DNA of 64,000 bases from [Actinobacillus] rossii (GTDB lineage: Bacteria; Pseudomonadota; Gammaproteobacteria; Enterobacterales; Pasteurellaceae), in the NCBI GenBank assembly GCA_900444965.1, contig UFRQ01000003.1, positions 620,001-684,000 of the forward strand, given 5' to 3'. The position numbers and the translations under genes are program-made. Below the pieces are notes generated by a model, which saw nothing but the letters and a program-made list of their open reading frames with translations, ran no database searches and was not told the DNA's origin. Below, in pieces: positions 1 through 64,000 of the stretch; within the stretch, counting starts at the first letter, position 1; the number at the start of each line of letters is the position of its first letter.

Positions 1-690
1 GAAAATCACAAAACAGAGGCTCCTTTAGTTCAATCGGTAAAATATGGTTGGAAACGCATTGTACAGGTTGCCATAATGAATTGGGGACCAAATACGAATT
101 CTTACACCGTGCAAACTTTTTTTGTAACCTATGTCACAGCACATGTTTTTTTAACCGGTACAACCGATTTCTTTCCACGTTCTACGATCACCGATATCCA
201 ACTTATCGGGGCCTTTATCGGTATGATCTCCGCTTTTATGTGGGGCGCATTATCCGATCGGTTTGGACGAAAACCCATATATTTGCTGATCGCTGGATTG
301 GCAACGATTATGCCATTCATTTATTTCAACTTATTGGATAGTGGATCCGTCTTTTTAGTCAGTGTTGCGGTTATACTGGGTTATATTTTCGCGGCTTATG
401 GGAATGTGGGCGTACAAATGGCTTATTTCCCAGAGCTATTCGGGACAAGGTATCGCTACGCCGGAGTTACTGTAGCTCGTGAAATTTCGTCCTTAATTGG
501 TGGTGGTATTGCTCCTATGATTTGTTCATTTCTACTGCTCGCTTACGGTACGTGGTTACCTATTGCTATTTACATTGGCTTTACTATGCTGTGTTCTTTC
601 TTGGCGACATTATTTGTGCCTGAAACCTTGGATCGCGATATGACTATTGTTACTGATGCAGTAAAAGGCGAAGATCGGACAGGTTTTTAA
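1..690 (+). CDS. MFS metabolite:H+ symporter, C-terminal part (partial)
   Basis: The frame is open from base 1, so this is the C-terminal part (about 229 residues) of a larger membrane transporter. It shows several hydrophobic helices and the MFS loop motif G-x-L-S-D-R-F-G-R-K-P, preceded by MWGA, plus the late motif PETLDRD typical of the metabolite:H+ symporter (ProP/ShiA-like) branch. The substrate cannot be told from this half. A hairpin terminator follows directly. The start lies outside the window. Confidence 0.85.
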   Translation, partial: ENHKTEAPLVQSVKYGWKRIVQVAIMNWGPNTNSYTVQTFFVTYVTAHVFLTGTTDFFPRSTITDIQLIGAFIGMISAFMWGALSDRFGRKPIYLLIAGLATIMPFIYFNLLDSGSVFLVSVAVILGYIFAAYGNVGVQMAYFPELFGTRYRYAGVTVAREISSLIGGGIAPMICSFLLLAYGTWLPIAIYIGFTMLCSFLATLFVPETLDRDMTIVTDAVKGEDRTGF

Positions 691-700
691 AGTAAATAAA

Positions 701-734
701 AAAATACCGCACTTTTAGTCACTGCGGTATTTTT
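701..734 (+). terminator. Rho-independent terminator built on an uptake-signal half
   Basis: AAAATACCGCA pairs with TGCGGTATTTT around an 11-base loop and is followed by T residues. It lies just after the MFS stop codon. The left arm carries an uptake-signal core (complement of AAGTGCGGT), a common terminator design in this family. Confidence 0.8.
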
Positions 735-794
735 AATGCGTAAAGTGTAATTAATCCATTACGGTTTGATAATAATCTGTTACTGAACAATGTG

Positions 795-1580
795 TTATGG
801 AACAAAGATATTGCCGGAGAATAATTTATGCAAAGCAACCCCGTCTCTTTTGATGATCTTATCGCTGAAAGTAATAATATGCATTCTGTAGCAACTGTGT
901 TCACACACAAAAAAGTTATTCAATTTTAACTCACAGCCTCTGTGGGATAAGTAGCGTGTAGCATCCCATTTTTCATTGCGTCTAACCAACGCATTCATAA
1001 TGGTTAGCAGTTTACGCATACATGCCATAATAGCGACTTTCTTCGCTTTGCCTTTTTCAGCGATTAATTTATCAAGCATTTCAATGTGTTGTTGGATATT
1101 GTCCAACTGGGTTTCGTGGCTTTGCTGCAAACGATTTAGCTCTGCTACTCGCATATCCACAAGCTGACGACGGCGAACTACAAGGGCTTCCAGCTGTTCT
1201 TCTTGCTCAGTAAGCGGAACATACAACTGATGCTCTACTTCGCCTTTAAGCTCACAAGTGAGCCCATAGAAAGCGAGATTGACCGCATCTTTTGCATCAG
1301 TTTTGGCTCTCGTTTGAGATTTTGCAAACTCACTGGCTTTCAGTGGATTAGCAATAAATACACGATAACCTGCTCGAGCAAGGGCTTTTGCCACGGGGAT
1401 TTCTAATCCGCCCGTTGCTTCAAGCGTTATCAGAGCCGTATTAAACTGGCTTAAATAGTCTAAGGTATGTTGAATACCTTTGGCGTTATTGGTTTCGGTT
1501 TTGGTCTTTTTCTGATGGGAAAAGCCAATCACGAAATTACGTTTAGCAACATCAATACCACAATAAATCGGATCGTTCAT
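795..1580 (-). pseudogene. IS110-family transposase, internally deleted
   Basis: The N-terminal RuvC-like DEDD domain is intact: D10 in GIDVAK, E54 in TLEATGG, and D95 and D98 in KTDAKDA. A coiled region runs to about residue 175. At residue 176 the frame jumps to a sequence (KGKAKKVAIMACMRKLL) that in intact IS110 proteins belongs near the C-terminus. The serine-bearing Transposase_20 domain, usually more than 100 residues, is therefore missing, yet the frame stays open. The last 40 or so residues (after about residue 220) do not resemble transposase and probably come from host DNA. It is very likely inactive as a recombinase. Confidence 0.8.
828..929 (+). pseudogene. Possible 5' fragment of a host gene cut by IS110
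   Basis: On the + strand an ATG with a fair ribosome binding site (GGAGA, about 8 bases upstream) opens a frame starting MQSNPVSFDDLIAESNN that stops after 33 codons at 927-929. It runs antisense through the last part of the IS110 transposase frame, where that frame no longer looks like transposase. The simplest reading is that the element inserted near the start of a host gene. The gene is not recognised and the exact junction is unknown, so this is a weak call. Confidence 0.25.
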
Positions 1581-1735
1581 CGGTAACCTACCTTGTATTC
1601 GGGTTTACATTTCAACTGTTCGGTTTTACTGATGAAGTTATCCACGCCTACGCTACAGAACGAGTTTTAGCTCTAGGGACGCTCAAGCTGTGGATAACAT
1701 TATGGGTTATGTTGCTAGTTTACTATAAATTTAAT
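1581..1735 (-). ncRNA. IS110 non-coding end, possible bridge-RNA region
   Basis: This is the stretch upstream of the IS110 transposase start, where IS110 elements encode their guide (bridge) RNA. It contains a perfect 9-base inverted repeat, GTTATCCAC at 1637-1645 and GTGGATAAC at 1690-1698, that could close a structured RNA. No covariation or expression evidence is available, and the element outer end cannot be fixed because IS110 elements lack terminal inverted repeats. Confidence 0.35.
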
Positions 1736-1778
1736 ATACAAGGGATGCGGTATGCAATAGCGCGATATAAAAATAAAG

Positions 1779-1806
1779 GCAATTACAATGAATTGTCTTT
1801 TTTATA
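1779..1806 (-). terminator. Terminator of ppa
   Basis: Read on the minus strand, GACAATT and AATTGCC form a stem (one G-T pair) with a six-base loop, followed by TTTATTTTT. It begins 11 bases after the ppa stop codon. Confidence 0.55.
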
Positions 1807-1816
1807 AGATCAAAAA

Positions 1817-2350
1817 TTATTTTTGCTCATTCCAACGTTTGATTGATTCACGAATAACTTCTTTCGCTTCTTCAATATCGCCCCAATGTTGAACCACAGT
1901 TGAGCCTGGTTTTTTCAACGCTTTGTAATTGTTGAAGTGGAATTCGATTTGTTTGATTAATTGTGCCGGTAAATCCGCTAATGTTTTATAAGCGTTACCG
2001 GCGTCGCGGTCGTCAGCAGGTACACAAACGATTTTGTCATCCACTTCGCCATCGTCAACGAATTTCATCACGCCGATGACGCGCGCTTCTAAGAAAACGC
2101 CCGTTGCAAGCGGTTCACGCGTGATCAAAAGTACATCTAACTCGTCGCCATCTTCATCTAAGGTTTGTGGAATAAAACCGTAGTTTGTTGGTTTAGCGAA
2201 AATTTTTGGCTCTACACGATCTAACTGGAATGCTCCGAGTTTACGGTTCCATTCAATTTTGTGGCAGCTGCCTTCTGAAATTTCGTTTACAACATTGATG
2301 ATACCAGCATCAACATCACCTGGAGTTAAGATTTGGTTAAAATCTGCCAT
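1817..2350 (-). CDS. ppa: Inorganic pyrophosphatase, family I
   Basis: A cytosolic enzyme of 177 residues that hydrolyses pyrophosphate to phosphate and so pulls biosynthetic reactions forward. The family I signature is visible as DEDGDELDVL, with the metal-binding aspartates. KPTNYGFIP and the later acidic stretch PADDRDAGNAYK complete the active site. The start chosen is the ATG at 2350 (MADFNQ), which has AAGGAAAA in front of it. A longer frame would begin at a TTG at 2368, which has no such site. It follows ilvM on the same strand after a gap of about 70 bases and has its own terminator. Confidence 0.96.
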   Translation of the reverse strand: MADFNQILTPGDVDAGIINVVNEISEGSCHKIEWNRKLGAFQLDRVEPKIFAKPTNYGFIPQTLDEDGDELDVLLITREPLATGVFLEARVIGVMKFVDDGEVDDKIVCVPADDRDAGNAYKTLADLPAQLIKQIEFHFNNYKALKKPGSTVVQHWGDIEEAKEVIRESIKRWNEQK

Positions 2351-2423
2351 TGTATTTTCCTTTTCCAATAGGGTTTAAAAACGGCAAAAGTATAACAGTT
2401 TTTACCGTTTTGCATAAGCATAT

Positions 2424-2657
2424 TTACTCGCAACTTTCACAAGTCACATCGATCACATCAAAAAGTTTTTTTAGTTGTGGCACAAGTAAACAAACATCAC
2501 GCTGGCTGGCAACGGTTAAGTCGATCCACACTTTCTCATTTTCGAGCTTCATTTTCATTTCGGTTATCGTATAACCACGATGGCGTACTACGCGTAAGAT
2601 GCGTTCTAGCACTTCTGGACGGTGGTTGGCGACGATAGTAAATTCTGTATTTGCCAT
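2424..2657 (-). CDS. ilvM: Acetolactate synthase II small subunit IlvM
   Basis: A 77-residue ACT-domain regulatory subunit of acetohydroxyacid synthase II. The ACT fold pattern is seen in EFTIVANHRPEVLERILRV and RGYTITEM. Its size is close to that of E. coli IlvM and far below the roughly 160 residues of IlvH or IlvN, so it belongs to the isozyme II pair. It lies 27 bases after ilvG and must be co-transcribed with it. Unlike the enterobacterial operon, ilvE, ilvD and ilvA do not follow; ppa does. Confidence 0.9.
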   Translation of the reverse strand: MANTEFTIVANHRPEVLERILRVVRHRGYTITEMKMKLENEKVWIDLTVASQRDVCLLVPQLKKLFDVIDVTCESCE

Positions 2658-2684
2658 AAAATCTCTCCCAAAAATAACCGCACT

Positions 2685-4340
2685 TTACATACTTTCTAAC
2701 ATTTCAGTATTAGGCGCACCGGCAGGCACTAGCGGCCATACGTTTTCATCTTCGTGAATACAAACGTGTAAAAAATAGGCATTTTTAGCTGTAAGTAAAC
2801 GATCTAAAGCTGCGTTCACTTCACAGGCCTTTTCAATCCGCTCACCTTGAATATCAAAGGCTTTGGCAAGGGTGACAAAATCTGGGTTGTCGTCTAAAAT
2901 GGTGGCACTGTGACGACCGCGGAAAAATAGTGATTGCCATTGTCGTACCATCCCTAAACGCTGGTTATCGAGCAATAGAATTTTCACCGGCACTTTGCCT
3001 GATTTTACGGCACCAAGCTCTTGAATATTCATCATAATCGAACCATCGCCAGTGACTAAAATGACATCATCTTGAGGGCGCGCTTTTTTGGCACCGATTG
3101 CGGCAGGCAAACCAAATCCCATCGTACCAAAGCCAGCTGAATTGATGAAATTTTCAGGGGCATTGTGTTGAATGTGCTGTGCAGACCACATTTGATGTTG
3201 GCCTACATCCGTGACCACAATGGCGTTTTGCGCTTTTTTATTGGAAAGCGTGCGTAGTAACCAAGCGGGATTAATATCAACATTCCCTTCGTTTTCGCTA
3301 TAAGTCAACGCAAAATCATCGATTAAACGTTGTACATCTTCACGCCATGGCTGAATATTTAATTCCATCGTTAACGATTGAATGGCTTGATTTAAGTCTC
3401 CTTGCAATGCCACATCGACTTTACGTAATTTACCTAATTCCGCGGCATCAATGTCTGCATGAATTACTTTGGCACCCGCCGCGAAACTGGCCAAATGCCC
3501 CGTCACACGATCATCAAAACGCGCACCCAGCACAATAAGTAAGTCCGCTTCTTGTGTCGCATAGTTTGCGGCTTTTGTACCGTGCATCCCGATCATGCCC
3601 ATATAATATGGTGTTTCTGGCAAAATGGCGCCTAAGCCTTTTAAGGTCGCGATACTTGGGATTTTAGCGGTTTCAAGGAACGCACGTAATGCGGGTACAG
3701 CATTTGCCATTCCAACCCCGCCGCCTACATAAACTACGGGGCGTTTCGATTCTTTTAATAATTGCACCGCACTTTCAATAGATTTGGTGTTAAGTGCGGT
3801 CAATTTTTTATCTGTTTTAACGATAGGTGTCAGATTCGTCTCGGCAAATTGCACATCTTTAGGGATATCAATTAACACGGGACCAGGTCTGCCACTACGT
3901 GCAATTTGGAACGCTTGGGCAAAGATTTCAGGTAACTCATCAATATTTTGCACGATAAAACTATGTTTAGTGCAAGCGAGCGATAAGCCTAGTACGTCAG
4001 CTTCTTGGAACGCGTCAGTACCGATTAATGGATTACCGACTTGCCCCGTAATCGCCACGATAGGTACACTATCCATTAATGCATCGCCTAACCCTGTAAT
4101 TAAATTTGTTGCGCCAGGACCTGATGTTGCGATACACACGCCCACTGTACCGTCCGCTTTGGCACGTGCATAACCGATAGCTTCCATTGCGGCACCTTGC
4201 TCATTGCGACAAAGAAAGTGTTCAATGCCGCTGTCATAAAGGACATCATAGACTGGCATAATCGCGCCGCCTGGATAACCGAATACGGTTGTAACACCAT
4301 GTGCTTTCAAGCATTCTGTGACTAATCTCGCTCCGTTCAT
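2685..4340 (-). CDS. ilvG: Acetolactate synthase II large subunit IlvG
   Basis: A thiamine-diphosphate enzyme of 551 residues that condenses pyruvate into acetolactate, or with 2-oxobutyrate into acetohydroxybutyrate, in branched-chain amino acid synthesis. The opening [18 protein letters not shown] aligns with E. coli IlvG. The catalytic glutamate is E47 (CRNEQGAA), and the ThDP/Mg motif [13 protein letters not shown] lies near residue 430. The frame is complete with no frameshift. No attenuator with a branched-chain-rich leader peptide is seen in the 150 bases upstream, although an AT-rich promoter is. Confidence 0.95.
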
Positions 4341-4492
4341 TTAAAATCTCGATAATCGTTTGCGTTAGGGGAACTGAAAGCATTCATTATAGCGATATTT
4401 CTTCTTATTCCTACCATTTATTGATCTAAGTGCGGTTAAATTTAAGCAAGTTTTGATATAATTCAAACAAATTTTAAATATAGGAAGAGAAT

Positions 4493-5311
4493 ATGGCAAA
4501 TTTACCTTTCCGTGCGTTTGTGTCAGATATGGACGGCACGTTGTTGAACGGCAATCATGTGGTTGGCGATTTTACTCGTAATACACTCGAAAAAGTGGCG
4601 CGCAAAGGCGTCGATATTATTTTAGCAACGGGACGTGGTTATTTGGATGTTGCTGCACAACTCAATAATATGGATATTGAAAATGCGGCGATGGTGACGT
4701 CGAATGGTGCGGAAGTGCATGATTTAAAAGGAAACTTGATTTACAGTAATTATATCCCCGAAACGCTGGCTTTTGAAATTATGCAAGAAGAGTTTGATGC
4801 AAAACGCATTTGTTTAAATACTTATCAAGCAGACGATTGGTTTATTAATACGGAAGTCCCCAGTTTAAATAAATATCACAAAGATTCTGGGTTTAGTTAT
4901 CAAGTCGTGGATTTCAGCCAACATCATGGACGCAATACACAAAAAGTTTTCTTTATTGGCAAAACGCTAGAAGACTTACTTCCCTTAGAACAACGTTTAA
5001 AAGAAAAATTTGGCGATCGCACGACGATTATTTATTCCACACCACAATGCTTAGAGGTAATGAATAAAAATGTCTCAAAAGCGACCGCACTTGCGGAGCT
5101 GGTTGCGCATAAAAATTATGAATTAAACGAGTGCATTGCGTTTGGTGATGGGTTAAATGACGTTGAAATGCTGCGTGAAGTTGGAAAAGGGTTAGTTATG
5201 GGAAATGCGGATCCGCGTTTAAAAACGCTGTTACCTGATTTTGAACAAATTGGCTTGAATACACACGAAGCGGTAGCAAGTTATGCACGTGCCGTATTTG
5301 GAGTGTATTAA
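4493..5311 (+). CDS. Cof-type HAD-IIB hydrolase
   Basis: A 272-residue cytosolic phosphatase of the haloacid dehalogenase superfamily. Motif I is SDMDGTLL with nucleophile D12 and acid D14. Motif II is in LATGRG, motif III is the lysine of NKNVSKATAL, and motif IV is FGDGLNDVEML. The long segment between motifs II and III is the C2B cap of the Cof group (YbiV/YidA-like), which dephosphorylates sugar phosphates or flavin phosphates. The substrate cannot be assigned. Its stop codon overlaps the crcB start (TAATG), so the two are translationally coupled. Confidence 0.9.
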   Translation: MANLPFRAFVSDMDGTLLNGNHVVGDFTRNTLEKVARKGVDIILATGRGYLDVAAQLNNMDIENAAMVTSNGAEVHDLKGNLIYSNYIPETLAFEIMQEEFDAKRICLNTYQADDWFINTEVPSLNKYHKDSGFSYQVVDFSQHHGRNTQKVFFIGKTLEDLLPLEQRLKEKFGDRTTIIYSTPQCLEVMNKNVSKATALAELVAHKNYELNECIAFGDGLNDVEMLREVGKGLVMGNADPRLKTLLPDFEQIGLNTHEAVASYARAVFGVY

Positions 5312-5691
5312 TGTGGCAGTCTATTTTGCTGATTAGTAGTGGTGCCGCTATCGGTGCCACTATGCGTTGGGCTTTAGGTATATGGCTCAATCCAATATTT
5401 AATATGCTCGCTTTTGGAACGCTTATGGCGAATTATCTCGGCTGTTTTATTATTGGTATTTTGACCGCACTTTTTTGGCAATTTCCGACTTTTAGCCAAT
5501 CTGCAAAATTATTTTTGATCACGGGTTTTCTCGGTAGTTTAACGACATTTTCATCATTTTCGGCGGAAGTGATGGAAAATTTGGTCAACGGGAAAATAAC
5601 GGAAAGTCTATGGGTTTTAGGATTGCACGTAATTGGCTGTTTAGTCTGCACGTTTATTGGCATTTATCTGACAGTTATGGTACTTAAATGA
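5311..5691 (+). CDS. crcB: Fluoride channel CrcB/Fluc
   Basis: A 126-residue membrane protein with four hydrophobic helices that works as a dual-topology dimer exporting fluoride. The family motifs are ANYLGCF with the conserved asparagine and GFLGSLTTFSSFSAE with the Phe-box region. It overlaps the upstream HAD hydrolase by one base and the downstream ClC gene by four bases (ATGA), which indicates a tight operon. There is no room for a fluoride riboswitch directly in front of it. Confidence 0.95.
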   Translation: MWQSILLISSGAAIGATMRWALGIWLNPIFNMLAFGTLMANYLGCFIIGILTALFWQFPTFSQSAKLFLITGFLGSLTTFSSFSAEVMENLVNGKITESLWVLGLHVIGCLVCTFIGIYLTVMVLK

Positions 5692-7070
5692 CCACACAAC
5701 AAAATATAACATTCCGCGCCAAAGCGCGATTTTTTATTCATAAAAAACTGCGTCAAAGTAATCGAATTTCGCGGAAATCCATTGAATTTAGTTGCTTACT
5801 GATTGGCGCAACCTTAGTTGCCTTGTTTTCTCTCGGATTTGCGAAGTTGGCTGATTTGGGTTTGGAATGGAATGAACATTGGGCTGCAAAATATCCCCTT
5901 GCACCTTGGTTTGTTTTGCCTTTGGGATTGATGTTACTTGCATGGTTCACTCCAAAATATACCCCCTATGTTTCAGGTAGTGGTATTCCACAAGTTATTG
6001 CCTCTTTAAGTTTGCCTTATGGTACGCAAAAAAATCGTCTGTTGCAGTTTGTTCAAACGTTATGGAAAATCCCGCTGACTTTTTTGGCTATGTGCATTGG
6101 TGCGTCCGTTGGGCGTGAAGGCCCATCTGTGCAAGTCGGTGCCGCAGTGATGCTGGCGTGGGGAAATTTGTGCCGCCGTTATGGTATTGCTTTTACAGGC
6201 TTGAGCGCTAATGAATTAATGGCAACAGGGGCGGGTGGCGGCTTGGCAGCCGCATTTAATGCGCCTTTGGCGGGAGTGATTTTTGCCATTGAAGAAATCG
6301 GGCGAGGAGTTTTATTGCGTTGGGAACGCCGTGTATTATTAGGCGTATTAGCCGCAGGTTTCATTTTAGTGGCAATTCAAGGAAATAATCCTTATTTCCC
6401 ACAATATCATGGGACTTATCATGCACCTAATATATTGCTGTGGGTACTTCTTTGTGGTGTAGTTTGTGGCATTTTCGGCGGACTTTTTGCAAAACTTTTA
6501 GCCAAAGGCGTCGCAGGCATTTGTCCACAATCCATACGCGGTTGGGTTCGTCGTCATCCCATTTACGTTGCCGGTATTTTAGGTTTAATTCTTGCCGCAC
6601 TTGGTGCTTATACTCATGGGCAAACTTATGGAACGGGTTATCACGTTGTTGCTAACGCGTTAGACGGACAACTGATTTCACCGGAACCTGTGGGTATAGC
6701 AAAACTTTTTGCCACCGTAGGAACTTATTGGACAGGGATTGCTGGTGGGATTTTTACGCCATCTCTTACGGTGGGTGCCGGTATTGGTGCTCAGATTTAC
6801 AACTTGACTGGTGGACTGGTTGATCAACGCTTGCTTGTGTTGTTATGTATGGCAGGATTTCTCGCCGGTGCAACACAATCTCCATTGACTGCGAGTGTCG
6901 TTGTGATGGAAATGACAGGTAGCCAACCTGCATTAATTTGGTCATTAATCGGCGCATTAGCTGCTTCTTTTGTTTCGCGTCAAATTATGCCTAAACCGTT
7001 CTATCACTTTGCCGCCGCACGTTTCCGCCAACGTGTGCGCGAAGAAACTAAATTGGAAGAGAATGGTTAA
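5688..7070 (+). CDS. clcA: ClC-family chloride/proton antiporter
   Basis: A 460-residue inner-membrane ClC protein. The selectivity motifs are of the chloride type: GSGIPQ (about 97-102), GREGPSVQVG with the gating glutamate E144, and GGIFTPSLTVGAG. The internal proton-pathway glutamate is in FAIEEIG (E202/E203). It lacks the altered motifs of fluoride-type ClC proteins. The C-terminal PKPFYHF carries the likely coordinating tyrosine. The start overlaps the crcB stop (ATGA), so it is co-translated with the fluoride channel. Its exact ion in the cell is inferred from the motifs. Confidence 0.92.
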   Translation: MTTQQNITFRAKARFFIHKKLRQSNRISRKSIEFSCLLIGATLVALFSLGFAKLADLGLEWNEHWAAKYPLAPWFVLPLGLMLLAWFTPKYTPYVSGSGIPQVIASLSLPYGTQKNRLLQFVQTLWKIPLTFLAMCIGASVGREGPSVQVGAAVMLAWGNLCRRYGIAFTGLSANELMATGAGGGLAAAFNAPLAGVIFAIEEIGRGVLLRWERRVLLGVLAAGFILVAIQGNNPYFPQYHGTYHAPNILLWVLLCGVVCGIFGGLFAKLLAKGVAGICPQSIRGWVRRHPIYVAGILGLILAALGAYTHGQTYGTGYHVVANALDGQLISPEPVGIAKLFATVGTYWTGIAGGIFTPSLTVGAGIGAQIYNLTGGLVDQRLLVLLCMAGFLAGATQSPLTASVVVMEMTGSQPALIWSLIGALAASFVSRQIMPKPFYHFAAARFRQRVREETKLEENG

Positions 7071-7334
7071 AAAAAGTGCGGTCAATTCAAAGCTCGTTAA
7101 CTTTGAATAATAACAAATTTTATAATCGAAAAACGGTATAAAACATTTGAGATGAATAAGTAAAATCTGTTAAATCAAATGGTTATGATTTTTTTCAAAG
7201 TGTTCAGAATATAACAAAGTATACAGTTCAAGCTAAATAAAAATAGTTTCTAATCAGATTTGAGTTGCGAGTTTCTGCTGAGATTGTTAAGTAACAGTCT
7301 TGTGTAACGACACAACTTATGTAAGAATCAATAG

Positions 7335-7359
7335 ATTAATGCTCTAATAGAGCATTAAT
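7335..7359. repeat. Perfect 25-base palindrome
   Basis: ATTAATGCTCTA and TAGAGCATTAAT are exact reverse complements separated by a single A. The symmetry is too complete to be likely by chance in 585 bases. It could be an operator or a small hairpin. It lacks a T-run, so it is not a standard terminator. Confidence 0.7.
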
Positions 7360-7500
7360 TTCGCAGTTTTAATACGCATAGATCGCAGTGGCGATAACGA
7401 TCTTGAAAATGCAGTATGAGGAATGTGACAATCTATCTAATGTACTACAACTTCGTTCGTTTGCTTAACTAACTTAAACTCATTATTTTCGATTGTAACG

Positions 7501-7513
7501 GAACAACTTGTTC
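7501..7513. promoter_or_regulatory. Candidate operator palindrome (possible Zur/Fur-type)
   Basis: GAACAA-C-TTGTTC is a perfect 6-base dyad about 140 bases upstream of the receptor gene. ZnuD-type receptors are usually Zur-controlled, but this does not clearly match a Zur box, so the link is only positional. Confidence 0.25.
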
Positions 7514-7655
7514 TAGAGAATGTTGAGTTAGTCGAGTGCCACAAAGCCATCTTATCTTTCAATGTCCTAAGCTAATTAATAAAGCTTAAAAGGATATTCT
7601 TAATAGCTATTCAAAATAGAATCCTATGAAACTTTAGCGTGATAAAGGATAAATA

Positions 7656-10133
7656 ATGAAGAAAAATACTATCACAATCGTATTATTATGCTTTTATTCT
7701 GCATTAAGTATCGCAGAAGAAAAAGCTACTCTTGAGGAAATCCAAGTCGAAACCCAAATACCAGAAAGTAATTTGTTAGGAACGTCAGTAAATGTTAATA
7801 ATCAATTGATTGATGGAAGCACATTTAAACAAAAATCCGTTACATTAGGGGATGCGTTATCCAGTGAGTTAGGGATGCACTCTAATCAATATGGAGGGGG
7901 AGCCTCTGCTCCTATTATTCGAGGGCAAGAAGGTAAACGGATAAAGATCTTACAAAATAATAGCGACATTTTAGATATGGCGAATATGTCTCCCGATCAT
8001 GTTGTTACTGTTGATACTGCATTATCCAAGCAAGTGGAGATTATTAGAGGACCTACAACATTACTATATAGTTCAGGAAATGCTGCCGGAGTGGTCAATG
8101 TGATCGATAATAAGATTCCTACTCAACTACCTAAAAATGGTTTGGAAGGGAATTTTGGCTTTCGTTTTAACAATAATCAGAATGAAAAGCTTACAACAGG
8201 AGCTATCACATTAGAGATGTTTCCTAATATAGTATTACATTTAGAAGGATTATCTCGAGATGCTGGCAACTACAAAACGCCTTCTTATCAATATGGTACC
8301 TATGAGAATAAACGGGCATTTAATCGTCGGCAAATTAATTATCAGAATCTGAATTATGTACCTGAAAGTTGGGCGAAATCAAAGATTGGCACTGTTGGGC
8401 TTTCTTGGGTGCAAGAGAAAGGATATATTGGATTTTCTTATACTGAACGGCAAGATAAATATGGTCTTCCTGCGCATAATCATATTTACGAAGGTTGCTC
8501 TGTTCGTATTATTGATGAAAGTGTTAAACAGCGAAACCCTTACTTATTTCCATATCCTGAGCTTGCTAGTGATCACCATTTATTTTGGGCAAATCCTGGG
8601 GTCAATATGGCAGATTGTCATGCCCATGGATTATTCTCATTCCCTTATGTAGATTTAAAAAGCCAACGTTATGATTTACGTGGAGAAATACTTGAACCTT
8701 TCAAAGGCGTAGATAAACTACGATTTAGTGCTAGTTATACTGATTATCAACATAGTGAAATAGAAGGAAATCGTGCGGCCAATTTATTCAAAAATCAGGG
8801 GATTACTACACGTATTGAATTTGCTCATCGCCCAATAGGGAATTTGACTGGTATTTGGGGTATTCAATATCTCGAACAAAAAAATAGTGCTTTATCGCCT
8901 GATGATTCTGCTACTCATACTCATCGTCATCGTGGAACGCAACAACTGCTTAATAACAATAAAATGCAGAATTGGAGTTTGTTTGGTTTAGAAAATTATC
9001 AATGGAATAATGTTAATTTCGAAATTTCCACGCGCCTAGAAAAGCAAAAAATCACTAAAAACTACGATCATCAAAAGGTTCGAGAAGAATTTACATCGCT
9101 AGGGTACATTGATAGTAAACGTCCCGAAACAGAAAATGCTATGGATTACTACTACTCTTTAACTAAGCCTAATACTAAAACTGCTTACTCTTTTGCAGCG
9201 GGAGTACATTGGGATTTTAAAGAAAATCATCGCGTATCTTTAACGCTCTCACACCAAGAAAGACTTCCTAATGCACAAGAACTTTATGCGCATGGGATGC
9301 ATTTAGCGACGAATTCTTTTGAGATGGGAAATAAAGGTTTAACTAAAGAGAAATCAAATAATCTTGATTTAGGATTAAGTTACCAAGGTAATAAATTTAG
9401 TTATTATTTAAGTGGTTTTTTGTATGATTTTGATAATTATACTTATCTTTATACCGTCAATTCAGGTCGAGGACCAGCATCGATGAAACAAGATAGTGAT
9501 CTCAAAGTCAATCGTTATATGCAAGCGCCAGCCCGCTTTTACGGAATCGAACTAAATTTAGGCTACCAAATAACCTCAAAACATCATATCAGTTTGTTTG
9601 GTGATTATGTAAAAGGTTATTTAAAAGAACATAATATTCGTATAAACGATAAAATAAGCTATATTGATAACCCAGCATTCACGGAAGCGTTAAATAAATT
9701 GAGAGCAGATAATCCTAATTTAAAACTCTGGAGAGCAAAATCGATAGTTAGAAATAAAATGGGAATAGAGCCACTTTTACGTGTAGAAGAGCCAGTGTAT
9801 GAGAAACAAGCTAAAATGTATACTCCACGTCTTCCTCCGATTCGTTTAGGTACTCGGATTAAAAGTGATTTAACTCAAAATCTGAAGAGTGAATTAGAAT
9901 ACTATCATGTCTTTACTCAACATCGTATTTCAAAATTTGAAAAAGCAACTTCAGGGCATAATATGCTTAATATCGGCTTATTTTATCAAGATAAATTAAA
10001 TAAAGGGGAATATGAAATTTTCATTAAAGGTAATAACCTACTAAATGAAGAAGTTTATGCACACGAAACCTTCTTGCCTTATATTCCACAAATTGGACGA
10101 AATGTAAGTTTAGGTTTTAACTACAAATTTTAA
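7656..10133 (+). CDS. znuD: TonB-dependent outer-membrane receptor, ZnuD-like (zinc)
   Basis: An 825-residue outer-membrane receptor. It has a signal peptide cleaved near SIA-EE, a plug domain (about 45-155, with IIRGQEGKRI and IIRGPTTLLYSSG) and a long beta-barrel ending in NYKF. It aligns well by eye with meningococcal ZnuD: GLPAHNHIYEGC, the DCHAHG loop with paired Cys and His-rich residues that bind zinc, LTLSHQERLPNAQELYAHG, and the C-terminal NLLNEEVYAHETFLP. It is longer than the neisserial protein, with extra sequence near residues 660-720. Zinc uptake is the likely role; heme has also been proposed for this family. A hairpin lies after the stop. Confidence 0.88.
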   Translation: MKKNTITIVLLCFYSALSIAEEKATLEEIQVETQIPESNLLGTSVNVNNQLIDGSTFKQKSVTLGDALSSELGMHSNQYGGGASAPIIRGQEGKRIKILQNNSDILDMANMSPDHVVTVDTALSKQVEIIRGPTTLLYSSGNAAGVVNVIDNKIPTQLPKNGLEGNFGFRFNNNQNEKLTTGAITLEMFPNIVLHLEGLSRDAGNYKTPSYQYGTYENKRAFNRRQINYQNLNYVPESWAKSKIGTVGLSWVQEKGYIGFSYTERQDKYGLPAHNHIYEGCSVRIIDESVKQRNPYLFPYPELASDHHLFWANPGVNMADCHAHGLFSFPYVDLKSQRYDLRGEILEPFKGVDKLRFSASYTDYQHSEIEGNRAANLFKNQGITTRIEFAHRPIGNLTGIWGIQYLEQKNSALSPDDSATHTHRHRGTQQLLNNNKMQNWSLFGLENYQWNNVNFEISTRLEKQKITKNYDHQKVREEFTSLGYIDSKRPETENAMDYYYSLTKPNTKTAYSFAAGVHWDFKENHRVSLTLSHQERLPNAQELYAHGMHLATNSFEMGNKGLTKEKSNNLDLGLSYQGNKFSYYLSGFLYDFDNYTYLYTVNSGRGPASMKQDSDLKVNRYMQAPARFYGIELNLGYQITSKHHISLFGDYVKGYLKEHNIRINDKISYIDNPAFTEALNKLRADNPNLKLWRAKSIVRNKMGIEPLLRVEEPVYEKQAKMYTPRLPPIRLGTRIKSDLTQNLKSELEYYHVFTQHRISKFEKATSGHNMLNIGLFYQDKLNKGEYEIFIKGNNLLNEEVYAHETFLPYIPQIGRNVSLGFNYKF

Positions 10134-10197
10134 ATTTGCAGTGCAGTAGTTAATTAATTTTTATACCAGTAAGAGAAAAAGCTAGGGCGTTAATTCG

Positions 10198-10232
10198 AGG
10201 ACTGTTTCCGATATTATCTCGGATCCAGTCCT
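10198..10232 (+). terminator. Hairpin after the TonB receptor gene
   Basis: AGGACTG pairs with CAGTCCT and TCCGA with TCGGA, with a two-base internal loop and a seven-base apical loop. Only a weak T-run (TTAATTAT) follows. It lies about 65 bases after the stop codon and may stop transcription or protect the mRNA end. Confidence 0.5.
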
Positions 10233-10300
10233 TTAATTATAACTATAATCATATTCTTATTCAGAATACTACTAAAGCGAGGCTTATTTCACAAAATTGT

Positions 10301-11362
10301 TCAGTGCCATTTAGAAGAAATCGTGCCTAATAATCCTTCCAATTTTTCTAATACCATCTCTGGCGTAATATCAATCAGACTTTGGTGGTAACCTTCAGTG
10401 CTGTCCGTGCCTTTGCGGATTTTAATTAAACCGCCTTCAATTAAACGAATGATTATTGCCTTGTCCGATAAGGGCGGAGTGTATTGTGGGCTGGTTGGGC
10501 CATAAACGGCAACTAGGGGACGGTTTACGGCGGCAGCGATGTGCATTAAACCGCTGTCGTTGGTGACCATGGCAACACAATCGTAAATTAAATCAACCGC
10601 TTGATTAAGTTGCGTTTGTCCGGCTAAGTTTATGCAATAATGGCGAAAATTGTCGGGCAAGGTTTGACGAATTTGCTCGCCCACTTCCGTGTCTTTTGCA
10701 GAACCAAATAAACGAATGCTGTAGCCTTTTTCAATGAGTATTTGCGCTAATTTGGCGTAATGATAATGTGGCCAGCGTTTTGCAGGTCCGAATTCTGCAC
10801 CAGGGCAAAATCCAATGGCGGGGCGATTTTCTGCAAGTGCGGTTTGTTTTTCAAAGGTTTTTAAGGTTTGCGCTACGTCTTCTTCTTTGACTATTAAGTA
10901 GGGTTTGGATATAGGAAGATCTTCTGCTTTGGGAATACTGCCTTTTTCATAAGCAAGCGCCACATAACGTTGCACCATCATCGGATAATCGGTTTTGTTG
11001 TTGCGTAAATCATTTAAAAAGAAATAACGACTTTCCCCTTTCCAACCACGGCGTACAGCAATTTTCGCGAAAAATGGAATAAAGGCGGATTTCAATGAGT
11101 TGGGCAATATGATTGCCATATCGTATTGATTACGCAAGGATTTTCCGATTTTATAGCGTGCTGCCAAATTAAACACACCGTGACCAATAGGCATTTCAAT
11201 GGCATGATGCACTTCAGGCATACGCGCTAATAAAGGTTTACACCAGTTTGGGGCGAGAACATCAATTTCACACGTTGGGTATTGGTTTTTTAATGCTTGA
11301 TACAGACTGTGCGACATCATCATATCGCCAACCCAAGACGGGCCGATGATTAAAATATTCAT
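10301..11362 (-). CDS. waaF: ADP-heptose:LPS heptosyltransferase II
   Basis: A 353-residue GT-9 glycosyltransferase that adds the second heptose to the lipopolysaccharide inner core at the cytoplasmic face of the inner membrane. It follows E. coli WaaF closely: MNILIIGPSWVGDMMMSHSLY at the start, FCPGAEFGPAKRWPHYHYA in the middle, VTNDSGLMHIAAA in the nucleotide-sugar site, and the ending GYHQSLIDITPE. The ATG at 11362 is preferred to the one three codons upstream because it gives the conserved family start and sits behind AAGTGA. Confidence 0.95.
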   Translation of the reverse strand: MNILIIGPSWVGDMMMSHSLYQALKNQYPTCEIDVLAPNWCKPLLARMPEVHHAIEMPIGHGVFNLAARYKIGKSLRNQYDMAIILPNSLKSAFIPFFAKIAVRRGWKGESRYFFLNDLRNNKTDYPMMVQRYVALAYEKGSIPKAEDLPISKPYLIVKEEDVAQTLKTFEKQTALAENRPAIGFCPGAEFGPAKRWPHYHYAKLAQILIEKGYSIRLFGSAKDTEVGEQIRQTLPDNFRHYCINLAGQTQLNQAVDLIYDCVAMVTNDSGLMHIAAAVNRPLVAVYGPTSPQYTPPLSDKAIIIRLIEGGLIKIRKGTDSTEGYHQSLIDITPEMVLEKLEGLLGTISSKWH

Positions 11363-11433
11363 AAAATTCACTTAATGTGCGGTTAAAAAATCTTTGCCTA
11401 TTTTGACCGCACTTTTATTTTGTTGCAAGTAAC

Positions 11434-11465
11434 AAAAAACGCCACGATTGCTCGTAGCGTTTTTT
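11434..11465 (-). terminator. Terminator of gpmA
   Basis: AAAAAACGC and GCGTTTTTT flank a loop that also contains short complementary bases. It stands 15 bases after the gpmA stop. Read on the minus strand it ends in a run of T. Confidence 0.75.
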
Positions 11466-11479
11466 AATAGCGTTAAGAA

Positions 11480-12163
11480 TTAAAGATAACGTTTGCTGAT
11501 GACTTTTAAGTTATCGTCTAATTCGTATACTAACGGTTGACCAGTTGGGATTTCTAAATCCATGATGTCTGCGTCAGAGATACCTTCGATGTGTTTTGCT
11601 AACGCACGTAATGAGTTACCGTGTGCAGTCACAAGAACACGTTTACCTGATAATAATGCAGGTGCGATTTGATCTTCCCAGAATGGTAAAACACGTTCTA
11701 AAGTGATTTTTAAGTTTTCTGCATCTGGCACAACGTCTGCAGGAAGATGTGCATAACGACGGTCATTGTGTGCAGAATGTGGATCTTGTGGATCTAAATC
11801 TGGTGGTGAAATGTCATAAGAACGACGCCAGATGTGAACTTGTTCATCACCGTATTGTTCCGCTGTTGCTTTTTTGTCTAAGCCTTGTAATGCACCGTAG
11901 TGACGTTCGTTTAAACGCCAGTTTTTCACTTGTGGAATCCATAATTGGTTAGATTCTTCTAACACGATGTTACAAGTTTTGATTGCACGTGTTAGAACAG
12001 AAGTGAAAGCGATATCGAACTCAAAACCTGCTTCAAGTAATTTTTTACCTGCTGATTTTGCTTCTTCTACGCCACGTTCTGTTAAGTTAACATCGCGCCA
12101 GCCTGTGAATAAGTTTTTAGCGTTCCATTCACTGAAACCGTGACGGATAAATACTAATTGCAT
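11480..12163 (-). CDS. gpmA: 2,3-bisphosphoglycerate-dependent phosphoglycerate mutase
   Basis: A 227-residue cytosolic glycolytic enzyme that interconverts 3- and 2-phosphoglycerate. It shows the histidine phosphatase signature [10 protein letters not shown] with the phosphorylated H8, then [12 protein letters not shown], and the second catalytic histidine in [14 protein letters not shown]. Length and motifs are standard. It is a single gene with a uptake-signal core in its promoter region and its own terminator. Confidence 0.97.
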
Positions 12164-12325
12164 GAGGATTCTCCTACGTTGATAAAATGAATTCTAAATT
12201 CACCGCACTTTATAGCAAAAAATAGGTAGCTTTGAAAGCAAAAAGCGAATGTTTCCTGATCTTGCGCAAAAATATGGTATATTTAACACAAATTTTTACG
12301 TTGTTGATTTAAAGGAAAGATGTTA

Positions 12326-13543
12326 ATGCTGTTATCGGCAATGTTCAAAACTGTGAAAAAACTGACCGCACTTTATTGCAGTGGCGCACTATTGGTATTT
12401 TCTGCTCAAGCAGCAGATTTGACCCAAATCCAGAAACAAATTAAGCAGCAAGAACAAAAAATTGCGGAGCAGAAACGAGAGCAAAATAAATTGCAATCCA
12501 CCTTAAAAAATCAGGAAAATAAGATTAATGATGTGGTGGGCAGCTTGCGCGAAACTGAAACAAGTTTAAAAGAAACGAAGAAAATTATCGCTGAAACCAA
12601 TAAACAGATTCAGCGTTTAGAGCAGCAAGAAAAAGCGCAAAAAACCAAACTTGCTAAACAACTGGATGCCATTTATCGTACGGGGAATCCCAATTCTGTG
12701 GTTGAGCATTTATTATCAGAAAATGCACAAAACAACGATCGAATGATGATGTACGCTAAACATATGAACCAAGCGCGTATGGCATTATTAGAAGATTTGA
12801 AAGCCACGCGTGCTCAGCTTGAAACGGAGAAAGAGGAATTAGCTAATCAGCAAAAGTCACAACAAGAGCAGTTGTCTGAATATAAAAAACAGCAAAAAGA
12901 GTTACAGAAAGCGAAAAATGAACGTCAAAGTACGTTGAATCAGCTGAATAAAACCCTTGAGCGTGATCAAAATAAGCTAGATACCTTGAAGGAAAACAAA
13001 ATCGCATTACGTAATGAAATCCAACGTGCTGCACAAGTTGCTGAACAGCAAGAAAAACGTGAGCGCGAACAGTTAGCTCAGAAAAAACAAGCAGAAGAAA
13101 AACGTACCAATCGGACTTATCAACCGACAGAGCAAGAGCAACAACTTATTCGTTCTGGTGCTGGCTTGGCGGGGAAATATCCGCGTCCAGTGAATGGTTC
13201 GATTTTACATCGTTATGGTTCAACGCAAGTTGGCGAAGTGAAATGGAAAGGGATTGTAATTAGTGCACCAACAGGTACTGCTGTGAAAGCTATCGCTAGC
13301 GGTCGTGTTATTTTAGCAAGCTGGTTAAGTGGCTATGGTCAAGTTGTGGTGATTGATCATGGTAAAGGCGATATGTCTTTGTATGGTTATAACCAAGCTG
13401 TGTTTGTGCGTTCAGGTGCCTTGGTGAACGCAGGGCAAAAAATTGCTGAAGTCGGTAATAGCGGCGGGCAAGGACGTTCGGCGCTCTATTTTGAAATTCG
13501 CCGTCAAGGCAATGCGGTTAATCCGATGAGTTGGTTACGCTGA
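12326..13543 (+). CDS. envC: Murein hydrolase activator EnvC
   Basis: A periplasmic protein of about 405 residues that activates the amidases AmiA/AmiB at the division site. A signal peptide ends near AQAA-DL. A long coiled coil rich in Q, K and E fills about residues 35-270, and a LytM/M23 domain closes the protein. The metal ligands of that domain are lost (WKGIVIS instead of HxGxD, YGYN instead of YxH, ALYFEI instead of HLHFEI), as expected for a non-catalytic activator. The ATG at 12326 is better spaced from AAAGGAAAG than the one at 12320. An uptake-signal core lies within the signal-peptide codons. Confidence 0.94.
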   Translation: MLLSAMFKTVKKLTALYCSGALLVFSAQAADLTQIQKQIKQQEQKIAEQKREQNKLQSTLKNQENKINDVVGSLRETETSLKETKKIIAETNKQIQRLEQQEKAQKTKLAKQLDAIYRTGNPNSVVEHLLSENAQNNDRMMMYAKHMNQARMALLEDLKATRAQLETEKEELANQQKSQQEQLSEYKKQQKELQKAKNERQSTLNQLNKTLERDQNKLDTLKENKIALRNEIQRAAQVAEQQEKREREQLAQKKQAEEKRTNRTYQPTEQEQQLIRSGAGLAGKYPRPVNGSILHRYGSTQVGEVKWKGIVISAPTGTAVKAIASGRVILASWLSGYGQVVVIDHGKGDMSLYGYNQAVFVRSGALVNAGQKIAEVGNSGGQGRSALYFEIRRQGNAVNPMSWLR

Positions 13544-14391
13544 TGAGTGTGGTTCGTTTTCAATGTGCGGTTAAAAGTTTGAGTGTTTTTCTGACCGCGC
13601 TTTTTTCTCTGTCAGTCCAAGCTCAAATGTCAAAATTGGCTATCGTCATTGATGATATCGGCTATCATCCTAAAGAAGATGCCGCGATTTATGCGATGCC
13701 GAAAGAAATTTCCGTGGCGATTATTCCGTCAGCGCCTTATGCACCACAACGTAATCATCAGGCACAAATGCAAGGGCGGGATATTCTGATTCATATGCCT
13801 ATGCAGCCTGTGAGCAATATTAGGATTGAAGAGGGTGGTTTATATGTCGGAATGAGCCACGATGAAATTGCCCAACGGGTTCAATCCGCGAGAAGTATTG
13901 TCAAAAATGCTATTGGGATGAATAATCATATGGGAAGTGCAGCAACAGCCGATACTCCATTGATGACCGCATTAATGCAAGAGTTGCGCAAATATCATCT
14001 TTTCTTTTTGGATAGCCGAACCATTGGCAAAAGTGTGGCCGGCAAGATTGCAAAAGAACAAGGTGTGCAATCTCTTGATAGACATATTTTTTTAGATGAT
14101 AGCGATGCATTGGCTGATGTACAACGTCAATTTCAACTTGCACTACAATATGCAAAAACACATGGCACCGCGATTGTGATTGGTCACCCACGTCCGAATA
14201 CGGTAGCGGTATTACAAGCAGGGTTAGCAAATTTACCTGCGGATATTCAACTTGTGAGTATGAGTAGTTTATGGCGCAATGAGAAAGTAATGCCGCCAAA
14301 ACCATTTATATTGTTATTTAGTGATTTAAGCGCGCCCACTAATCGAGTGCCTTACGAAGCCGTGCCGTTATTGCGTGGCGTACCAAGATAG
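13543..14391 (+). CDS. yibQ: Divergent polysaccharide deacetylase family protein YibQ
   Basis: A 282-residue exported protein with a signal peptide ending near VQAQ-MS. The divergent deacetylase fold is seen in LAIVIDDIGYHPKED, ILIHMPMQP, IGMNNHMGSAAT and FLDSRTIGKS. The metal-site aspartate and histidines are present, but the real substrate of this family is not established. Its ATG overlaps the envC stop (TGATG), so the two are coupled. That fits a cell-envelope role, and envC-yibQ pairing is common in gammaproteobacteria. The signal peptide again contains an uptake-signal-like stretch. Confidence 0.88.
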   Translation: MSVVRFQCAVKSLSVFLTALFSLSVQAQMSKLAIVIDDIGYHPKEDAAIYAMPKEISVAIIPSAPYAPQRNHQAQMQGRDILIHMPMQPVSNIRIEEGGLYVGMSHDEIAQRVQSARSIVKNAIGMNNHMGSAATADTPLMTALMQELRKYHLFFLDSRTIGKSVAGKIAKEQGVQSLDRHIFLDDSDALADVQRQFQLALQYAKTHGTAIVIGHPRPNTVAVLQAGLANLPADIQLVSMSSLWRNEKVMPPKPFILLFSDLSAPTNRVPYEAVPLLRGVPR

Positions 14392-14398
14392 GAAAATT

Positions 14399-14905
14399 AT
14401 GGCAGATCCACATATTCAATCCCCGATGGATGTTTTAGATAAATTCACGGTTTGCATTTATCGTCTAGGTTTTATGGTAGCCGCGTTGGGAATGGCATTT
14501 TTACCCTATAATCAATCAATTGGTTATTTGATGCTGTTAACCGCGGCAACCATGTGTGCTTCTTCACTCCATATTTATCTCAAGCAGTTTCGCCTATTAC
14601 TGCAGTTTTCAACTTGGATTGCATTACTTTGTCATGCTTTTGGCTTGTCAGCTTTTGCTCTCGGTGGTGCGCTGTTAACTTTGGGGGGATTGTGTTTTAA
14701 AGAATATTTTTGTTTTCGCGTTCCAACCCTGAATTTTATGCCTGTTTTTGTTGCATTGCTTTGGGTGGGATTTGTTGCAAAAATTGCGGTTATGTTGCAA
14801 ATTATGAGCGTTATTTGTGCATTATTGCTGATCATACTCTTTATTCAGAAATGCCGAATGCCGCTGTATTTTGACATTGGCGATAAAATGAAATATCAAA
14901 TTTAA
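14399..14905 (+). CDS. Integral membrane protein, probably DUF2301 family
   Basis: A 168-residue protein with about five hydrophobic segments and little soluble sequence. The ATG at 14399 has AGGAAAAT in front and follows the yibQ stop after seven bases; an upstream GTG would overlap yibQ without a site. The central GLCFKEYFCFRVPT resembles the conserved segment of DUF2301 membrane proteins. No function is known. It probably belongs to the envC-yibQ transcript. Confidence 0.7.
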   Translation: MADPHIQSPMDVLDKFTVCIYRLGFMVAALGMAFLPYNQSIGYLMLLTAATMCASSLHIYLKQFRLLLQFSTWIALLCHAFGLSAFALGGALLTLGGLCFKEYFCFRVPTLNFMPVFVALLWVGFVAKIAVMLQIMSVICALLLIILFIQKCRMPLYFDIGDKMKYQI

Positions 14906-14972
14906 TTCGACATTTCTTCTTCATTTAAAACTCGTGTAAAATAGACCGCACTTTTATCTCAAAGGATTTACT

Positions 14973-16337
14973 ATGAACAAGTTAAGCGTTGTAATTTTGG
15001 CCGCTGGTAAAGGCACTCGTATGTATTCGGATTTGCCGAAAGTGTTGCACAAAGTGGCAGGCAAGCCGATGGTGAAACATGTGATTGATACCGCAAAACA
15101 ATTAAGTGCGGATCAAATTCACTTAATTTATGGCCACGGTGCAGATTTATTAAAAGAACGCTTGGCGAATGAACCTGTTAACTGGGTGTTCCAAGCGGAA
15201 CAACTTGGCACGGGGCACGCAATGCAACAAGCCGCTCCGTTCTTTAAAGACGATGAAAATATTGTAATGCTTTACGGCGATGCGCCATTAATTACGAAAG
15301 AAACGTTGGAAAAATTAATCGCGGCGAAACCTGAAAATGGTATTGCGTTGTTAACGGTTAAGCTTGATAACCCAACAGGTTATGGTCGCATTATTCGTGA
15401 AAATGGCTCAGTGGTCGCCATTGTTGAGCAGAAAGACGCCAACCCTGAACAGTTGAAAATTACGGAAGTAAACACGGGCGTAATGGTATCGGGCGGTGCT
15501 AGCTTTAAAAAATGGTTAGCGCGTCTGGATAATAACAATGCGCAAGGCGAATACTATATGACAGACGTGATTGGCTTGGCGAATCAAGACGGTTTCCAAG
15601 TGGCGGCAGTGACGGCAGACGATATTATGGAAGTCGAAGGTGCGAACAATCGTTTGCAACTGAACGCGCTGGAACGTTATTACCAACGTAAACAAGCAAA
15701 AGCCTTGTTATTGGCTGGCGTAAGTTTGGCGGATCCTGAACGCTTTGATTTGCGTGGTGAATTGGTTCACGGAAAAGATTGTGAAATTGATATTAACGTA
15801 ATTATCGAAGGCAAAGTGACTTTAGGCAACAACGTCAGAATTGGCGCAGGTGCGGTGCTGAAAAATGTAACTTTGCATGATAACGTAGAAATCAAACCTT
15901 ATAGCGTATTAGAAGATAGCATTATCGGTGAATCGGCGGATGTTGGTCCATTTGCGCGCTTACGCCCGGGGGCGGAATTAGCGGCAAAAGCCCATGTGGG
16001 TAACTTCGTAGAAATCAAAAAATCGGTAATTGGCGAAGGCTCAAAAGTAGGGCATTTAACTTATATCGGAGATGCTGAAGTTGGTGCGAATGTAAACGTG
16101 GGCGCCGGAGTGATTACTTGCAACTACGATGGTGCGAACAAATTTAAAACCATTATTGGGGATGATGTTTTTGTGGGTTCAGACAGCCAGTTAGTAGCAC
16201 CTGTTACTATTGAAAAAGGGGCAACCATTGGTGCGGGTTCAACCATTACCAAAAATGTGGCTGAAAATGAATTGGTGATTACTCGTGTTCCACAACGTCA
16301 TATTCAAGGTTGGCAGCGTCCAACGAAGAAAAAATAG
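14973..16337 (+). CDS. glmU: Bifunctional N-acetylglucosamine-1-P uridyltransferase / glucosamine-1-P acetyltransferase
   Basis: A 454-residue cytosolic enzyme that makes UDP-GlcNAc for peptidoglycan and LPS. The N-terminal uridyltransferase has [18 protein letters not shown] and GDAPL. The C-terminal half (about 250-454) is a left-handed beta helix of hexapeptide repeats with [14 protein letters not shown] at the acetyltransferase site. It is full length. An uptake-signal core lies about 20 bases upstream of the ribosome site and a terminator follows. Confidence 0.97.
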
Positions 16338-16352
16338 CACAGTTTAGAACAT

Positions 16353-16396
16353 AACCGCATTTTCAATTTTCATTTGAAAGTGCGGTTTATTTTTTA
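16353..16396 (+). terminator. Terminator of glmU
   Basis: AACCGCA/TGCGGTT and TTTTCAA/TTGAAAG form a nearly complete stem, followed by T-rich sequence. The right arm is an uptake-signal core. Confidence 0.75.
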
Positions 16397-16515
16397 CGGT
16401 TTTGTGCCAAGTTAAAATGATGTGTTTTTAAAAATGAGCGAAAATTTCATAGCTTGATCCCTACGACATTTAGGGGTAAAGTTAAATTCTTAACAAAACA
16501 AATAGTAGGAAAAAT

Positions 16516-16806
16516 ATGAAAAACGAAACTCCAATTGAATGCGTAGGCTGTAATACTTTTGACGTTGGATCTATTTTAGATAATAGCGAAGTTGTGGCGC
16601 CATTTGAGAAAATTTATGCAACGCAAGCTGACGCGGAACAAGCACTTGCAAAATTAACGCAAAAAGCACGTGATACAGAAAGTGAACCGTGCCAAATTGA
16701 AAGTGCAATTAACCCAGTTGATGGTGGTTTCTTATTAAAAGCCACTTTCACCTTTACTTGCCAAGCTGAAGTAGTGATTTTCCAATTAGGCACTCGCAAC
16801 GTCTAA
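16516..16806 (+). CDS. YfcZ/YiiS family protein (DUF406)
   Basis: A 96-residue soluble protein of a small family with no proven function. Features seen are ECVGCNTFDVG at the start, where two cysteines lie close together, and the ending FTCQAEVVIFQLGTR. It is a single gene with AGGAAAAAT before the ATG and a strong terminator after it. Confidence 0.85.
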   Translation: MKNETPIECVGCNTFDVGSILDNSEVVAPFEKIYATQADAEQALAKLTQKARDTESEPCQIESAINPVDGGFLLKATFTFTCQAEVVIFQLGTRNV

Positions 16807-16828
16807 TTGCTTATCAAAACAATATTTA

Positions 16829-16874
16829 AAAAAGTGCGGTCAGAAAAATATCTCTTTTTCTGACCGCACTTTTT
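16829..16874. terminator. Perfect uptake-signal inverted pair terminator
   Basis: Two complete uptake signals face each other in a perfect 20-base stem (AAAAAGTGCGGTCAGAAAAA and its complement), with a short loop and a T-run. It follows the YfcZ-like gene and precedes glyQ. Confidence 0.9.
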
Positions 16875-16934
16875 GTTTGATTTGAGCTATAATAATCCAC
16901 ATTTTTTTATAACCTTTTAGAAGATAAAATAATT

Positions 16935-17843
16935 ATGAGCACAAAATTTAATATTAAAACGTTCCAAGGCATGATTTTAGCCCTGCAAGATTATTGGGCA
17001 ACTCAAGGTTGCACTGTGGTTCAACCCTTTGATATGGAAGTAGGGGCGGGGACATCTCACCCGATGACCTGTTTGCGTGCGCTTGGCCCTGAGCCGATGG
17101 CGTTTGCTTACGTTCAGCCTTCACGCCGTCCGACTGACGGTCGTTATGGCGAAAACCCAAACCGTTTGCAGCATTATTACCAATTTCAAGTGGTGATCAA
17201 ACCGTCGCCAGATAACATTCAAGAACTTTATCTTGATAGCCTTAAAATGTTAGGTTTCGACCCAACCCAAAACGACATTCGTTTTGTGGAAGATAACTGG
17301 GAAAACCCAACTTTAGGCGCCTGGGGTTTAGGCTGGGAAGTGTGGTTAAATGGAATGGAAGTTACTCAATTTACCTATTTCCAACAAGTGGGCGGTTTAG
17401 AATGTAAACCAGTCACCGGCGAGATCACCTACGGTTTAGAGCGTCTAGCAATGTACATTCAAGGTGTGGATAGCGTGTACGATCTTGTTTGGTCTGACGG
17501 TCCGCTTGGCAAAACCACCTACGGCGATGTGTTCCACCAAAACGAAGTGGAACAATCGACTTACAACTTTGAATATGCGAATACGGATTTCTTATTCTAC
17601 TGCTTCGATCAATACGAAAAAGAAGCACAAGAGTTATTAGTATTAGAAAAACCGTTACCGTTACCAGCCTATGAGCGTATCTTAAAAGCGGCACACAGTT
17701 TCAACTTACTTGACGCACGCAAAGCGATCTCTGTCACCGAACGCCAACGCTATATTTTACGTATTCGCACCTTAACCAAAGGCGTGGCGGAAGCCTATTA
17801 TGCAAGCCGTGAGGCATTGGGGTTCCCAGGTTGTAAAAAATAA
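16935..17843 (+). CDS. glyQ: Glycyl-tRNA synthetase alpha subunit
   Basis: The 302-residue catalytic subunit of the heterotetrameric bacterial glycyl-tRNA synthetase. Class II motifs are seen in [32 protein letters not shown] and [16 protein letters not shown]. Length is standard. Its partner glyS lies 4.6 kb further on because an accessory block separates the two genes; in most related genomes the gap is short. Confidence 0.97.
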
Positions 17844-17854
17844 TTTATTGCTAG

Positions 17855-17873
17855 GAGCAAATGACATTTGCTC
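17855..17873 (+). other. Short perfect hairpin after glyQ
   Basis: GAGCAAAT and ATTTGCTC pair around a three-base loop, 12 bases after the glyQ stop. No T-run follows, so it may slow but not stop transcription into the next gene. Confidence 0.5.
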
Positions 17874-17892
17874 TTAAACCAAAGGAAAAATT

Positions 17893-18159
17893 ATGCAAAA
17901 GCCTATTTTATATTTCGCCCACTGGTGCCCCGACACTGCCCTATTTGTCGCTGAATTACAACGTCTTGGTATTGACTACGAAGAACGCGAAATGACAACA
18001 GGCGGTGCAAATTTAAAAGCTTTTTTAAAACTGCGCGATAACCACTCTGCGTTTGATAACGTCAAAGCCAATGGCTATATCGGCATTCCTGCGTTGGTGT
18101 TGGAAGATGAGAGAGTGGTGTTGGATTTAGCTGAGTTACCCCTAGCACTGACGTACTAG
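17893..18159 (+). CDS. Glutaredoxin-related small protein
   Basis: An 88-residue protein with a thioredoxin-fold opening: ILYFAHWCPDT, where C12 is present but the second cysteine of CxxC is T15, and later GIPALV with the cis-proline. It resembles the glutaredoxin-related gene found next to glyQ in Haemophilus. The last residues (PLALTY) and the stop codon lie inside a copy of the 105-bp repeat, so the native C-terminus may have been altered. Confidence 0.75.
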   Translation: MQKPILYFAHWCPDTALFVAELQRLGIDYEEREMTTGGANLKAFLKLRDNHSAFDNVKANGYIGIPALVLEDERVVLDLAELPLALTY

Positions 18160-18245
18160 GTTAAGTATAGTGTTGTTGCTCTGTGACAAGTAAAATAGGT
18201 TGCGGAGCAACCACACTATGCGTAACCCCATACATTAGTATAGAG
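18141..18245 (+). repeat. Structured 105-bp repeat, copy 1
   Basis: This is the most diverged of three copies, with about ten differences from copy 3. It has four stem-loops: CCTAGCAC/GTACTAGG, an outer stem GTATAGTG/CACTATGC that encloses two small hairpins, and a decayed CCCCATAC/GTATAGAG. Changes in the first inner hairpin (TTGTTGC/GTGACAA against TTGTCGC/GCGACAA) keep pairing as G-U. It overlaps the end of the glutaredoxin-like gene. Confidence 0.9.
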
Positions 18246-18248
18246 ATA

Positions 18249-18258
18249 ACAAGCGGTC
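18249..18258 (+). other. Actinobacillus-type uptake signal core
   Basis: ACAAGCGGTC matches the core used by the Actinobacillus pleuropneumoniae branch, unlike the AAGTGCGGT type used across the rest of the window. It lies just upstream of the first DUF1016 gene. A single hit could be chance. Confidence 0.4.
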
Positions 18259-18294
18259 TAATTTCATAGAAATTTTGCAAATATACATAACAAA

Positions 18295-19332
18295 ATGAAC
18301 GATCTTCAACTGACAAATGATCATTTGATTAGCAATATTGCCCACATTATTCATCAAGCCCGTAGCCAAGTTCGCCAGACGGTGAATAGTGTTATGGTGC
18401 AAAGTTATTGGGAAATTGGACGGTTATTGGTTGAAGATGAGCAACAAGGGGAAGAACGGGCTAAGTATGGTAAGTATGTTCTGAAAGATATTTCAGAACG
18501 TTTAACGGCTATGTTTGGTAAAGGGTTTGATGAAAGCAATTTACGCCGTATGCGATTGTTTTATAAGGCGTTTCCAATTCGTGACACACTGTGCCACGAA
18601 TTGAGTTGGTCGCATTATAGACGTTTAATCCAAATAGAAAATTCCCAAGCAAGAGCGTGGTATTTTTTGCGTGAAACTGTTGAACAAAATTGGTCTGTAC
18701 GAGCCTTAGATCGCCAAATTTCGGTATTATATTATGAACGTTTGCTAGCAAGTCAAAACAAGGCGGTGGTTGCTCAAGAAGCTCAAGAGAAAACGGAGTC
18801 ATTAAAAGAGAGCATTCAGGATTATCTGCGTGATCCTTATATTTTGGATTTTCTCAACTTGCAGGATAAAACCTATCAAGAAAACAATGTTGAGCAAGCG
18901 ATTATCGACAATTTGCAACAATTTTTACTGGAATTAGGCAAAGACTTTGCATTTGTTGAGCGGCAAAAACGTATTCGTTTTGATGATGAAGATTTTTATA
19001 TCGACCTTGTGTTTTATAACTTCAAGCTGAAATGTTTTTTACTTATCGATCTCAAAATCGGTAAATTAAAACATCAGGATATCGGGCAAATGGACACTTA
19101 TGTTCGCCTGTTTGACGAACAATTTAAGGAAGAAAACGATAACCCAACCATCGGCTTAGTATTATGTAGCGAACAAAGTGAAGCGGTGGCGAAATATTCG
19201 GTACTTGCGGATAGAAAACAGATTTTTAGTGCGAAGTATCTGCCTTATTTGCCAACGGAGTTGGAGTTGAAAGAGCAGGTGGAAAGGGCAAGGGAAAGAT
19301 TAACGTTAAGCTCTAGTAAGGAAACAATATGA
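18295..19332 (+). CDS. DUF1016 / YhcG-family PD-(D/E)XK nuclease, first of pair
   Basis: A 345-residue protein. An N-terminal DUF1016_N helical domain (about 10-165, with ARSQVRQTVNSVMVQSYWEIGR and ELSWSHYRRLI) is followed by a PD-(D/E)XK nuclease domain (about 175-345). Candidate catalytic residues are D237 (YIDLVFYN), D252-x-K254 (LIDLKIGK) and Q265. The usual glutamate of E-x-K is an aspartate here. Such proteins are often found in restriction-modification and defence loci, but none of those partners is present. It overlaps the next gene by four bases (ATGA). Confidence 0.88.
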   Translation: MNDLQLTNDHLISNIAHIIHQARSQVRQTVNSVMVQSYWEIGRLLVEDEQQGEERAKYGKYVLKDISERLTAMFGKGFDESNLRRMRLFYKAFPIRDTLCHELSWSHYRRLIQIENSQARAWYFLRETVEQNWSVRALDRQISVLYYERLLASQNKAVVAQEAQEKTESLKESIQDYLRDPYILDFLNLQDKTYQENNVEQAIIDNLQQFLLELGKDFAFVERQKRIRFDDEDFYIDLVFYNFKLKCFLLIDLKIGKLKHQDIGQMDTYVRLFDEQFKEENDNPTIGLVLCSEQSEAVAKYSVLADRKQIFSAKYLPYLPTELELKEQVERARERLTLSSSKETI

Positions 19333-20396
19333 CAGACAAGCAGTTAATCACACAAGCTGAACATTCAAAAGCATTTATCAGTGAAATCAGCCAGTTAATC
19401 CATTCGTCTAAACAGAGAATGACGGCGGCTGTGAATGCAGAATTAACGTTGCTTTACTGGCATATTGGCAAGCGGATTAATGATTATATTTTGCAGGGTG
19501 AGCGTGCGAAATATGGGGAAGATATTATTCCTAAATTATCTACCCATTTAACCAAGCAGTTTGGGAAAGGTTGGAGTAAAAGAAATTTAGGATATATGAT
19601 GCAATTTGCATCACAATTTCCTGATATTGAGATTTTGCAATCACTGATTGCAAAATTGAGCTGGACACATTTTACTAAACTTTTTGTTATTGACGACCCA
19701 ATAAAACGTGATTTCTACGCCACAATGGCAGCACAGGAAAGATGGTCGGTAAGAACACTCGATGATCGTATCGGTTCACTGTTATTTGAACGCACAGCAA
19801 TTTCTAAGAAGCCTGATGAAACTATTGTACAAGAGCTGGCGTTATTAAGAGAAAAAGGCGAATATAATCAATCATTAGTGTTAAAAGATCCTTATATTTT
19901 GGATTTTCTTGAGCTTAATGATCGTTATATGGAAAAAGATCTAGAAGATGCGATTTTACGAGAGATCGAACAATTCTTATTGGAATTGGGAGCAGGCTTT
20001 ACTTTTGTCGCTCGCCAAAAGCGTATTCAGATCGATAATGATGATTTTTATATCGACTTGCTGTTTTATAATCGGAAACTCAAACGCTTGATTGCCATTG
20101 AGCTTAAAACGGAAGCTTTTAAGCATGCCCATAAAAGCCAAATGGAATTATATTTGGCGTGGTTAGCAAAATATGAGCAAGAAGCCGATGAAAACCCACC
20201 GCTTGGAATTATTCTTTGCACATCGAAAAAGCAAGAGCAAGTGGAATTGTTGGATTTAAAGCAGTCGGATATTCATATTGCAGAATACACCACCGTCTTG
20301 CCAAGTAAAGAAGTGCTGGAACAACGGTTACATTTGGCGGTGGAAAGGGCGAGAGAAAGATTTACGGTACACCCTAGCACTGACGTACTAGGTTAA
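19329..20396 (+). CDS. DUF1016 / YhcG-family PD-(D/E)XK nuclease, second of pair
   Basis: A 355-residue paralogue of the gene before it and translated from an overlapping ATGA. The N-terminal domain again has KQRMTAAVNAELTLLYWHIGKR and KLSWTHFTKLF. The nuclease domain has the canonical set D243 (YIDLLFYN), E258-x-K260 (AIELKTEAF) and Q271. The two proteins are clearly related but well diverged, so this is not a recent duplication; they may form a heteromer. The final residues (PSTDVLG) and stop codon are encoded by copy 2 of the 105-bp repeat. Confidence 0.88.
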   Translation: MTDKQLITQAEHSKAFISEISQLIHSSKQRMTAAVNAELTLLYWHIGKRINDYILQGERAKYGEDIIPKLSTHLTKQFGKGWSKRNLGYMMQFASQFPDIEILQSLIAKLSWTHFTKLFVIDDPIKRDFYATMAAQERWSVRTLDDRIGSLLFERTAISKKPDETIVQELALLREKGEYNQSLVLKDPYILDFLELNDRYMEKDLEDAILREIEQFLLELGAGFTFVARQKRIQIDNDDFYIDLLFYNRKLKRLIAIELKTEAFKHAHKSQMELYLAWLAKYEQEADENPPLGIILCTSKKQEQVELLDLKQSDIHIAEYTTVLPSKEVLEQRLHLAVERARERFTVHPSTDVLG

Positions 20397-20477
20397 GCAT
20401 AGTGTTGTCGCTCTGCGACAAACAAAATAGGTTGCAGAGCAACCGCACTATGCGTAACCCCATACGTCAGTATGGGG
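20373..20477 (+). repeat. Structured 105-bp repeat, copy 2
   Basis: It differs from copy 3 at only three positions. The hairpins are CCTAGCAC/GTACTAGG, outer stem GCATAGTG/CACTATGC, inner TTGTCGC/GCGACAA and GTTGC/GCAAC, and CCCCATAC/GTATGGGG. The first and last hairpins carry ACTGACGTA and TACGTCAGT, which are reverse complements, so the whole unit is also one large imperfect palindrome. It overlaps the end of the second DUF1016 gene. Confidence 0.92.
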
Positions 20478-20562
20478 GAAGTAACAAATGATATAATCTA
20501 GCAATAACTTTTACATAATTTAAGAAATTTCACAATTACGGATTGCCTAATAAAAAATAAGT

Positions 20563-21177
20563 ATGTTACTTAAAGATATATTTAAGAAATCTTTTATCTT
20601 CTTTTTTAAGAAAAAATATGAAGAAAAAGCAGAGACTATGAGTGAGTTACCTACTTCACTTATGGAAGAATTTAGATTGAAATATAACTACAAAGAGATA
20701 GTTAATAACTTCAATTTGAATTATGTTTTTGAGATTAAGAAAAATAGTGAATTAAATGAGATTGAAAGATCTTCTATTGTAAAATTCTTGAAGCAAGAAG
20801 ATAACAAAAACATATTTATATGGGAGCATAACTTAGAAATTGAAGAAAATGGATATAGTCTATTCTTTATACAAAATAATGAGGTTATTGCTTATATTCA
20901 AGTTATAGAAGATAGCAATGATTTGGGTATGATTAACATTAATTATCTTTCAGTAAAAAAAGCATTAAGGCTACAAGGAGTTGCAACACATCTATTAGCT
21001 CAAACTATAGCTTTTTGTGATAGAACTTATCCCGCAAAAGATATTGCAGCTTGGATAGATATAGAAATCTCAGACTTTTTCTCTGACTTTGGTTTTAATC
21101 CATTTATAGGACAAATTGAAGAAGTTAATGGAAGACAGATAAGTCTTTTTACTTTTCGATGGGAATTTCGCGAATAA
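20563..21177 (+). CDS. GNAT-family acetyltransferase
   Basis: A protein of 204 residues; an internal ATG at 20638 would give a 179-residue form, and neither start has a strong ribosome site. The acetyl-CoA binding motif is visible in LSVKKALRLQGVATHLLAQ (Q-x-x-G-x-A). The first 25 residues are basic and aromatic (KKSFIFFFKKKY), and may be a poor tail or not translated. The gene is very AT-rich compared with glyQ and glyS, consistent with acquisition. The substrate is unknown. It is followed after 12 bases by a small putative nuclease-fold gene. Confidence 0.72.
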   Translation: MLLKDIFKKSFIFFFKKKYEEKAETMSELPTSLMEEFRLKYNYKEIVNNFNLNYVFEIKKNSELNEIERSSIVKFLKQEDNKNIFIWEHNLEIEENGYSLFFIQNNEVIAYIQVIEDSNDLGMININYLSVKKALRLQGVATHLLAQTIAFCDRTYPAKDIAAWIDIEISDFFSDFGFNPFIGQIEEVNGRQISLFTFRWEFRE

Positions 21178-21189
21178 GGAATAATATAA

Positions 21190-21651
21190 ATGATCTCAAA
21201 TGTACACTTAAATATGGTTAAGCGTATAAATCCTGAAAATTTATCTTCTAAACAGAAAGAAAATTATCATTTTCATAAACAAGCTGCGGTTTTAGCTGAT
21301 TATGGATTTAATTGCATTAAATTAAGTGATGATTGGGAAGGTGCAGACTTTTTAGCTCATAGTAATGAAATTACTTTGAAAGTACAGCTAAAATCAAGAA
21401 CCACAATTGCTAAAAAATATATCTCGAAAGATCTATATATGCTTTTCCCTTTAGATGACAAAGATGTAAATTCTGACTGGTGTTTAATAAAACACGATAT
21501 TTTGATGGAATTAATAGCTAATAAATTACATTGGTTAAATACAACAAGTTGGATTAAAGATGGAATATATAACTCATCAAAAGCACCTAAAGGAATTTTA
21601 CCTGAGTTACAAAAATATATTCTTAAAGGGCAAGATACTTTAATTTTATAA
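21190..21651 (+). CDS. Small putative PD-(D/E)XK-like protein
   Basis: A 153-residue protein not recognised as a named family. The segment GADFLAHSNEITLKVQLKSR has the spacing of a nuclease core: D53, a short beta hairpin, then Q66-x-K68, as in QxK variants of the restriction-endonuclease fold. ENYHFHKQAAVLADYGFNC before it could be the first helix. AAGGAA lies before the ATG. It may be co-transcribed with the GNAT gene; pairing suggests a modifier-nuclease or toxin-like module, which is only inference. Confidence 0.55.
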   Translation: MISNVHLNMVKRINPENLSSKQKENYHFHKQAAVLADYGFNCIKLSDDWEGADFLAHSNEITLKVQLKSRTTIAKKYISKDLYMLFPLDDKDVNSDWCLIKHDILMELIANKLHWLNTTSWIKDGIYNSSKAPKGILPELQKYILKGQDTLIL

Positions 21652-21669
21652 GTTTATATTTAAGTATAC

Positions 21670-21774
21670 CCTAGTACTGACGTACTAGGTTAAGCATAGT
21701 GTTGTCGCTCTGCGACAAACAAAATAGGTTGCGGAGCAACCGCACTATGCGTAACCCCATACGTTAGTATGGGG
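21670..21774 (+). repeat. Structured 105-bp repeat, copy 3
   Basis: This copy has the most perfect pairing: the first hairpin CCTAGTAC-TGAC-GTACTAGG is fully complementary, as are the outer stem, both inner hairpins and CCCCATAC-GTTA-GTATGGGG. It begins 18 bases after the stop of the small putative nuclease gene. All three copies have the same orientation and sit at the 3' end of a gene on the + strand. Confidence 0.92.
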
Positions 21775-21814
21775 CTAGGAGATATTTGGCAGAAGTGAGC
21801 ACGGAGCAATTAGT

Positions 21815-22390
21815 ATGAAAAAAGTTTTTATAATTATTTTTTCTTGTATTCTATTTTTAACAAGCTGTTCTACAAAAAATACTTTTGTCCAAGGAGAAAT
21901 CACTCATGCCAAGCTATTTGATAATTATGCTGCAATACAAATAAGTGGAGAATCTTATTTCTTAAATAGCACTAATAAAGTAGAGATGAAGAAATTTAAA
22001 GATTTTTATCATGAATATTATTCAAAGGTAGATAAACAAGCATTAGCTCTACATTTGTTACAAAGAAGTTATGATAAAAAAAGTGGCGATTTTACATATT
22101 TCTTTTTTCTAGAAAAAAATAAATTAGATCAAGCTACTATATCAAAACTTGAAAAAATATATGGAGCTAAGCCATACCAAGATAAATATATAATGCTAGG
22201 TTTTTCTGCAAAAACACAGTCATATTATAAAAAAGATCTATTAGAAGATGCATATAAATTAGAACATCCAATTCCTATTGTAATAACAAGAGAAATTCCT
22301 TTTGAAGAAACTGGAGGCGGACAATTTTTACTCATGATAACAATGCCAATTTGGGTTCCTTTTATGATTTTATTTGGATTAAAAGTTTAA
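21815..22390 (+). CDS. Predicted lipoprotein of unknown function
   Basis: A 191-residue protein with a lipoprotein signal peptide: MKK, a hydrophobic core, and a lipobox LTSC with C18 as the modified cysteine. The C-terminus has a hydrophobic segment (LLMITMPIWVPFMILFG) that could span a membrane, an odd feature for a lipoprotein. No known family was recognised. It is AT-rich like the rest of the block and ends 26 bases before glyS. Confidence 0.7.
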   Translation: MKKVFIIIFSCILFLTSCSTKNTFVQGEITHAKLFDNYAAIQISGESYFLNSTNKVEMKKFKDFYHEYYSKVDKQALALHLLQRSYDKKSGDFTYFFFLEKNKLDQATISKLEKIYGAKPYQDKYIMLGFSAKTQSYYKKDLLEDAYKLEHPIPIVITREIPFEETGGGQFLLMITMPIWVPFMILFGLKV

Positions 22391-22416
22391 AAAATTAAAT
22401 TAAGAGAAAAAACAAA

Positions 22417-24486
22417 ATGACAACACAAAACTTCCTCGCCGAGATCGGCACAGAAGAGTTGCCACCGAAGGCACTCAAAAAATTAGCGACCGCATTTGCG
22501 GAGAATGTTGAAGCGGAATTAAACCAAGCGGGTTTGAGCTTTGACAAAGTGGAATGGTTTGCAGCACCTCGCCGTTTAGCGGTGAAAGTATTGGGGCTTG
22601 CGACAGCACAGCCAAGCAAAGAAGTAGAAAAACGTGGGCCGGCGGTGTCGGCGGCGTTTGATGCGGAAGGTAAGCCGACCAAAGCGGCGGAAGGCTGGGC
22701 GAAAGGCTGTGGCATTACCGTTGAGCAGGCGGATCGTATTGCTACCGACAAAGGCGAATGGCTGGTTCATCATGCGGTGATTGAAGGTCAGCCGACCAAA
22801 AACTTGTTAGTCGGTATGATTAGCAATGCATTGGCGAAATTGCCTATTCCAAAAACAATGCGTTGGGGCGATAAAACCGAGCAGTTCGTGCGTCCTGTTC
22901 ACACCGTGACCTTATTGTTGGGCGATGAGCTGATTGAAGGCGAAATTTTAGGTATTGCAAGCGGCACGACTATTCGTGGTCACCGTTTCTTAGGCGAGCG
23001 TGAGTTCCAAATCAGCCACGCCGATCAATACCCTGTGTTATTGAAAGAAAAAGGTTCCGTGGTTGCGGATTTCAACGAGCGTAAAGCGTTAATTCTTACA
23101 AAAGCCCAAGAAAAAGCGACCGCTTTAGGTGGCGTGGCGGATATTGAAGAAGACTTGTTAGACGAAGTGACTTCTTTGGTGGAATATCCAAACGTGTTGG
23201 CGGCAAAATTTGAAGAGCGTTTCCTTGCCGTGCCTGCGGAAGCCTTAGTTTATACAATGAAAGGCGACCAAAAATACTTCCCGATTTACGATAAAGAGGG
23301 CAAATTGTTACCGCACTTTATCTTTGTGTCGAACATCAACCCTGAAGATCCAAGCAAAATCATCGAAGGGAACGAAAAAGTGGTGCGTCCACGTTTGACC
23401 GATGCGGAATTCTTCTTCAAAACCGACTTAAAACAACGTTTAGAAGATCAGTTACCACGTTTAGAAACGGTGTTGTTCCAACAACAACTTGGTACGTTGC
23501 GTGACAAAACCGCTCGCATAGAACAACTGGCAGGCGAAATTGCAAAACAAATTGGTACCGATGAAACCAAAGCGAAACGTGCCGGTTTGTTGTCGAAATG
23601 TGACTTAATGACCAATATGGTGTTTGAGTTTACCGATACGCAAGGCGTAATGGGTATGCACTATGCCCGTCACGATGGCGAAGATGAAGAAGTGGCGGTG
23701 GCGTTGAACGAGCAATATATGCCACGTTTTGCAGGCGATGAGTTGCCGAAATCACTTGTGGCAAGTTCTGTTGCGTTAGCGGATAAATTCGATACGCTCA
23801 CAGGTATTTTTGGTATCGGTCAAGCGCCAAAAGGCAGTGCCGACCCATTCGCTTTACGCCGTGCGGCACTCGGTGCGTTACGCATTATTGTAGAGAAAAA
23901 CTTACCGCTTGATCTGAGCGATTTAGTGGCAACCTCAGCGAAATTGTTTGGCGACAAGCTCACCAACAGCAATGTTGTAGAAGAAGTGGTGGACTTTATG
24001 CTCGGTCGTTTCCGTGCGTGGTATCAAGATGAAGGCATTGCGGTGGACGTTATCCAAGCGGTTCTCGCTCGCCGTCCAACTCGCCCTGCGGACTTTGATG
24101 CCCGTGTGCGTGCGGTGTCGCATTTCCGCACCTTAGACAGTGCAGAAGCATTGGCGGCAGCGAATAAGCGTGTGAGCAATATTTTGGCGAAAGTAGAAGG
24201 CGAAATCTCATCAGAAATCGACCGCACTTTACTAGTGGAAGCGGAAGAAAAAGCCCTTGCAGAACAAGTAATTACATTACAAGCAGAGCTTGCTCCATTA
24301 TTTGCAAAAGGGGATTATCAAACAGCGTTAGTTCGTTTGGCAGATTTGCGTGAAGTGGTGGATAACTTCTTCGATAAAGTGATGGTTAATGCCGAAGATC
24401 CAAAACTTCGCCAAAACCGTCAAGCAATTCTAAACAACTTACGTAATTTGTTCTTACAGGTGGCGGATATTTCGTTATTACAATAA
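22417..24486 (+). CDS. glyS: Glycyl-tRNA synthetase beta subunit
   Basis: The 689-residue tRNA-binding subunit of glycyl-tRNA synthetase. It opens with [15 protein letters not shown] and contains [27 protein letters not shown] and [16 protein letters not shown], and closes with the anticodon-binding DALR-like region. Full length. It is richer in G+C than the genes just upstream, which marks the 3' edge of the accessory block. Confidence 0.97.
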
Positions 24487-24497
24487 TGACAAATGAT

Positions 24498-24527
24498 AAA
24501 ACCCTATTCATGAAGTAGGGTTTTTTT
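24498..24527 (+). terminator. Terminator of glyS
   Basis: AAACCCTA and TAGGGTTT pair around a nine-base loop, followed by seven T residues. It ends only 12 bases before the bioA start, so bioA transcription must begin within or upstream of it or by read-through. Confidence 0.85.
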
Positions 24528-24538
24528 ATGGGGGTAGA

Positions 24539-25825
24539 ATGGATTTAAACAAATTAATTGAGATTGACCAAAAGCACATTTGGCATCCTTATTCATCAAT
24601 GACCCAACCTATCCCTGTTTATGCGGTGGAAAGTGCAAAGGGCGTTGAAATTTACCTTAAAGACGGTCGAGTGCTCATTGACGGTATGTCGTCATGGTGG
24701 GCGGCACTGCACGGTTATAACCATCCACGTTTAAACAATGCAATCACAGAACAATTAGCGAAAATGAGCCACATTATGTTTGGCGGTATCACGCACGAAC
24801 CTGCGGTAAAATTAACGGAAAAATTGCTGACTATTTTACCCCAATCATTAAACAAAATATTTTTTGCCGATAGCGGTTCTGTGGCGGTGGAAGTGGCATT
24901 GAAAATGGCATTGCAATATTGGCAAGCAAAAGGGGAAGATCGAAATCAATTTGCCACCGTACGATCAGGCTATTACGGCGATACTTGGCACGCCATGTCT
25001 GTTTGCGATCCTGTTACAGGTATGCACGGTTTGTTTCGTCACCGCTTACCGATTCAACATTTTTTACCCCAACCTTCGATTAAATTTGATGAAGAATGGC
25101 AAGAAAGTGCGATTGAACCATTGAAAGCATTGCTTGCGCATAAAGGAAACCAAATTGCGGCATTGATTTTAGAACCCATTGTGCAAGGTGCCGGCGGAAT
25201 GTATTTCTATTCGCCGATGTATTTAAAACGAGCGAGAGAACTTTGCGATCAACATGGTGTATTGCTGATTTTTGACGAAATTGCCACCGGTTTTGGGCGG
25301 ACAGGCAAACTATTTGCTTTAGAATATGCCAATGTTGTGCCGGATATTCTTTGTATCGGCAAAGCATTAACCGGCGGTTACTTAACATTAGCGGCAACCA
25401 TTACTACCGAGCATATTGCTCATACCATCAGTGAAGGCGCGGCAAAATGCTTTATGCACGGTCCAACGTTTATGGGGAATCCACTGGCTTGTGCGGTAGC
25501 CTATGAATCTCTATCACTTTTACTGGAAAGCGATTGGCAACATAAAGTCCATCAAATTGAAGCGCAGCTCAAGGCTGAACTTGCACCGGCTAAAGCGTTT
25601 AAATCCGTTGCTGAAGTCCGTGTTCTAGGGGCGATTGGGGTGTTGGAAATGCGTGAAGCGGTGAATATGGTTTCTTTACAAAAACGCTTTGTAGAAAAGG
25701 GAATTTGGGTTCGTCCTTTTGGTAAACTTATTTATATTATGCCGCCTTTTATTATCGGACCTAGACAATTAAGCTTTTTAACCGAGCAATTATTAGCCGT
25801 GGTCAAAGAGGAATATGATGAATAA
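24539..25825 (+). CDS. bioA: Adenosylmethionine-8-amino-7-oxononanoate aminotransferase
   Basis: A 428-residue PLP enzyme that converts KAPA to DAPA in biotin synthesis. Seen are [10 protein letters not shown] at the start, [29 protein letters not shown] with the PLP-interacting aspartate, and the PLP lysine in [11 protein letters not shown]. It is the first gene of a biotin cluster in which each gene overlaps or nearly touches the next. The stop overlaps the bioF start. Confidence 0.96.
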
Positions 25826-26960
25826 ATTTACTCAACATCTTCAGCAATTAGCTGAAATTGGACAGAAACGCCAATTCCCTGATATTGAACATCAGGGACA
25901 GTTTGTGCTTGCCCGTGGCCTCAAAATGTTAAATTTATCGTCTAACGATTATTTGGGTTTGGCAAATGATGCACAACAGGTGGAAAGATTTTTGCAATCT
26001 ATCGGTAAAAATCAACCGCTTACGTCATCATCTTCTCGTTTATTAACGGGCAATTTCCCGATTTATCAGGATTTTGAAACGCTATTAGCACAACGCTTTC
26101 AGCGAGAATCCGCTCTATTATTTAATAGCGGCTATCACGCCAATATCGGTATTTTACCTGCGGTGGCAGATAAACAAACCTTAATTTTAGCCGACAAATT
26201 GGTTCATGCCAGTTTGATTGACGGCATTCGACTTTCCGGGGCGGATTTTTTCCGTTATAAGCATAATGATTATCTTCATCTTGAGCAGCTATTGCAGACA
26301 CATTCAGAGCGCTACCAACAAGTGATTATTGTCACGGAAAGTGTTTTTAGTATGGACGGCGATATTGCGGATCTTCAACAGTTAGTTGTACTCAAAAAAC
26401 GTTACACCAATGTGCTACTGTATGTTGATGAAGCCCACGCCATAGGTGTATACGGGCAGCAAGGTTTAGGAATGGCAGAAGTCTTTGACTGTATTCAAGA
26501 GATTGACTTTTTAGTGGGGACTTTTGGTAAGGCATTGGCATCTATGGGGGCTTATCTTGTTTGTGATAGCGAGATAAGAGAATACTTAATCAATACGATG
26601 CGTCCTTTAATTTTTTCTACCGCACTTCCACCGATTAATATCGCTTGGACTTACTTTTTATTTGAACAATTACCGCAATTTACTGAAAAGCGTCATCATC
26701 TTGAGAAATTAAGCCAAATCTTGCGAACTGAAGTGGCGAAAAGAAGTGAATTTCCGCTGTTAAGCGAAACTTGCATCGTGCCATATATCTTAGGCGAAAA
26801 TCAGCAAGCGGTGGAAAAAGCCGATTATTTGCAAAAACAAGGCTATTATTGCTTACCTATTCGTCCACCAACAGTACCCAAAGGCACGGTACGTTTGCGT
26901 TTTTCATTAACCGCAGATTTAACCGAACAAGATATAATGGGCTTAATTAGCTGTTTATAA
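25815..26960 (+). CDS. bioF: 8-amino-7-oxononanoate synthase
   Basis: A 381-residue PLP enzyme that joins pimeloyl-ACP and alanine to KAPA. Motifs are [10 protein letters not shown], the glycine-rich [31 protein letters not shown] and the PLP lysine in [11 protein letters not shown]. Either of two adjacent ATG codons (25815 or 25818) could be used. It overlaps bioA by 11 bases. Confidence 0.95.
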
Positions 26961-26972
26961 AAGGAGAAAAGC

Positions 26973-27638
26973 GTGCGTTATCAACACATTACACGCCAAC
27001 AACGTAAATTACTTGTCTATTTTTCCGGCTGGGGAACGCCAATCAGTATTGCGAAATCCTTGGAATTATCGAACGATTTCGATTTACTGATTTGTTACGA
27101 TTACCGAGATTTGCATCTTGAATTTGATTTTTCGGGCTATCAAGAAATTTATGTGGTGGCTTGGTCTCTAGGCGTTTGGGTGGCTGAACGTGTTTTACAT
27201 GCTATTCCTTTGACTTACGCTGTGGCGATCAATGGAACGGGGGCGCCTAAACACGATCAATTTGGCATTCCAACGGCAGTTTTTGAAGGTACGCTTGCGT
27301 CTTTAAGCGAAGAAAATCTTGCAAAATTTGAACGCAGAATGTGCGGTAAAATCGCCTTAGAAAATTACCGTTTGTTACCTGAAAAGCGAGATTTCACAGA
27401 AGTAAAACAAGAGTTAGCGCACTTAAATGATTGTATTATGCAAGATAATCGAACGGGGTTGCTAGTGTGGCAAAAAGCTATTATTGGCAACAAAGATAAA
27501 ATTATTCCAACACAAAATCAGCTTGAGTACTGGCAAAATCAACCGCAAACAAAAATTCAGCTCATTGACGCGGAGCATTATCTTTTTAATCACTTTTCCG
27601 GTTGGCAAGAACTGATTAAGGATAAGGCGTGCAGTTAG
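26973..27638 (+). CDS. bioG: Pimeloyl-ACP methyl ester esterase BioG
   Basis: A 221-residue alpha/beta hydrolase of the BioG (DUF452) type, which removes the methyl group from pimeloyl-ACP methyl ester and so ends the BioC-started route. It opens with LLVYFSGWGTP. The nucleophile is S65 in AWSLGVWVA, and H202 in DAEHYLFNHF is the likely triad histidine. It starts with GTG, supported by AAGGAG ten bases upstream. It takes the place of BioH, and overlaps the following gene by ten bases. Confidence 0.93.
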   Translation: MRYQHITRQQRKLLVYFSGWGTPISIAKSLELSNDFDLLICYDYRDLHLEFDFSGYQEIYVVAWSLGVWVAERVLHAIPLTYAVAINGTGAPKHDQFGIPTAVFEGTLASLSEENLAKFERRMCGKIALENYRLLPEKRDFTEVKQELAHLNDCIMQDNRTGLLVWQKAIIGNKDKIIPTQNQLEYWQNQPQTKIQLIDAEHYLFNHFSGWQELIKDKACS

Positions 27639-29035
27639 TGGATAAACAGCAAGTCGCCATCAGATTTTCACAAGCAAAATCGGAATATGATAATAATGCG
27701 ATTGCTCAACAATGTATTGTACAAAAGCTGACAACGTTACTCGCAACCCAAGGCAAAGCTTTTGGCAAAATACTTGAAATAGGTTGCGGCACAGGTATGT
27801 TAAGTGAACAACTTGTATCGCAATGCTCTTTCGAGCGTTTGGTACTAAACGATCTTTGTCGTGATTATGAGCCTACTTTACGCAAAAAATTGCCTTATTC
27901 TTCGGTACATTATCATTTCGGTGATGCGGAGCGGGAAAATTTCGGCATAGGTTATGATTTGGTGATTTCCGCTTCTGCAATTCAATGGTTTGAAAATGAA
28001 GCGAACTTCCTGAAAAAGACGGCCAACATGCTGAATGATGACGGCATTTTATTGTTTAATACATTTTCACCTAAAAATCTTTATGAAATTAAGTGTCTGC
28101 TCAAAACGGGATTAACTTATCCCACCGAAGACGAATGGTATAAATTATTAGCCGATGAATTTGAAGTTCTTGTTTTAACAACGGAAGAAATTCCCCTTTA
28201 TTTTGATTGTGCACTATCAGTACTAACTCATTTGAATAAAACAGGGATAAGCATTATTGATCCGTCTAAATGGTCGGACAAACGTTTAATGCAGTTTGAA
28301 CAGCGTTATCGTACGCGATTTCAGCAAGATTTAGGCGTTACATTAACTTATATGCCACTTTATGTAATGGCTCGTAAAAAAGGAAACAACATGCTTGGTA
28401 AAGTGATTTTTGTATCGGGTATTGATACGGACGTAGGGAAAACCATTGCAACGGGTTTTTATGCTAAGACATTGCAGGAACAAGGCTTTTCAGTAATTAC
28501 GCAAAAAATGATTCAAACCGGTTGTGAAGGGATTGCAGCCGATATTTTAGTGCATCGCAAAATTCAAGGTATTGATTTATTACCTGAAGATAAAGCAGGT
28601 TTGACTTGTCCTTATGTTTTTCCTTATCCTTGTTCGCCACATTTAGCGGCACGCTTAGCACATACGGAAATTGATGAAAATAAAATTAACCACGCGGTTC
28701 ATCAATTAAGACAAAAATATGATTATGTTTTGTTAGAAGGAGCTGGCGGACTGGCTGTGCCTTATACCGAAACGAGAACCACCTTAGATTATTTGAAAAC
28801 ACAGCAGTATCCGCTCATTTTGGTTAGTTCAGGTAAATTAGGCAGTATTAATCACACATTACTCAGTTTAATGGCGTGTCAGCAATACCAAATTCCTTTA
28901 GAAGCACTTGTTTATAATCGTTATCTTGATCAAGATTCATTGATTAGTCAAAATACAGAAGCGTATTTATTAAATTATTTACAACAACATTTTCCAAAAG
29001 CAAAATTGATCCCGTTAGATAAAGTTATTGCTTAA
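27629..29035 (+). CDS. bioCD: BioC-BioD fusion: malonyl-ACP methyltransferase + dethiobiotin synthetase
   Basis: One open frame of 468 codons covers two enzymes. Residues 1-254 are a BioC methyltransferase with the SAM motif ILEIGCGTGML (48-58). Residues 255-468 are a BioD with P-loop GIDTDVGKT (264-272) and LLEGAGGLAVP. The junction ARKKGNNMLGK contains an internal ATG at 28391 with AAGGA seven bases upstream, so BioD could also be made alone. In H. influenzae I recall separate genes; loss of one stop codon would explain the fusion. It starts with GTG behind AAGGATAAGG. bioB is not in the window. Confidence 0.9.
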   Translation: MQLVDKQQVAIRFSQAKSEYDNNAIAQQCIVQKLTTLLATQGKAFGKILEIGCGTGMLSEQLVSQCSFERLVLNDLCRDYEPTLRKKLPYSSVHYHFGDAERENFGIGYDLVISASAIQWFENEANFLKKTANMLNDDGILLFNTFSPKNLYEIKCLLKTGLTYPTEDEWYKLLADEFEVLVLTTEEIPLYFDCALSVLTHLNKTGISIIDPSKWSDKRLMQFEQRYRTRFQQDLGVTLTYMPLYVMARKKGNNMLGKVIFVSGIDTDVGKTIATGFYAKTLQEQGFSVITQKMIQTGCEGIAADILVHRKIQGIDLLPEDKAGLTCPYVFPYPCSPHLAARLAHTEIDENKINHAVHQLRQKYDYVLLEGAGGLAVPYTETRTTLDYLKTQQYPLILVSSGKLGSINHTLLSLMACQQYQIPLEALVYNRYLDQDSLISQNTEAYLLNYLQQHFPKAKLIPLDKVIA

Positions 29036-29096
29036 TTACGACAAGAGATTTTCTAAAAAATCTCTCGTTCATAAAAATTATAAAGTCGTAATTTTG
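29034..29096 (+). terminator. Nested stem-loop after bioCD
   Basis: An outer 9-base stem (AATTACGAC/GTCGTAATT) encloses an inner hairpin (AGAGATTTT/AAAATCTCT), followed by a short T-run. The outer left arm overlaps the stop codon region. Confidence 0.65.
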
Positions 29097-29125
29097 TTCA
29101 TCTCTACGAATATAATCAAAGTGTT

Positions 29126-29149
29126 AGCCCTGTTTTTTTAAGGGCTTTT
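29126..29149 (+). terminator. Second hairpin upstream of purL
   Basis: AGCCCT and AGGGCT form a six-base stem with a T-rich loop, followed by TTT. It lies before the PurR box, so it would insulate purL from the biotin operon. Confidence 0.55.
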
Positions 29150-29167
29150 CCCTTGTAATATCAACCT

Positions 29168-29183
29168 GCGCAAACGTTTCCCT
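29168..29183. promoter_or_regulatory. PurR operator of purL
   Basis: The 16 bases GCGCAAACGTTTCCCT match the PurR consensus ANGCAANCGNTTNCNT at every fixed position except the first. It lies about 110 bases upstream of the purL start, next to an AT-rich promoter region, and fits purine repression. Confidence 0.8.
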
Positions 29184-29290
29184 TTATTCTAAAATTCCTT
29201 TATAATAATGCGCGATTAAAAAGGCGTAATACAAAGACACTACGCTTACACAATTTCTTAATGAATTCTCAATTAAACAAGGAAATTCCT

Positions 29291-32200
29291 ATGTTTCAAA
29301 TCTTCCGTGGCTCAGCCGCTTTGTCTGACTTCCGTTTAAATCAACTAGCAATGCGTTTCCAAAATGCCAATTTGCCAGTGAAATCTTGCTATGCGGAATA
29401 TGTACATTTGGTAAATTTATCAACAGCATTATCGGCTGAAGAAACTAAAGAACTTGAAGAATTATTGCATTATGGTCCAACGCTTGCACAACATGAACCA
29501 AAAGGTGAATGTTTTGTTGTCATTCCGCGTGTTGGTACGATTTCATCTTGGTCATCAAAAGCAACGGATATTGCACATAACTGTGGTTTGGATAAAGTGA
29601 TTCGCCTTGAGCGCGGTTTGGCATTCTACTTTGAATTTGACCGCACTTTGACTGCAGATGAAGAAGATAAATTATGCGCGCATATCCACGACCGTATGAT
29701 GGAAAGCGTAGTGCGTAAGGCGGAAGATGCCGCGAAATTATTTGATCAACAAGAACCAAAACCATTTACTACCGTTGATGTGTTGAATGGTGGTCGCAAA
29801 GCGTTAGAAGAGGCGAATGTGAATTTAGGTTTGGCGTTGGCGGAAGACGAAATTGATTATTTAGTAGAAAATTTCACCGCACTTGGTCGTAACCCTGTGG
29901 ATATCGAGTTGTATATGTTTGCGCAAGCCAACTCAGAGCATTGCCGCCATAAAATTTTTAATGCGGATTGGGTGATTGATGGTGAAAAACAAGAAAAATC
30001 TTTGTTCAAAATGATCAAAAACACCTTCGAGAAAACTCCTGAATATGTATTGTCCGCTTATAAAGACAACGCCGCGGTTATGGACGGTTCAAAAGTGGGT
30101 CGTTTCTTCCCTGATCAAGATGGTCAATATCGTTATCACAACGAAGACGCCCATATTTTAATGAAAGTAGAAACCCACAACCATCCAACGGCCATTTCGC
30201 CATTCCCGGGCGCGGCAACGGGGTCGGGCGGTGAAATTCGTGACGAAGGTGCAACGGGTCGTGGTGCAAAACCGAAAGCAGGATTGGTAGGTTTCTCCGT
30301 TTCTAACTTAGTAATTCCTGGTTTTGAGCAACCTTGGGAAGCACCGCTTTCTAAACCAAGTCGTATCGCCTCTGCATTAGATATTATGATTGAAGGTCCA
30401 CTTGGTGGTGCGGCATTTAACAATGAATTTGGTCGCCCTGCGTTATTAGGTTATTTCCGTACTTATGAAGAAAAAGTCAACAGTTTTGGCGGCGAAGAAG
30501 TCCGAGGCTATCACAAACCTATAATGTTGGCAGGCGGTATCGGTAATATTCGTGCAGAACATGTGCAAAAAGGCGAAATCCCAGTTGGCTCTAAATTGAT
30601 CGTATTAGGCGGTCCTGCCATGAACATCGGTTTAGGTGGTGGTGCGGCGTCATCAATGACTTCAGGCAAATCAAAAGAAGATTTAGATTTTGCGTCTGTA
30701 CAACGTGATAACCCAGAAATGGAACGCCGTTGCCAAGAAGTCATCGACCGTTGTTGGCAAATGGGCGCAGACAACCCGATTTTATTTATTCATGATGTGG
30801 GCGCAGGCGGTTTATCTAATGCAATGCCTGAGCTAGTACACGATGGCGGTCGTGGTGGTAAATTTGAATTACGCAACATTTTAAGTGATGAGCGCGGTAT
30901 GTCGCCATTGGAAATTTGGTGTAATGAATCACAAGAACGTTATGTCTTAGCGGTTTCACCAGAAAAATTGCCATTATTTGAAGAACTTTGCCAGCGTGAA
31001 CGCGCGCCTTATGCAGTGATTGGCGAAGCCACACAAGAAGAACATTTAACCCTAAGCGATGCGCATTTTGGTAATAATCCGATTGATTTGCCAATGAATG
31101 TGTTATTGGGTAAAACGCCAAAAATGACTCGTGATGTGGCATCAAGTGCGGTGGAAAATGCGCCGGTTTCACAAGATGGCATTAGCATTAAAGATGCATT
31201 ACACCGCGTATTGCGTTTGCCTGTGGTGGCAGAAAAAACTTTCTTAATTACCATTGGCGACCGTTCAGTCACAGGAATGGTTGCACGAGATCAAATGGTG
31301 GGACCGTGGCAAATTCCTGTTTCGGATGTGGCAGTCACCACCGCATCTTTGGATAGCTACCATGGTGAAGCCATGTCAATGGGTGAGCGTGCGCCAGTAG
31401 CATTGTTAGATTTTGGTGCATCAGCACGTTTAGCGGTAGCCGAATCGATTACCAATATCGCAGCAACCAATATCGGCGATATTAAACGCATTAAATTATC
31501 CGCGAACTGGATGTCTGCTGCCGGTCATAAAGGCGAAGATGCCGGGCTTTATGAGGCGGTGAAAGCGGTGGGTGAAGAACTTTGCCCAGCCTTAGGTTTA
31601 ACCATTCCAGTGGGCAAAGATTCCATGTCAATGAAAACCACGTGGAATGAAAATGGTGAACAAAAAACCGTAACCGCACCATTGTCTTTAGTGATTTCCA
31701 CTTTTGCACGCGTAGAAGATGTACGCAAAACCGTTACGCCACAATTGCGCACCGATAAAGGTAATAGCCGTTTATTGTTAATTGACTTAGGCGAAAGTAA
31801 AAATCGTCTCGGCGCGACCGCACTTGCGCAAGTTTATAAACAATTAGGGGATAAACCTGCGGATGTGGTAAACGTAACGAACTTAAAAGGTTTCTTTGAC
31901 GCCATGCAAACCTTGGTTCAACAAGAAAAATTATTGGCTTACCACGACCGTTCGGACGGTGGTTTAATTGCCACATTGGCAGAAATGGCATTTGCAGGAC
32001 ATTGTGGGGTATCGATTGATATCAGCGCGTTAGGCGATAATGATTTAGCGGTCTTGTTCAATGAAGAATTAGGTGCGGTCATTCAAGTTCGCGAAAATGA
32101 CTTAAACGCTGTACGTGATGTGTTGGCACAACATGGCTTACTTGCATTAACCAAAGAATTAGGTTCAGTGTCTGCAAATGATGAATTTGAGATCAAACGT

Positions 32201-33184
32201 GGTAATAAAGTCTTGCTCAGCGAAAAACGCTCTGAATTACGTGGAATTTGGGCAGAATTAACTCATCAAATGCAACGTTTGCGTGATAATCCAGCTTGTG
32301 CAGATCAAGAATTTGCTGCGAAAAAAGAACCAAATGACAAAGGTTTCAGCGCGCATTTAACTTACGACATCAACGAAGATATTGCTGCGCCATATATCGC
32401 CAAAGGCGTTAAACCGCGTATTGCAATTTTGCGTGAACAAGGTGTTAACAGCCATGTCGAAATGGCGGCAGCCTTTGATCGTGCTGGTTTTGAAGCCATT
32501 GATGTGCATATGAGCGATTTACACGCGGCTCGTCGCAATTTGAAAGATTTCAATGCATTGGTCGCTTGTGGAGGTTTCTCTTATGGTGACGTACTGGGCG
32601 CAGGTGGTGGTTGGGCGAAATCAGTGTTATTTAACACCGCACTTCGCGACCAATTTGAAACCTTCTTCAATCGTGAAGACACGCTAGCAATTGGTATTTG
32701 TAACGGTTGCCAAATGTTATCTAACTTGGCAGAAATTATCCCGGGTACAGAAAACTGGCCACGTTTTGTTCGTAATACTTCTGAGCGTTTTGAAGCCCGC
32801 GCGTCATTGGTGCGTATTAACGAGAACAATTCTGTGTGGTTCCAAGGTATGGCAGGTTCACATATGCCGATCGCGGTTTCTCACGGTGAAGGTCGTGTAG
32901 AATTCAAACATGATGCACAACTTCAAGGCTTACGTGATCAAGGCTTAATCGTGGCGCAATTCGTAGATAATAACATCCAACCAACAGAAATGTACCCAGC
33001 GAACCCGAACGGCTCGGTGGATGGTATTTCTGCATTAAGCAACGCCAATGGTCGCGTGGCAATTATGATGCCACATCCAGAGCGTGTATTCCGTACAGTA
33101 AGCAACTCATGGCATCCGGAAGATTGGAATGAAGATGGGGCTTGGATGCGATTATTCCGCAATGCACGTGTCGCGTTGAAATAA
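29291..33184 (+). CDS. purL: Phosphoribosylformylglycinamidine synthase
   Basis: A single-chain large PurL of 1297 residues that converts FGAR to FGAM with glutamine and ATP in purine synthesis. It has FGAM-synthetase repeats ([28 protein letters not shown]-equivalent loops) and a C-terminal class I glutaminase with nucleophile C1137 in GICNGCQML and a late HPERV histidine. The ATG at 29291 (MFQIFRGS) is chosen because it has AAGGAAA in front and matches the E. coli start; the frame itself extends 10 codons further upstream. Confidence 0.97.
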
Positions 33185-33200
33185 TTAAAAAAACATATAA

Positions 33201-33239
33201 AAAAACACCGCACTTTAATTCGAAGTGCGGTGTTTTTTT
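33201..33239. terminator. Bidirectional uptake-signal terminator between purL and nhaA
   Basis: A 15-base stem (AAAAACACCGCACTT and its complement) with a seven-base loop and T-runs on both strands. It serves the convergent genes purL and nhaA. Confidence 0.9.
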
Positions 33240-33248
33240 GCATCGTTT

Positions 33249-34415
33249 TTAAGCTTGTTTTGTTGTTGCTTTTAGTAGCATATAACCCAATATTGCAGAG
33301 AAACAAGATCCCATTAATATGCCCAATCTTGATAATGTCGTCATTGCACTATCTGATTCACCACTAAAAGCAAGTCCAGAAAGGAACATAGACATTGTAA
33401 AGCCAATTCCGCACAAGACTGCAATAGCAAAAATTTGTTTGAAATTAATACCATCTGGGAGTTTTGCAACGCCAAGTTTTACGGCGATGTAGCAGAAACT
33501 AAAAACCCCAAGCGGTTTACCTAAAAATAAGCCTAGTGCAATGCCTAATGGTAATGCCGAAATGGCAGTTTCCGCATTAATATTGCCTAAAGATACTCCG
33601 GCGTTTCCGAAAGCAAACAACGGTGAGATAAAAAATGCGCTCCAAGGGGCAAGAGCATGTTCAAATTGGTGTAATGGGCTTTCACCCGTTCTATCTTTTA
33701 ACGGAATACTAAAACCAATAATCACGCCGGCTAAAGTCGCGTGAACGCCTGATTTTAATACGGATGCCCATAAAATAGAACCGATTACAAAATAAGGGGC
33801 AATGTGACCGATTTTAAAGCGGTTGAGTGTGAATAATCCCACAATGGCTACTGCCGCGAACATCAGTGCTTGCATACTCAATTCTTCAGAGAAGAATAAT
33901 GCGATCACAATGATTGCACCTAAGTCATCAATAATGGCTAAGGCTAACAAAAATACCTTTAATGCCGTAGGCACTTGTTTGCTTAGTAAGGCAACGATAC
34001 CTAATGCAAAAGCAATGTCCGTTGCCATAGGAATTGCCCAACCGTTGTGTAGTTCGGGATTATTTTGCGTAATTAACCAGTAAACACCCGCAGGAATTAA
34101 CATTCCCCCGAGCGCAGCAATGGCAGGAAATACAGCTTTTTGTACACTGGAAAGCGAACCTTCAAAGATTTCACGTTTGACTTCCATTCCCACGAGAACA
34201 AAAAATACCGCCATAAAGCCATCGTTAATCCAATGGATTAAGGTTTTGTGAATAATGAAAGAACCAAACTGAATGGCAACAGGAATATCGAGAAAATCAA
34301 AGTAAGTGGATTGTAATCCTGTATTCGCAAAAATCATAGCCAGTACGGCAAAGGTCAAGAGTAGAATACCGCTTGCGGATTCCATTTTGAAAAAATGTTG
34401 TAATGACTTCAGCAT
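33249..34415 (-). CDS. nhaA: Na+/H+ antiporter NhaA
   Basis: A 388-residue inner-membrane antiporter that expels sodium in exchange for protons. The ion-binding pair of aspartates is in [12 protein letters not shown]. Other family marks are [41 protein letters not shown] and [11 protein letters not shown]. The ATG at 34415 (MLKSLQHFF) has TAGGAGAG in front and is preferred to the frame start six codons upstream. Confidence 0.96.
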
Positions 34416-34558
34416 AAAAACTCTCCTAAACATATCAAATCAAAGATACTATCATAAGTGCGGTTTAATTTGTTAAGGTTTTGTTACAAGATATAGGATA
34501 AAATAACGGTTTTAAATGTTATCTCGGTAAATATATTTAAAAGAATTAGCCTTTATTT

Positions 34559-35317
34559 TTATACTAAAAATAATTCAACATTCATTTCAGCGATTCTAGC
34601 TTGAGCATTTTCCGGTAACCCTTTATCGCAGATAATAGTATCTAGTGAACTAAGTGGATATAGTAAGAATGTGGCTACTTTTCCATATTTGGATGAGTCA
34701 GTAACAAGGATATTCTTTTGGCTTGATTGGATAATAGCCTTTTTGACAGGGATTTTTTGTTCATCGGGTGTGGTTAACCCTTTTAAATTCCAAGATGAAG
34801 TAGAGATGAACGCAATATCAACTGAAATTTGATGTAGAAACTGGGCAGCAAATTCTCCCATAGATGAACGATTTGATTTATTAATGAGTCCACCAGTATG
34901 CATAATATTACATTGGCTATTTATCATTAAATAATGGGCAATAACAAAATCATTAGTAATCACCAGTAGATCGTTTCGATTAGCGATTTGTTTTGCGATT
35001 TCAAGTGTTGTTGTGCCAGCATCTAGATATATAGTGGAATATTCTTGTATTAACTCAACTGCTTTTTTACTAATCGCTATCTTTTCAGTTGTTGCCAGCA
35101 ATGATTTGTCGTCATGTGTTGGTTCAGTAGATAAACGTTCAAGCAATTGAACACCACCTGACACAGAGATGACTTTTCCCTCTTCTTCGAGCTTTTGGAT
35201 ATCACGACGTACGGTCATATGTGATACACCTAAGATACTTACTAAGTTATTTATACTGATAACATTTTGTTTACTAATTAAGTTTAATAACGTCTTTTGC
35301 CGTTCAGCAGGAATCAT
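34559..35317 (-). CDS. DeoR-family transcriptional regulator of the acid-sugar operon
   Basis: A 252-residue repressor-type protein. The N-terminal DeoR helix-turn-helix is seen in ISINNLVSILGVSHMTVRRDIQKLE. The sugar-phosphate sensing domain has IYLDAGTTTLEIA and VTDSSKYGK. The ATG at 35317 (MIPAERQK) matches the family start and has GGAG at the right distance. It is divergent from ltnD, as in H. influenzae (HI1009 there), and probably controls that operon in response to a phosphorylated intermediate. Confidence 0.88.
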   Translation of the reverse strand: MIPAERQKTLLNLISKQNVISINNLVSILGVSHMTVRRDIQKLEEEGKVISVSGGVQLLERLSTEPTHDDKSLLATTEKIAISKKAVELIQEYSTIYLDAGTTTLEIAKQIANRNDLLVITNDFVIAHYLMINSQCNIMHTGGLINKSNRSSMGEFAAQFLHQISVDIAFISTSSWNLKGLTTPDEQKIPVKKAIIQSSQKNILVTDSSKYGKVATFLLYPLSSLDTIICDKGLPENAQARIAEMNVELFLV

Positions 35318-35406
35318 CTTTTTCTCCATACCTGACTTCAAATCAGATTATATATTGATAACGCTTTCTCACTAAAATTAACAAAAAATAACATTTTTTA
35401 TCATTT

Positions 35407-35422
35407 TGTGACATAGATCTCA
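35407..35422. promoter_or_regulatory. Candidate CRP site upstream of ltnD
   Basis: TGTGA-CATAGA-TCTCA matches the CRP dyad TGTGA-N6-TCACA with one mismatch. It lies between the regulator and ltnD, 66-81 bases before the ltnD start, which fits catabolite control of the operon. Confidence 0.6.
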
Positions 35423-35487
35423 GATTTAATTTATTGCATTGGCTAATATACAGATAAATCTAGTTGAGATCTATTGGGAGATTAAAA

Positions 35488-36393
35488 ATGGAAAATCAAA
35501 ATTATTCAGTTGCAGTAATTGGTCTTGGTTCTATGGGTATGGGTGCAGCAGTGTCTTGTGTGAATGCAGGTTTAACCACTTATGGTATTGATTTAAATCC
35601 CGTTGCCCTTGAGAAATTAAAAGCCGCTGGCGCACAAGCGGTAGCAACAAACGGCAATGATTTTGCTCATGAATTGGATGCAGTGGTGATTTTAGTCGTT
35701 AATGCCGCGCAAGCAAACGCCGTATTATTTGGTGAAAATGGCATTGCGAAAAACTTAAGAGCCGGTACAGCTGTGATGGTGTCTTCCACAATGGCAGCAC
35801 AAGATGCACAAGCAATTTCACAAAAATTAACAGAATTAGGTTTAATTATGTTAGACGCGCCAGTTTCTGGTGGTGCAGCAAAAGCATTAAAAGGTGAAAT
35901 GACTGTAATGGCATCAGGTTCAAAAGAAGCCTTTGCAAAATTACAACCTGTGTTAGATGCCACAGCGGCGAAAGTGTATAACATTGGTGAAGAAATTGGC
36001 TTAGGTGCAACGGTCAAAATCGTGCATCAATTATTAGCAGGCGTACATATCGCTGCTGGTGCAGAAGCAATGGCGCTGGCCTCAAAAGCGGGTATTCCAC
36101 TTGATGTAATGTATGACGTCGTAACCAATGCGGCAGGTAATTCTTGGATGTTTGAAAACCGCATGAAACACGTGGTGGACGGCGATTATACACCGCTTTC
36201 TATGGTGGATATTTTCGTGAAAGATTTAGGCTTGGTCAACGATACCGCAAAATCACTTCATTTCCCACTTCATTTAGCCAGCACCGCTTATTCCATGTTT
36301 ACCGAAGCGAGCAACGCAGGTTATGGTAAAGAAGATGACAGTGCGGTAATTAAAATTTTCAGTGGCGTGAATTTACCGAAAAAAGGAGCGTAA
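35488..36393 (+). CDS. ltnD: L-threonate dehydrogenase
   Basis: A 301-residue beta-hydroxyacid dehydrogenase that oxidises L-threonate at C2 with NAD+. It has the Rossmann motif VIGLGSMGMG, the substrate site DAPVSGGAAKA and the catalytic-lysine helix VKIVHQLLAG. The ATG at 35488 has GGGAG in front; a longer in-frame reading has no site. It is the first gene of the operon and ends one base into otnK (TAATG). The name follows gene order identical to the characterised H. influenzae cluster. Confidence 0.92.
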   Translation: MENQNYSVAVIGLGSMGMGAAVSCVNAGLTTYGIDLNPVALEKLKAAGAQAVATNGNDFAHELDAVVILVVNAAQANAVLFGENGIAKNLRAGTAVMVSSTMAAQDAQAISQKLTELGLIMLDAPVSGGAAKALKGEMTVMASGSKEAFAKLQPVLDATAAKVYNIGEEIGLGATVKIVHQLLAGVHIAAGAEAMALASKAGIPLDVMYDVVTNAAGNSWMFENRMKHVVDGDYTPLSMVDIFVKDLGLVNDTAKSLHFPLHLASTAYSMFTEASNAGYGKEDDSAVIKIFSGVNLPKKGA

Positions 36394-37637
36394 TGATGTT
36401 AGGTGTTATTGCAGATGATTTTACTGGCGCCAGCGATATTGCCAGTTTCCTAGTGGAAAATGGCTTGAGTTGCGTGCAAATGAATGGCGTGCCTAAACAA
36501 CCATTGAACAGTAAAGTGGATGCTATTGTTATCAGCTTAAAATCGCGTTCCAATCCAGTCAATGAAGCGATTGAGCAGTCATTAAGTGCTTATAACTGGC
36601 TAAAAGATAACAGTTGCACACAGTTCTATTTTAAATATTGTTCAACCTTTGACAGCACGGCAAAAGGCAATATCGGCCCTGTCACCGATGCTTTACTGGA
36701 TGAATTGAATGAAGATTTTACCGTGATTACACCAGCCTTACCGGTAAATGGTCGCACGATTTTTAATGGTTATTTATTTGTTGGTGATCAGCTGTTAAGT
36801 GAATCAGGCATGAAAAATCACCCGATTACACCAATGACCGATGCCAATTTAATGCGTTTAATGGACGCGCAAGCCAAAGGTAAAACAGGCTTGGTAGCTT
36901 ATGCCGATGTAATTAAAGGTGCGACACGTGTGAAAGAACGTTTTGCAGAACTCAAAGCCCAAGGCTATCGCTATGCGGTGGTGGACGCAGCAGATAATTC
37001 ACAACTAGAAGTGTTAGCAGAAGCGGTTGCGGATCTTAAATTAGTTACAGGTGGTTCGGGCTTAGGCGCTTATATGGCGGCACGTTTAAGTGGTGGCAAA
37101 AAAGGCACAAATGCGTTCACACCAACGAAAGGCAAAACTGTGGTGCTTTCAGGGTCTTGCTCTGTGATGACGAATAAGCAAGTAGAAAAATATAAAGAAA
37201 AAGCACCGCACTTACACCTTGATGCAGCACACGCGATTAACAATCCAAACTATGTAGAAGAACTTTATCAATGGGTTGTTGCGAATTTAGATTCACCGCT
37301 TGCTCCAATGGTATATGCCACTGTGCCACCTGAAACATTGAAAGAAATTCAAAATCAATTTGGTGTGGATAAAGCCAGCCACGCTATTGAAAATACCTTT
37401 GCTAAATTAGCAGCGAAATTAAAACAATATGGCGTAACAAACTTTATCAACGCAGGTGGGGAAACTTCGAGCATTGTAGTGCAACAACTTGGTTACACAG
37501 GTTTCCACATCGGTAAACAAATCGCTCCAGGTGTGCCTTGGTTAAAAGCCGTGGAAGAAGAGATTTATCTTGCATTGAAATCAGGCAACTTCGGTAAAGA
37601 AGATTTCTTTGAATATGCGCAAGGAATGTTTGTATGA
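36393..37637 (+). CDS. otnK: 3-oxo-tetronate kinase
   Basis: A 414-residue kinase of the former DUF1537 family that phosphorylates 3-oxo-tetronate (2-oxo-tetronate after isomerisation). The start has the diagnostic GVIADDFTGASDIA, then KYCSTFDSTAKGNIGP, VLSGSCS and the C-terminal FINAGGETSSIV. It may start at either of two adjacent ATG codons. It overlaps ltnD by one base and otnC by four. Confidence 0.94.
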   Translation: MMLGVIADDFTGASDIASFLVENGLSCVQMNGVPKQPLNSKVDAIVISLKSRSNPVNEAIEQSLSAYNWLKDNSCTQFYFKYCSTFDSTAKGNIGPVTDALLDELNEDFTVITPALPVNGRTIFNGYLFVGDQLLSESGMKNHPITPMTDANLMRLMDAQAKGKTGLVAYADVIKGATRVKERFAELKAQGYRYAVVDAADNSQLEVLAEAVADLKLVTGGSGLGAYMAARLSGGKKGTNAFTPTKGKTVVLSGSCSVMTNKQVEKYKEKAPHLHLDAAHAINNPNYVEELYQWVVANLDSPLAPMVYATVPPETLKEIQNQFGVDKASHAIENTFAKLAAKLKQYGVTNFINAGGETSSIVVQQLGYTGFHIGKQIAPGVPWLKAVEEEIYLALKSGNFGKEDFFEYAQGMFV

Positions 37638-38266
37638 CAGATCTCGAACAAAAAGAATTGATGGTGCAACTCGGACGTTCTTTTTATGAGCGGGGTTACA
37701 CCGTAGGCGGTGCAGGCAATTTATCTGTCCGCCTTGATGAAAATCGGGTATTAGTTACGCCAACAGGTTCATCTTTAGGTCGTTTAAAAGCAGAACATTT
37801 GTCCGTGTTGGATATGGAAGGCAATCTCTTGGAAGGTGATAAACCATCAAAAGAATCGGTATTCCATTTGGCAATATACCAAAAAAATCCTGAATGCAAA
37901 GCCATTGTGCATTTACATAGCACTTATTTGACCGCACTTTCTTGTTTAGATGGATTAGATCCAAACAATGCAATGCGTGCATTCACTCCCTATTACGTAA
38001 TGCGAGTGGGCAAACTGCAAGTGATTCCTTATTACAGACCAGGTTCGCCTGAAATCGCTAGAGAACTCAGTGAACGCGCCTTAACTGCAAAAGCCTTTTT
38101 ACTCGCTAATCACGGCGTGGTGGTAACAGGTTCCGACTTGCTCGATGCCGCAGATAATACCGAAGAGTTAGAAGAAACCGCCAAATTATTCTTCACCTTG
38201 CAAGGGCAAAAAATCCGTTACTTAACAGATGAAGAAGTCAAAGATCTCGAAAACAGAGGAAAATAA
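37634..38266 (+). CDS. otnC: 3-oxo-tetronate 4-phosphate decarboxylase
   Basis: A 210-residue class II aldolase/adducin-fold enzyme that decarboxylates 3-oxo-tetronate 4-phosphate to dihydroxyacetone phosphate, feeding glycolysis. The zinc ligands are in IVHLHSTYLTALSC and ANHGVVV, and the phosphate-binding part is in GGAGNLSVR and TPTGSSLGRL. It overlaps otnK (ATGA). Confidence 0.93.
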   Translation: MTDLEQKELMVQLGRSFYERGYTVGGAGNLSVRLDENRVLVTPTGSSLGRLKAEHLSVLDMEGNLLEGDKPSKESVFHLAIYQKNPECKAIVHLHSTYLTALSCLDGLDPNNAMRAFTPYYVMRVGKLQVIPYYRPGSPEIARELSERALTAKAFLLANHGVVVTGSDLLDAADNTEELEETAKLFFTLQGQKIRYLTDEEVKDLENRGK

Positions 38267-38267
38267 A

Positions 38268-39044
38268 ATGCCTAAATTTGCAGCAAACTTAACAATGATG
38301 TTTAACGAAGTGCCATTTTTAGATCGTTTTGAAGCTGCCGCTAAAGCAGGTTTCAAATATGTGGAATATTTATGGCCTTATGACTATCCTGCTGAAGAGT
38401 TAAAAGCCAAACTTGATCAATATGGTTTAACTCAAGTCTTATTTAATACTTCCGCTGGCGATATTGCCAAAGGTGAATGGGGCATTGCCGCCATTCCAGG
38501 GCGTGAAGCAGACGCGCGCAAACATATTGACCAAGCCCTTGATTACGCCATTACCTTAAATTGCCCAACGGTTCATATTATGGCAGCAGTTGTCCATGAA
38601 GGGGAAAGCCGGGAAGCCTATAAACAAACCTTTGTGGAAAATATTCGCTACGCTGCGGAGAAATTCAAACCGCACGGCATTAATATTTGTTTGGAAGCCT
38701 TAAGCCCTGAAGTCAAACCTAATTATTTCTTAAAAAGCCAATACGACACCTTGGAAATTGTGGAACTAGTCGATCGCGATAACGTTTTTGTTCAACTAGA
38801 TTATTTCCATGCGCAAAATGTCGATGGCAATCTTTCTCGTTTAACCGATAAGTTAAACGGCAAATTTGCTCACGTTCAAATTGCCTCCGTGCCAGACCGC
38901 CACGAACCAGACGAGGGCGAAATTAACTACCAATATATCTTCGATAAGCTCGATGAAATCGGTTATACCGGATATGTTGGCTGTGAATATAAACCACGTG
39001 GTGAAACCGTGGCGGGATTGGATTGGTTTCAACAGTATAAATAA
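38268..39044 (+). CDS. otnI: 2-oxo-tetronate isomerase
   Basis: A 258-residue TIM-barrel enzyme related to hydroxypyruvate isomerase; it converts 2-oxo-tetronate to the 3-oxo form used by OtnK. It shows NLTMMFNEVPFLDRFEAAAKAGFKYVE at the start, metal ligands around ICLEAL and QLDYFHAQ, and the ending GCEYKPRGETVAGLDW. The ATG at 38268 has GAGGAAAA before it and starts one base after the otnC stop. Confidence 0.93.
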   Translation: MPKFAANLTMMFNEVPFLDRFEAAAKAGFKYVEYLWPYDYPAEELKAKLDQYGLTQVLFNTSAGDIAKGEWGIAAIPGREADARKHIDQALDYAITLNCPTVHIMAAVVHEGESREAYKQTFVENIRYAAEKFKPHGINICLEALSPEVKPNYFLKSQYDTLEIVELVDRDNVFVQLDYFHAQNVDGNLSRLTDKLNGKFAHVQIASVPDRHEPDEGEINYQYIFDKLDEIGYTGYVGCEYKPRGETVAGLDWFQQYK

Positions 39045-39109
39045 ACCTTAAATAAATTTCTCAAAATTTGACTGCAGTTTTAAAACATAAATTATCCAAG
39101 GAGGATACA

Positions 39110-40057
39110 ATGAAAGTTGTCATTACTGGTGGACAAGGGTTCTTAGGACAACGTTTAGCCAAAACGCTATTAACCCAAAATAATGTTCAAATTGATGATT
39201 TAATTTTAATTGATGTTGTTAAACCTATTGCGCCACATAACGATCCTCGTGTTCGATGTTACGAAATGGATTTACGTGAGCCAACAGGATTAGATGAATT
39301 AATTACCAAAGAAACAGATGCTATTTTTCATTTAGCCGCAATTGTTAGTAGTCATGCAGAACAAGATCCTGACTTGGGTTATGAGATCAATTTTTTAGCA
39401 ACACGTAACCTACTTGAAATTTGTCGCAAAAATAACCCTAAAGTTCGGTTTATTTTCTCGAGTTCTTTAGCAGTATTTGGTGGTGAATTACCTGAAACTA
39501 TTTTAGACAGCACTGCTTTCACACCACAATCTACTTATGGTACACAGAAAGCAATGTGTGAGTTATTAATTAATGACTATACACGTAAAGGCTTCGTTGA
39601 TGGTATTGTTACTCGCTTGCCAACCATTTGTATTCGACCAGGTAAACCAAATAAAGCCGCTTCTTCATTTGTGAGTAGTATTATGCGTGAACCATTACAT
39701 GGAGAAGAAGCTATCTGTCCAGTATCGCAAGATCTACGTTTATGGTTATCTAGTCCAAATACAGTAGTATCGAGCTTTATTCATGCTTTAACTCTGCCAT
39801 CTTTGCCACAAAGAAGTTGGCATACCATTAATCTTCCAGGATTTAGTGTCACTGTAAAACAAATGCTATCTGATTTAAGTCAAGTAAAAGGAGAAGAGAT
39901 TTTAGAACATATTAAATTTGAGTTTGATGAAAGCATTAACAATATCGTTGCCAGCTGGCCTGCAAGAATTGATAACACACAGGCATTAGCTTTAGGCTTT
40001 AACGTAGATAGCAATTTCCAGAGCATTATCCAACAATTTATTGAATATGATATGTAG
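39110..40057 (+). CDS. denD: D-erythronate dehydrogenase
   Basis: A 315-residue short-chain dehydrogenase/NAD epimerase-fold enzyme that oxidises D-erythronate. Motifs are VVITGGQGFLGQRL for NAD, FHLAAIVSSHAE and the catalytic Y-x3-K in STYGTQKAMCE. The ATG at 39110 follows a strong AAGGAGG. The short gap after otnI holds an uptake-signal-like remnant. Together with LtnD it gives entry for two different acid sugars into the Otn pathway. Confidence 0.92.
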   Translation: MKVVITGGQGFLGQRLAKTLLTQNNVQIDDLILIDVVKPIAPHNDPRVRCYEMDLREPTGLDELITKETDAIFHLAAIVSSHAEQDPDLGYEINFLATRNLLEICRKNNPKVRFIFSSSLAVFGGELPETILDSTAFTPQSTYGTQKAMCELLINDYTRKGFVDGIVTRLPTICIRPGKPNKAASSFVSSIMREPLHGEEAICPVSQDLRLWLSSPNTVVSSFIHALTLPSLPQRSWHTINLPGFSVTVKQMLSDLSQVKGEEILEHIKFEFDESINNIVASWPARIDNTQALALGFNVDSNFQSIIQQFIEYDM

Positions 40058-40065
40058 GAGGCATT

Positions 40066-41532
40066 ATGTTTGGCTTACCTATTCCAATTATTGGATTATT
40101 AATTGCGGTATTTATTCTCGTTTTTCTCGTCTTGAGAACACGTGTTCATGCTTTCATCGCGATGTTAATTGCCGCATCCATTGCTGGCTTAGTGGGTGGT
40201 ATGTCAGCAGATGAAACACTAAGTTCCATTACCAAAGGATTTGGTGGCACACTTGGTGGTATCGGTATTGTTATCGGGCTTGGTGTGATGATGGGAAGTG
40301 TTTTAGAAGTTTCTGGTGCTGCAGAAAAAATGGCATACAGCTTTATCAGAATGTTAGGTCAGAAAAAAGAAGAATGGGCATTAGCGATTACGGGTTACGT
40401 AGTAAGTATTCCAATTTTCGTAGATTCCGCATTTGTTATTCTCTATCCTGTGGCAAAAGCACTTGCAAAAAATGGTAAACGCTCATTATTAACCTTAGGT
40501 GTTGCCTTGGCGGGTGGTTTAGTCGTTACTCACCATACAGTTCCGCCAACACCAGGTCCGTTAGGTGTAGCTGGTTTATTTGGTGTTGATATTGGCGCAA
40601 TGCTATTAATTGGTATGGCAATGGCAGTATTGCCAGTAGTGGGAATTGTTCTTTATGCTAAATGGTTAGATAAAAAATATCCTCACTTTAATCAAGAAGT
40701 CTTTACTGAAGAAGAATTAAGACAAAAATATGATAACTATATTGAAAGTCGCGAGAAAAAAGAGCTTCCGAGCTTAGGACTTTCTTTACTACCTATCGTA
40801 TTACCAATCGCCTTAATTTTTATCAAAGCAGTTGTTCATTTATTTGTTAAGGACGTACCTGAAGCACTTGCGACCATGCCTTATCAGATCGTTTCATTCC
40901 TTGGACACCCAGTTATTGCCTTAGCATTAAGCGTGTTAATTTCTGTTTACACATTACTACCAAAAGTAGATAAAAATACCACCGCACTTCATCTTGAAGA
41001 AGGTGTTAAAACAGCAGGTATTATCTTATTGGTAACAGGTGCTGGTGGTGCATTGGGTGCCGTATTACGTGATAGTGGTGCTGGAAAACAGTTAGCAGAA
41101 CAAATTGCAAACTTGCCTATTTCGCCTATTTTAATTCCATTCATCGTATCAACTTTAGTACGTTTTATTCAAGGTTCTGGTACGGTTGCAATGATTACTG
41201 CGGCTTCAATTTCTGCTCCAATCCTTGCACAAATACCTGGTGTTAATATGTTATTAGCTGCCCAAGCCGCCACGATGGGATCTCTATTCTTTGGTTATTT
41301 TAATGATAGCTTATTCTGGGTAGTTAACCGTATGATGGGCATCAATGATGTGAAGAAACAAATGATCGTTTGGTCTGTGCCAACAACAATTGCTTGGGGA
41401 ATTGGTGGTATTTCAGTGATTCTTGCTAACTTAATTTTTGGCAATGATGGCTCTGTATTTGACTTACTTTTCCCTGTGGTTGTGTTAGCTGGAATTTTAT
41501 TCTATATCAAACTTCAGAATAAAAATCTCTAA
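40066..41532 (+). CDS. GntP-family permease for four-carbon acid sugars
   Basis: A 488-residue inner-membrane symporter with about twelve hydrophobic helices. GntP marks are GFGGTLGGIGIVIGLG, GGLVVTHHTVPPTPGPLG and RFIQGSGTVAMITAAS. It lies eight bases after denD with AGGAGG as ribosome site. In this operon it most probably imports threonate and erythronate with protons. A hairpin follows and partly separates it from the next genes. Confidence 0.92.
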   Translation: MFGLPIPIIGLLIAVFILVFLVLRTRVHAFIAMLIAASIAGLVGGMSADETLSSITKGFGGTLGGIGIVIGLGVMMGSVLEVSGAAEKMAYSFIRMLGQKKEEWALAITGYVVSIPIFVDSAFVILYPVAKALAKNGKRSLLTLGVALAGGLVVTHHTVPPTPGPLGVAGLFGVDIGAMLLIGMAMAVLPVVGIVLYAKWLDKKYPHFNQEVFTEEELRQKYDNYIESREKKELPSLGLSLLPIVLPIALIFIKAVVHLFVKDVPEALATMPYQIVSFLGHPVIALALSVLISVYTLLPKVDKNTTALHLEEGVKTAGIILLVTGAGGALGAVLRDSGAGKQLAEQIANLPISPILIPFIVSTLVRFIQGSGTVAMITAASISAPILAQIPGVNMLLAAQAATMGSLFFGYFNDSLFWVVNRMMGINDVKKQMIVWSVPTTIAWGIGGISVILANLIFGNDGSVFDLLFPVVVLAGILFYIKLQNKNL

Positions 41533-41542
41533 TTAAGAAAAT

Positions 41543-41577
41543 ATCCCTATGGCATACACGCTATAGGGATTTTATTT
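41543..41577 (+). terminator. Hairpin after the GntP permease gene
   Basis: ATCCCTAT and ATAGGGAT form an eight-base stem with a 12-base loop, followed by TTTATTT. It could attenuate transcription into the downstream esterase genes, which have no obvious promoter of their own. Confidence 0.7.
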
Positions 41578-41590
41578 CAAGGAGGACAGG

Positions 41591-42931
41591 ATGCTAAAAA
41601 TATTCCTACTACTTTCTCTTGTCACTACATTTGACGTTGTAGCTCAAGAGAGTATTTCTAAGAATATCAAACCACTTCAGGTAACCTTTTTAGCTGAAAT
41701 TACAGCACAAGGGCAAAAAGTTAATGGAGTAGCATTGGAATATGAAGATGATGTACTTTCAGGTTCTGATCTTCGAAAAACCTATCAAGTATTTACTACA
41801 CTTGATGGACAAGAATCAATTCCTCGAACTATTTTGCGTGCCTATGTAAATGATGAACCTACTTTATCTGCTACCCCTAAAAAAGGAAAATTCGTCATTA
41901 TTGAATTGGATAATCAAGACAAAAATGCAGATCTTTATGCTCTGAAAATTGAAAATGATCAAGCAATGCAATTCAAAGGACGAGATAAAGAGGGCAATAT
42001 CATTGTCATCGAAAAAAAACAGGCCAATAAAGTACCTCAATACTATGGAGAAAAATTAGTTTATCAAATTGATCAAACTGGGTATCTGAAACTAACTAAT
42101 GGTAAAACCTTAGATAGAACACAAATTATTGAGTCAGCAAGCATGAGCAAAATCAGAACTCCTTGGCTTGATCAATTTGCTGCCAAAAATATTTATTTGA
42201 AAGATAAAGCTAATTTCTTAAATTATCGAATTTTTACACCGCACTTTGAGCAAGAGAAAAAGTATCCGTTAACTATTTTTCTTCATGGTTCAGGACAAGT
42301 AGGTTCTGACAATTTAGCTCATTTGCTTTCAAGTAAAGGTGTTATTTCAACTTTACAATATGAAGATGGAGTAGTGCTGGCCCCTCAATATCAAAGTGTT
42401 TTTGATCCTTTCGATGATATGACAAAAGGTCAAAAAGGCGGTATTCATTGGCAAACTGATAATCGTCGAGATCTAGTATTCAAAATGATTGATGACACTC
42501 TACAGCAATATCCTCAAATTGATAAATCGCGTATTTATTTGGTTGGTTTATCTCGTGGTTCTGAGGGCGCACTAAATCTTTTACTTGCTAGACCACATTT
42601 TTTTGCAGGAGCATTGCTAATGAGTGGACGTGAAGCCTACACATATGAGTGGATTGATGGTAATGCAACAAAAGAAAATCTTACACCAATCAGAGATATT
42701 CCTATGTGGTTTTTCCATAGCGAAGAGGACAAAATATCCCCAGTCAAAGGCTCTCGTATTAATGTCAATATCTTGAATAGCTTGAATGCCCCAAACACCA
42801 AATATACTGAATTTACCACAGAGAAAGCTGGCGATAACGGTATTGTGAATGATAATGCACATAATACTTGGGATGCAGTATTTAATAGCCCTGAAGTTAT
42901 GCAATGGTTATTACAACAAAAACGTAAATAA
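41591..42931 (+). CDS. Secreted alpha/beta-hydrolase esterase
   Basis: A 446-residue exported protein with a signal peptide (MLKIFLLLSLVTTFDVVAQ). Residues about 25-190 form an N-terminal all-beta (Ig-like) region. A carboxylesterase domain follows: FLHGSGQVGSDN for the oxyanion hole, nucleophile serine in VGLSRGSEG, acid in HSEEDKISPVKGS and histidine in DNAHNTWD. This layout matches predicted esterases of the CE1/feruloyl-esterase type. Being exported, it could release acid sugars from esters outside the cytoplasm. This is inference from context; it has AAGGAGGAC as ribosome site. Confidence 0.78.
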   Translation: MLKIFLLLSLVTTFDVVAQESISKNIKPLQVTFLAEITAQGQKVNGVALEYEDDVLSGSDLRKTYQVFTTLDGQESIPRTILRAYVNDEPTLSATPKKGKFVIIELDNQDKNADLYALKIENDQAMQFKGRDKEGNIIVIEKKQANKVPQYYGEKLVYQIDQTGYLKLTNGKTLDRTQIIESASMSKIRTPWLDQFAAKNIYLKDKANFLNYRIFTPHFEQEKKYPLTIFLHGSGQVGSDNLAHLLSSKGVISTLQYEDGVVLAPQYQSVFDPFDDMTKGQKGGIHWQTDNRRDLVFKMIDDTLQQYPQIDKSRIYLVGLSRGSEGALNLLLARPHFFAGALLMSGREAYTYEWIDGNATKENLTPIRDIPMWFFHSEEDKISPVKGSRINVNILNSLNAPNTKYTEFTTEKAGDNGIVNDNAHNTWDAVFNSPEVMQWLLQQKRK

Positions 42932-42941
42932 GGAGTCATTT

Positions 42942-43628
42942 ATGTTTATGTATTTATCTCACCCTCTTGATCCTAAAGATGTAGCTTGGCCTGGAGAACC
43001 CTCTATTGAGGTTATTCGTTGTACAGATATAAATGAAGAAACACCTTTTAGTAGTTTTATTAGTAAAGTGCCGAATCATTTTGGCACACATATGGATGCA
43101 CCTCGTCATTTTGTTAAAGAAGGGCTTAGTATTAATGATCTGCCTATTGAATATTTCTGCCATAAAAATGTGGCTTTATTAGAGATCCCCAAAGGCGAAG
43201 CAGAAGGGATTATTAAAGAAGATTTAGAACATTATGCCGATATTCTCAGTAAGGTTTCTTTTGTTTTATTAAGAACGGGATTTGAGAAATATAGGGTAGA
43301 AAAGCCAGAAATTTACCAAAATGAAGGGCCGTATATTGCAGTCAACGCAGGGCAATATCTTTCAGATAATTTCCCAAATTTGAAAGGAATAGGGATTGAT
43401 TTTTTATCAATTGGTTCTTCCTCATCTCGAATCCCAGAGAGAGAAAACCCCAAAAATTGTCATCAAGCGATCTTAGGTTTTCATACTGGTAGATTTACGA
43501 CGGTCATTGAAGATATGCACCTAGCAGAATTAGCAACAGGGGCAAAAATTAAGCAATTCTTCAATGCCCCACTTCGTATTATTGGTTTAGATTCTAGTCA
43601 AGTTACCTGTATTGCCGAAGTTGAATAA
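42942..43628 (+). CDS. Cyclase-family (kynurenine-formamidase-like) metal hydrolase
   Basis: A 228-residue protein of the PF04199 cyclase family. The zinc motif is FGTHMDAPRHF (H-x-G-T-H-x-D-x-P-x-H), with HQAILGF and a C-terminal glutamate later. The family cleaves amides or lactones such as N-formylkynurenine. The ATG at 42942 has AAGGAG in front. It lies between two esterase genes downstream of the acid-sugar permease, so a lactone or ester substrate is plausible; the nearby tna genes make a kynurenine role conceivable but less likely. Confidence 0.82.
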   Translation: MFMYLSHPLDPKDVAWPGEPSIEVIRCTDINEETPFSSFISKVPNHFGTHMDAPRHFVKEGLSINDLPIEYFCHKNVALLEIPKGEAEGIIKEDLEHYADILSKVSFVLLRTGFEKYRVEKPEIYQNEGPYIAVNAGQYLSDNFPNLKGIGIDFLSIGSSSSRIPERENPKNCHQAILGFHTGRFTTVIEDMHLAELATGAKIKQFFNAPLRIIGLDSSQVTCIAEVE

Positions 43629-43664
43629 GTACAGTTAACTTAATAGTACATTGAAGGAGCAAAT

Positions 43665-44546
43665 ATGATAACAAGAAATAGTTTTTGGGCTGCAATTTTT
43701 CTATTTCTGAGTTTAATTGGAGCATATTTAGCACATCAAATTGATCGTGATTTTGGGCGTATTGATGTTTCAACTATCAGTTTTATTACTGAAGAAAATC
43801 AACCAATGGTTGCCAAATTGTATCGCCCATTATCAGCGACAAAAGAAACACCTAAGCCTGGGTTATTGGCTTTGCATGGTTATCAAAGTGATAAGGAGGC
43901 AACAAGTACTTTTGGTGCGCTAGAGTTGGCAAAACGTGGTTTTGTAGTCCTTGCGATTGATCATTTTGGGCATGGATATTCCACTAAATTGCCAGCCGCT
44001 AATAAAAATATGAGTGGTGCAAACAATGGCTATCAATATTTAAAATCACTGGCGTTTGTTGATAAAGAACGTTTGGGCATTTTTGGGCATTCCACAGGTG
44101 CATTAAATGCCATTCGCGTTGCAAAACTTAATCCTGATCACAAAGCTATTAATGGTCAAAGTAGCAATGGCGGCGATGTGGAATTACATAATTATTTACT
44201 TACTCAAGGGCTTTATGAAGAAATTGGCGGCTATCGTGAAAAAAGCTTTCCTGTAAAAGGATTAGTTAGAAATGAAACTCGTTTGAAAGCCTTTGGTTTA
44301 AATCCAACTGACGAATTAAAATGGGATCACACTTATGGTAATACCACTGATGGTTCCTTACGCCGAGCTGCCTTAGTAGAAGGAACTCATTTAGGTGTGA
44401 TGATTGCGGAACATACCAACAAAGAAGCAATTTTATGGTTCAATCAAACGCTACAAAATGGCGTAAAAGATAATGATTGGATTGAACCAGATAAACAAAC
44501 TTATTGGTATAAAGAATTGGCAGACCCTATCCCAAATTCTGTGTAA
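43665..44546 (+). pseudogene. Membrane-anchored alpha/beta hydrolase, truncated by IS256
   Basis: A 293-codon frame with an N-terminal membrane anchor (about 7-24) and an alpha/beta hydrolase core: LALHGYQSD, nucleophile S143 in FGHSTGALN, and histidine in EGTHLGV. The final codon and the stop (GTG TAA) are the first bases of the IS256-family terminal repeat, so the native C-terminus is missing. Homologues that I recall continue into membrane segments after YWYKEL. Whether the shortened protein works is unknown. AAGGAG precedes the ATG. Confidence 0.75.
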
Positions 44547-45819
44547 ACACCCATTTCAACTTAACGGTGATCGTCTAGGTGATCACCAAAATCAATCATA
44601 AATCGATTCATCGCCGGTTTCCGGTTCTGAATCGGCATTGTCCATTTTTTTGATGCATCTTTAATCGCAAGCCAAATCACTTTGAAAACTGAATCATCCG
44701 TCGGGAATACATTTCGTTTTTTAATCACGCGACGAATCACGCTATTAAGCGATTCCACGGCATTCGTGGTATAAATCGCTTTACGAATATCAGCCGGATA
44801 ATCAAAAAATGTGGCTATATTTGCCCGGTTATCTTCCCAGCCTTTCGCCACAAGCGGGTATTTTGCCTGCCATTTTTGCGAAAGTGCGGTCAGATTTTCG
44901 CGAGCTTGTGCTTCCGTCTGGGCCTGATAAACCTGCTTTAAATCTGCAGTGACGGCTTTGTAATCTTTCCACGAAACGAATTTCAAGCTGTTACGCACTA
45001 AATGCACAATGCAAAGCTGAATCTTCGTTTTAGGATAGACTGCATTGATGGCTTCCGGGAAGCCTTTTAAACCGTCTACACAGGCAATAAAAATGTCTTT
45101 CAAGCCTCGATTTTGAAGCTCTGTCAGCACATTCGCCCAGAACTTCGCACCTTCATTTTCAGCAATCCAAAGCCCCAATAACTCTTTATGTCCTTCAAGA
45201 TTCACACCCAAGGCAACAAACACGGATTTGTTGATAATTCGTCCATCTTGGCGTACTTTCACTACGATACAATCCGGGTAAACAATTGGATAAACCGCAT
45301 CAAGCGGGCGATTTTGCCATTCCATTACGCGTTCTTTCACGGCGTCGGTAACGCGAGAAATCAGGCTGGTTGACACATCCGCATCATAGAATTCTTTGAA
45401 CATTTCAACGATTTCCTGATTACTTAAACCCTTGGCATATAAGGCAATAATCTGCTCATCCATTCCTGTGATGCGGGTTTGGTTTTTCTTGATAAGTTGT
45501 GGTTCAAAGGTGCAGTCACGGTCACGAGGCGTCTCAATTTCTATCTCACCTTCATCACAAATGACGGTCTTAGATGTGTAACCGTTACGTGCATTTTTAC
45601 CTTTTCCAGGCTGGTGTTTTTCATAACCAAGATGGTCGGTCAGTTCACCATTTAACGCAGCCTCGATGGTGATTTTCTTGAGCATCCGTGAAAATTGATT
45701 GAGGTCTTCCGGTGTTTTTAGGTTTTTGGCAAATTCCGCTGCCAAGGCGTGAAGTTGTTTTTCGTTCATAATAAAATACCTGTGTCTGAATGTATTATCT
45801 CAGAAATAGGTATTTACAC
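44541..45819 (-). mobile_element. IS256-family insertion sequence
   Basis: About 1279 bases bounded by imperfect inverted ends: GTGTAAACACCCATTTC at 44541 and its partner GTGTAAATACCTATTTC read inward from 45819. It holds one intact transposase gene. The bases outside the two ends (CAAATTCT and AAATTGTG) do not form a matching 8-9 bp target duplication. Both flanking genes are cut, which points to a deletion or rearrangement after insertion. Confidence 0.88.
44561..45769 (-). CDS. IS256-family (Mutator-type) transposase
   Basis: A 402-residue DDE transposase. The start has a helix-rich DNA-binding part, then RNGYTSKTVICDEGEIEIETPRDR, typical of the Mutator family. The catalytic acid residues lie in YPDCIVVKVRQDG (first D), FIACVDGLKGFPEAI (second D) and TTNAVESLNSVIRR (E). 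The frame is intact and likely active. It fills nearly the whole element. Confidence 0.93.
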   Translation of the reverse strand: MNEKQLHALAAEFAKNLKTPEDLNQFSRMLKKITIEAALNGELTDHLGYEKHQPGKGKNARNGYTSKTVICDEGEIEIETPRDRDCTFEPQLIKKNQTRITGMDEQIIALYAKGLSNQEIVEMFKEFYDADVSTSLISRVTDAVKERVMEWQNRPLDAVYPIVYPDCIVVKVRQDGRIINKSVFVALGVNLEGHKELLGLWIAENEGAKFWANVLTELQNRGLKDIFIACVDGLKGFPEAINAVYPKTKIQLCIVHLVRNSLKFVSWKDYKAVTADLKQVYQAQTEAQARENLTALSQKWQAKYPLVAKGWEDNRANIATFFDYPADIRKAIYTTNAVESLNSVIRRVIKKRNVFPTDDSVFKVIWLAIKDASKKWTMPIQNRKPAMNRFMIDFGDHLDDHR

Positions 45820-46160
45820 AAATTGTGGGAGATGCTCAGAATTCCCCCTGATGCTGTAATATAAGCATAAAGCAGAATACCACCTACAAAATATACAGCA
45901 AGGTTATTCAACAGATTAATTTGGCTACCTAAAATAGCATTTGTCACTGTACTAAATGATGCTCGAATATCGAAATGTTTGTAGGATTCTAATAACATCC
46001 ATCCTGAGACTGTCATAGGCCCCATGGTAAAGCAGATAGTAAGTACCGACCACAGAGTCCATGCTCCAGCGCCTGAAGTTGGAAGTCCTAGCATTCCGGC
46101 CCCAACACACACACTGGCAATAATGCAAGCGCCGCCAAAAACAGAAGGTTGTTTTTGCAT
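45820..46160 (-). pseudogene. tnaB: Tryptophan/aromatic amino acid permease TnaB, N-terminal remnant
   Basis: Only about 110 residues of a HAAAP-family permease remain: FGGACIIASVCVGAGMLGLPTSG, a helix ending in the stretch before WMLLES, and GGILLYAYITASGG. The frame then crosses into the IS256 end and stops within it. A complete member has about 400 residues. It lies downstream of tnaA on the same strand, as in tnaAB operons, so tryptophan import by this route is lost in this strain. Confidence 0.85.
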
Positions 46161-46207
46161 AATAAACCCTTATCAATACGTCGTATTGAAGTAGAAACTC
46201 GATAAAA

Positions 46208-46240
46208 TTTGACCGCACTTTGTTTTAAAGTGCGGTCAAA
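46208..46240 (-). terminator. Uptake-signal inverted pair after tnaA
   Basis: TTTGACCGCACTTT and AAAGTGCGGTCAAA form a perfect 14-base stem with a five-base loop, between tnaA and the tnaB remnant. It would reduce read-through into tnaB. Confidence 0.75.
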
Positions 46241-46244
46241 AAGA

Positions 46245-47660
46245 TTAAACTTCTGTTAAACGTGCCGTAAAGTGGCGTAACACCTTAGGCTCATAGGTAA
46301 AGGTTAAGCCCTTAATATTGGCTGCATTTTCTTTTACGTGTTTGAAAGCCTCGATAATAAAATCCATGTGGGTTTGCGTATAAGTAGCTCTTGGCACAGT
46401 CAAACGTAGTAATTCTGCAGGACATGGTAACTGTTTACCTGTTTTTGGATCGCGCCCCAATAGGAAAGAACCAATTTCTACCGCACGAATACCAGCGACT
46501 TTATATAGTTCACAAGCAAGTGCTTGTGCTGGAAATTGTTCTGCTGGAATATGAGGCAATAATTTTCCTGCATCAACAAAAGCTGCGTGACCACCAGGTT
46601 GTTGGCATACCACACCAATTTCTTCTAAACCATTCACTAAATATTCAATTTGATTAATACGATAAGCAAGCCAATCTTGACGCATTCCATCACGCAAGCC
46701 CACAGCTAAACGCTCCATTGCCCCACCTTCCAAACCACCGTAAGTTGGAAAGCCTTCTTGTACAACACAAAGTGTCCGACATTCATTGTATACATCTTCC
46801 ATTGAACTGTCTTTGAAACAAAGTAAGCCCCCCATCGGTACCATTGCGTCTTTTTTCGCTGACATTGCCAAGGCATCAGCATAACGGTAACTTTCGTAGG
46901 TAATTTGTTCAATCGTCCAGTTTTTATATTCAGGTTCACGCTGCTGAATAAAATAAGCATTTTCCGCAAACCGGGCTGAATCCATCACCACAGGAATATC
47001 GTATTTTTTCGCAATTTCATACATTCCCTTCATATTGGCAATAGATACTGGCTGTCCCCCTGCTGAATTACAGGTTATGGTACATACAATATATGGCACA
47101 TTATTGGCACCAACCTCTAAAATACCTTGTTCTAATTTTTCTAAATCAAAATTGCCTTTGAAATCATAATTAATCCCTGTATCAAAAGCTTCTTTTACGT
47201 AGATATTTCGAACTGTTGCACCATTTAATTGGCTATGACCTTGCGTGGTATCAAAAAAATAGTTAGAAAACACCACCATTTTGGAACGATCTAAGCCTTT
47301 TTCTTGTTCACGTTTTTTAATTAGAACAGGAATATAAATTTGCTCGGCGCCACGCCCTTGATGGGTCGGAATGGTGTATTCATAACCAAAAATATCTTTT
47401 ACTGCATTGACAAGCGCATAATAACTACGGCTGCCACTATAAGCTTCATCACCTCGGAACATTGCTGCTTGCATGTTTTGTGTGACAGCACCTGTTCCAC
47501 TGTCAGTAAGTAAATCAATAAAAATATCTTCGCTATCTAATAAAAATGGATTCATTCCTGCCTTAAGAATTGCTTGTTCGCGATATTCACGAGTCGTTCT
47601 TTTCACAGGCTCAATAACACGAATGCGGAAAGGTTCAGGTAAGTGTTTAAAATTTTCCAT
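46245..47660 (-). CDS. tnaA: Tryptophanase
   Basis: A 471-residue PLP lyase that splits tryptophan to indole, pyruvate and ammonia. Its start [23 protein letters not shown] matches the family, and the PLP lysine is in [27 protein letters not shown] and [23 protein letters not shown] are also typical. Length is standard. It is preceded by a TnaC-like leader and a CRP site, and was followed by tnaB before IS256 broke that gene. Confidence 0.96.
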
Positions 47661-47774
47661 AATAAAATCCTTATACGATAAAAAATCGTATTACATAAAA
47701 TCTGATAAAAATAGATCGCACTTTATTCCAAAAGAAAAAGTGTCAGAATAGAGAATAAAATTAAGAAAAGAGCT

Positions 47775-47852
47775 TTATTTTATGGGAAAGAAAAAAATAA
47801 TTTTGGGATCAGAAAGGACCCAAGTTTGGTTTGGAGAGAGTAAGATGAGCAT
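47775..47852 (-). CDS. tnaC: TnaC-like leader peptide
   Basis: A 25-codon frame, M-L-I-L-L-S-P-N-Q-T-W..., preceded by AGGAGCG and ending 114 bases before tnaA. W11, D15 and P23 have the same spacing (W-x3-D-x7-P) as the arrest residues W12, D16 and P24 of E. coli TnaC; here two residues follow the proline before the stop. By analogy, free tryptophan would stall the ribosome at the end of the leader and block Rho termination before tnaA. The exact stalling behaviour is inferred. Confidence 0.8.
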   Translation of the reverse strand: MLILLSPNQTWVLSDPKIIFFFPIK

Positions 47853-47882
47853 AGTATGCGCTCCTATAAAGAATATTAAATG

Positions 47883-47912
47883 AAACACCACTACGTACCC
47901 GATTAGGTGTTT
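47883..47912 (-). other. Hairpin in the tnaC 5' untranslated leader
   Basis: AAACACC and GGTGTTT pair across a 16-base loop between the predicted promoter and tnaC. It may stabilise the leader RNA; no T-run follows. Confidence 0.4.
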
Positions 47913-47914
47913 TC

Positions 47915-47922
47915 ATTGTATA
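47915..47922 (-). promoter_or_regulatory. Predicted -10 region of the tna promoter
   Basis: On the minus strand TATACAAT resembles a sigma-70 -10 box. A start about seven bases downstream would put the CRP dyad centre at about -61.5, the same place as in the E. coli tna promoter. Confidence 0.5.
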
Positions 47923-47961
47923 TAATGGAGAATTATTTTGTCATTAAAATAATTTTAGATT

Positions 47962-47977
47962 TGTGATCCTACTCACA
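47962..47977. promoter_or_regulatory. Consensus CRP-binding site, tna promoter
   Basis: TGTGA-TCCTAC-TCACA is a perfect match to the conserved halves of the CRP site. It lies between tnaC-tnaA (minus strand) and ridA (plus strand); its spacing fits class I activation of tna. Confidence 0.85.
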
Positions 47978-48114
47978 AAAAAAATTAGAAAATAGTTGTA
48001 ATTCATTTCACCTAAGAAATTTCATTGTTTTTATTCCTTTGGGGTGTAAAATCACCATGTTTTAATTCGGGGCTGTTTATGTCTCATAACGGGCTATACA
48101 AAAAAGGAAAACTT

Positions 48115-48504
48115 ATGACAAAAATTATTCATACAGAAAAAGCGCCAGCAGCGATTGGACCTTATGTTCAGGCTGTAGATTTGGGTAATATGGTGTTTAC
48201 ATCAGGTCAAATTCCTGTCAATCCTGCAACAGGCGAAGTTCCAGCCGATATTACAGCACAAGCTCGCCAATCTTTAGAAAATGTGAAAGCCATTATTGAG
48301 CAGGCGGGTTTAACTGTCGGAAATATCGTGAAAACGATAGTATTTGTCAAAGACTTAAATGATTTTGCGACAGTTAATGCAGAATATGAACGTTTCTTTA
48401 AAGAAAATAATCATCCGAATTTTCCTACACGTTCTTGTGTTGAAGTGGCTCGTTTGCCAAAAGATGTGGGTTTAGAGATTGAAGCGATTGCTGTGCGCGA
48501 ATAA
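48115..48504 (+). CDS. ridA: RidA family enamine/imine deaminase
   Basis: A 129-residue trimeric cytosolic protein that hydrolyses reactive 2-aminoacrylate and similar enamines released by PLP enzymes. Features are KAPAAIGPYVQAV, FTSGQIPVNPATGEV and the catalytic arginine in FPTRSCVEVARLPKD. The ATG at 48115 follows AAAAGGAAAA; the open frame extends upstream without a site. It ends before a bidirectional terminator. Confidence 0.94.
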   Translation: MTKIIHTEKAPAAIGPYVQAVDLGNMVFTSGQIPVNPATGEVPADITAQARQSLENVKAIIEQAGLTVGNIVKTIVFVKDLNDFATVNAEYERFFKENNHPNFPTRSCVEVARLPKDVGLEIEAIAVRE

Positions 48505-48523
48505 TTAATAAAATGGATAAAAA

Positions 48524-48556
48524 TAACCGCACTTTGCGTTGTCAAAGTGCGGTTAG
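48524..48556. terminator. Bidirectional uptake-signal terminator between ridA and prx-grx
   Basis: TAACCGCACTTTG and CAAAGTGCGGTTA form a perfect 13-base stem between two convergent genes. Confidence 0.85.
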
Positions 48557-48580
48557 ATTTTACGATATTTTACTTAGAGA

Positions 48581-49306
48581 TTACGCAAAATATTTTTCTA
48601 AATCTTCACTGCCACCGATGTATTGACCACCGATGAAGACTTGTGGCACAGAAGTTTTGCCTGTAATTGCACGTACAGAAATCGTTGACGCATCGCGACC
48701 TAATACGATTTCTTCAAAAGCATAGCCTTTTGCTTTTAAGAGCGCTTTGGCTTTTGCACAATATGGGCAACCCGGTTTTGTGATAATTGATACAGATGGT
48801 TTTGCTTGCCAATCTGGTTTTAAGTATTTGATCATCGTGTCAGCGTCAGATACTTTGAATGGGTCGCCTGGTTCATTTGGTTCGATAAACATTTTTTCTA
48901 CAATGCCGTTTTTCACGAGCATTGAATAACGCCATGAGCGTTTACCGAAACCTAAGTCTTCTTTACCTACCAACATCCCCATGCCTTCAGTAAATTCGCC
49001 GTTACCGTCTGGAATCACGGTAATGTTTTCAGATTCTTGATCCGCTTTCCAAGCATTCATAACGAATGTATCGTTTACTGACATACAAATAATGTCGTCA
49101 ACACCTAATGCTTTGAATTCGCAAGCCAATTCGTTGTAACGTGGTAAATGCGTTGATGAGCAAGTTGGTGTAAACGCACCAGGTAATGAGAATAAAACAA
49201 CCGTTTTGTTATCGAATAATTCAGCGGATGTTACGTCAACCCAAGCGTCGCCTTGGCGAGTGTGGAATGTAACTTGTGGAACTTTTTTTCCTTCCATATT
49301 TGACAT
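48581..49306 (-). CDS. Hybrid peroxiredoxin-glutaredoxin
   Basis: A 241-residue fusion that reduces hydroperoxides with glutathione. The peroxiredoxin domain (1-165) has the peroxidatic C49 in FTPTCSSTHLP. The glutaredoxin domain (170-241) has the CxxC pair C180/C183 in KPGCPYCAKAK. These numbers equal those of the characterised H. influenzae enzyme. The ATG at 49306 has AAGGAGA in front. It is divergent from oxyR, which likely induces it. Confidence 0.96.
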   Translation of the reverse strand: MSNMEGKKVPQVTFHTRQGDAWVDVTSAELFDNKTVVLFSLPGAFTPTCSSTHLPRYNELACEFKALGVDDIICMSVNDTFVMNAWKADQESENITVIPDGNGEFTEGMGMLVGKEDLGFGKRSWRYSMLVKNGIVEKMFIEPNEPGDPFKVSDADTMIKYLKPDWQAKPSVSIITKPGCPYCAKAKALLKAKGYAFEEIVLGRDASTISVRAITGKTSVPQVFIGGQYIGGSEDLEKYFA

Positions 49307-49396
49307 AAATTTCTCCTTAGTCATGTGAGATAAGATGAGTTATCGTTTAATACAGGATGAATTATAGTCCTGTTTATGTTATCGTTACAAACAATT

Positions 49397-49406
49397 AATA
49401 GCTATT
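49397..49406. promoter_or_regulatory. Possible OxyR half-site in the prx-grx/oxyR intergenic region
   Basis: AATAGCTATT is a small palindrome containing the ATAG/CTAT half elements of OxyR sites, about 45 bases before the oxyR start. Only one repeat is clear, so it is a weak site call. Confidence 0.3.
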
Positions 49407-49448
49407 CATTTAATCGTTTTTTTCGATTCAAAATAGGCAGGTTTTTCG

Positions 49449-50351
49449 ATGAATATTCGTGATTTAGAATATCTTGTGGCACTCGCCGAATATAAACATT
49501 TTCGCCGTGCTGCAGATGCTTGTAATGTAAGCCAACCAACTTTAAGTGGGCAAATTCGTAAACTTGAAGACGAGCTTGGGATTATTTTACTTGAGCGTAC
49601 GAGTCGCAAAGTTTTATTTACACAGTCGGGATTGTTGTTAGTTGAACAAGCCAAACAAGTACTGCACGAAGTGAAATTGCTGAAAGAAATGGCAAGTAAC
49701 CAAGGGAAAGATATGACAGGTCCGTTGCACATTGGTGTGATTCCAACTATCGGTCCTTATTTGTTACCTTATATTATGCCAGCCTTGAAATCCGCTTTTC
49801 CTGATTTGGAATTGTTTTTATACGAAGCGCAAACATCACAGTTGCTGAATAAATTAGAAACAGGGCATTTAGATTGTGCGATTTTAGCCAGCGTACCCGC
49901 AACGGAAAGTTTTATTGAAGTGCCGTTATTTAATGAAAAAATGATGCTTGCGGTAGCGGAAAATCACGAGCTTTCAAAGGAAAAATCGGTGCCGATTGCG
50001 GATCTTAAAGGACGTGAAGTATTAATGTTAGATGATGGGCATTGTTTACGTGATCAAGCGCTTGGTTATTGTTTTACTGCGGGGGCGAGTGAGAATCCAC
50101 ATTTTAAAGCGACTAGTCTTGAAATGCTACGGAATATGATTGCAGCGAATATGGGGGTAACCTTAATGCCCGAATTAGCTGTGTTAAATGAAGGTTCGCG
50201 GCAAGGTGTGAAATATATCCCCTGTACGGAACCTGAGCCACGACGTACGATTGCTTTGATTTATCGTCCGGGTTCGCCGTTACGTGCTCGCTATGAACGT
50301 ATTGCAAATGCAGTGAAAGATGCGGTTAAACTGATTCTGGGAGAAAAATAA
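49449..50351 (+). CDS. oxyR: Hydrogen-peroxide sensing regulator OxyR
   Basis: A 300-residue LysR-type regulator. The N-terminal winged helix reads [22 protein letters not shown] with [17 protein letters not shown]. The redox cysteines are at C199 and C208 ([14 protein letters not shown]), exactly the E. coli positions. It is divergent from the hydroperoxide reductase gene and followed after one base by fabR, an order shared with E. coli. Confidence 0.97.
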
Positions 50352-50352
50352 C

Positions 50353-50964
50353 ATGGCTGGCGTTCGGGCGATTCAAAAAGAGAAAACACGTCGAGCCTTA
50401 GTGGATGCCGCATTTAATCAGCTTAATGCGGAAAAAAGTTTCTCTAGTTTAAGTTTAAGAGAGGTGGCACGTGAAGCAGGGATTGCGCCAACTTCTTTCT
50501 ACCGTCATTTTAAAGATATGGATGAATTGGGCTTGGTCATGGTCGATGAGGCGGGTTTAACTTTGCGTCAATTGATGAGACAAGCGCGTAAACGTATTGA
50601 AAATGGCGGTAGTGTGATTGTGATTTCGGTGGAAACTTTCTTTGAGTTTATTAACAATAGCCCGAACGTATTTCGTCTATTGCTACGTGAAAGTTCTGGC
50701 ACATCAGCCGCTTTTCGTACTGCATCAGCGCGAGAAATTAAGCACTTTGCAGACGAATTAGCCGAATATCTTGCTTATAAACATCATTACAGCCAATACA
50801 TTGCTTATGTTCAAGCCGAAGGTATGGTCACGCTCGTCTTTACAGCAGGTGCAAATGCACTTGATATGAATCCACGTGAACGTGAGCAATTGAAAGAACG
50901 TCTTATTATGCAATTACGTATGCTCGCCAAAGGAGCTGTGCACGCTCCAACAGATAAAGCTTAG
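50353..50964 (+). CDS. fabR: Unsaturated fatty acid biosynthesis repressor FabR
   Basis: A 203-residue TetR-family regulator that tunes fabA/fabB expression to the ratio of unsaturated to saturated acyl chains. The DNA-binding part is [18 protein letters not shown], and [18 protein letters not shown] and [17 protein letters not shown] match E. coli FabR closely. It starts one base after oxyR ends, so the two are co-transcribed. Confidence 0.94.
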
Positions 50965-51019
50965 TTAAAGTGCGGTCAAAAAACATAAAATTTGGTGGCC
51001 ACATTTTTAAGGAATCCAC

Positions 51020-52708
51020 GTGAACGTCAAACAATCTGTTTCTACTCAAATTGCTCATTATTTAGTTGCTGTCATTATTTTTGCTGGGATTATCACGACC
51101 TTTGCGTTAGGCATTATTGCTAGCACTCGTTCCGATGCGGAGCAAATCAACATATCTGGCTCCTTACGTTTCCAGACTTATCGAATGTGGTATGGATTGA
51201 AACAAGAACCTGCTCAAATTGAACAGTATTTACGTGAATATCGTCGCAGTTTGCATGCGCCCGCGTTAGTGCAAATTGATGAACAATTTATGGCGCCACA
51301 GAATTTAAAACGTGCTTATCATGATTTGATTAGTTCTTGGCGAGAAATGGAACAACTGGCTTTGCATGGCGACGAAGTCGTTTATCGTCAGAATTTGCCA
51401 CAATATGTGGGACAAGTAGATAAATTTGTTCATTCCTTGCAAGAATTTGCTGAGTATAAAGTGGCTATCACGACAGCTGTGATTTTACTCTCCATGCTGC
51501 TGATTATTGGTATGGTAGGTTATGTTATTTGGTACACCCGTAAGAAAGTGGTTGCGCCGTTGCGACAACTGACGCGCGCTAGTGTGCAAGTACAAATGCG
51601 TCAATTTAAGCATATTCCATTAGACACAAAACGTAATGATGAATTGGGTAATCTGGCTAAAGCGTTTACTCAAATGTCTGATGAATTGTATAAATTGTAT
51701 GCTCATCTTGAAGAACGTATTAACGAAAAAACGCAAAAACTTACGCAAACTAACCGCACTTTGTCAATGTTATATCATTGCTCGCAAACGCTGACGGCGT
51801 CTGGTATTGATCGTGAACGTTTGTTGTTAGTGATGCAAAATGTGATGGCAATTGAGCATTTGAAGGCATTTAAATTAGAATTATTTGGTGCGGAAGACTG
51901 GAATATTGAGCTGGGTGATAGCATGAAAAACCTTAATTGGCAACAAGTCGCACTTGGTAATGAAAAGAATCAGTTAGGCATACTAAGCTGGCAGGCAGGT
52001 TTGCCTTGTCCTGACCCACGCACAATGGAAAATATTGCGCAGTTGTTTAGTCGTTCGCTTTATTTTAATCAAAGCCAACGCCAGCAACAGCAGTTGTTAT
52101 TAATGGAAGAACGCTCAATTATTGCGCGTGAATTGCATGATTCGTTGGCACAAGTGTTATCTTATTTGCAAATTCAACTTACGTTGTTAAAACATAATCT
52201 GAATAAAGATGGTGAAGATACTAAGCCAAAGAGTTTAGCTATTATTAAAGATTTTGAACAGGCATTAAGTGCAGGATATATTCAATTACGTGAATTATTA
52301 GCTACTTTCCGCTTGACGATACAAGAAGCCAATTTAAAATTAGCGCTTGAACAAGTTATTGATGGTTTGCGTGCACAAACGGAAATTCAGCTTTGTGTCG
52401 ATTGTACGTTGCCATCACAAACATTTAATGCGCAGCAGTTAGTGCATGTCTTGCAAATTGTTCGGGAAGCCGCACTCAACGCGATCAAGCATTCTAAAGC
52501 ATCACGGATTGAGATTGTGGCACGTCTCAATGAAGAAGGCGAACGAGAGATTTCAGTGCGTGATGACGGCATCGGCATCCCAAGTTTAGATGAACCTGAT
52601 GGACATTATGGTTTGCGCATTATGGAAGAACGTAGCCAGCAATTGAATGCTAAGTTAACTATTAGAAATCGCCCAACTGGCGGAACAGAAGTTTGTATTT
52701 TGTTATAA
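51020..52708 (+). CDS. narQ: Nitrate/nitrite sensor histidine kinase NarQ
   Basis: A 562-residue inner-membrane sensor kinase. It has TM1 (about 13-36), a periplasmic sensor with the P-box-like INISGSLRFQTYR, TM2 (about 150-172), HAMP, a GAF-like linker and a HisKA_3 domain with phosphorylated H373 in ARELHDSLAQ. The ATP-binding motifs are REAALNAIKHSKA and VRDDGIGIP. It starts with GTG behind AAGGAA. A partner regulator (NarP type) is not in the window. Confidence 0.93.
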   Translation: MNVKQSVSTQIAHYLVAVIIFAGIITTFALGIIASTRSDAEQINISGSLRFQTYRMWYGLKQEPAQIEQYLREYRRSLHAPALVQIDEQFMAPQNLKRAYHDLISSWREMEQLALHGDEVVYRQNLPQYVGQVDKFVHSLQEFAEYKVAITTAVILLSMLLIIGMVGYVIWYTRKKVVAPLRQLTRASVQVQMRQFKHIPLDTKRNDELGNLAKAFTQMSDELYKLYAHLEERINEKTQKLTQTNRTLSMLYHCSQTLTASGIDRERLLLVMQNVMAIEHLKAFKLELFGAEDWNIELGDSMKNLNWQQVALGNEKNQLGILSWQAGLPCPDPRTMENIAQLFSRSLYFNQSQRQQQQLLLMEERSIIARELHDSLAQVLSYLQIQLTLLKHNLNKDGEDTKPKSLAIIKDFEQALSAGYIQLRELLATFRLTIQEANLKLALEQVIDGLRAQTEIQLCVDCTLPSQTFNAQQLVHVLQIVREAALNAIKHSKASRIEIVARLNEEGEREISVRDDGIGIPSLDEPDGHYGLRIMEERSQQLNAKLTIRNRPTGGTEVCILL

Positions 52709-52710
52709 AA

Positions 52711-53217
52711 ATGAAAATTAGAACAGCAACGGAGCAAGATTTTTCACAAATTATCGCGATTTATAATCAAGCGATTTTTTGTCGTCGAGTGACGGCCGAC
52801 TTAGACCCTGTGACTGAAAAAGGCCGTACCCCATGGTTTAAGGCACATCTTAACAGCACAACACATCCGATTTGGGTGTTAGAAAGTGCGGTTGAAAAGG
52901 GGCGAATTTTAGGATGGTGTAGTTTTTCGCCGTTCTATGAAAGAGCTGCATTTGCACAAACAGTGGAAATTAGCGTTTATCTTGATAACAGCGTGAAAGG
53001 TAAAGGATACGGTTCAAAAGCAGTACAATTTTTGCAAGCACAAATGCAGGCTTGTGGTGTTAATACGTTGATGGCGTACGTAATTGAAGAAAATGTCGTT
53101 AGCCGAAGAATGTTTGAAAAGCAAGGTTTTGAACTGTGGGGGCGTTATCCTAATATCGCGAATATGGGAGATAGTTTGCAAACTTTCTTAATGTATGGTT
53201 ATCAGAAATTTGACTGA
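52711..53217 (+). CDS. GNAT N-acetyltransferase, phosphinothricin-acetyltransferase type
   Basis: A 168-residue enzyme with MKIRTATEQDFSQIIAIYNQ at the start, GWCSFSPFYERAAFAQTVEISVY in the middle and acetyl-CoA site GKGYGSKAVQFL, all like Pat/Bar-type amine acetyltransferases. The physiological substrate may be methionine sulfoximine-like or unknown. It begins two bases after narQ ends and has no separate promoter. Confidence 0.85.
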   Translation: MKIRTATEQDFSQIIAIYNQAIFCRRVTADLDPVTEKGRTPWFKAHLNSTTHPIWVLESAVEKGRILGWCSFSPFYERAAFAQTVEISVYLDNSVKGKGYGSKAVQFLQAQMQACGVNTLMAYVIEENVVSRRMFEKQGFELWGRYPNIANMGDSLQTFLMYGYQKFD

Positions 53218-53317
53218 TCTTTTCAATCAATAAGGTTATTTATTCACGACGATAAAGTGCGGTGAAAAATAATCTTGTTTTTCAAATTACCCTTTCATTC
53301 CACCCTAGTTGAGCTAA

Positions 53318-53421
53318 AAAATAGCGTTTTTACTGGTAAGAAAGGCTATTTTCTGTTAGATTTACCCCTTTTTCAGTTTAGGAAGGGGTACCTTTCTATT
53401 TCTATCTTGTTTTTCAAGATA
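53318..53421 (+). other. Leader region with three consecutive hairpins before gltS
   Basis: Three stems follow one another: AAAATAGC/GCTATTTT (53318-53352), TACCCCTT/AAGGGGTA (53363-53390) and TATCTTG/CAAGATA (53403-53421). The last ends 17 bases before the gltS ATG, just ahead of its ribosome site AAAGGA. The arrangement suggests a regulated leader RNA. It does not match a riboswitch that I recognise. Confidence 0.5.
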
Positions 53422-53438
53422 ATTTCAAAAGGACAATT

Positions 53439-54647
53439 ATGACATTTGATACTTATGAAACAGTGGCACTTGCCTGTTTGGTTTTATTACTTGGTTATTT
53501 TCTCGTTAAACGTATCCGAGTTTTAAGTGATTTTAATATTCCTGAGCCTGTTGTTGGTGGCTTTATTGTGGCGATTCTCTTAACGGTTGTACACCAAGTA
53601 TGGGGATTAAGCTTTACATTTGACAAAAGTATCCAGACGACAATGATGCTGGCATTCTTTAGTTCTATCGGGCTAAGTGCAAACTTCGCACGTTTAATTA
53701 AAGGTGGCAAGCCATTGATTGTTTTTCTTGTGGTGGCAGCCGCGTTAATTTGTGTACAAAACACAGTGGGTGTCTTGGGTTCTATGGCAATGGGATTAGA
53801 TCCCGCTTATGGTTTAATTGCTGGTTCAGTCACTTTAACGGGTGGACATGGTACAGGGGCAGCATGGGCAGATGACTTAACACGCCAATTCGGTATTTCT
53901 GGTGCAATGGAGCTTGCAATGGCTTGCGCCACTTTTGGTTTAGTCTTTGGTGGTATTATCGGTGGTCCAGTAGCCAGTTTCCTATTGAAACGTATGCATA
54001 AAGATGAAATTCCGGAAGACGAAGAAGTTAATGATGTAGAAGAAGCGTTTGAAAAGCCAGTTTATCGCCGTAAAGTGAATACGCGTACTATCATCGAAAC
54101 CATTACGATGATGTCAATTTGTTTATTTGTGGGTCAGCAATTAGACATAGTAACTAAAGGTACGGCATTGCAGTTACCCACTTTTGTGTGGTGTTTATTT
54201 ACTGGCGTGATCATTCGTAACAGTTTAGCGCATATCTTCAAATTTAAAGTGGCAGATGATGCTATTGATGTATTAGGTACGGTTGGGTTGTCAATTTTCC
54301 TTGCTATTGCTTTGATGTCGCTAAAATTATGGGAATTAGCCGGGTTAGCATTGCCAATCTTTGTAGTGTTGGCAGTTCAAGTTGTAGTAATGATTTTATT
54401 TGCTATTTTCGTTACTTATCGCTTTATGGGAAAAGACTATGATGCGGTAGTATTAAGTGCCGGTCACTGTGGTTTCGGCTTAGGCGCAACCCCTACAGCG
54501 GTTGCTAATATGCAAGCGGTTACATCACATTTTGGTCCTTCACATAAAGCATTTTTAATTGTACCCATGGTGGGCGCATTTTTCATTGACTTGTTAAATG
54601 CTACGATTTTGAAAGGTTTCTTAGCGATTGTTCAAACCCTCCATTAA
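53439..54647 (+). CDS. gltS: Sodium/glutamate symporter GltS
   Basis: A 402-residue inner-membrane Na+-coupled glutamate importer with about ten helices in two inverted halves. The reentrant-loop motif is seen in GLIAGSVTLTGGHGTGAAW and again in VVLSAGHCGFGLGATPTAVANM. Length is standard. It has a hairpin-rich leader and a terminator after it. Confidence 0.95.
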   Translation: MTFDTYETVALACLVLLLGYFLVKRIRVLSDFNIPEPVVGGFIVAILLTVVHQVWGLSFTFDKSIQTTMMLAFFSSIGLSANFARLIKGGKPLIVFLVVAAALICVQNTVGVLGSMAMGLDPAYGLIAGSVTLTGGHGTGAAWADDLTRQFGISGAMELAMACATFGLVFGGIIGGPVASFLLKRMHKDEIPEDEEVNDVEEAFEKPVYRRKVNTRTIIETITMMSICLFVGQQLDIVTKGTALQLPTFVWCLFTGVIIRNSLAHIFKFKVADDAIDVLGTVGLSIFLAIALMSLKLWELAGLALPIFVVLAVQVVVMILFAIFVTYRFMGKDYDAVVLSAGHCGFGLGATPTAVANMQAVTSHFGPSHKAFLIVPMVGAFFIDLLNATILKGFLAIVQTLH

Positions 54648-54665
54648 TAATTGATGCGTCTTCTG

Positions 54666-54694
54666 AATACCGCGCGAAAGTGCGGTATTTTTTT
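54666..54694 (+). terminator. Terminator of gltS
   Basis: AATACCGC and GCGGTATT pair around an eight-base loop, followed by T residues; the right arm is an uptake-signal core. Confidence 0.85.
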
Positions 54695-54761
54695 CTGTAG
54701 AATTTGCGTTCCTGCACAATGATCGTTAGACTACAGTTTTCCTGTTTTAGAGAGAAATTTT

Positions 54762-55790
54762 ATGCAAAGCCTCGTTCCATTTCATACTTTTGGTACACCA
54801 GCTACAGCCAAAATGATCGTCGAATTTACGACAATTGAAACACTGCAAAGTGCTTGGCATCAAGCCAAAGAAAACAATCAGCCTGTGTTATTTTTAGGGC
54901 AAGGTAGTAACGTCTTATTTGTACGCGATGTTTTTAATGGGACCGTTTTAGTAAACCGTTTAATGGGCATTGCACATAAACAAGATGATGATTTTCATTA
55001 TTTACATGTTTCTGCAGGAGAAAACTGGCATAAGTTAGTGGCATGGTCATTAGAACAAGGCATTGGCGGGTTAGAAAATCTTGCTTTAATTCCGGGTTGT
55101 GCTGGTTCTGCGCCCGTACAAAATATTGGCGCTTATGGTGTAGAATTTAAAGATGTTTGTGATTATGTTGATGTACTGGATTTAGCCAAAGGCGCACAAT
55201 TTCGTTTAAGTAATGCGGCGTGCTGTTTCGGCTATCGTGAAAGTATTTTTAAAACAAAATACAAAGGCGATTTTATAGTGACTGCTGTCGGGTTAAAATT
55301 AGCCAAAGCGTGGAAACCGGTGCTGAAATATGGCTCGTTAGCAGAGTTTGACCCAAGTGCGGTCAGTGCAAAACAAGTTTTTGACGAAGTTTGCGCAGTG
55401 CGTCGAGCTAAATTACCGGATCCAAAAGAATTTGGCAACGCGGGCAGTTTCTTTAAAAATCCTGTGGTGACGGGTCGTCAATTTAAGGACTTACAAGCTG
55501 AATATCCAAGTATTCCAAATTATCCCCAACAAGATGGCTTTGTAAAATTAGCAGCAGGTTGGTTAATTGACCAATGTCATTTAAAAGGCTATCAAATTGG
55601 TGGCGCAGCCGTACACGAAAAACAGGCGTTGGTTTTAGTTAATAAAGTCAATGCCACAGGTTCAGATGTAGTCGAATTAGCGCATCGCGTACGCCAAGCT
55701 GTGGCAGCAAAATTTGATGTTTATCTTTCACCTGAAGTTCGTTTTATTGGTGAGCATGGTGAAATCAATGCAGAGAATGCGATTAGTTAA
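54762..55790 (+). CDS. murB: UDP-N-acetylenolpyruvoylglucosamine reductase
   Basis: A 342-residue FAD enzyme that completes UDP-MurNAc for peptidoglycan. It has [11 protein letters not shown] and the flavin site [24 protein letters not shown], the proton-donor serine in [11 protein letters not shown], and the C-terminal LSPEVRFIG glutamate. It is a type I MurB. It is followed after 12 bases by a DUF2322 gene. Confidence 0.96.
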
Positions 55791-55802
55791 AAGGAACAAC
55801 AA

Positions 55803-56117
55803 ATGGATTTCAAAACAATTTTAGACACATTACCTACTATTGAGCATTTGAGTGGCTTGAACGTATTAGATGGTGAAACGCTTATTCACCATATTCCTGC
55901 CGTCGCGGGGAAATTAGGCTCGTTACGCGTTTATAATGCTCTTGCACAACAATTTAACGGTAAACTTGACCGTACTTCTGCAGAAAAAGGGCTCGAAATT
56001 TTTGCAGAACATACGGTGGATGCAAAAGTTAACGTAGGTAAACATCCAAATATCGATCTATTATTGGATGTGATTGCAAAGAATAAAACCTATCAATTAC
56101 AGCCAATTTTGGCATAA
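55803..56117 (+). CDS. DUF2322 family protein
   Basis: A 104-residue soluble protein with no known function. It opens with MDFKTILDTLPTIEHLSG and contains KHPNIDLLLDVI. The family is recognised by size and sequence and occurs in Pasteurellaceae and Neisseriaceae. AAGGAACAAC precedes the ATG. It is probably co-transcribed with murB. Confidence 0.75.
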   Translation: MDFKTILDTLPTIEHLSGLNVLDGETLIHHIPAVAGKLGSLRVYNALAQQFNGKLDRTSAEKGLEIFAEHTVDAKVNVGKHPNIDLLLDVIAKNKTYQLQPILA

Positions 56118-56175
56118 ATTTTTAATGAATAGCGTGAACTATTTTTTCTTAAGTGCGGTCTAATTTAACATAATT

Positions 56176-56204
56176 TTGAAAGTGATTTGATCTTTCAATT
56201 TTTT
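56176..56204 (+). terminator. Terminator before rpoH
   Basis: TTGAAAG and CTTTCAA pair around a nine-base loop and are followed by TTTTTT. It ends the murB-DUF2322 transcript. Confidence 0.75.
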
Positions 56205-56250
56205 ATGTTATAAAAGATGAAAAGGTTCATCCGAACTAAGAAGGAAGATA

Positions 56251-57093
56251 ATGAATAAAGAAGCGCAAATGATGTTAGTCCCACAAGGCAATCTTGAAGG
56301 TTATATTCGAGCAGCAAATGAATATCCAATGCTGACCGCTGATGAAGAAAAGGACTTAGCTGAGCGTTTATATTACAAACAAGATCTCGAAGCCGCAAAA
56401 TCGTTGATTTTATCGCATTTACGTTTTGTGATTCACGTTGCGCGAGGCTATTCGGGCTATGGTTTGCCGCAAGCGGATTTAATTCAAGAAGGCAATATCG
56501 GGTTAATGAAAGCCGTTAAACGTTTTAACCCCGAAATTGGTGTGCGTTTGGTGTCTTTTGCCGTGCATTGGATTAAAGCAGAAATTCATGAGTATGTACT
56601 ACGCAACTGGCGTATTGTGAAAGTTGCTACTACCAAAGCACAACGCAAGTTATTCTTTAATTTGCGTAAAACAAAACAGCGTTTGGGTTGGTTCAGTGAA
56701 AATGAAGTGGATGTAGTGGCAAATGAACTTGGCGTGTCTAAAGATGATGTCATCGAGATGGAAAGTCGTATGACAGGTGCAGATGTTGGCTTTGATTTGT
56801 CAAATGACGATGAAGAAGATACTTATGTGCCATCGATGTACCTTGAAGATAAAAGTTCGAACTTTGCTGCTGAATTAGAAAATTCAAACTATGAAGATCA
56901 AGCCCTGGAGCAATTGAGTCAAGCCATGGATTCATTAGATGCGCGTAGCCAAGATATCATCAAAACCCGTTGGTTAGATGAAAACAAGGCGACATTGCAT
57001 GAGTTAGCTGCAAAATATAACATCTCCGCCGAACGAGTCCGCCAACTTGAAACTAACGCATTGAAAAAATTGAAAAGTGCGGTGAGTTTCTAG
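56251..57093 (+). CDS. rpoH: Heat-shock sigma factor RpoH (sigma-32)
   Basis: A 280-residue alternative sigma factor that directs RNA polymerase to heat-shock promoters. Region 1.2 opens with [16 protein letters not shown], region 2 has [20 protein letters not shown] and [20 protein letters not shown], the RpoH box follows at [16 protein letters not shown], and region 4.2 reads [25 protein letters not shown] precedes the ATG. Synteny with murB agrees with Haemophilus. Confidence 0.97.
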
Positions 57094-57123
57094 TGTGTTT
57101 TTAAAAAGCAATTTTATTAGATA

Positions 57124-57149
57124 AAAAAGGAAGCTTTAGCTTCCTTTTT
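57124..57149 (+). terminator. Terminator of rpoH
   Basis: AAAAAGGAAGCT and AGCTTCCTTTTT form a perfect 12-base stem with a two-base loop. Confidence 0.9.
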
Positions 57150-57333
57150 GTTTAAGTGAAAAAATATTGTGTCAGTATTTTGATATGAAAAGCATCTCTA
57201 TATTCATTTCAGCTGTTTTGTCTTTAACATAATTTTTATGCAAAATTTCCTTTAATTTTCACTCTTATTCTGTGCATTTTTATTGTTTACCTACCAACAA
57301 GTTAAATAGTTTTATTTACTTATCAGCTTAATG

Positions 57334-57350
57334 CATGGATTTTTCTGCTA
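57334..57350 (-). promoter_or_regulatory. AraC-type half-site upstream of araF
   Basis: On the minus strand TAGCAGAAAAATCCATG shares TAGCA and ATCCAT, with the same five-base gap, with the E. coli araI half-site. It lies about 140 bases upstream of araF. A second half-site was not clearly found. Confidence 0.5.
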
Positions 57351-57486
57351 TAAATTTAAAGTGTGATCTAGATCTCTTTTCACCATTTCTTTATTCATTA
57401 ATATGTTTACATCCTAGAGCATAGACTCATAGGGTATCGATATCTTATTGATAGTACATGTAATCTTAATATTAAGGAGTATGTAT

Positions 57487-58500
57487 ATGAAAACGACTAA
57501 GAGAACTTTTTTTAAATCCTTAGCGGCTGTTTCAATTTGTGCATTATTCGGATTTAACGCATCGCCAGTATATTCTAGCTCAGAAGCACCAATGAAATTA
57601 GGTTTTTTGGTAAAACAACCAGAAGAACCTTGGTTCCAAACTGAATGGGCATTTGCAGATAAAGCTGCGAAAGATTTAGGTAATGTTCAAATCATCAAAA
57701 TTGCTGTTCCTGATGGTGAGAAAACATTAAATGCTATTGATAATTTAGCTGCCAATGGGGCGAAAGGTTTTGTGATTTGTACACCAGATCCGAAACTTGG
57801 TCCAGCCATCATGGCAAAAGCACGTTCTTATGATTTAAAAGTGATTGCGGTGGACGATCAATTCTTAAATGCAGCGGGCGAACCGATGACAAATGTGCCA
57901 CTTATCATGATGGCGGCAACAGAAATTGGTCAACGTCAGGGCGAAGAACTTTATAAAGAAATGCAAAATCGTAAATGGGATGTAAAAGATACTGCTGTGT
58001 TAGCGATTACAGCTGATGAATTAGACACAGCTCGTCGTCGTACTGAGGGTTCTATTGAAGCGTTAATTAAAGCTGGTTTCCCAAAAGAGAAAATTTATAA
58101 ATCTCCGACTAAAAGTAATGACATTCCAGGCGCGTTGGATGCGGCAAATTCTATGCTAGTTCAACACCCTGAAATTAAAAATTGGCTTGTTGTTGGTATG
58201 AATGATAATACGGTTCTTGGCGGTATTCGTGCCACTGAAGGGCAAGGGTTTAAACCTGAAAATGTGATCGGTATTGGTATTAATGGTACGGATGCAGTCA
58301 ATGAATTATCTAAACCGAAAGCAACAGGTTTCTTTGGTTCATTATTACCAAGTCCTGATGTTCATGGCTATCGCAGTACGGAGATGCTATACAAATGGAT
58401 TAAAGATGGTGTCGAACCACCGAAATATACACCAATTGGTGATCCGGTGTTATTAAAACGCGAAAACTTCAAAGAAGAATTATTGAAAAAAGGTCTTTAA
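57487..58500 (+). CDS. araF: L-arabinose ABC transporter periplasmic binding protein
   Basis: A 337-residue exported protein with a signal peptide ending near PVYS-SS. The mature part follows E. coli AraF: LGFLVKQPEEPWFQTEWAFADKA, AVPDGEKTLNAID, GFVICTPDPKLGPAI, ELDTARRRT and FGSLLPSPDVHGY. The ATG at 57487 is best spaced from AGGAG; ATG 57481 is too close to it. First gene of araFGH. Confidence 0.95.
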   Translation: MKTTKRTFFKSLAAVSICALFGFNASPVYSSSEAPMKLGFLVKQPEEPWFQTEWAFADKAAKDLGNVQIIKIAVPDGEKTLNAIDNLAANGAKGFVICTPDPKLGPAIMAKARSYDLKVIAVDDQFLNAAGEPMTNVPLIMMAATEIGQRQGEELYKEMQNRKWDVKDTAVLAITADELDTARRRTEGSIEALIKAGFPKEKIYKSPTKSNDIPGALDAANSMLVQHPEIKNWLVVGMNDNTVLGGIRATEGQGFKPENVIGIGINGTDAVNELSKPKATGFFGSLLPSPDVHGYRSTEMLYKWIKDGVEPPKYTPIGDPVLLKRENFKEELLKKGL

Positions 58501-58533
58501 TTGACGATTTGAAATATTAGCAAGGAGGACGAG

Positions 58534-60036
58534 ATGCAAGTTCCATATTTAGAGTTTGATAATGTGAGTAAGAGTTTTCCAGGCGTGAAAGCATTACAAA
58601 ATGTTTCTTTTAAATGTTATGAAGGTAAAGTTCATGCATTAATGGGAGAAAATGGTGCAGGTAAATCCACCTTGCTAAAAATTTTAAGTGGTAATTATTT
58701 ACCCACAGAAGGGAAATTAAGTATTGGTGGACGCCAGTTAGTTTTTAGTAATACAAAAGAAGCATTATTAACTGGCGTTGCCATTATTTATCAAGAATTG
58801 AATATTGTGCCCGAGATGACGGTTGCTGAGAATCTTTGTCTAGGGCAGTTTCCACATTCTTTTGGTATTGTGAATAAATCCGAGCTAGTTGAGAGAACGC
58901 AGAAATACTTAGATAAACTCGATCTTAATATTTCTCCAGATACGCCATTAAAAGAACTCTCAATTGGTCAATGGCAGATGATTGAGATAGCGAAAGCCTT
59001 AAGTCGTGGCGCTAAAATCATTGCTTTTGACGAACCAACCAGTAGCTTATCCGCACCAGAAATAGAAAAATTATTTACGGTGATTAATGAGTTACGTGAT
59101 GAGGGTAAAGTCATTTTGTATGTCTCCCACCGCATGGAAGAAATTTTCCGAATTAGTGATGAGATTACGGTGTTGAAAGATGGGCAATATGTCGAAACAT
59201 TTTCCGATCTTTCTAAAATCACCAATGACGATTTAGTGCGCAGTATGGTAGGGCGTAATTTAGGTGATATTTACCATTACCGTTCAAGAGACGTTGGAGA
59301 AACTCGATTAAAATTGACCGCACTTTCAGGTACAAAATTAAAAGGTAATTTTAATTTAGAAGTTAAAGCTGGTGAAGTGTTAGGCTTGTTTGGTTTGGTT
59401 GGCGCAGGGCGTTCAGAATTATTAAAAGTTATTTTTGGTGCCGATCCCAGCACAGCGGGAAAAATTGAATTAGACGGAAAAGAAATTTCTGTACGTACGC
59501 CAAAAGATGCGATTCAACAAGGCATCGTACTTTGCCCAGAAGATCGTAAAAAAGAAGGGATTATTCCTACAGCAACAGTGGGAGAAAATATTAATATCAG
59601 TGCTCGTCGTTCCCATAATTTTTTGAAATTTATTATTAATGATAAATGGGAAACAGAAAATGCAGAAAAACAACGTCAACAAATGAATGTAAAAACGCCA
59701 TCAATCGAGCAGCTTATCGTGAACTTGTCTGGTGGTAATCAACAAAAGGCAATTTTAGGACGTTGGCTATCTGAAGATATTAAAGTGTTGCTACTCGATG
59801 AACCTACTCGTGGGATTGATGTAGGAGCAAAATCAGAAATTTATGACTTAATTTTCAAACTTGCAGATGAGAAGCTTGCGATTATCGTGGTATCCAGTGA
59901 TTTACCTGAAGTGATTGGTGTTGCTGATCGTATAGTCGTGATGAAAGCACATGAAATTACAGGGGTTGTAGAACGCGCTGATGCAACCGAAGAGAAAGTA
60001 TTGAAACTGGCTATGGTCAATAACAAAGCGGCTTAA
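58534..60036 (+). CDS. araG: L-arabinose ABC transporter ATP-binding protein
   Basis: A 500-residue double ABC ATPase. The first domain has Walker [10 protein letters not shown], signature [15 protein letters not shown] and Walker [11 protein letters not shown]. The second has a degenerate loop GLVGAGRSE, signature [15 protein letters not shown] and [11 protein letters not shown]. This pattern is normal for monosaccharide importers. It follows araF after 33 bases with AAGGAGG. Confidence 0.95.
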
Positions 60037-60051
60037 AATAGGAGATGAATT

Positions 60052-61020
60052 ATGACTTCAACAACTCAAACGAAAAATACATATTCATTCGGTAGATTTT
60101 GGAATTCTTATGGAATGCTCTTAATTTTTGCCGTTATTTTTATTGCTTCTTGTGCCTTTATTCCTAATTTTGCTACTGTGGTTAACATGAAAGGGCTCGG
60201 CTTGGCGATTTCTATGAGTGGGATTGTGGCCTGTGGGATGTTATTTTGTTTAGCCGCAGGGGAAATTGATCTTTCTGTTGCCTCTGTCATTGCCTGTGCA
60301 GGTGTGGTAACAGCTGTTGCGATTAATGTCACTCAGAGTGTGACAATTGGTGTACTTGCAGGCTTAGGTCTAGGTGTGGCCATTGGTTTAATTAACGGTT
60401 TCGTTGTGGCGAAATTGAAAATCAATTCATTAATTACGACATTAGCAACGATGCAAATTGCGCGTGGCTTAGGTTATATCATTTCAGATGGTAAAGCCGT
60501 CGGTATTACTAAAGAAGAATTCTTTGAAATTGGTTACCAAGATTTATTTGGTATTCCATTACCGATTGTATTTACGATTATTTGCCTTGGTATTTTTGGT
60601 TTTTTACTTAGCAAAACCACTTATGGACGCAATACATTGGCTATTGGTGGTAACCAAGAAGCTTCTCGTTTAGCTGGTATTAATGTGGATCGTACAAAAT
60701 TAATTATCTTTGTGGTTTCTGGTTTTGTTTCTGCTTTAGCAGGTGTGATTCTTGCCGCACGAATGACGAGTGGTCAACCGATGACTTCGGTAGGTTTTGA
60801 ATTAACTGCCATTTCAGCTTGTGTGCTTGGTGGTGTTTCATTGACTGGTGGTGTGGGTAAAATTTCGTTTGTGATTGCAGGGGTTTTAATCCTTGGTACC
60901 ATTGAAAATGCGATGAATTTATTAAATATTTCACCATTTGCACAATATGTTGTTCGTGGTTTGATCTTGATGATTGCTGTGATTTTTGATAAATATAAAC
61001 AAAAATTTATCAAAGCGTAG
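60052..61020 (+). CDS. araH: L-arabinose ABC transporter permease
   Basis: A 322-residue inner-membrane permease of the ribose/arabinose class. Marks are GLGLAISMSGIVACGMLFCLAAGEIDLSV, ITTLATMQIARGLGYI, the EAA-like loop GGNQEASRLAGI and VLGGVSLTGGVGK. About nine hydrophobic segments. It is 15 bases after araG. The AraC gene follows one base after its stop. Confidence 0.94.
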   Translation: MTSTTQTKNTYSFGRFWNSYGMLLIFAVIFIASCAFIPNFATVVNMKGLGLAISMSGIVACGMLFCLAAGEIDLSVASVIACAGVVTAVAINVTQSVTIGVLAGLGLGVAIGLINGFVVAKLKINSLITTLATMQIARGLGYIISDGKAVGITKEEFFEIGYQDLFGIPLPIVFTIICLGIFGFLLSKTTYGRNTLAIGGNQEASRLAGINVDRTKLIIFVVSGFVSALAGVILAARMTSGQPMTSVGFELTAISACVLGGVSLTGGVGKISFVIAGVLILGTIENAMNLLNISPFAQYVVRGLILMIAVIFDKYKQKFIKA

Positions 61021-61021
61021 C

Positions 61022-61876
61022 ATGAAAAAAGAAGAAATTGGGAATCAAAAAGATCCATTATTACCAGGATATCGATTTGGCGCATATTTAGTTGCAGGCT
61101 GTACGCCAATCGAGAAAAATGATCAGTTAGATTTTATTATTGATCGCCCGAATGGGATGCAAGGTTATATTCTCAATTTAACAATAGAAGGCACTGGCAC
61201 GGTATTTCATGGTGACAGTGCCTTTAATTGTTCTGTAGGTGACTTATTGTTATTTCCGCCAAATGTTCCACATTATTATCATCGCGCGAATAATTCTGAA
61301 CGGTGGCATCACCAATGGATTTATTTTCGTCCGCGTAGTTTGTGGAATAGTTGGTTGAAATGGAGTGATACAAATCATCAAGTTGGGCGATTAAGGATTA
61401 CCAGTCCCGATATCTACCAAGACATTCTCTCACTATTTAAGAAAATTGAACAAGAGTACACAAATGAAAGTTTCTTTTCACAGGAAATGTCCATGTGTTT
61501 ACTTGAACAATTACTTATAAAATGTTCTAGATTAGATCCAGCAAATAAACAACGTTTGCTTGATCCGCGCGTGCTTTCCGCTTGCCAATTTATTTCGGAT
61601 AATTTAGATAAAAATTATAAAATCAATGATATTGCTGATCATGTGCATATTTCAGCATCGCGTTTAGCGCATTTATTTGTCGAACAATTAGGAACGAATA
61701 TTGTGAAATGGCGTGAAGAACAGAGAATGATAAAAGCTCAGCATTTACTCCATACATCTAACGCACAAATTTATTATATAGCACGTCAATTAGGCTATGA
61801 TGATCAACTTTATTTTTCTCGTTTATTCAAACGTTATACGGGTTTAAATCCTACAGATTACCGAAATTCAAGGTAA
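61022..61876 (+). CDS. araC: AraC-family arabinose regulator
   Basis: A 284-residue regulator with an N-terminal cupin arabinose-binding domain (NLTIEGTGTVFHG, LLLFPPNVPHYYHR) and two C-terminal helix-turn-helix motifs (INDIADHVHISASRLAHLF; YYIARQLGYDDQLYFSRLFKRYTGLNPTDYR). The start at 61022 lies one base after araH, so the regulator is made from the transport operon. Calling it AraC rests on context and similarity in layout. Confidence 0.88.
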   Translation: MKKEEIGNQKDPLLPGYRFGAYLVAGCTPIEKNDQLDFIIDRPNGMQGYILNLTIEGTGTVFHGDSAFNCSVGDLLLFPPNVPHYYHRANNSERWHHQWIYFRPRSLWNSWLKWSDTNHQVGRLRITSPDIYQDILSLFKKIEQEYTNESFFSQEMSMCLLEQLLIKCSRLDPANKQRLLDPRVLSACQFISDNLDKNYKINDIADHVHISASRLAHLFVEQLGTNIVKWREEQRMIKAQHLLHTSNAQIYYIARQLGYDDQLYFSRLFKRYTGLNPTDYRNSR

Positions 61877-61877
61877 A

Positions 61878-61893
61878 TGTGATCTCTTTCTCA
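61878..61893. promoter_or_regulatory. Candidate CRP site upstream of the FGGY kinase
   Basis: TGTGA-TCTCTT-TCTCA matches the CRP dyad with one mismatch. It lies 110-125 bases upstream of the kinase start. An AGCATTTTTA sequence at 61928 resembles an AraC half-site. Confidence 0.55.
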
Positions 61894-62002
61894 CTTTAAT
61901 TAAAGTAGCAGAATTATCTATATAATCAGCATTTTTACTCATCGTATTCATACTAATTTGAGCTATTCTATATCCAATAATTTAGATAGGGAAGGATAGT
62001 CT

Positions 62003-63607
62003 ATGGAGCATATCAAACAACTTATCGAGCAAGGTCACACATCCTTAGGGATTGAATTAGGCTCTACACGAATTAAGGCCGTATTGATTAATACGAGTGG
62101 AAATATTCTTGCTAGTGGTGTTTTCGATTGGGAAAATCGTTATGAAAATGGCATTTGGACATATAGCCAAGATGAAATTTGGCAGGGTATTCAAACTGCG
62201 TATAAAAATCTCGCCAACCAAGTTAAAGAAACTTACCAAGTTAGTTTAAAACAATTATCGGCAATTGGTATTAGTGCAATGATGCATGGCTATTTACCTT
62301 TTGATCAACACGGTCATTTATTAACGCCATTTCGTACTTGGCGTAATAATATCACGCAAGAATCTTCTCAAAAATTGACCGCACTTTTTAATTACAACAT
62401 TCCTCAACGTTGGAGTATTTCACACCTTTATCAGGCGATATTGAATAAAGAAGAACATGTGGAAAAGATTGATTTTTTTACTACATTAGCAGGTTATATT
62501 CATTGGCAATTAACAGGGAAAAAAGTATTAGGTGTGGGCGATGCATCAGGGATGTTCCCTATTGATCCGCAAACAGGTTCTTATTATCAAACCATGCTTA
62601 ATCAATTTTCAGAGTTAGTTAGCCCATACGCTTACCCATGGACCATTGATAAAATCTTACCAGAGGTCTTGGTTGCAGGACAATCAGCGGGAGAACTCAC
62701 TGAGCAAGGCGCCAAATTATTAGATCCATCGGGTCAATTACAGCCGGGTATTCCATTCTGTCCACCGGAAGGTGATGCTGGAACAGGTATGGTAGCAACA
62801 AATAGCATTCGAGTTAACACGGGGAATATCTCTGCAGGGACATCTGCTTTTGCCATGATTGTTTTAGAAAAACCACTTTCTAAAGTGTATGAACAATTAG
62901 ATATGGTGACAACACCAACAGGCAAGTTAGTGGCTATGGCTCATGCTAATAATTGCACATCAGATATTAATGCTTGGGTCAACCTTTTCGGTGAGAGCTT
63001 AAAAGCCTTTGGTGTTGATGTAAGACCCGATAAATTGTATGAAACGCTATTTCTTAAAGCCTTGGATGGTGACGCTAATTGTGGTCAGTTGCTAGCTTAT
63101 GGTTTTTACTCTGGAGAACATGGAGTCGGACTCTCTGAAGGCTGTCCTATTTTCATGCATCCTGCCAATTCTCATTTTACATTGGCAAACTTTATGCGAA
63201 CCCATTTATATAGCGCATTTGGTGCAATGAAATTAGGTGTGGATATTCTTATTCAACAAGAAAACGTTCAATTAAAGCAGATATTGGGACATGGCGGAAT
63301 TTTTAAAACACCAAATGTGGCATCAAAAATCTTAGCATCAGCATTGAATGTACCAGTGGCTGTTATGAAAACTGCAAATGAAGGTGGAGCTTGGGGAATT
63401 GCATTATTAGCAAATTATATGGCTGCATATCAAATGGGACAAACGTTAGAGGAATATTTAGATAACACAATTTTTGCGCAAGCAGAAATGACGTTATCTC
63501 AGCCGGACGCAGAAATCGCAAAAGGATATGAAGAATTTATTCAGTATTATCAGAAAGGTATCCCTGTTGTGCAATCGGCTGTTGATACCTTACGTCATTC
63601 TATTTAA
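62003..63607 (+). CDS. FGGY-family carbohydrate kinase, probable L-ribulokinase
   Basis: A 534-residue sugar kinase. The N-terminal phosphate loop is LGIELGSTRIKAVL, with ISAMMHGYL, TGNISAGTSAFAM and the late nucleotide site LKQILGHGGIFKT and KTANEGGAWGIAL. It does not resemble E. coli AraB over its length, but resembles the non-orthologous FGGY kinases known in some arabinose operons. Its position directly before araA argues for L-ribulose as substrate. AGGGAAGG precedes the ATG. Confidence 0.85.
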   Translation: MEHIKQLIEQGHTSLGIELGSTRIKAVLINTSGNILASGVFDWENRYENGIWTYSQDEIWQGIQTAYKNLANQVKETYQVSLKQLSAIGISAMMHGYLPFDQHGHLLTPFRTWRNNITQESSQKLTALFNYNIPQRWSISHLYQAILNKEEHVEKIDFFTTLAGYIHWQLTGKKVLGVGDASGMFPIDPQTGSYYQTMLNQFSELVSPYAYPWTIDKILPEVLVAGQSAGELTEQGAKLLDPSGQLQPGIPFCPPEGDAGTGMVATNSIRVNTGNISAGTSAFAMIVLEKPLSKVYEQLDMVTTPTGKLVAMAHANNCTSDINAWVNLFGESLKAFGVDVRPDKLYETLFLKALDGDANCGQLLAYGFYSGEHGVGLSEGCPIFMHPANSHFTLANFMRTHLYSAFGAMKLGVDILIQQENVQLKQILGHGGIFKTPNVASKILASALNVPVAVMKTANEGGAWGIALLANYMAAYQMGQTLEEYLDNTIFAQAEMTLSQPDAEIAKGYEEFIQYYQKGIPVVQSAVDTLRHSI

Positions 63608-63626
63608 AACGAAGTAGGAGAATCTT

Positions 63627-64000
63627 ATGGAATTTCTTAAAAAACTTGAAGTTTGGTTTGTTGTGGGTAGCCAAGATTTATATGGTGATGAAGCTCTCAA
63701 ACAAGTCAATGTGAATGCGGAACAAATTACTCAATATTTAAATAAACAAAATCCATTTATTCAAATTAAACTTAAACCTTTAGCCACAACGCCAGAAGAT
63801 ATTTTGGCTATTTGTCAGGCGGCAAACTATGAAGAAAATTGCGTAGGGATTATTGCGTGGATGCATACATTTTCACCAGCTAAAATGTGGATTGGTGGGC
63901 TTACACGTTTGAATAAACCATTACTCCAATTTCATACACAGTTAAATAAAAATATTCCATGGAATGAAATTGATATGGATTATATGAATTTACATCAAAC
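63627..64000 (+). CDS. araA: L-arabinose isomerase, N-terminal part (partial)
   Basis: The first 124 codons of araA, running off the window. The sequence LEVWFVVGSQDLYGDE, LKPLATTPEDI, WMHTFSPAKMWIGGL and NKPLLQFHTQLN matches E. coli AraA. It isomerises L-arabinose to L-ribulose. TAGGAG precedes the ATG and the gap after the kinase is 19 bases, so they are one operon. Confidence 0.95.
   Translation, partial: MEFLKKLEVWFVVGSQDLYGDEALKQVNVNAEQITQYLNKQNPFIQIKLKPLATTPEDILAICQAANYEENCVGIIAWMHTFSPAKMWIGGLTRLNKPLLQFHTQLNKNIPWNEIDMDYMNLHQ

Follow-up and report, generated by a model that had tools for sequence, protein, structure and literature searches.

The stretch of [Actinobacillus] rossii DNA analysed here (64,000 nucleotides, hereafter the window) raises the question of what the structured 105-bp repeats that punctuate its accessory genes are, and what placed them there. 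Three copies lie on the + strand at 18141-18245, 20373-20477 and 21670-21774; these limits, given by a previous sequence-only reading, proved exact. The covariance model which that reading had suggested was built from 18 units, including the three window copies, and reproduced the boundaries of the latter (positions 1-106 of 106), with scores of 118.7 bits for copy 2, 117.5 bits for copy 3 and 99.5 bits for copy 1 on the + strand (79.8 bits on the - strand). Copy 1 is the most diverged, with 87% identity to copy 2 in a 111-nt frame, versus 96% for copy 3. The neighbouring genes are also on the + strand. An 88-aa ORF (17893-18159), glutaredoxin-like below the cut-off only, has its stop codon within the first hairpin (H1) of copy 1. 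The first block between units (18295-20396) comprises two YhcG/DUF1016-PDDEXK genes, 18295-19332 and 19329-20396, the second of which ends within copy 2. The second block (20563-21651) holds a GNAT acetyltransferase gene (20563-21177) and a 153-aa ORF (21190-21651) with no match in Pfam or NCBIfam, and the third (21815-22390) a 191-aa lipoprotein-like ORF, its lipobox judged by eye, with no family match. The gene downstream of it we take to be glyS.

Each unit may be read as a pair of half-sites in inverted orientation, each with two hairpins: H1-[TC]TA-linker-H2 and, mirroring it, H3-linker-TAA-H4. In copy 2 these are H1 (20373-20392), the left linker or stem TTAAGCATAGTG (20393-20404), H2 (20405-20421), a spacer (20422-20429), H3 (20430-20444), the right stem CACTATGCGTAA (20446-20457) and H4 (20458-20477). 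The corresponding parts of copy 1 are H1 18141-18160, the left stem from 18161, H2 18173-18189, H3 18198-18212 and H4 18226-18245, and those of copy 3 are H1 21670-21689, H2 21702-21718, H3 21727-21741 and H4 21755-21774. The letters TTAC, ACAC and ATAC precede H1 in copies 1, 2 and 3, respectively, and [TC]TA comes after it. None of 200 dinucleotide shuffles was as stable as the native sequence for any of the copies (z-scores for copies 1, 2 and 3 of -4.5, -7.2 and -9.2 as DNA, and -7.0, -9.3 and -9.0 as RNA). The four hairpins proposed from the letters alone were, on single-sequence folding of the + strands, the complete DNA minimum in copy 3 only; in copy 2 the minimum retained H2 and H3 but joined the apices of H1 and H4, in copy 1 it was a long arm, and the RNA minima were long arms in copies 1 and 2, with H1 and H4 separate in copy 3. 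Folding of single copies thus does not decide between four hairpins and a single long one, and it is the comparison of the 18 units that settles the matter, because 97.1% of pair cells are paired in the four-hairpin fold (covariation score 0.486, compensatory changes at 23 of 35 pairs) versus 79.5% in the full palindrome (0.200). The complementarity reported between the cores of the first and last hairpins, ACTGACGTA and TACGTCAGT, is exact in copy 2, but the last-hairpin core differs at one position in copy 3 and at two in copy 1.

The units are not a peculiarity of this locus. A search beyond the window, as had been advised, found matches to the covariance model in 73 of 140 Pasteurellaceae genomes, which rules out an origin solely by local duplication here. 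The window's own genome gave 10 match rows, about five units read on both strands (28 candidates scored), and the 105-bp unit had no match in plasmid, phage or E. coli collections. A second subfamily of units sits within a MITE-like repeat, apparently TA-flanked.

A transposase with matching ends, the other search proposed, was found elsewhere in the same genome. At G000:C3:988653-989220 both outer unit halves enclose a 151-aa Y1/HUH transposase ORF (Y1_Tnp Pfam, 1.8e-22; IS200 equivalog, 72 bits with a cut-off of 55), forming a 568-bp element between what are presumably hisC and hisB. Judged by these shared outer halves, the 105-bp unit is this element without its gene. Across genomes the hisC-hisB interval contains a short gap (9-44 bp), an element with tnpA, a unit lacking it (as in G076) or just a half (G025). 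The gene occupies a single conserved operon place in many genomes; in two genomes (G067 and G062) tnpA was found in pieces only. The enzyme carries the motif YIKNQKEHH, the published consensus of TnpA subclass 1.2 (Y---Q--HH), although its W motif is WS or WA in 15 aligned Pasteurellaceae proteins instead of the WQ of that subclass, which is present in the proteins of loci L290 and L387. The window's genome has one tnpA gene of this type (E 1e-10) and two further Y1 genes. Of 61 genomes, 12 had genes of the type, and each of these belongs to the window's family; among mobile-element records (E up to 1e-15) the enzyme was detected in one of 72,556 plasmids and none of 50,697 phages. In 37 family genomes (G000-G036) units and tnpA occurred together in 11, tnpA alone in one, units alone in five and neither in 20 (Fisher p 5e-5); a stricter count that dropped three doubtful genomes, in which the unit matches are more than the tnpA's own halves, gave 8, 4, 5 and 20 (p 0.008). 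The five genomes with units only lacked tnpA at E 1e-10.

The adjacency of gene and half-site extends to other groups. Inverted flank similarity exceeded the 99th percentile of swapped pairs for 7 of 35 Pasteurellaceae and 2 of 45 other tnpA genes, but this is a weak test because neighbours share repeat types, and a half-site descriptor was used instead, a two-hairpin pattern sought within 250 nt of tnpA whose form was chosen after the flanks had been inspected. It was matched beside 33 of 35 Pasteurellaceae genes and 27 of 45 others, compared with 13 of 350 and 17 of 450 shuffles (about 4%) and with 0 of 35 and 1 of 45 far windows. In the control, where 23 of 30 loci were parsed and seven were not, the descriptor matched near none of 11 class 2 genes; it also fired near 4 of 10 genes of subclass 1.1, a class assigned by default to genes without another motif, of which one had no clear Y motif. 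Two of these four matches look like chance; the remaining two, each a pair of hairpins, could be ends of the IS200 type.

These observations lead us to propose that the units are very probably non-autonomous, REPIN-like DNA elements, the cognate sites of the resident subclass-1.2-type TnpA, which act as exchange joints. Shared ends, a conserved fold, and co-occurrence with and adjacency to the gene across genomes are seen directly in the sequences compared; movement of the units by TnpA is what we infer. A TnpA dimer would recognize the hairpins in single-stranded DNA, cut close to the [TC]TA at the H1 foot, on the model of IS608, and move the units as single strands. IS608 is cleaved at TTAC.

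The likeness to a REPIN noted from the sequence was right in kind, but the system is not the canonical RAYT/GTAG one: the transposase scored 27 bits against the REP-associated tyrosine transposase model (REP_Tyr_transpos, cut-off 80), and [TC]TA takes the place of GT[AG]G. As in the REPINs and REPtrons of RAYT/TnpA_REP class 2, described in the available parts of PMC2817692, PMC3733652, PMC6006769 and PMC3116915, a Y1 gene at conserved chromosomal places is flanked by inverted palindromic sites, and gene-less inverted pairs are scattered between genes. In contrast to that class, the enzyme is of class 1 type (Y---Q--HH, not Y---NP), the units have two hairpins per half-site and no GT[AG]G foot, and they are few per Pasteurellaceae genome, where class 2 may exceed 100 copies. 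The closest enzyme is TnpA_Y1 subclass 1.2, with relatives in Bacteroidetes (Quentin et al. 2018, PMC6006769), which shares YIKNQKEHH, a length of about 150 aa, a short tail past the motif and a low copy number; the available text of that paper gives the subclass no REP and a range outside which Pasteurellaceae fall, whereas here half-sites adjoin the gene and the Pasteurellaceae W motif is WS/WA. IS200/IS605 elements (subclass 1.1) differ in having several near-identical gene-bearing copies, while here there is one gene, at an operon site common to relatives. TIRYT genes of TIRtrons (Di Nocera et al. 2013, PMC3733652) are likewise Y1 genes with flanking inverted repeats not related to GTAG REPs, some of which recur in the genome, but they are RAYT-like, and the text available from that source neither describes this unit nor mentions Pasteurella, Haemophilus, Actinobacillus, Mannheimia or Aggregatibacter. 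The intergenic dyad sequences of Haemophilus influenzae are also among the closest known systems, by their description in the accessible part of PMC4144887. Hin-1 of H. influenzae and Pam-1 of P. multocida, built of DUS repeats according to the part of PMC2267715 at hand, are different families. The open-licence PMC literature, as far as its text was accessible, yielded no recognised account of this repeat or of a site for subclass 1.2 TnpA. The units are a likely DNA substrate for a transposase subclass left without one by the paper describing it, and would extend a REPIN-like way of life beyond the RAYT branch.

The half-sites also resemble a catalogued family, Acido-Lenti-1 (Rfam RF01687; PMC2864571 and PMC13298647, in their available parts). 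Like a unit half, it consists of a hairpin, a short linker with CTA and a second hairpin, and the letters of its H1 are nearly those of copy 3; it differs in that the units score under its cut-off and in that Rfam files it as RNA. The first half of copy 3 (21670-21717) reached 26.2 bits and copy 2 19.8 bits (cut-off 37), and 3 of 20 other Pasteurellaceae sources gave 25.3-27.7 bits. In Bacteroidetes RF01687 occurs as inverted pairs and on the flanks of subclass 1.2 tnpA; a TnpA lay near 2 of 25 RF01687 loci in one sample and 1 of 26 in another, and near one more (L387) in a stretch fetched after the two samples. Class-wide, RF01687 (E up to 1e-5) was present in 12 of 119 genomes (above the cut-off in 10) and in none of 14 controls. 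Of the 80 tnpA loci, 20 from other phyla (19 of Bacteroidetes and one of Lentisphaerae) were scanned with Rfam, and Acido-Lenti-1 matched none of them at E up to 1; their half-sites are therefore too distant from the RF01687 model. The Acido-Lenti-1 "sRNA" looks like one branch of this half-site class, so that what is catalogued as an RNA family may well be a transposase site.

The 1403-bp segment unit-GNAT-ORF-unit recurs in another genus (G098) at 97.6% identity, bounded by units, whereas glyQ and glyS share 89.9% and 91.5% in the same comparison; in G067 the block reached 95.6% versus 83-84%. Among 61 homology breakpoints, drawn from eight sequences and not independent, 33 fell inside a unit or no more than 25 nt from one, with 9.1 expected if uniform, and only 17 lay within 25 nt of the matching unit edge. 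By these comparisons the block between glyQ and glyS is modular, and in relatives the units mark the joints between swapped gene blocks. Several alike units in operon gaps would serve as homology joints, where recombination, probably after natural transformation, would swap neighbouring blocks among strains and genera, giving rise to the modular block. Natural transformation occurs in Pasteurellaceae. The glyQ-glyS gap also gathers genes in many genomes whose examined stretch is unit-free, and units are therefore not required for insertion there. The flanks of the units differ, and no target duplication was evident beside them; nor was a transposition event or an exact empty site found, the sole orthologous unit-free site (G004) differing beyond the gene.

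Alternatively, TnpA itself could mobilise units together with the intervening gene blocks as single-stranded, integron-like cassettes. The blocks do reappear in other combinations, also in a different genus, and end at the outer unit edges, and in the element with tnpA the halves do enclose a gene; however, homologous recombination in alike units yields the same edges, tnpA stays at its one operon place, blocks are gained without units too and neither a circle nor an excision product was seen, all of which makes this route unlikely. We are equally doubtful of its broader form, in which the units would be attachment sites of an integron-like HUH-transposase cassette system, glyQ-glyS and the his operon would be cassette arrays, and the same enzyme/site pair would occur, as Acido-Lenti-1, across Bacteroidetes and Lentisphaerae. 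Integron attC sites were considered separately and rejected: GTTAAGC and GCGTAAC resemble core sites, but by eye their order is reversed relative to an attC.

That the units are instead structured RNA elements, transcribed between operon genes as mRNA stabilisers, processing sites or attenuators with pairing kept for the RNA, is highly unlikely, even though they lie between co-oriented genes, fold strongly as RNA and resemble a family filed as sRNA. They are found facing either way with respect to the genes, and the same halves border a transposase gene. Copy 1 had been thought to preserve pairing through G-U, hinting at selection on RNA, but its 11 differences from copy 2 comprise six unpaired positions, three changes to G-T and two broken pairs (A-C), and over the 18 units G-T cells (16) are hardly more than A-C cells (12), so that neither strand is favoured and selection on RNA is not supported. 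The terminator-like sites within the units lie on the minus strand, and their tail falls in a spacer that varies across the family, and an intrinsic terminator was rejected.

It is very improbable indeed that another enzyme of the genome, either another Y1 transposase or, in the manner of a MITE, a DDE transposase, moves the units and that they only resemble the subclass-1.2 flanks. The two other Y1 genes of the genome and the MITE-like setting of the second subfamily speak for this reading; against it, half-sites accompany subclass-1.2 genes in two bacterial groups, and one of those Y1 genes (L331) adjoins a chance-like descriptor match only.

As sites of TnpA and exchange joints, the units would provide fixed joints inside core operons where accessory genes swap, here including the YhcG-type nucleases. 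The nucleases of the first block are filed among candidate defence proteins.

The three copies of the 105-bp unit lie on the forward strand at 18141-18245, 20373-20477 and 21670-21774, as the sequence-only reading had placed them, and in a 111-nt frame copies 1 and 3 show 87% and 96% identity to copy 2. The folding of each copy was equalled by none of 200 dinucleotide shuffles. The stop codon of an 88-aa ORF preceding copy 1 falls inside that copy, and that of the second YhcG-type gene inside copy 2. In an alignment of 18 units, whose conserved core letters are partly due to their choice from similarity and motif hits, the four-hairpin fold (H1 to H4) paired 97.1% of 629 cells, with two-sided changes that kept pairing in 23 of its 35 pairs; none of 500 shuffles reached any of these measures, and slid versions paired 23-42%. 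The long-palindrome fold reached 79.5% pairing and a covariation of 0.200, against 0.486 for the four hairpins. The H1 and H4 stems thus evolve apart, while their apices, like the H2 and H3 loops, remain largely complementary. Differences in copy 1 that keep pairing through G-U had been read as selection on RNA. The comparison does not support this proposal: of the 11 columns that differ between copies 1 and 2, six are unpaired, three become G-T and two become A-C, breaking pairs. Selection on an RNA strand is expected to favour G-T over A-C, and the 18 units, in which 595 cells are Watson-Crick, 16 are G-T and 18 are unpaired (A-C in 12 cases), show no such excess, leaving RNA selection unsupported.

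In the window's own genome, near 988.7 kb of contig C3, both outer parts of the unit are found again, separated by 0.5 kb. There they delimit a 568-bp element (covariance model matches starting at 3654 and ending at 4221 of locus L010) with the layout H1-TTAAGCATAGTG-H2, a 151-aa ORF and H3-CACTATGCGTAA-H4, between genes that we take to be hisC and hisB; all his, gly and hslU names used here are likewise presumed. The ORF matches Pfam Y1_Tnp (1.8e-22) and the NCBIfam IS200/IS605 transposase (72 bits, cut-off 55), stays under the cut-off for the REP-associated tyrosine transposase (27 bits vs 80), and is related in sequence to five PDB entries (2fyx, 2xm3, 2xma, 2xo6 and 2f4f), every one filed as a transposase. 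Because the same outer halves enclose this transposase ORF (tnpA), the 105-bp unit is a gene-less version of the same kind of element. Two further Y1 transposase genes are present in this genome (C3:1676553 and 2397662); the one examined (L331) carries a Y motif of IS200-like type and lacks adjacent unit halves.

The TnpA motif YIKNQKEHH is identical in every letter to the Y motif published for TnpA_Y1 subclass 1.2, and protein length also agrees; the W motif does not, being WQ in that subclass and WS or WA here. Quentin et al. 2018 (PMC6006769) describe subclass 1.2 as lacking REP, low in copy number and mostly found in Cyanobacteria and Bacteroidetes. Genes of this kind (18, none with internal stops) occurred in 12 of 61 genomes, exclusively members of the window's family (E up to 1e-10), and 18 of 25 additional chosen genomes gave a match, in pieces only for two (G067 and G062). 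Of the best 80 among 172 relatives in a genome-collection scan, 35 came from Pasteurellaceae; the other 45 were, by title, mainly Bacteroidetes, with one Lentisphaerae. A second tnpA position, directly upstream of what is presumably hslU, is common to two genera (L057 of G014 and L058 of G031).

We described a half-site as a hairpin of at least 6 pairs followed by [TC]TA, with a second hairpin 8-16 nt on. Such half-sites lay within 250 nt of tnpA in 33/35 Pasteurellaceae and 27/45 other loci among those best 80 relatives, compared with 13/350 and 17/450 in dinucleotide shuffles and 0/35 and 1/45 in windows 700-1200 nt upstream. Beside other Y1 genes (23 of 30 loci parsed), they were found at 0/11 class 2 loci, 4/10 loci taken as subclass 1.1 and 2/2 of subclass 1.2. 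Two of the four subclass 1.1 hits look like chance, and the other two, both hairpin pairs, could represent ends of IS200 type; the sequence hairpin-ttacgcaaag-hairpin of one of them resembles the IS608 motifs TTAC and AAAG. Half-site likeness rose with protein likeness (rank correlation 0.45 for the 33 loci and 0.57 for the 27, with 0/999 permutations as high), a relation that includes common descent.

A covariance model, which usually matched the unit on both strands, found units in 73 of 140 family genomes (E up to 1e-4, with strict filters, 28 candidates scored per genome and rough E-values). In the 37 family genomes covered by both searches, tnpA and units occurred together in 11, tnpA only in one, units only in five and neither in 20 (Fisher p 5e-5). 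Three genomes were checked for matches that were merely the halves of tnpA itself: no unit match lay beside tnpA in G006 and G017, and G027 had a row of full units there; without these three the association still held (p 0.008). At L048:905-1293 (G014) and L046:994-1459 (G027), three and four units are repeated in direct tandem just upstream of tnpA. A 115-bp subfamily (L011:2784-2898, C3:2488283-2488397 of the window's genome, with copies in G002 and G004) is enclosed, repeat within repeat, by an apparently TA-flanked MITE-like repeat of about 210 bp with ends TAAGGCTTGTTGATGTTTT...AAAACATCAACAAGCCCTA.

Unit and tnpA work like the REPIN/REPtron system, and we infer from anatomy and association that TnpA moves the units. 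Membership of the RAYT family was rejected, the enzyme being of another class and the GT[AG]G foot being absent. The units are best filed as REPIN-like elements served by a subclass-1.2-type TnpA; outside subscription journals, we recognised no literature linking such repeats with this subclass.

The whole model of the Rfam family RF01687 (Acido-Lenti-1), catalogued as an sRNA, aligns to the first half of copy 3 with nearly identical H1 letters, at 26.2 bits, under the cut-off of 37 (E 1.9e-4 in 161 bases, 0.0056 in 4.7 kb). The family was found in 12 of 19 genomes selected for a relative of the window-genome TnpA (E up to 0.01; four over the cut-off), and a single Lentisphaerae assembly gave 107 matches; 14 well-known genomes, a rough control mostly from other phyla, gave one match and none over the cut-off. 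We counted against a link with transposase sites that such a gene lay within about 1.5 kb in just 2/25 and 1/26 of the RF01687 loci fetched, as dispersed repeats would give, and that 20 tnpA loci from other phyla had no RF01687 match. On the other side, inverted RF01687-type elements flank a gene with WQ and YIINQEEHH (L290), single elements or runs lie close to or ahead of genes with YIANQHEHH (L304) and YIANQHQHH (L367), and G338, where scores reach 57 bits and six places carry inverted pairs spaced by about 160 bp, holds a pair 614 bp apart that encloses a subclass-1.2 Y1 gene with WQ and YILNQEEHH (L387, C61:12700-14900). Acido-Lenti-1 probably represents one branch of the transposase-site class to which the units belong, and not an RNA gene.

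Units sit in both orientations in gene gaps of the his operon and of the glyQ-glyS region; between glyQ and glyS, blocks recur in new combinations. The window reads two YhcG genes, unit, a GNAT gene and a 153-aa ORF, unit, and a lipoprotein-like gene; G004 has the two YhcG genes, unit, fam17 and fam18; G098, from another genus, has fam28, unit, the GNAT gene and 153-aa ORF, unit, fam17 and fam18; and G002 has fam28, unit, one YhcG gene, unit, fam17 and fam18. The adjacent YhcG/DUF1016-PDDEXK genes of the window (18295-20396) match the PADLOC candidate defence family PDC-S02. The window and G098 share 1403 bp at 97.6%, starting one base ahead of a unit and ending with the final base of the following unit, compared with 89.9% and 91.5% in the glyQ and glyS stretches outside this segment; G067 shares the second YhcG gene and unit at 95.6%, with neighbouring sequence at 83-84%. 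Among 61 internal breakpoints at eight loci (taken from matches of 150 bp or more at 80% or more, in pairs that are not independent), 33 fell inside a unit or no more than 25 nt from one, against a uniform expectation of 9.1, and 17 within 25 nt of the matching unit edge; the rest lay at joints without units. At another site a gene followed by a unit is common to the window's genome, where the unit carries an internal deletion, to G002 and to G031, and beyond it come three different sequences; G031 has lost the gene end, and G004 carries a fourth sequence and no unit. We prefer exchange of blocks by recombination at units over cassette movement driven by TnpA.

Units were present in 5 of 30 fetched glyS loci (1.5 kb upstream). 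Many of the 25 loci read had genes in the gap and no unit in the stretch, and a few had a gap of 18-42 bp, so that glyQ-glyS is a hotspot in its own right. In many Pasteurellaceae, genes of no common kind collect there whether units are present or not (L126-L155). No target duplication was found beside units, nor any exact empty site. In the hisC-hisB survey (30 of 44 genomes with hisB fetched, hisC near in 28), tnpA was present in seven genomes, a unit without tnpA in one and a half in another; in 13 the two genes were 9-44 bp apart, and the remainder held other sequence. This shows which states the site takes and does not demonstrate insertion. Some his operon gaps (L010, L099-L102) where relatives have units are occupied by GTAG-type palindrome pairs, such as GTAGGGGCGGG...CCCGCCCCTAC, so that two REP-like systems use common insertion places.
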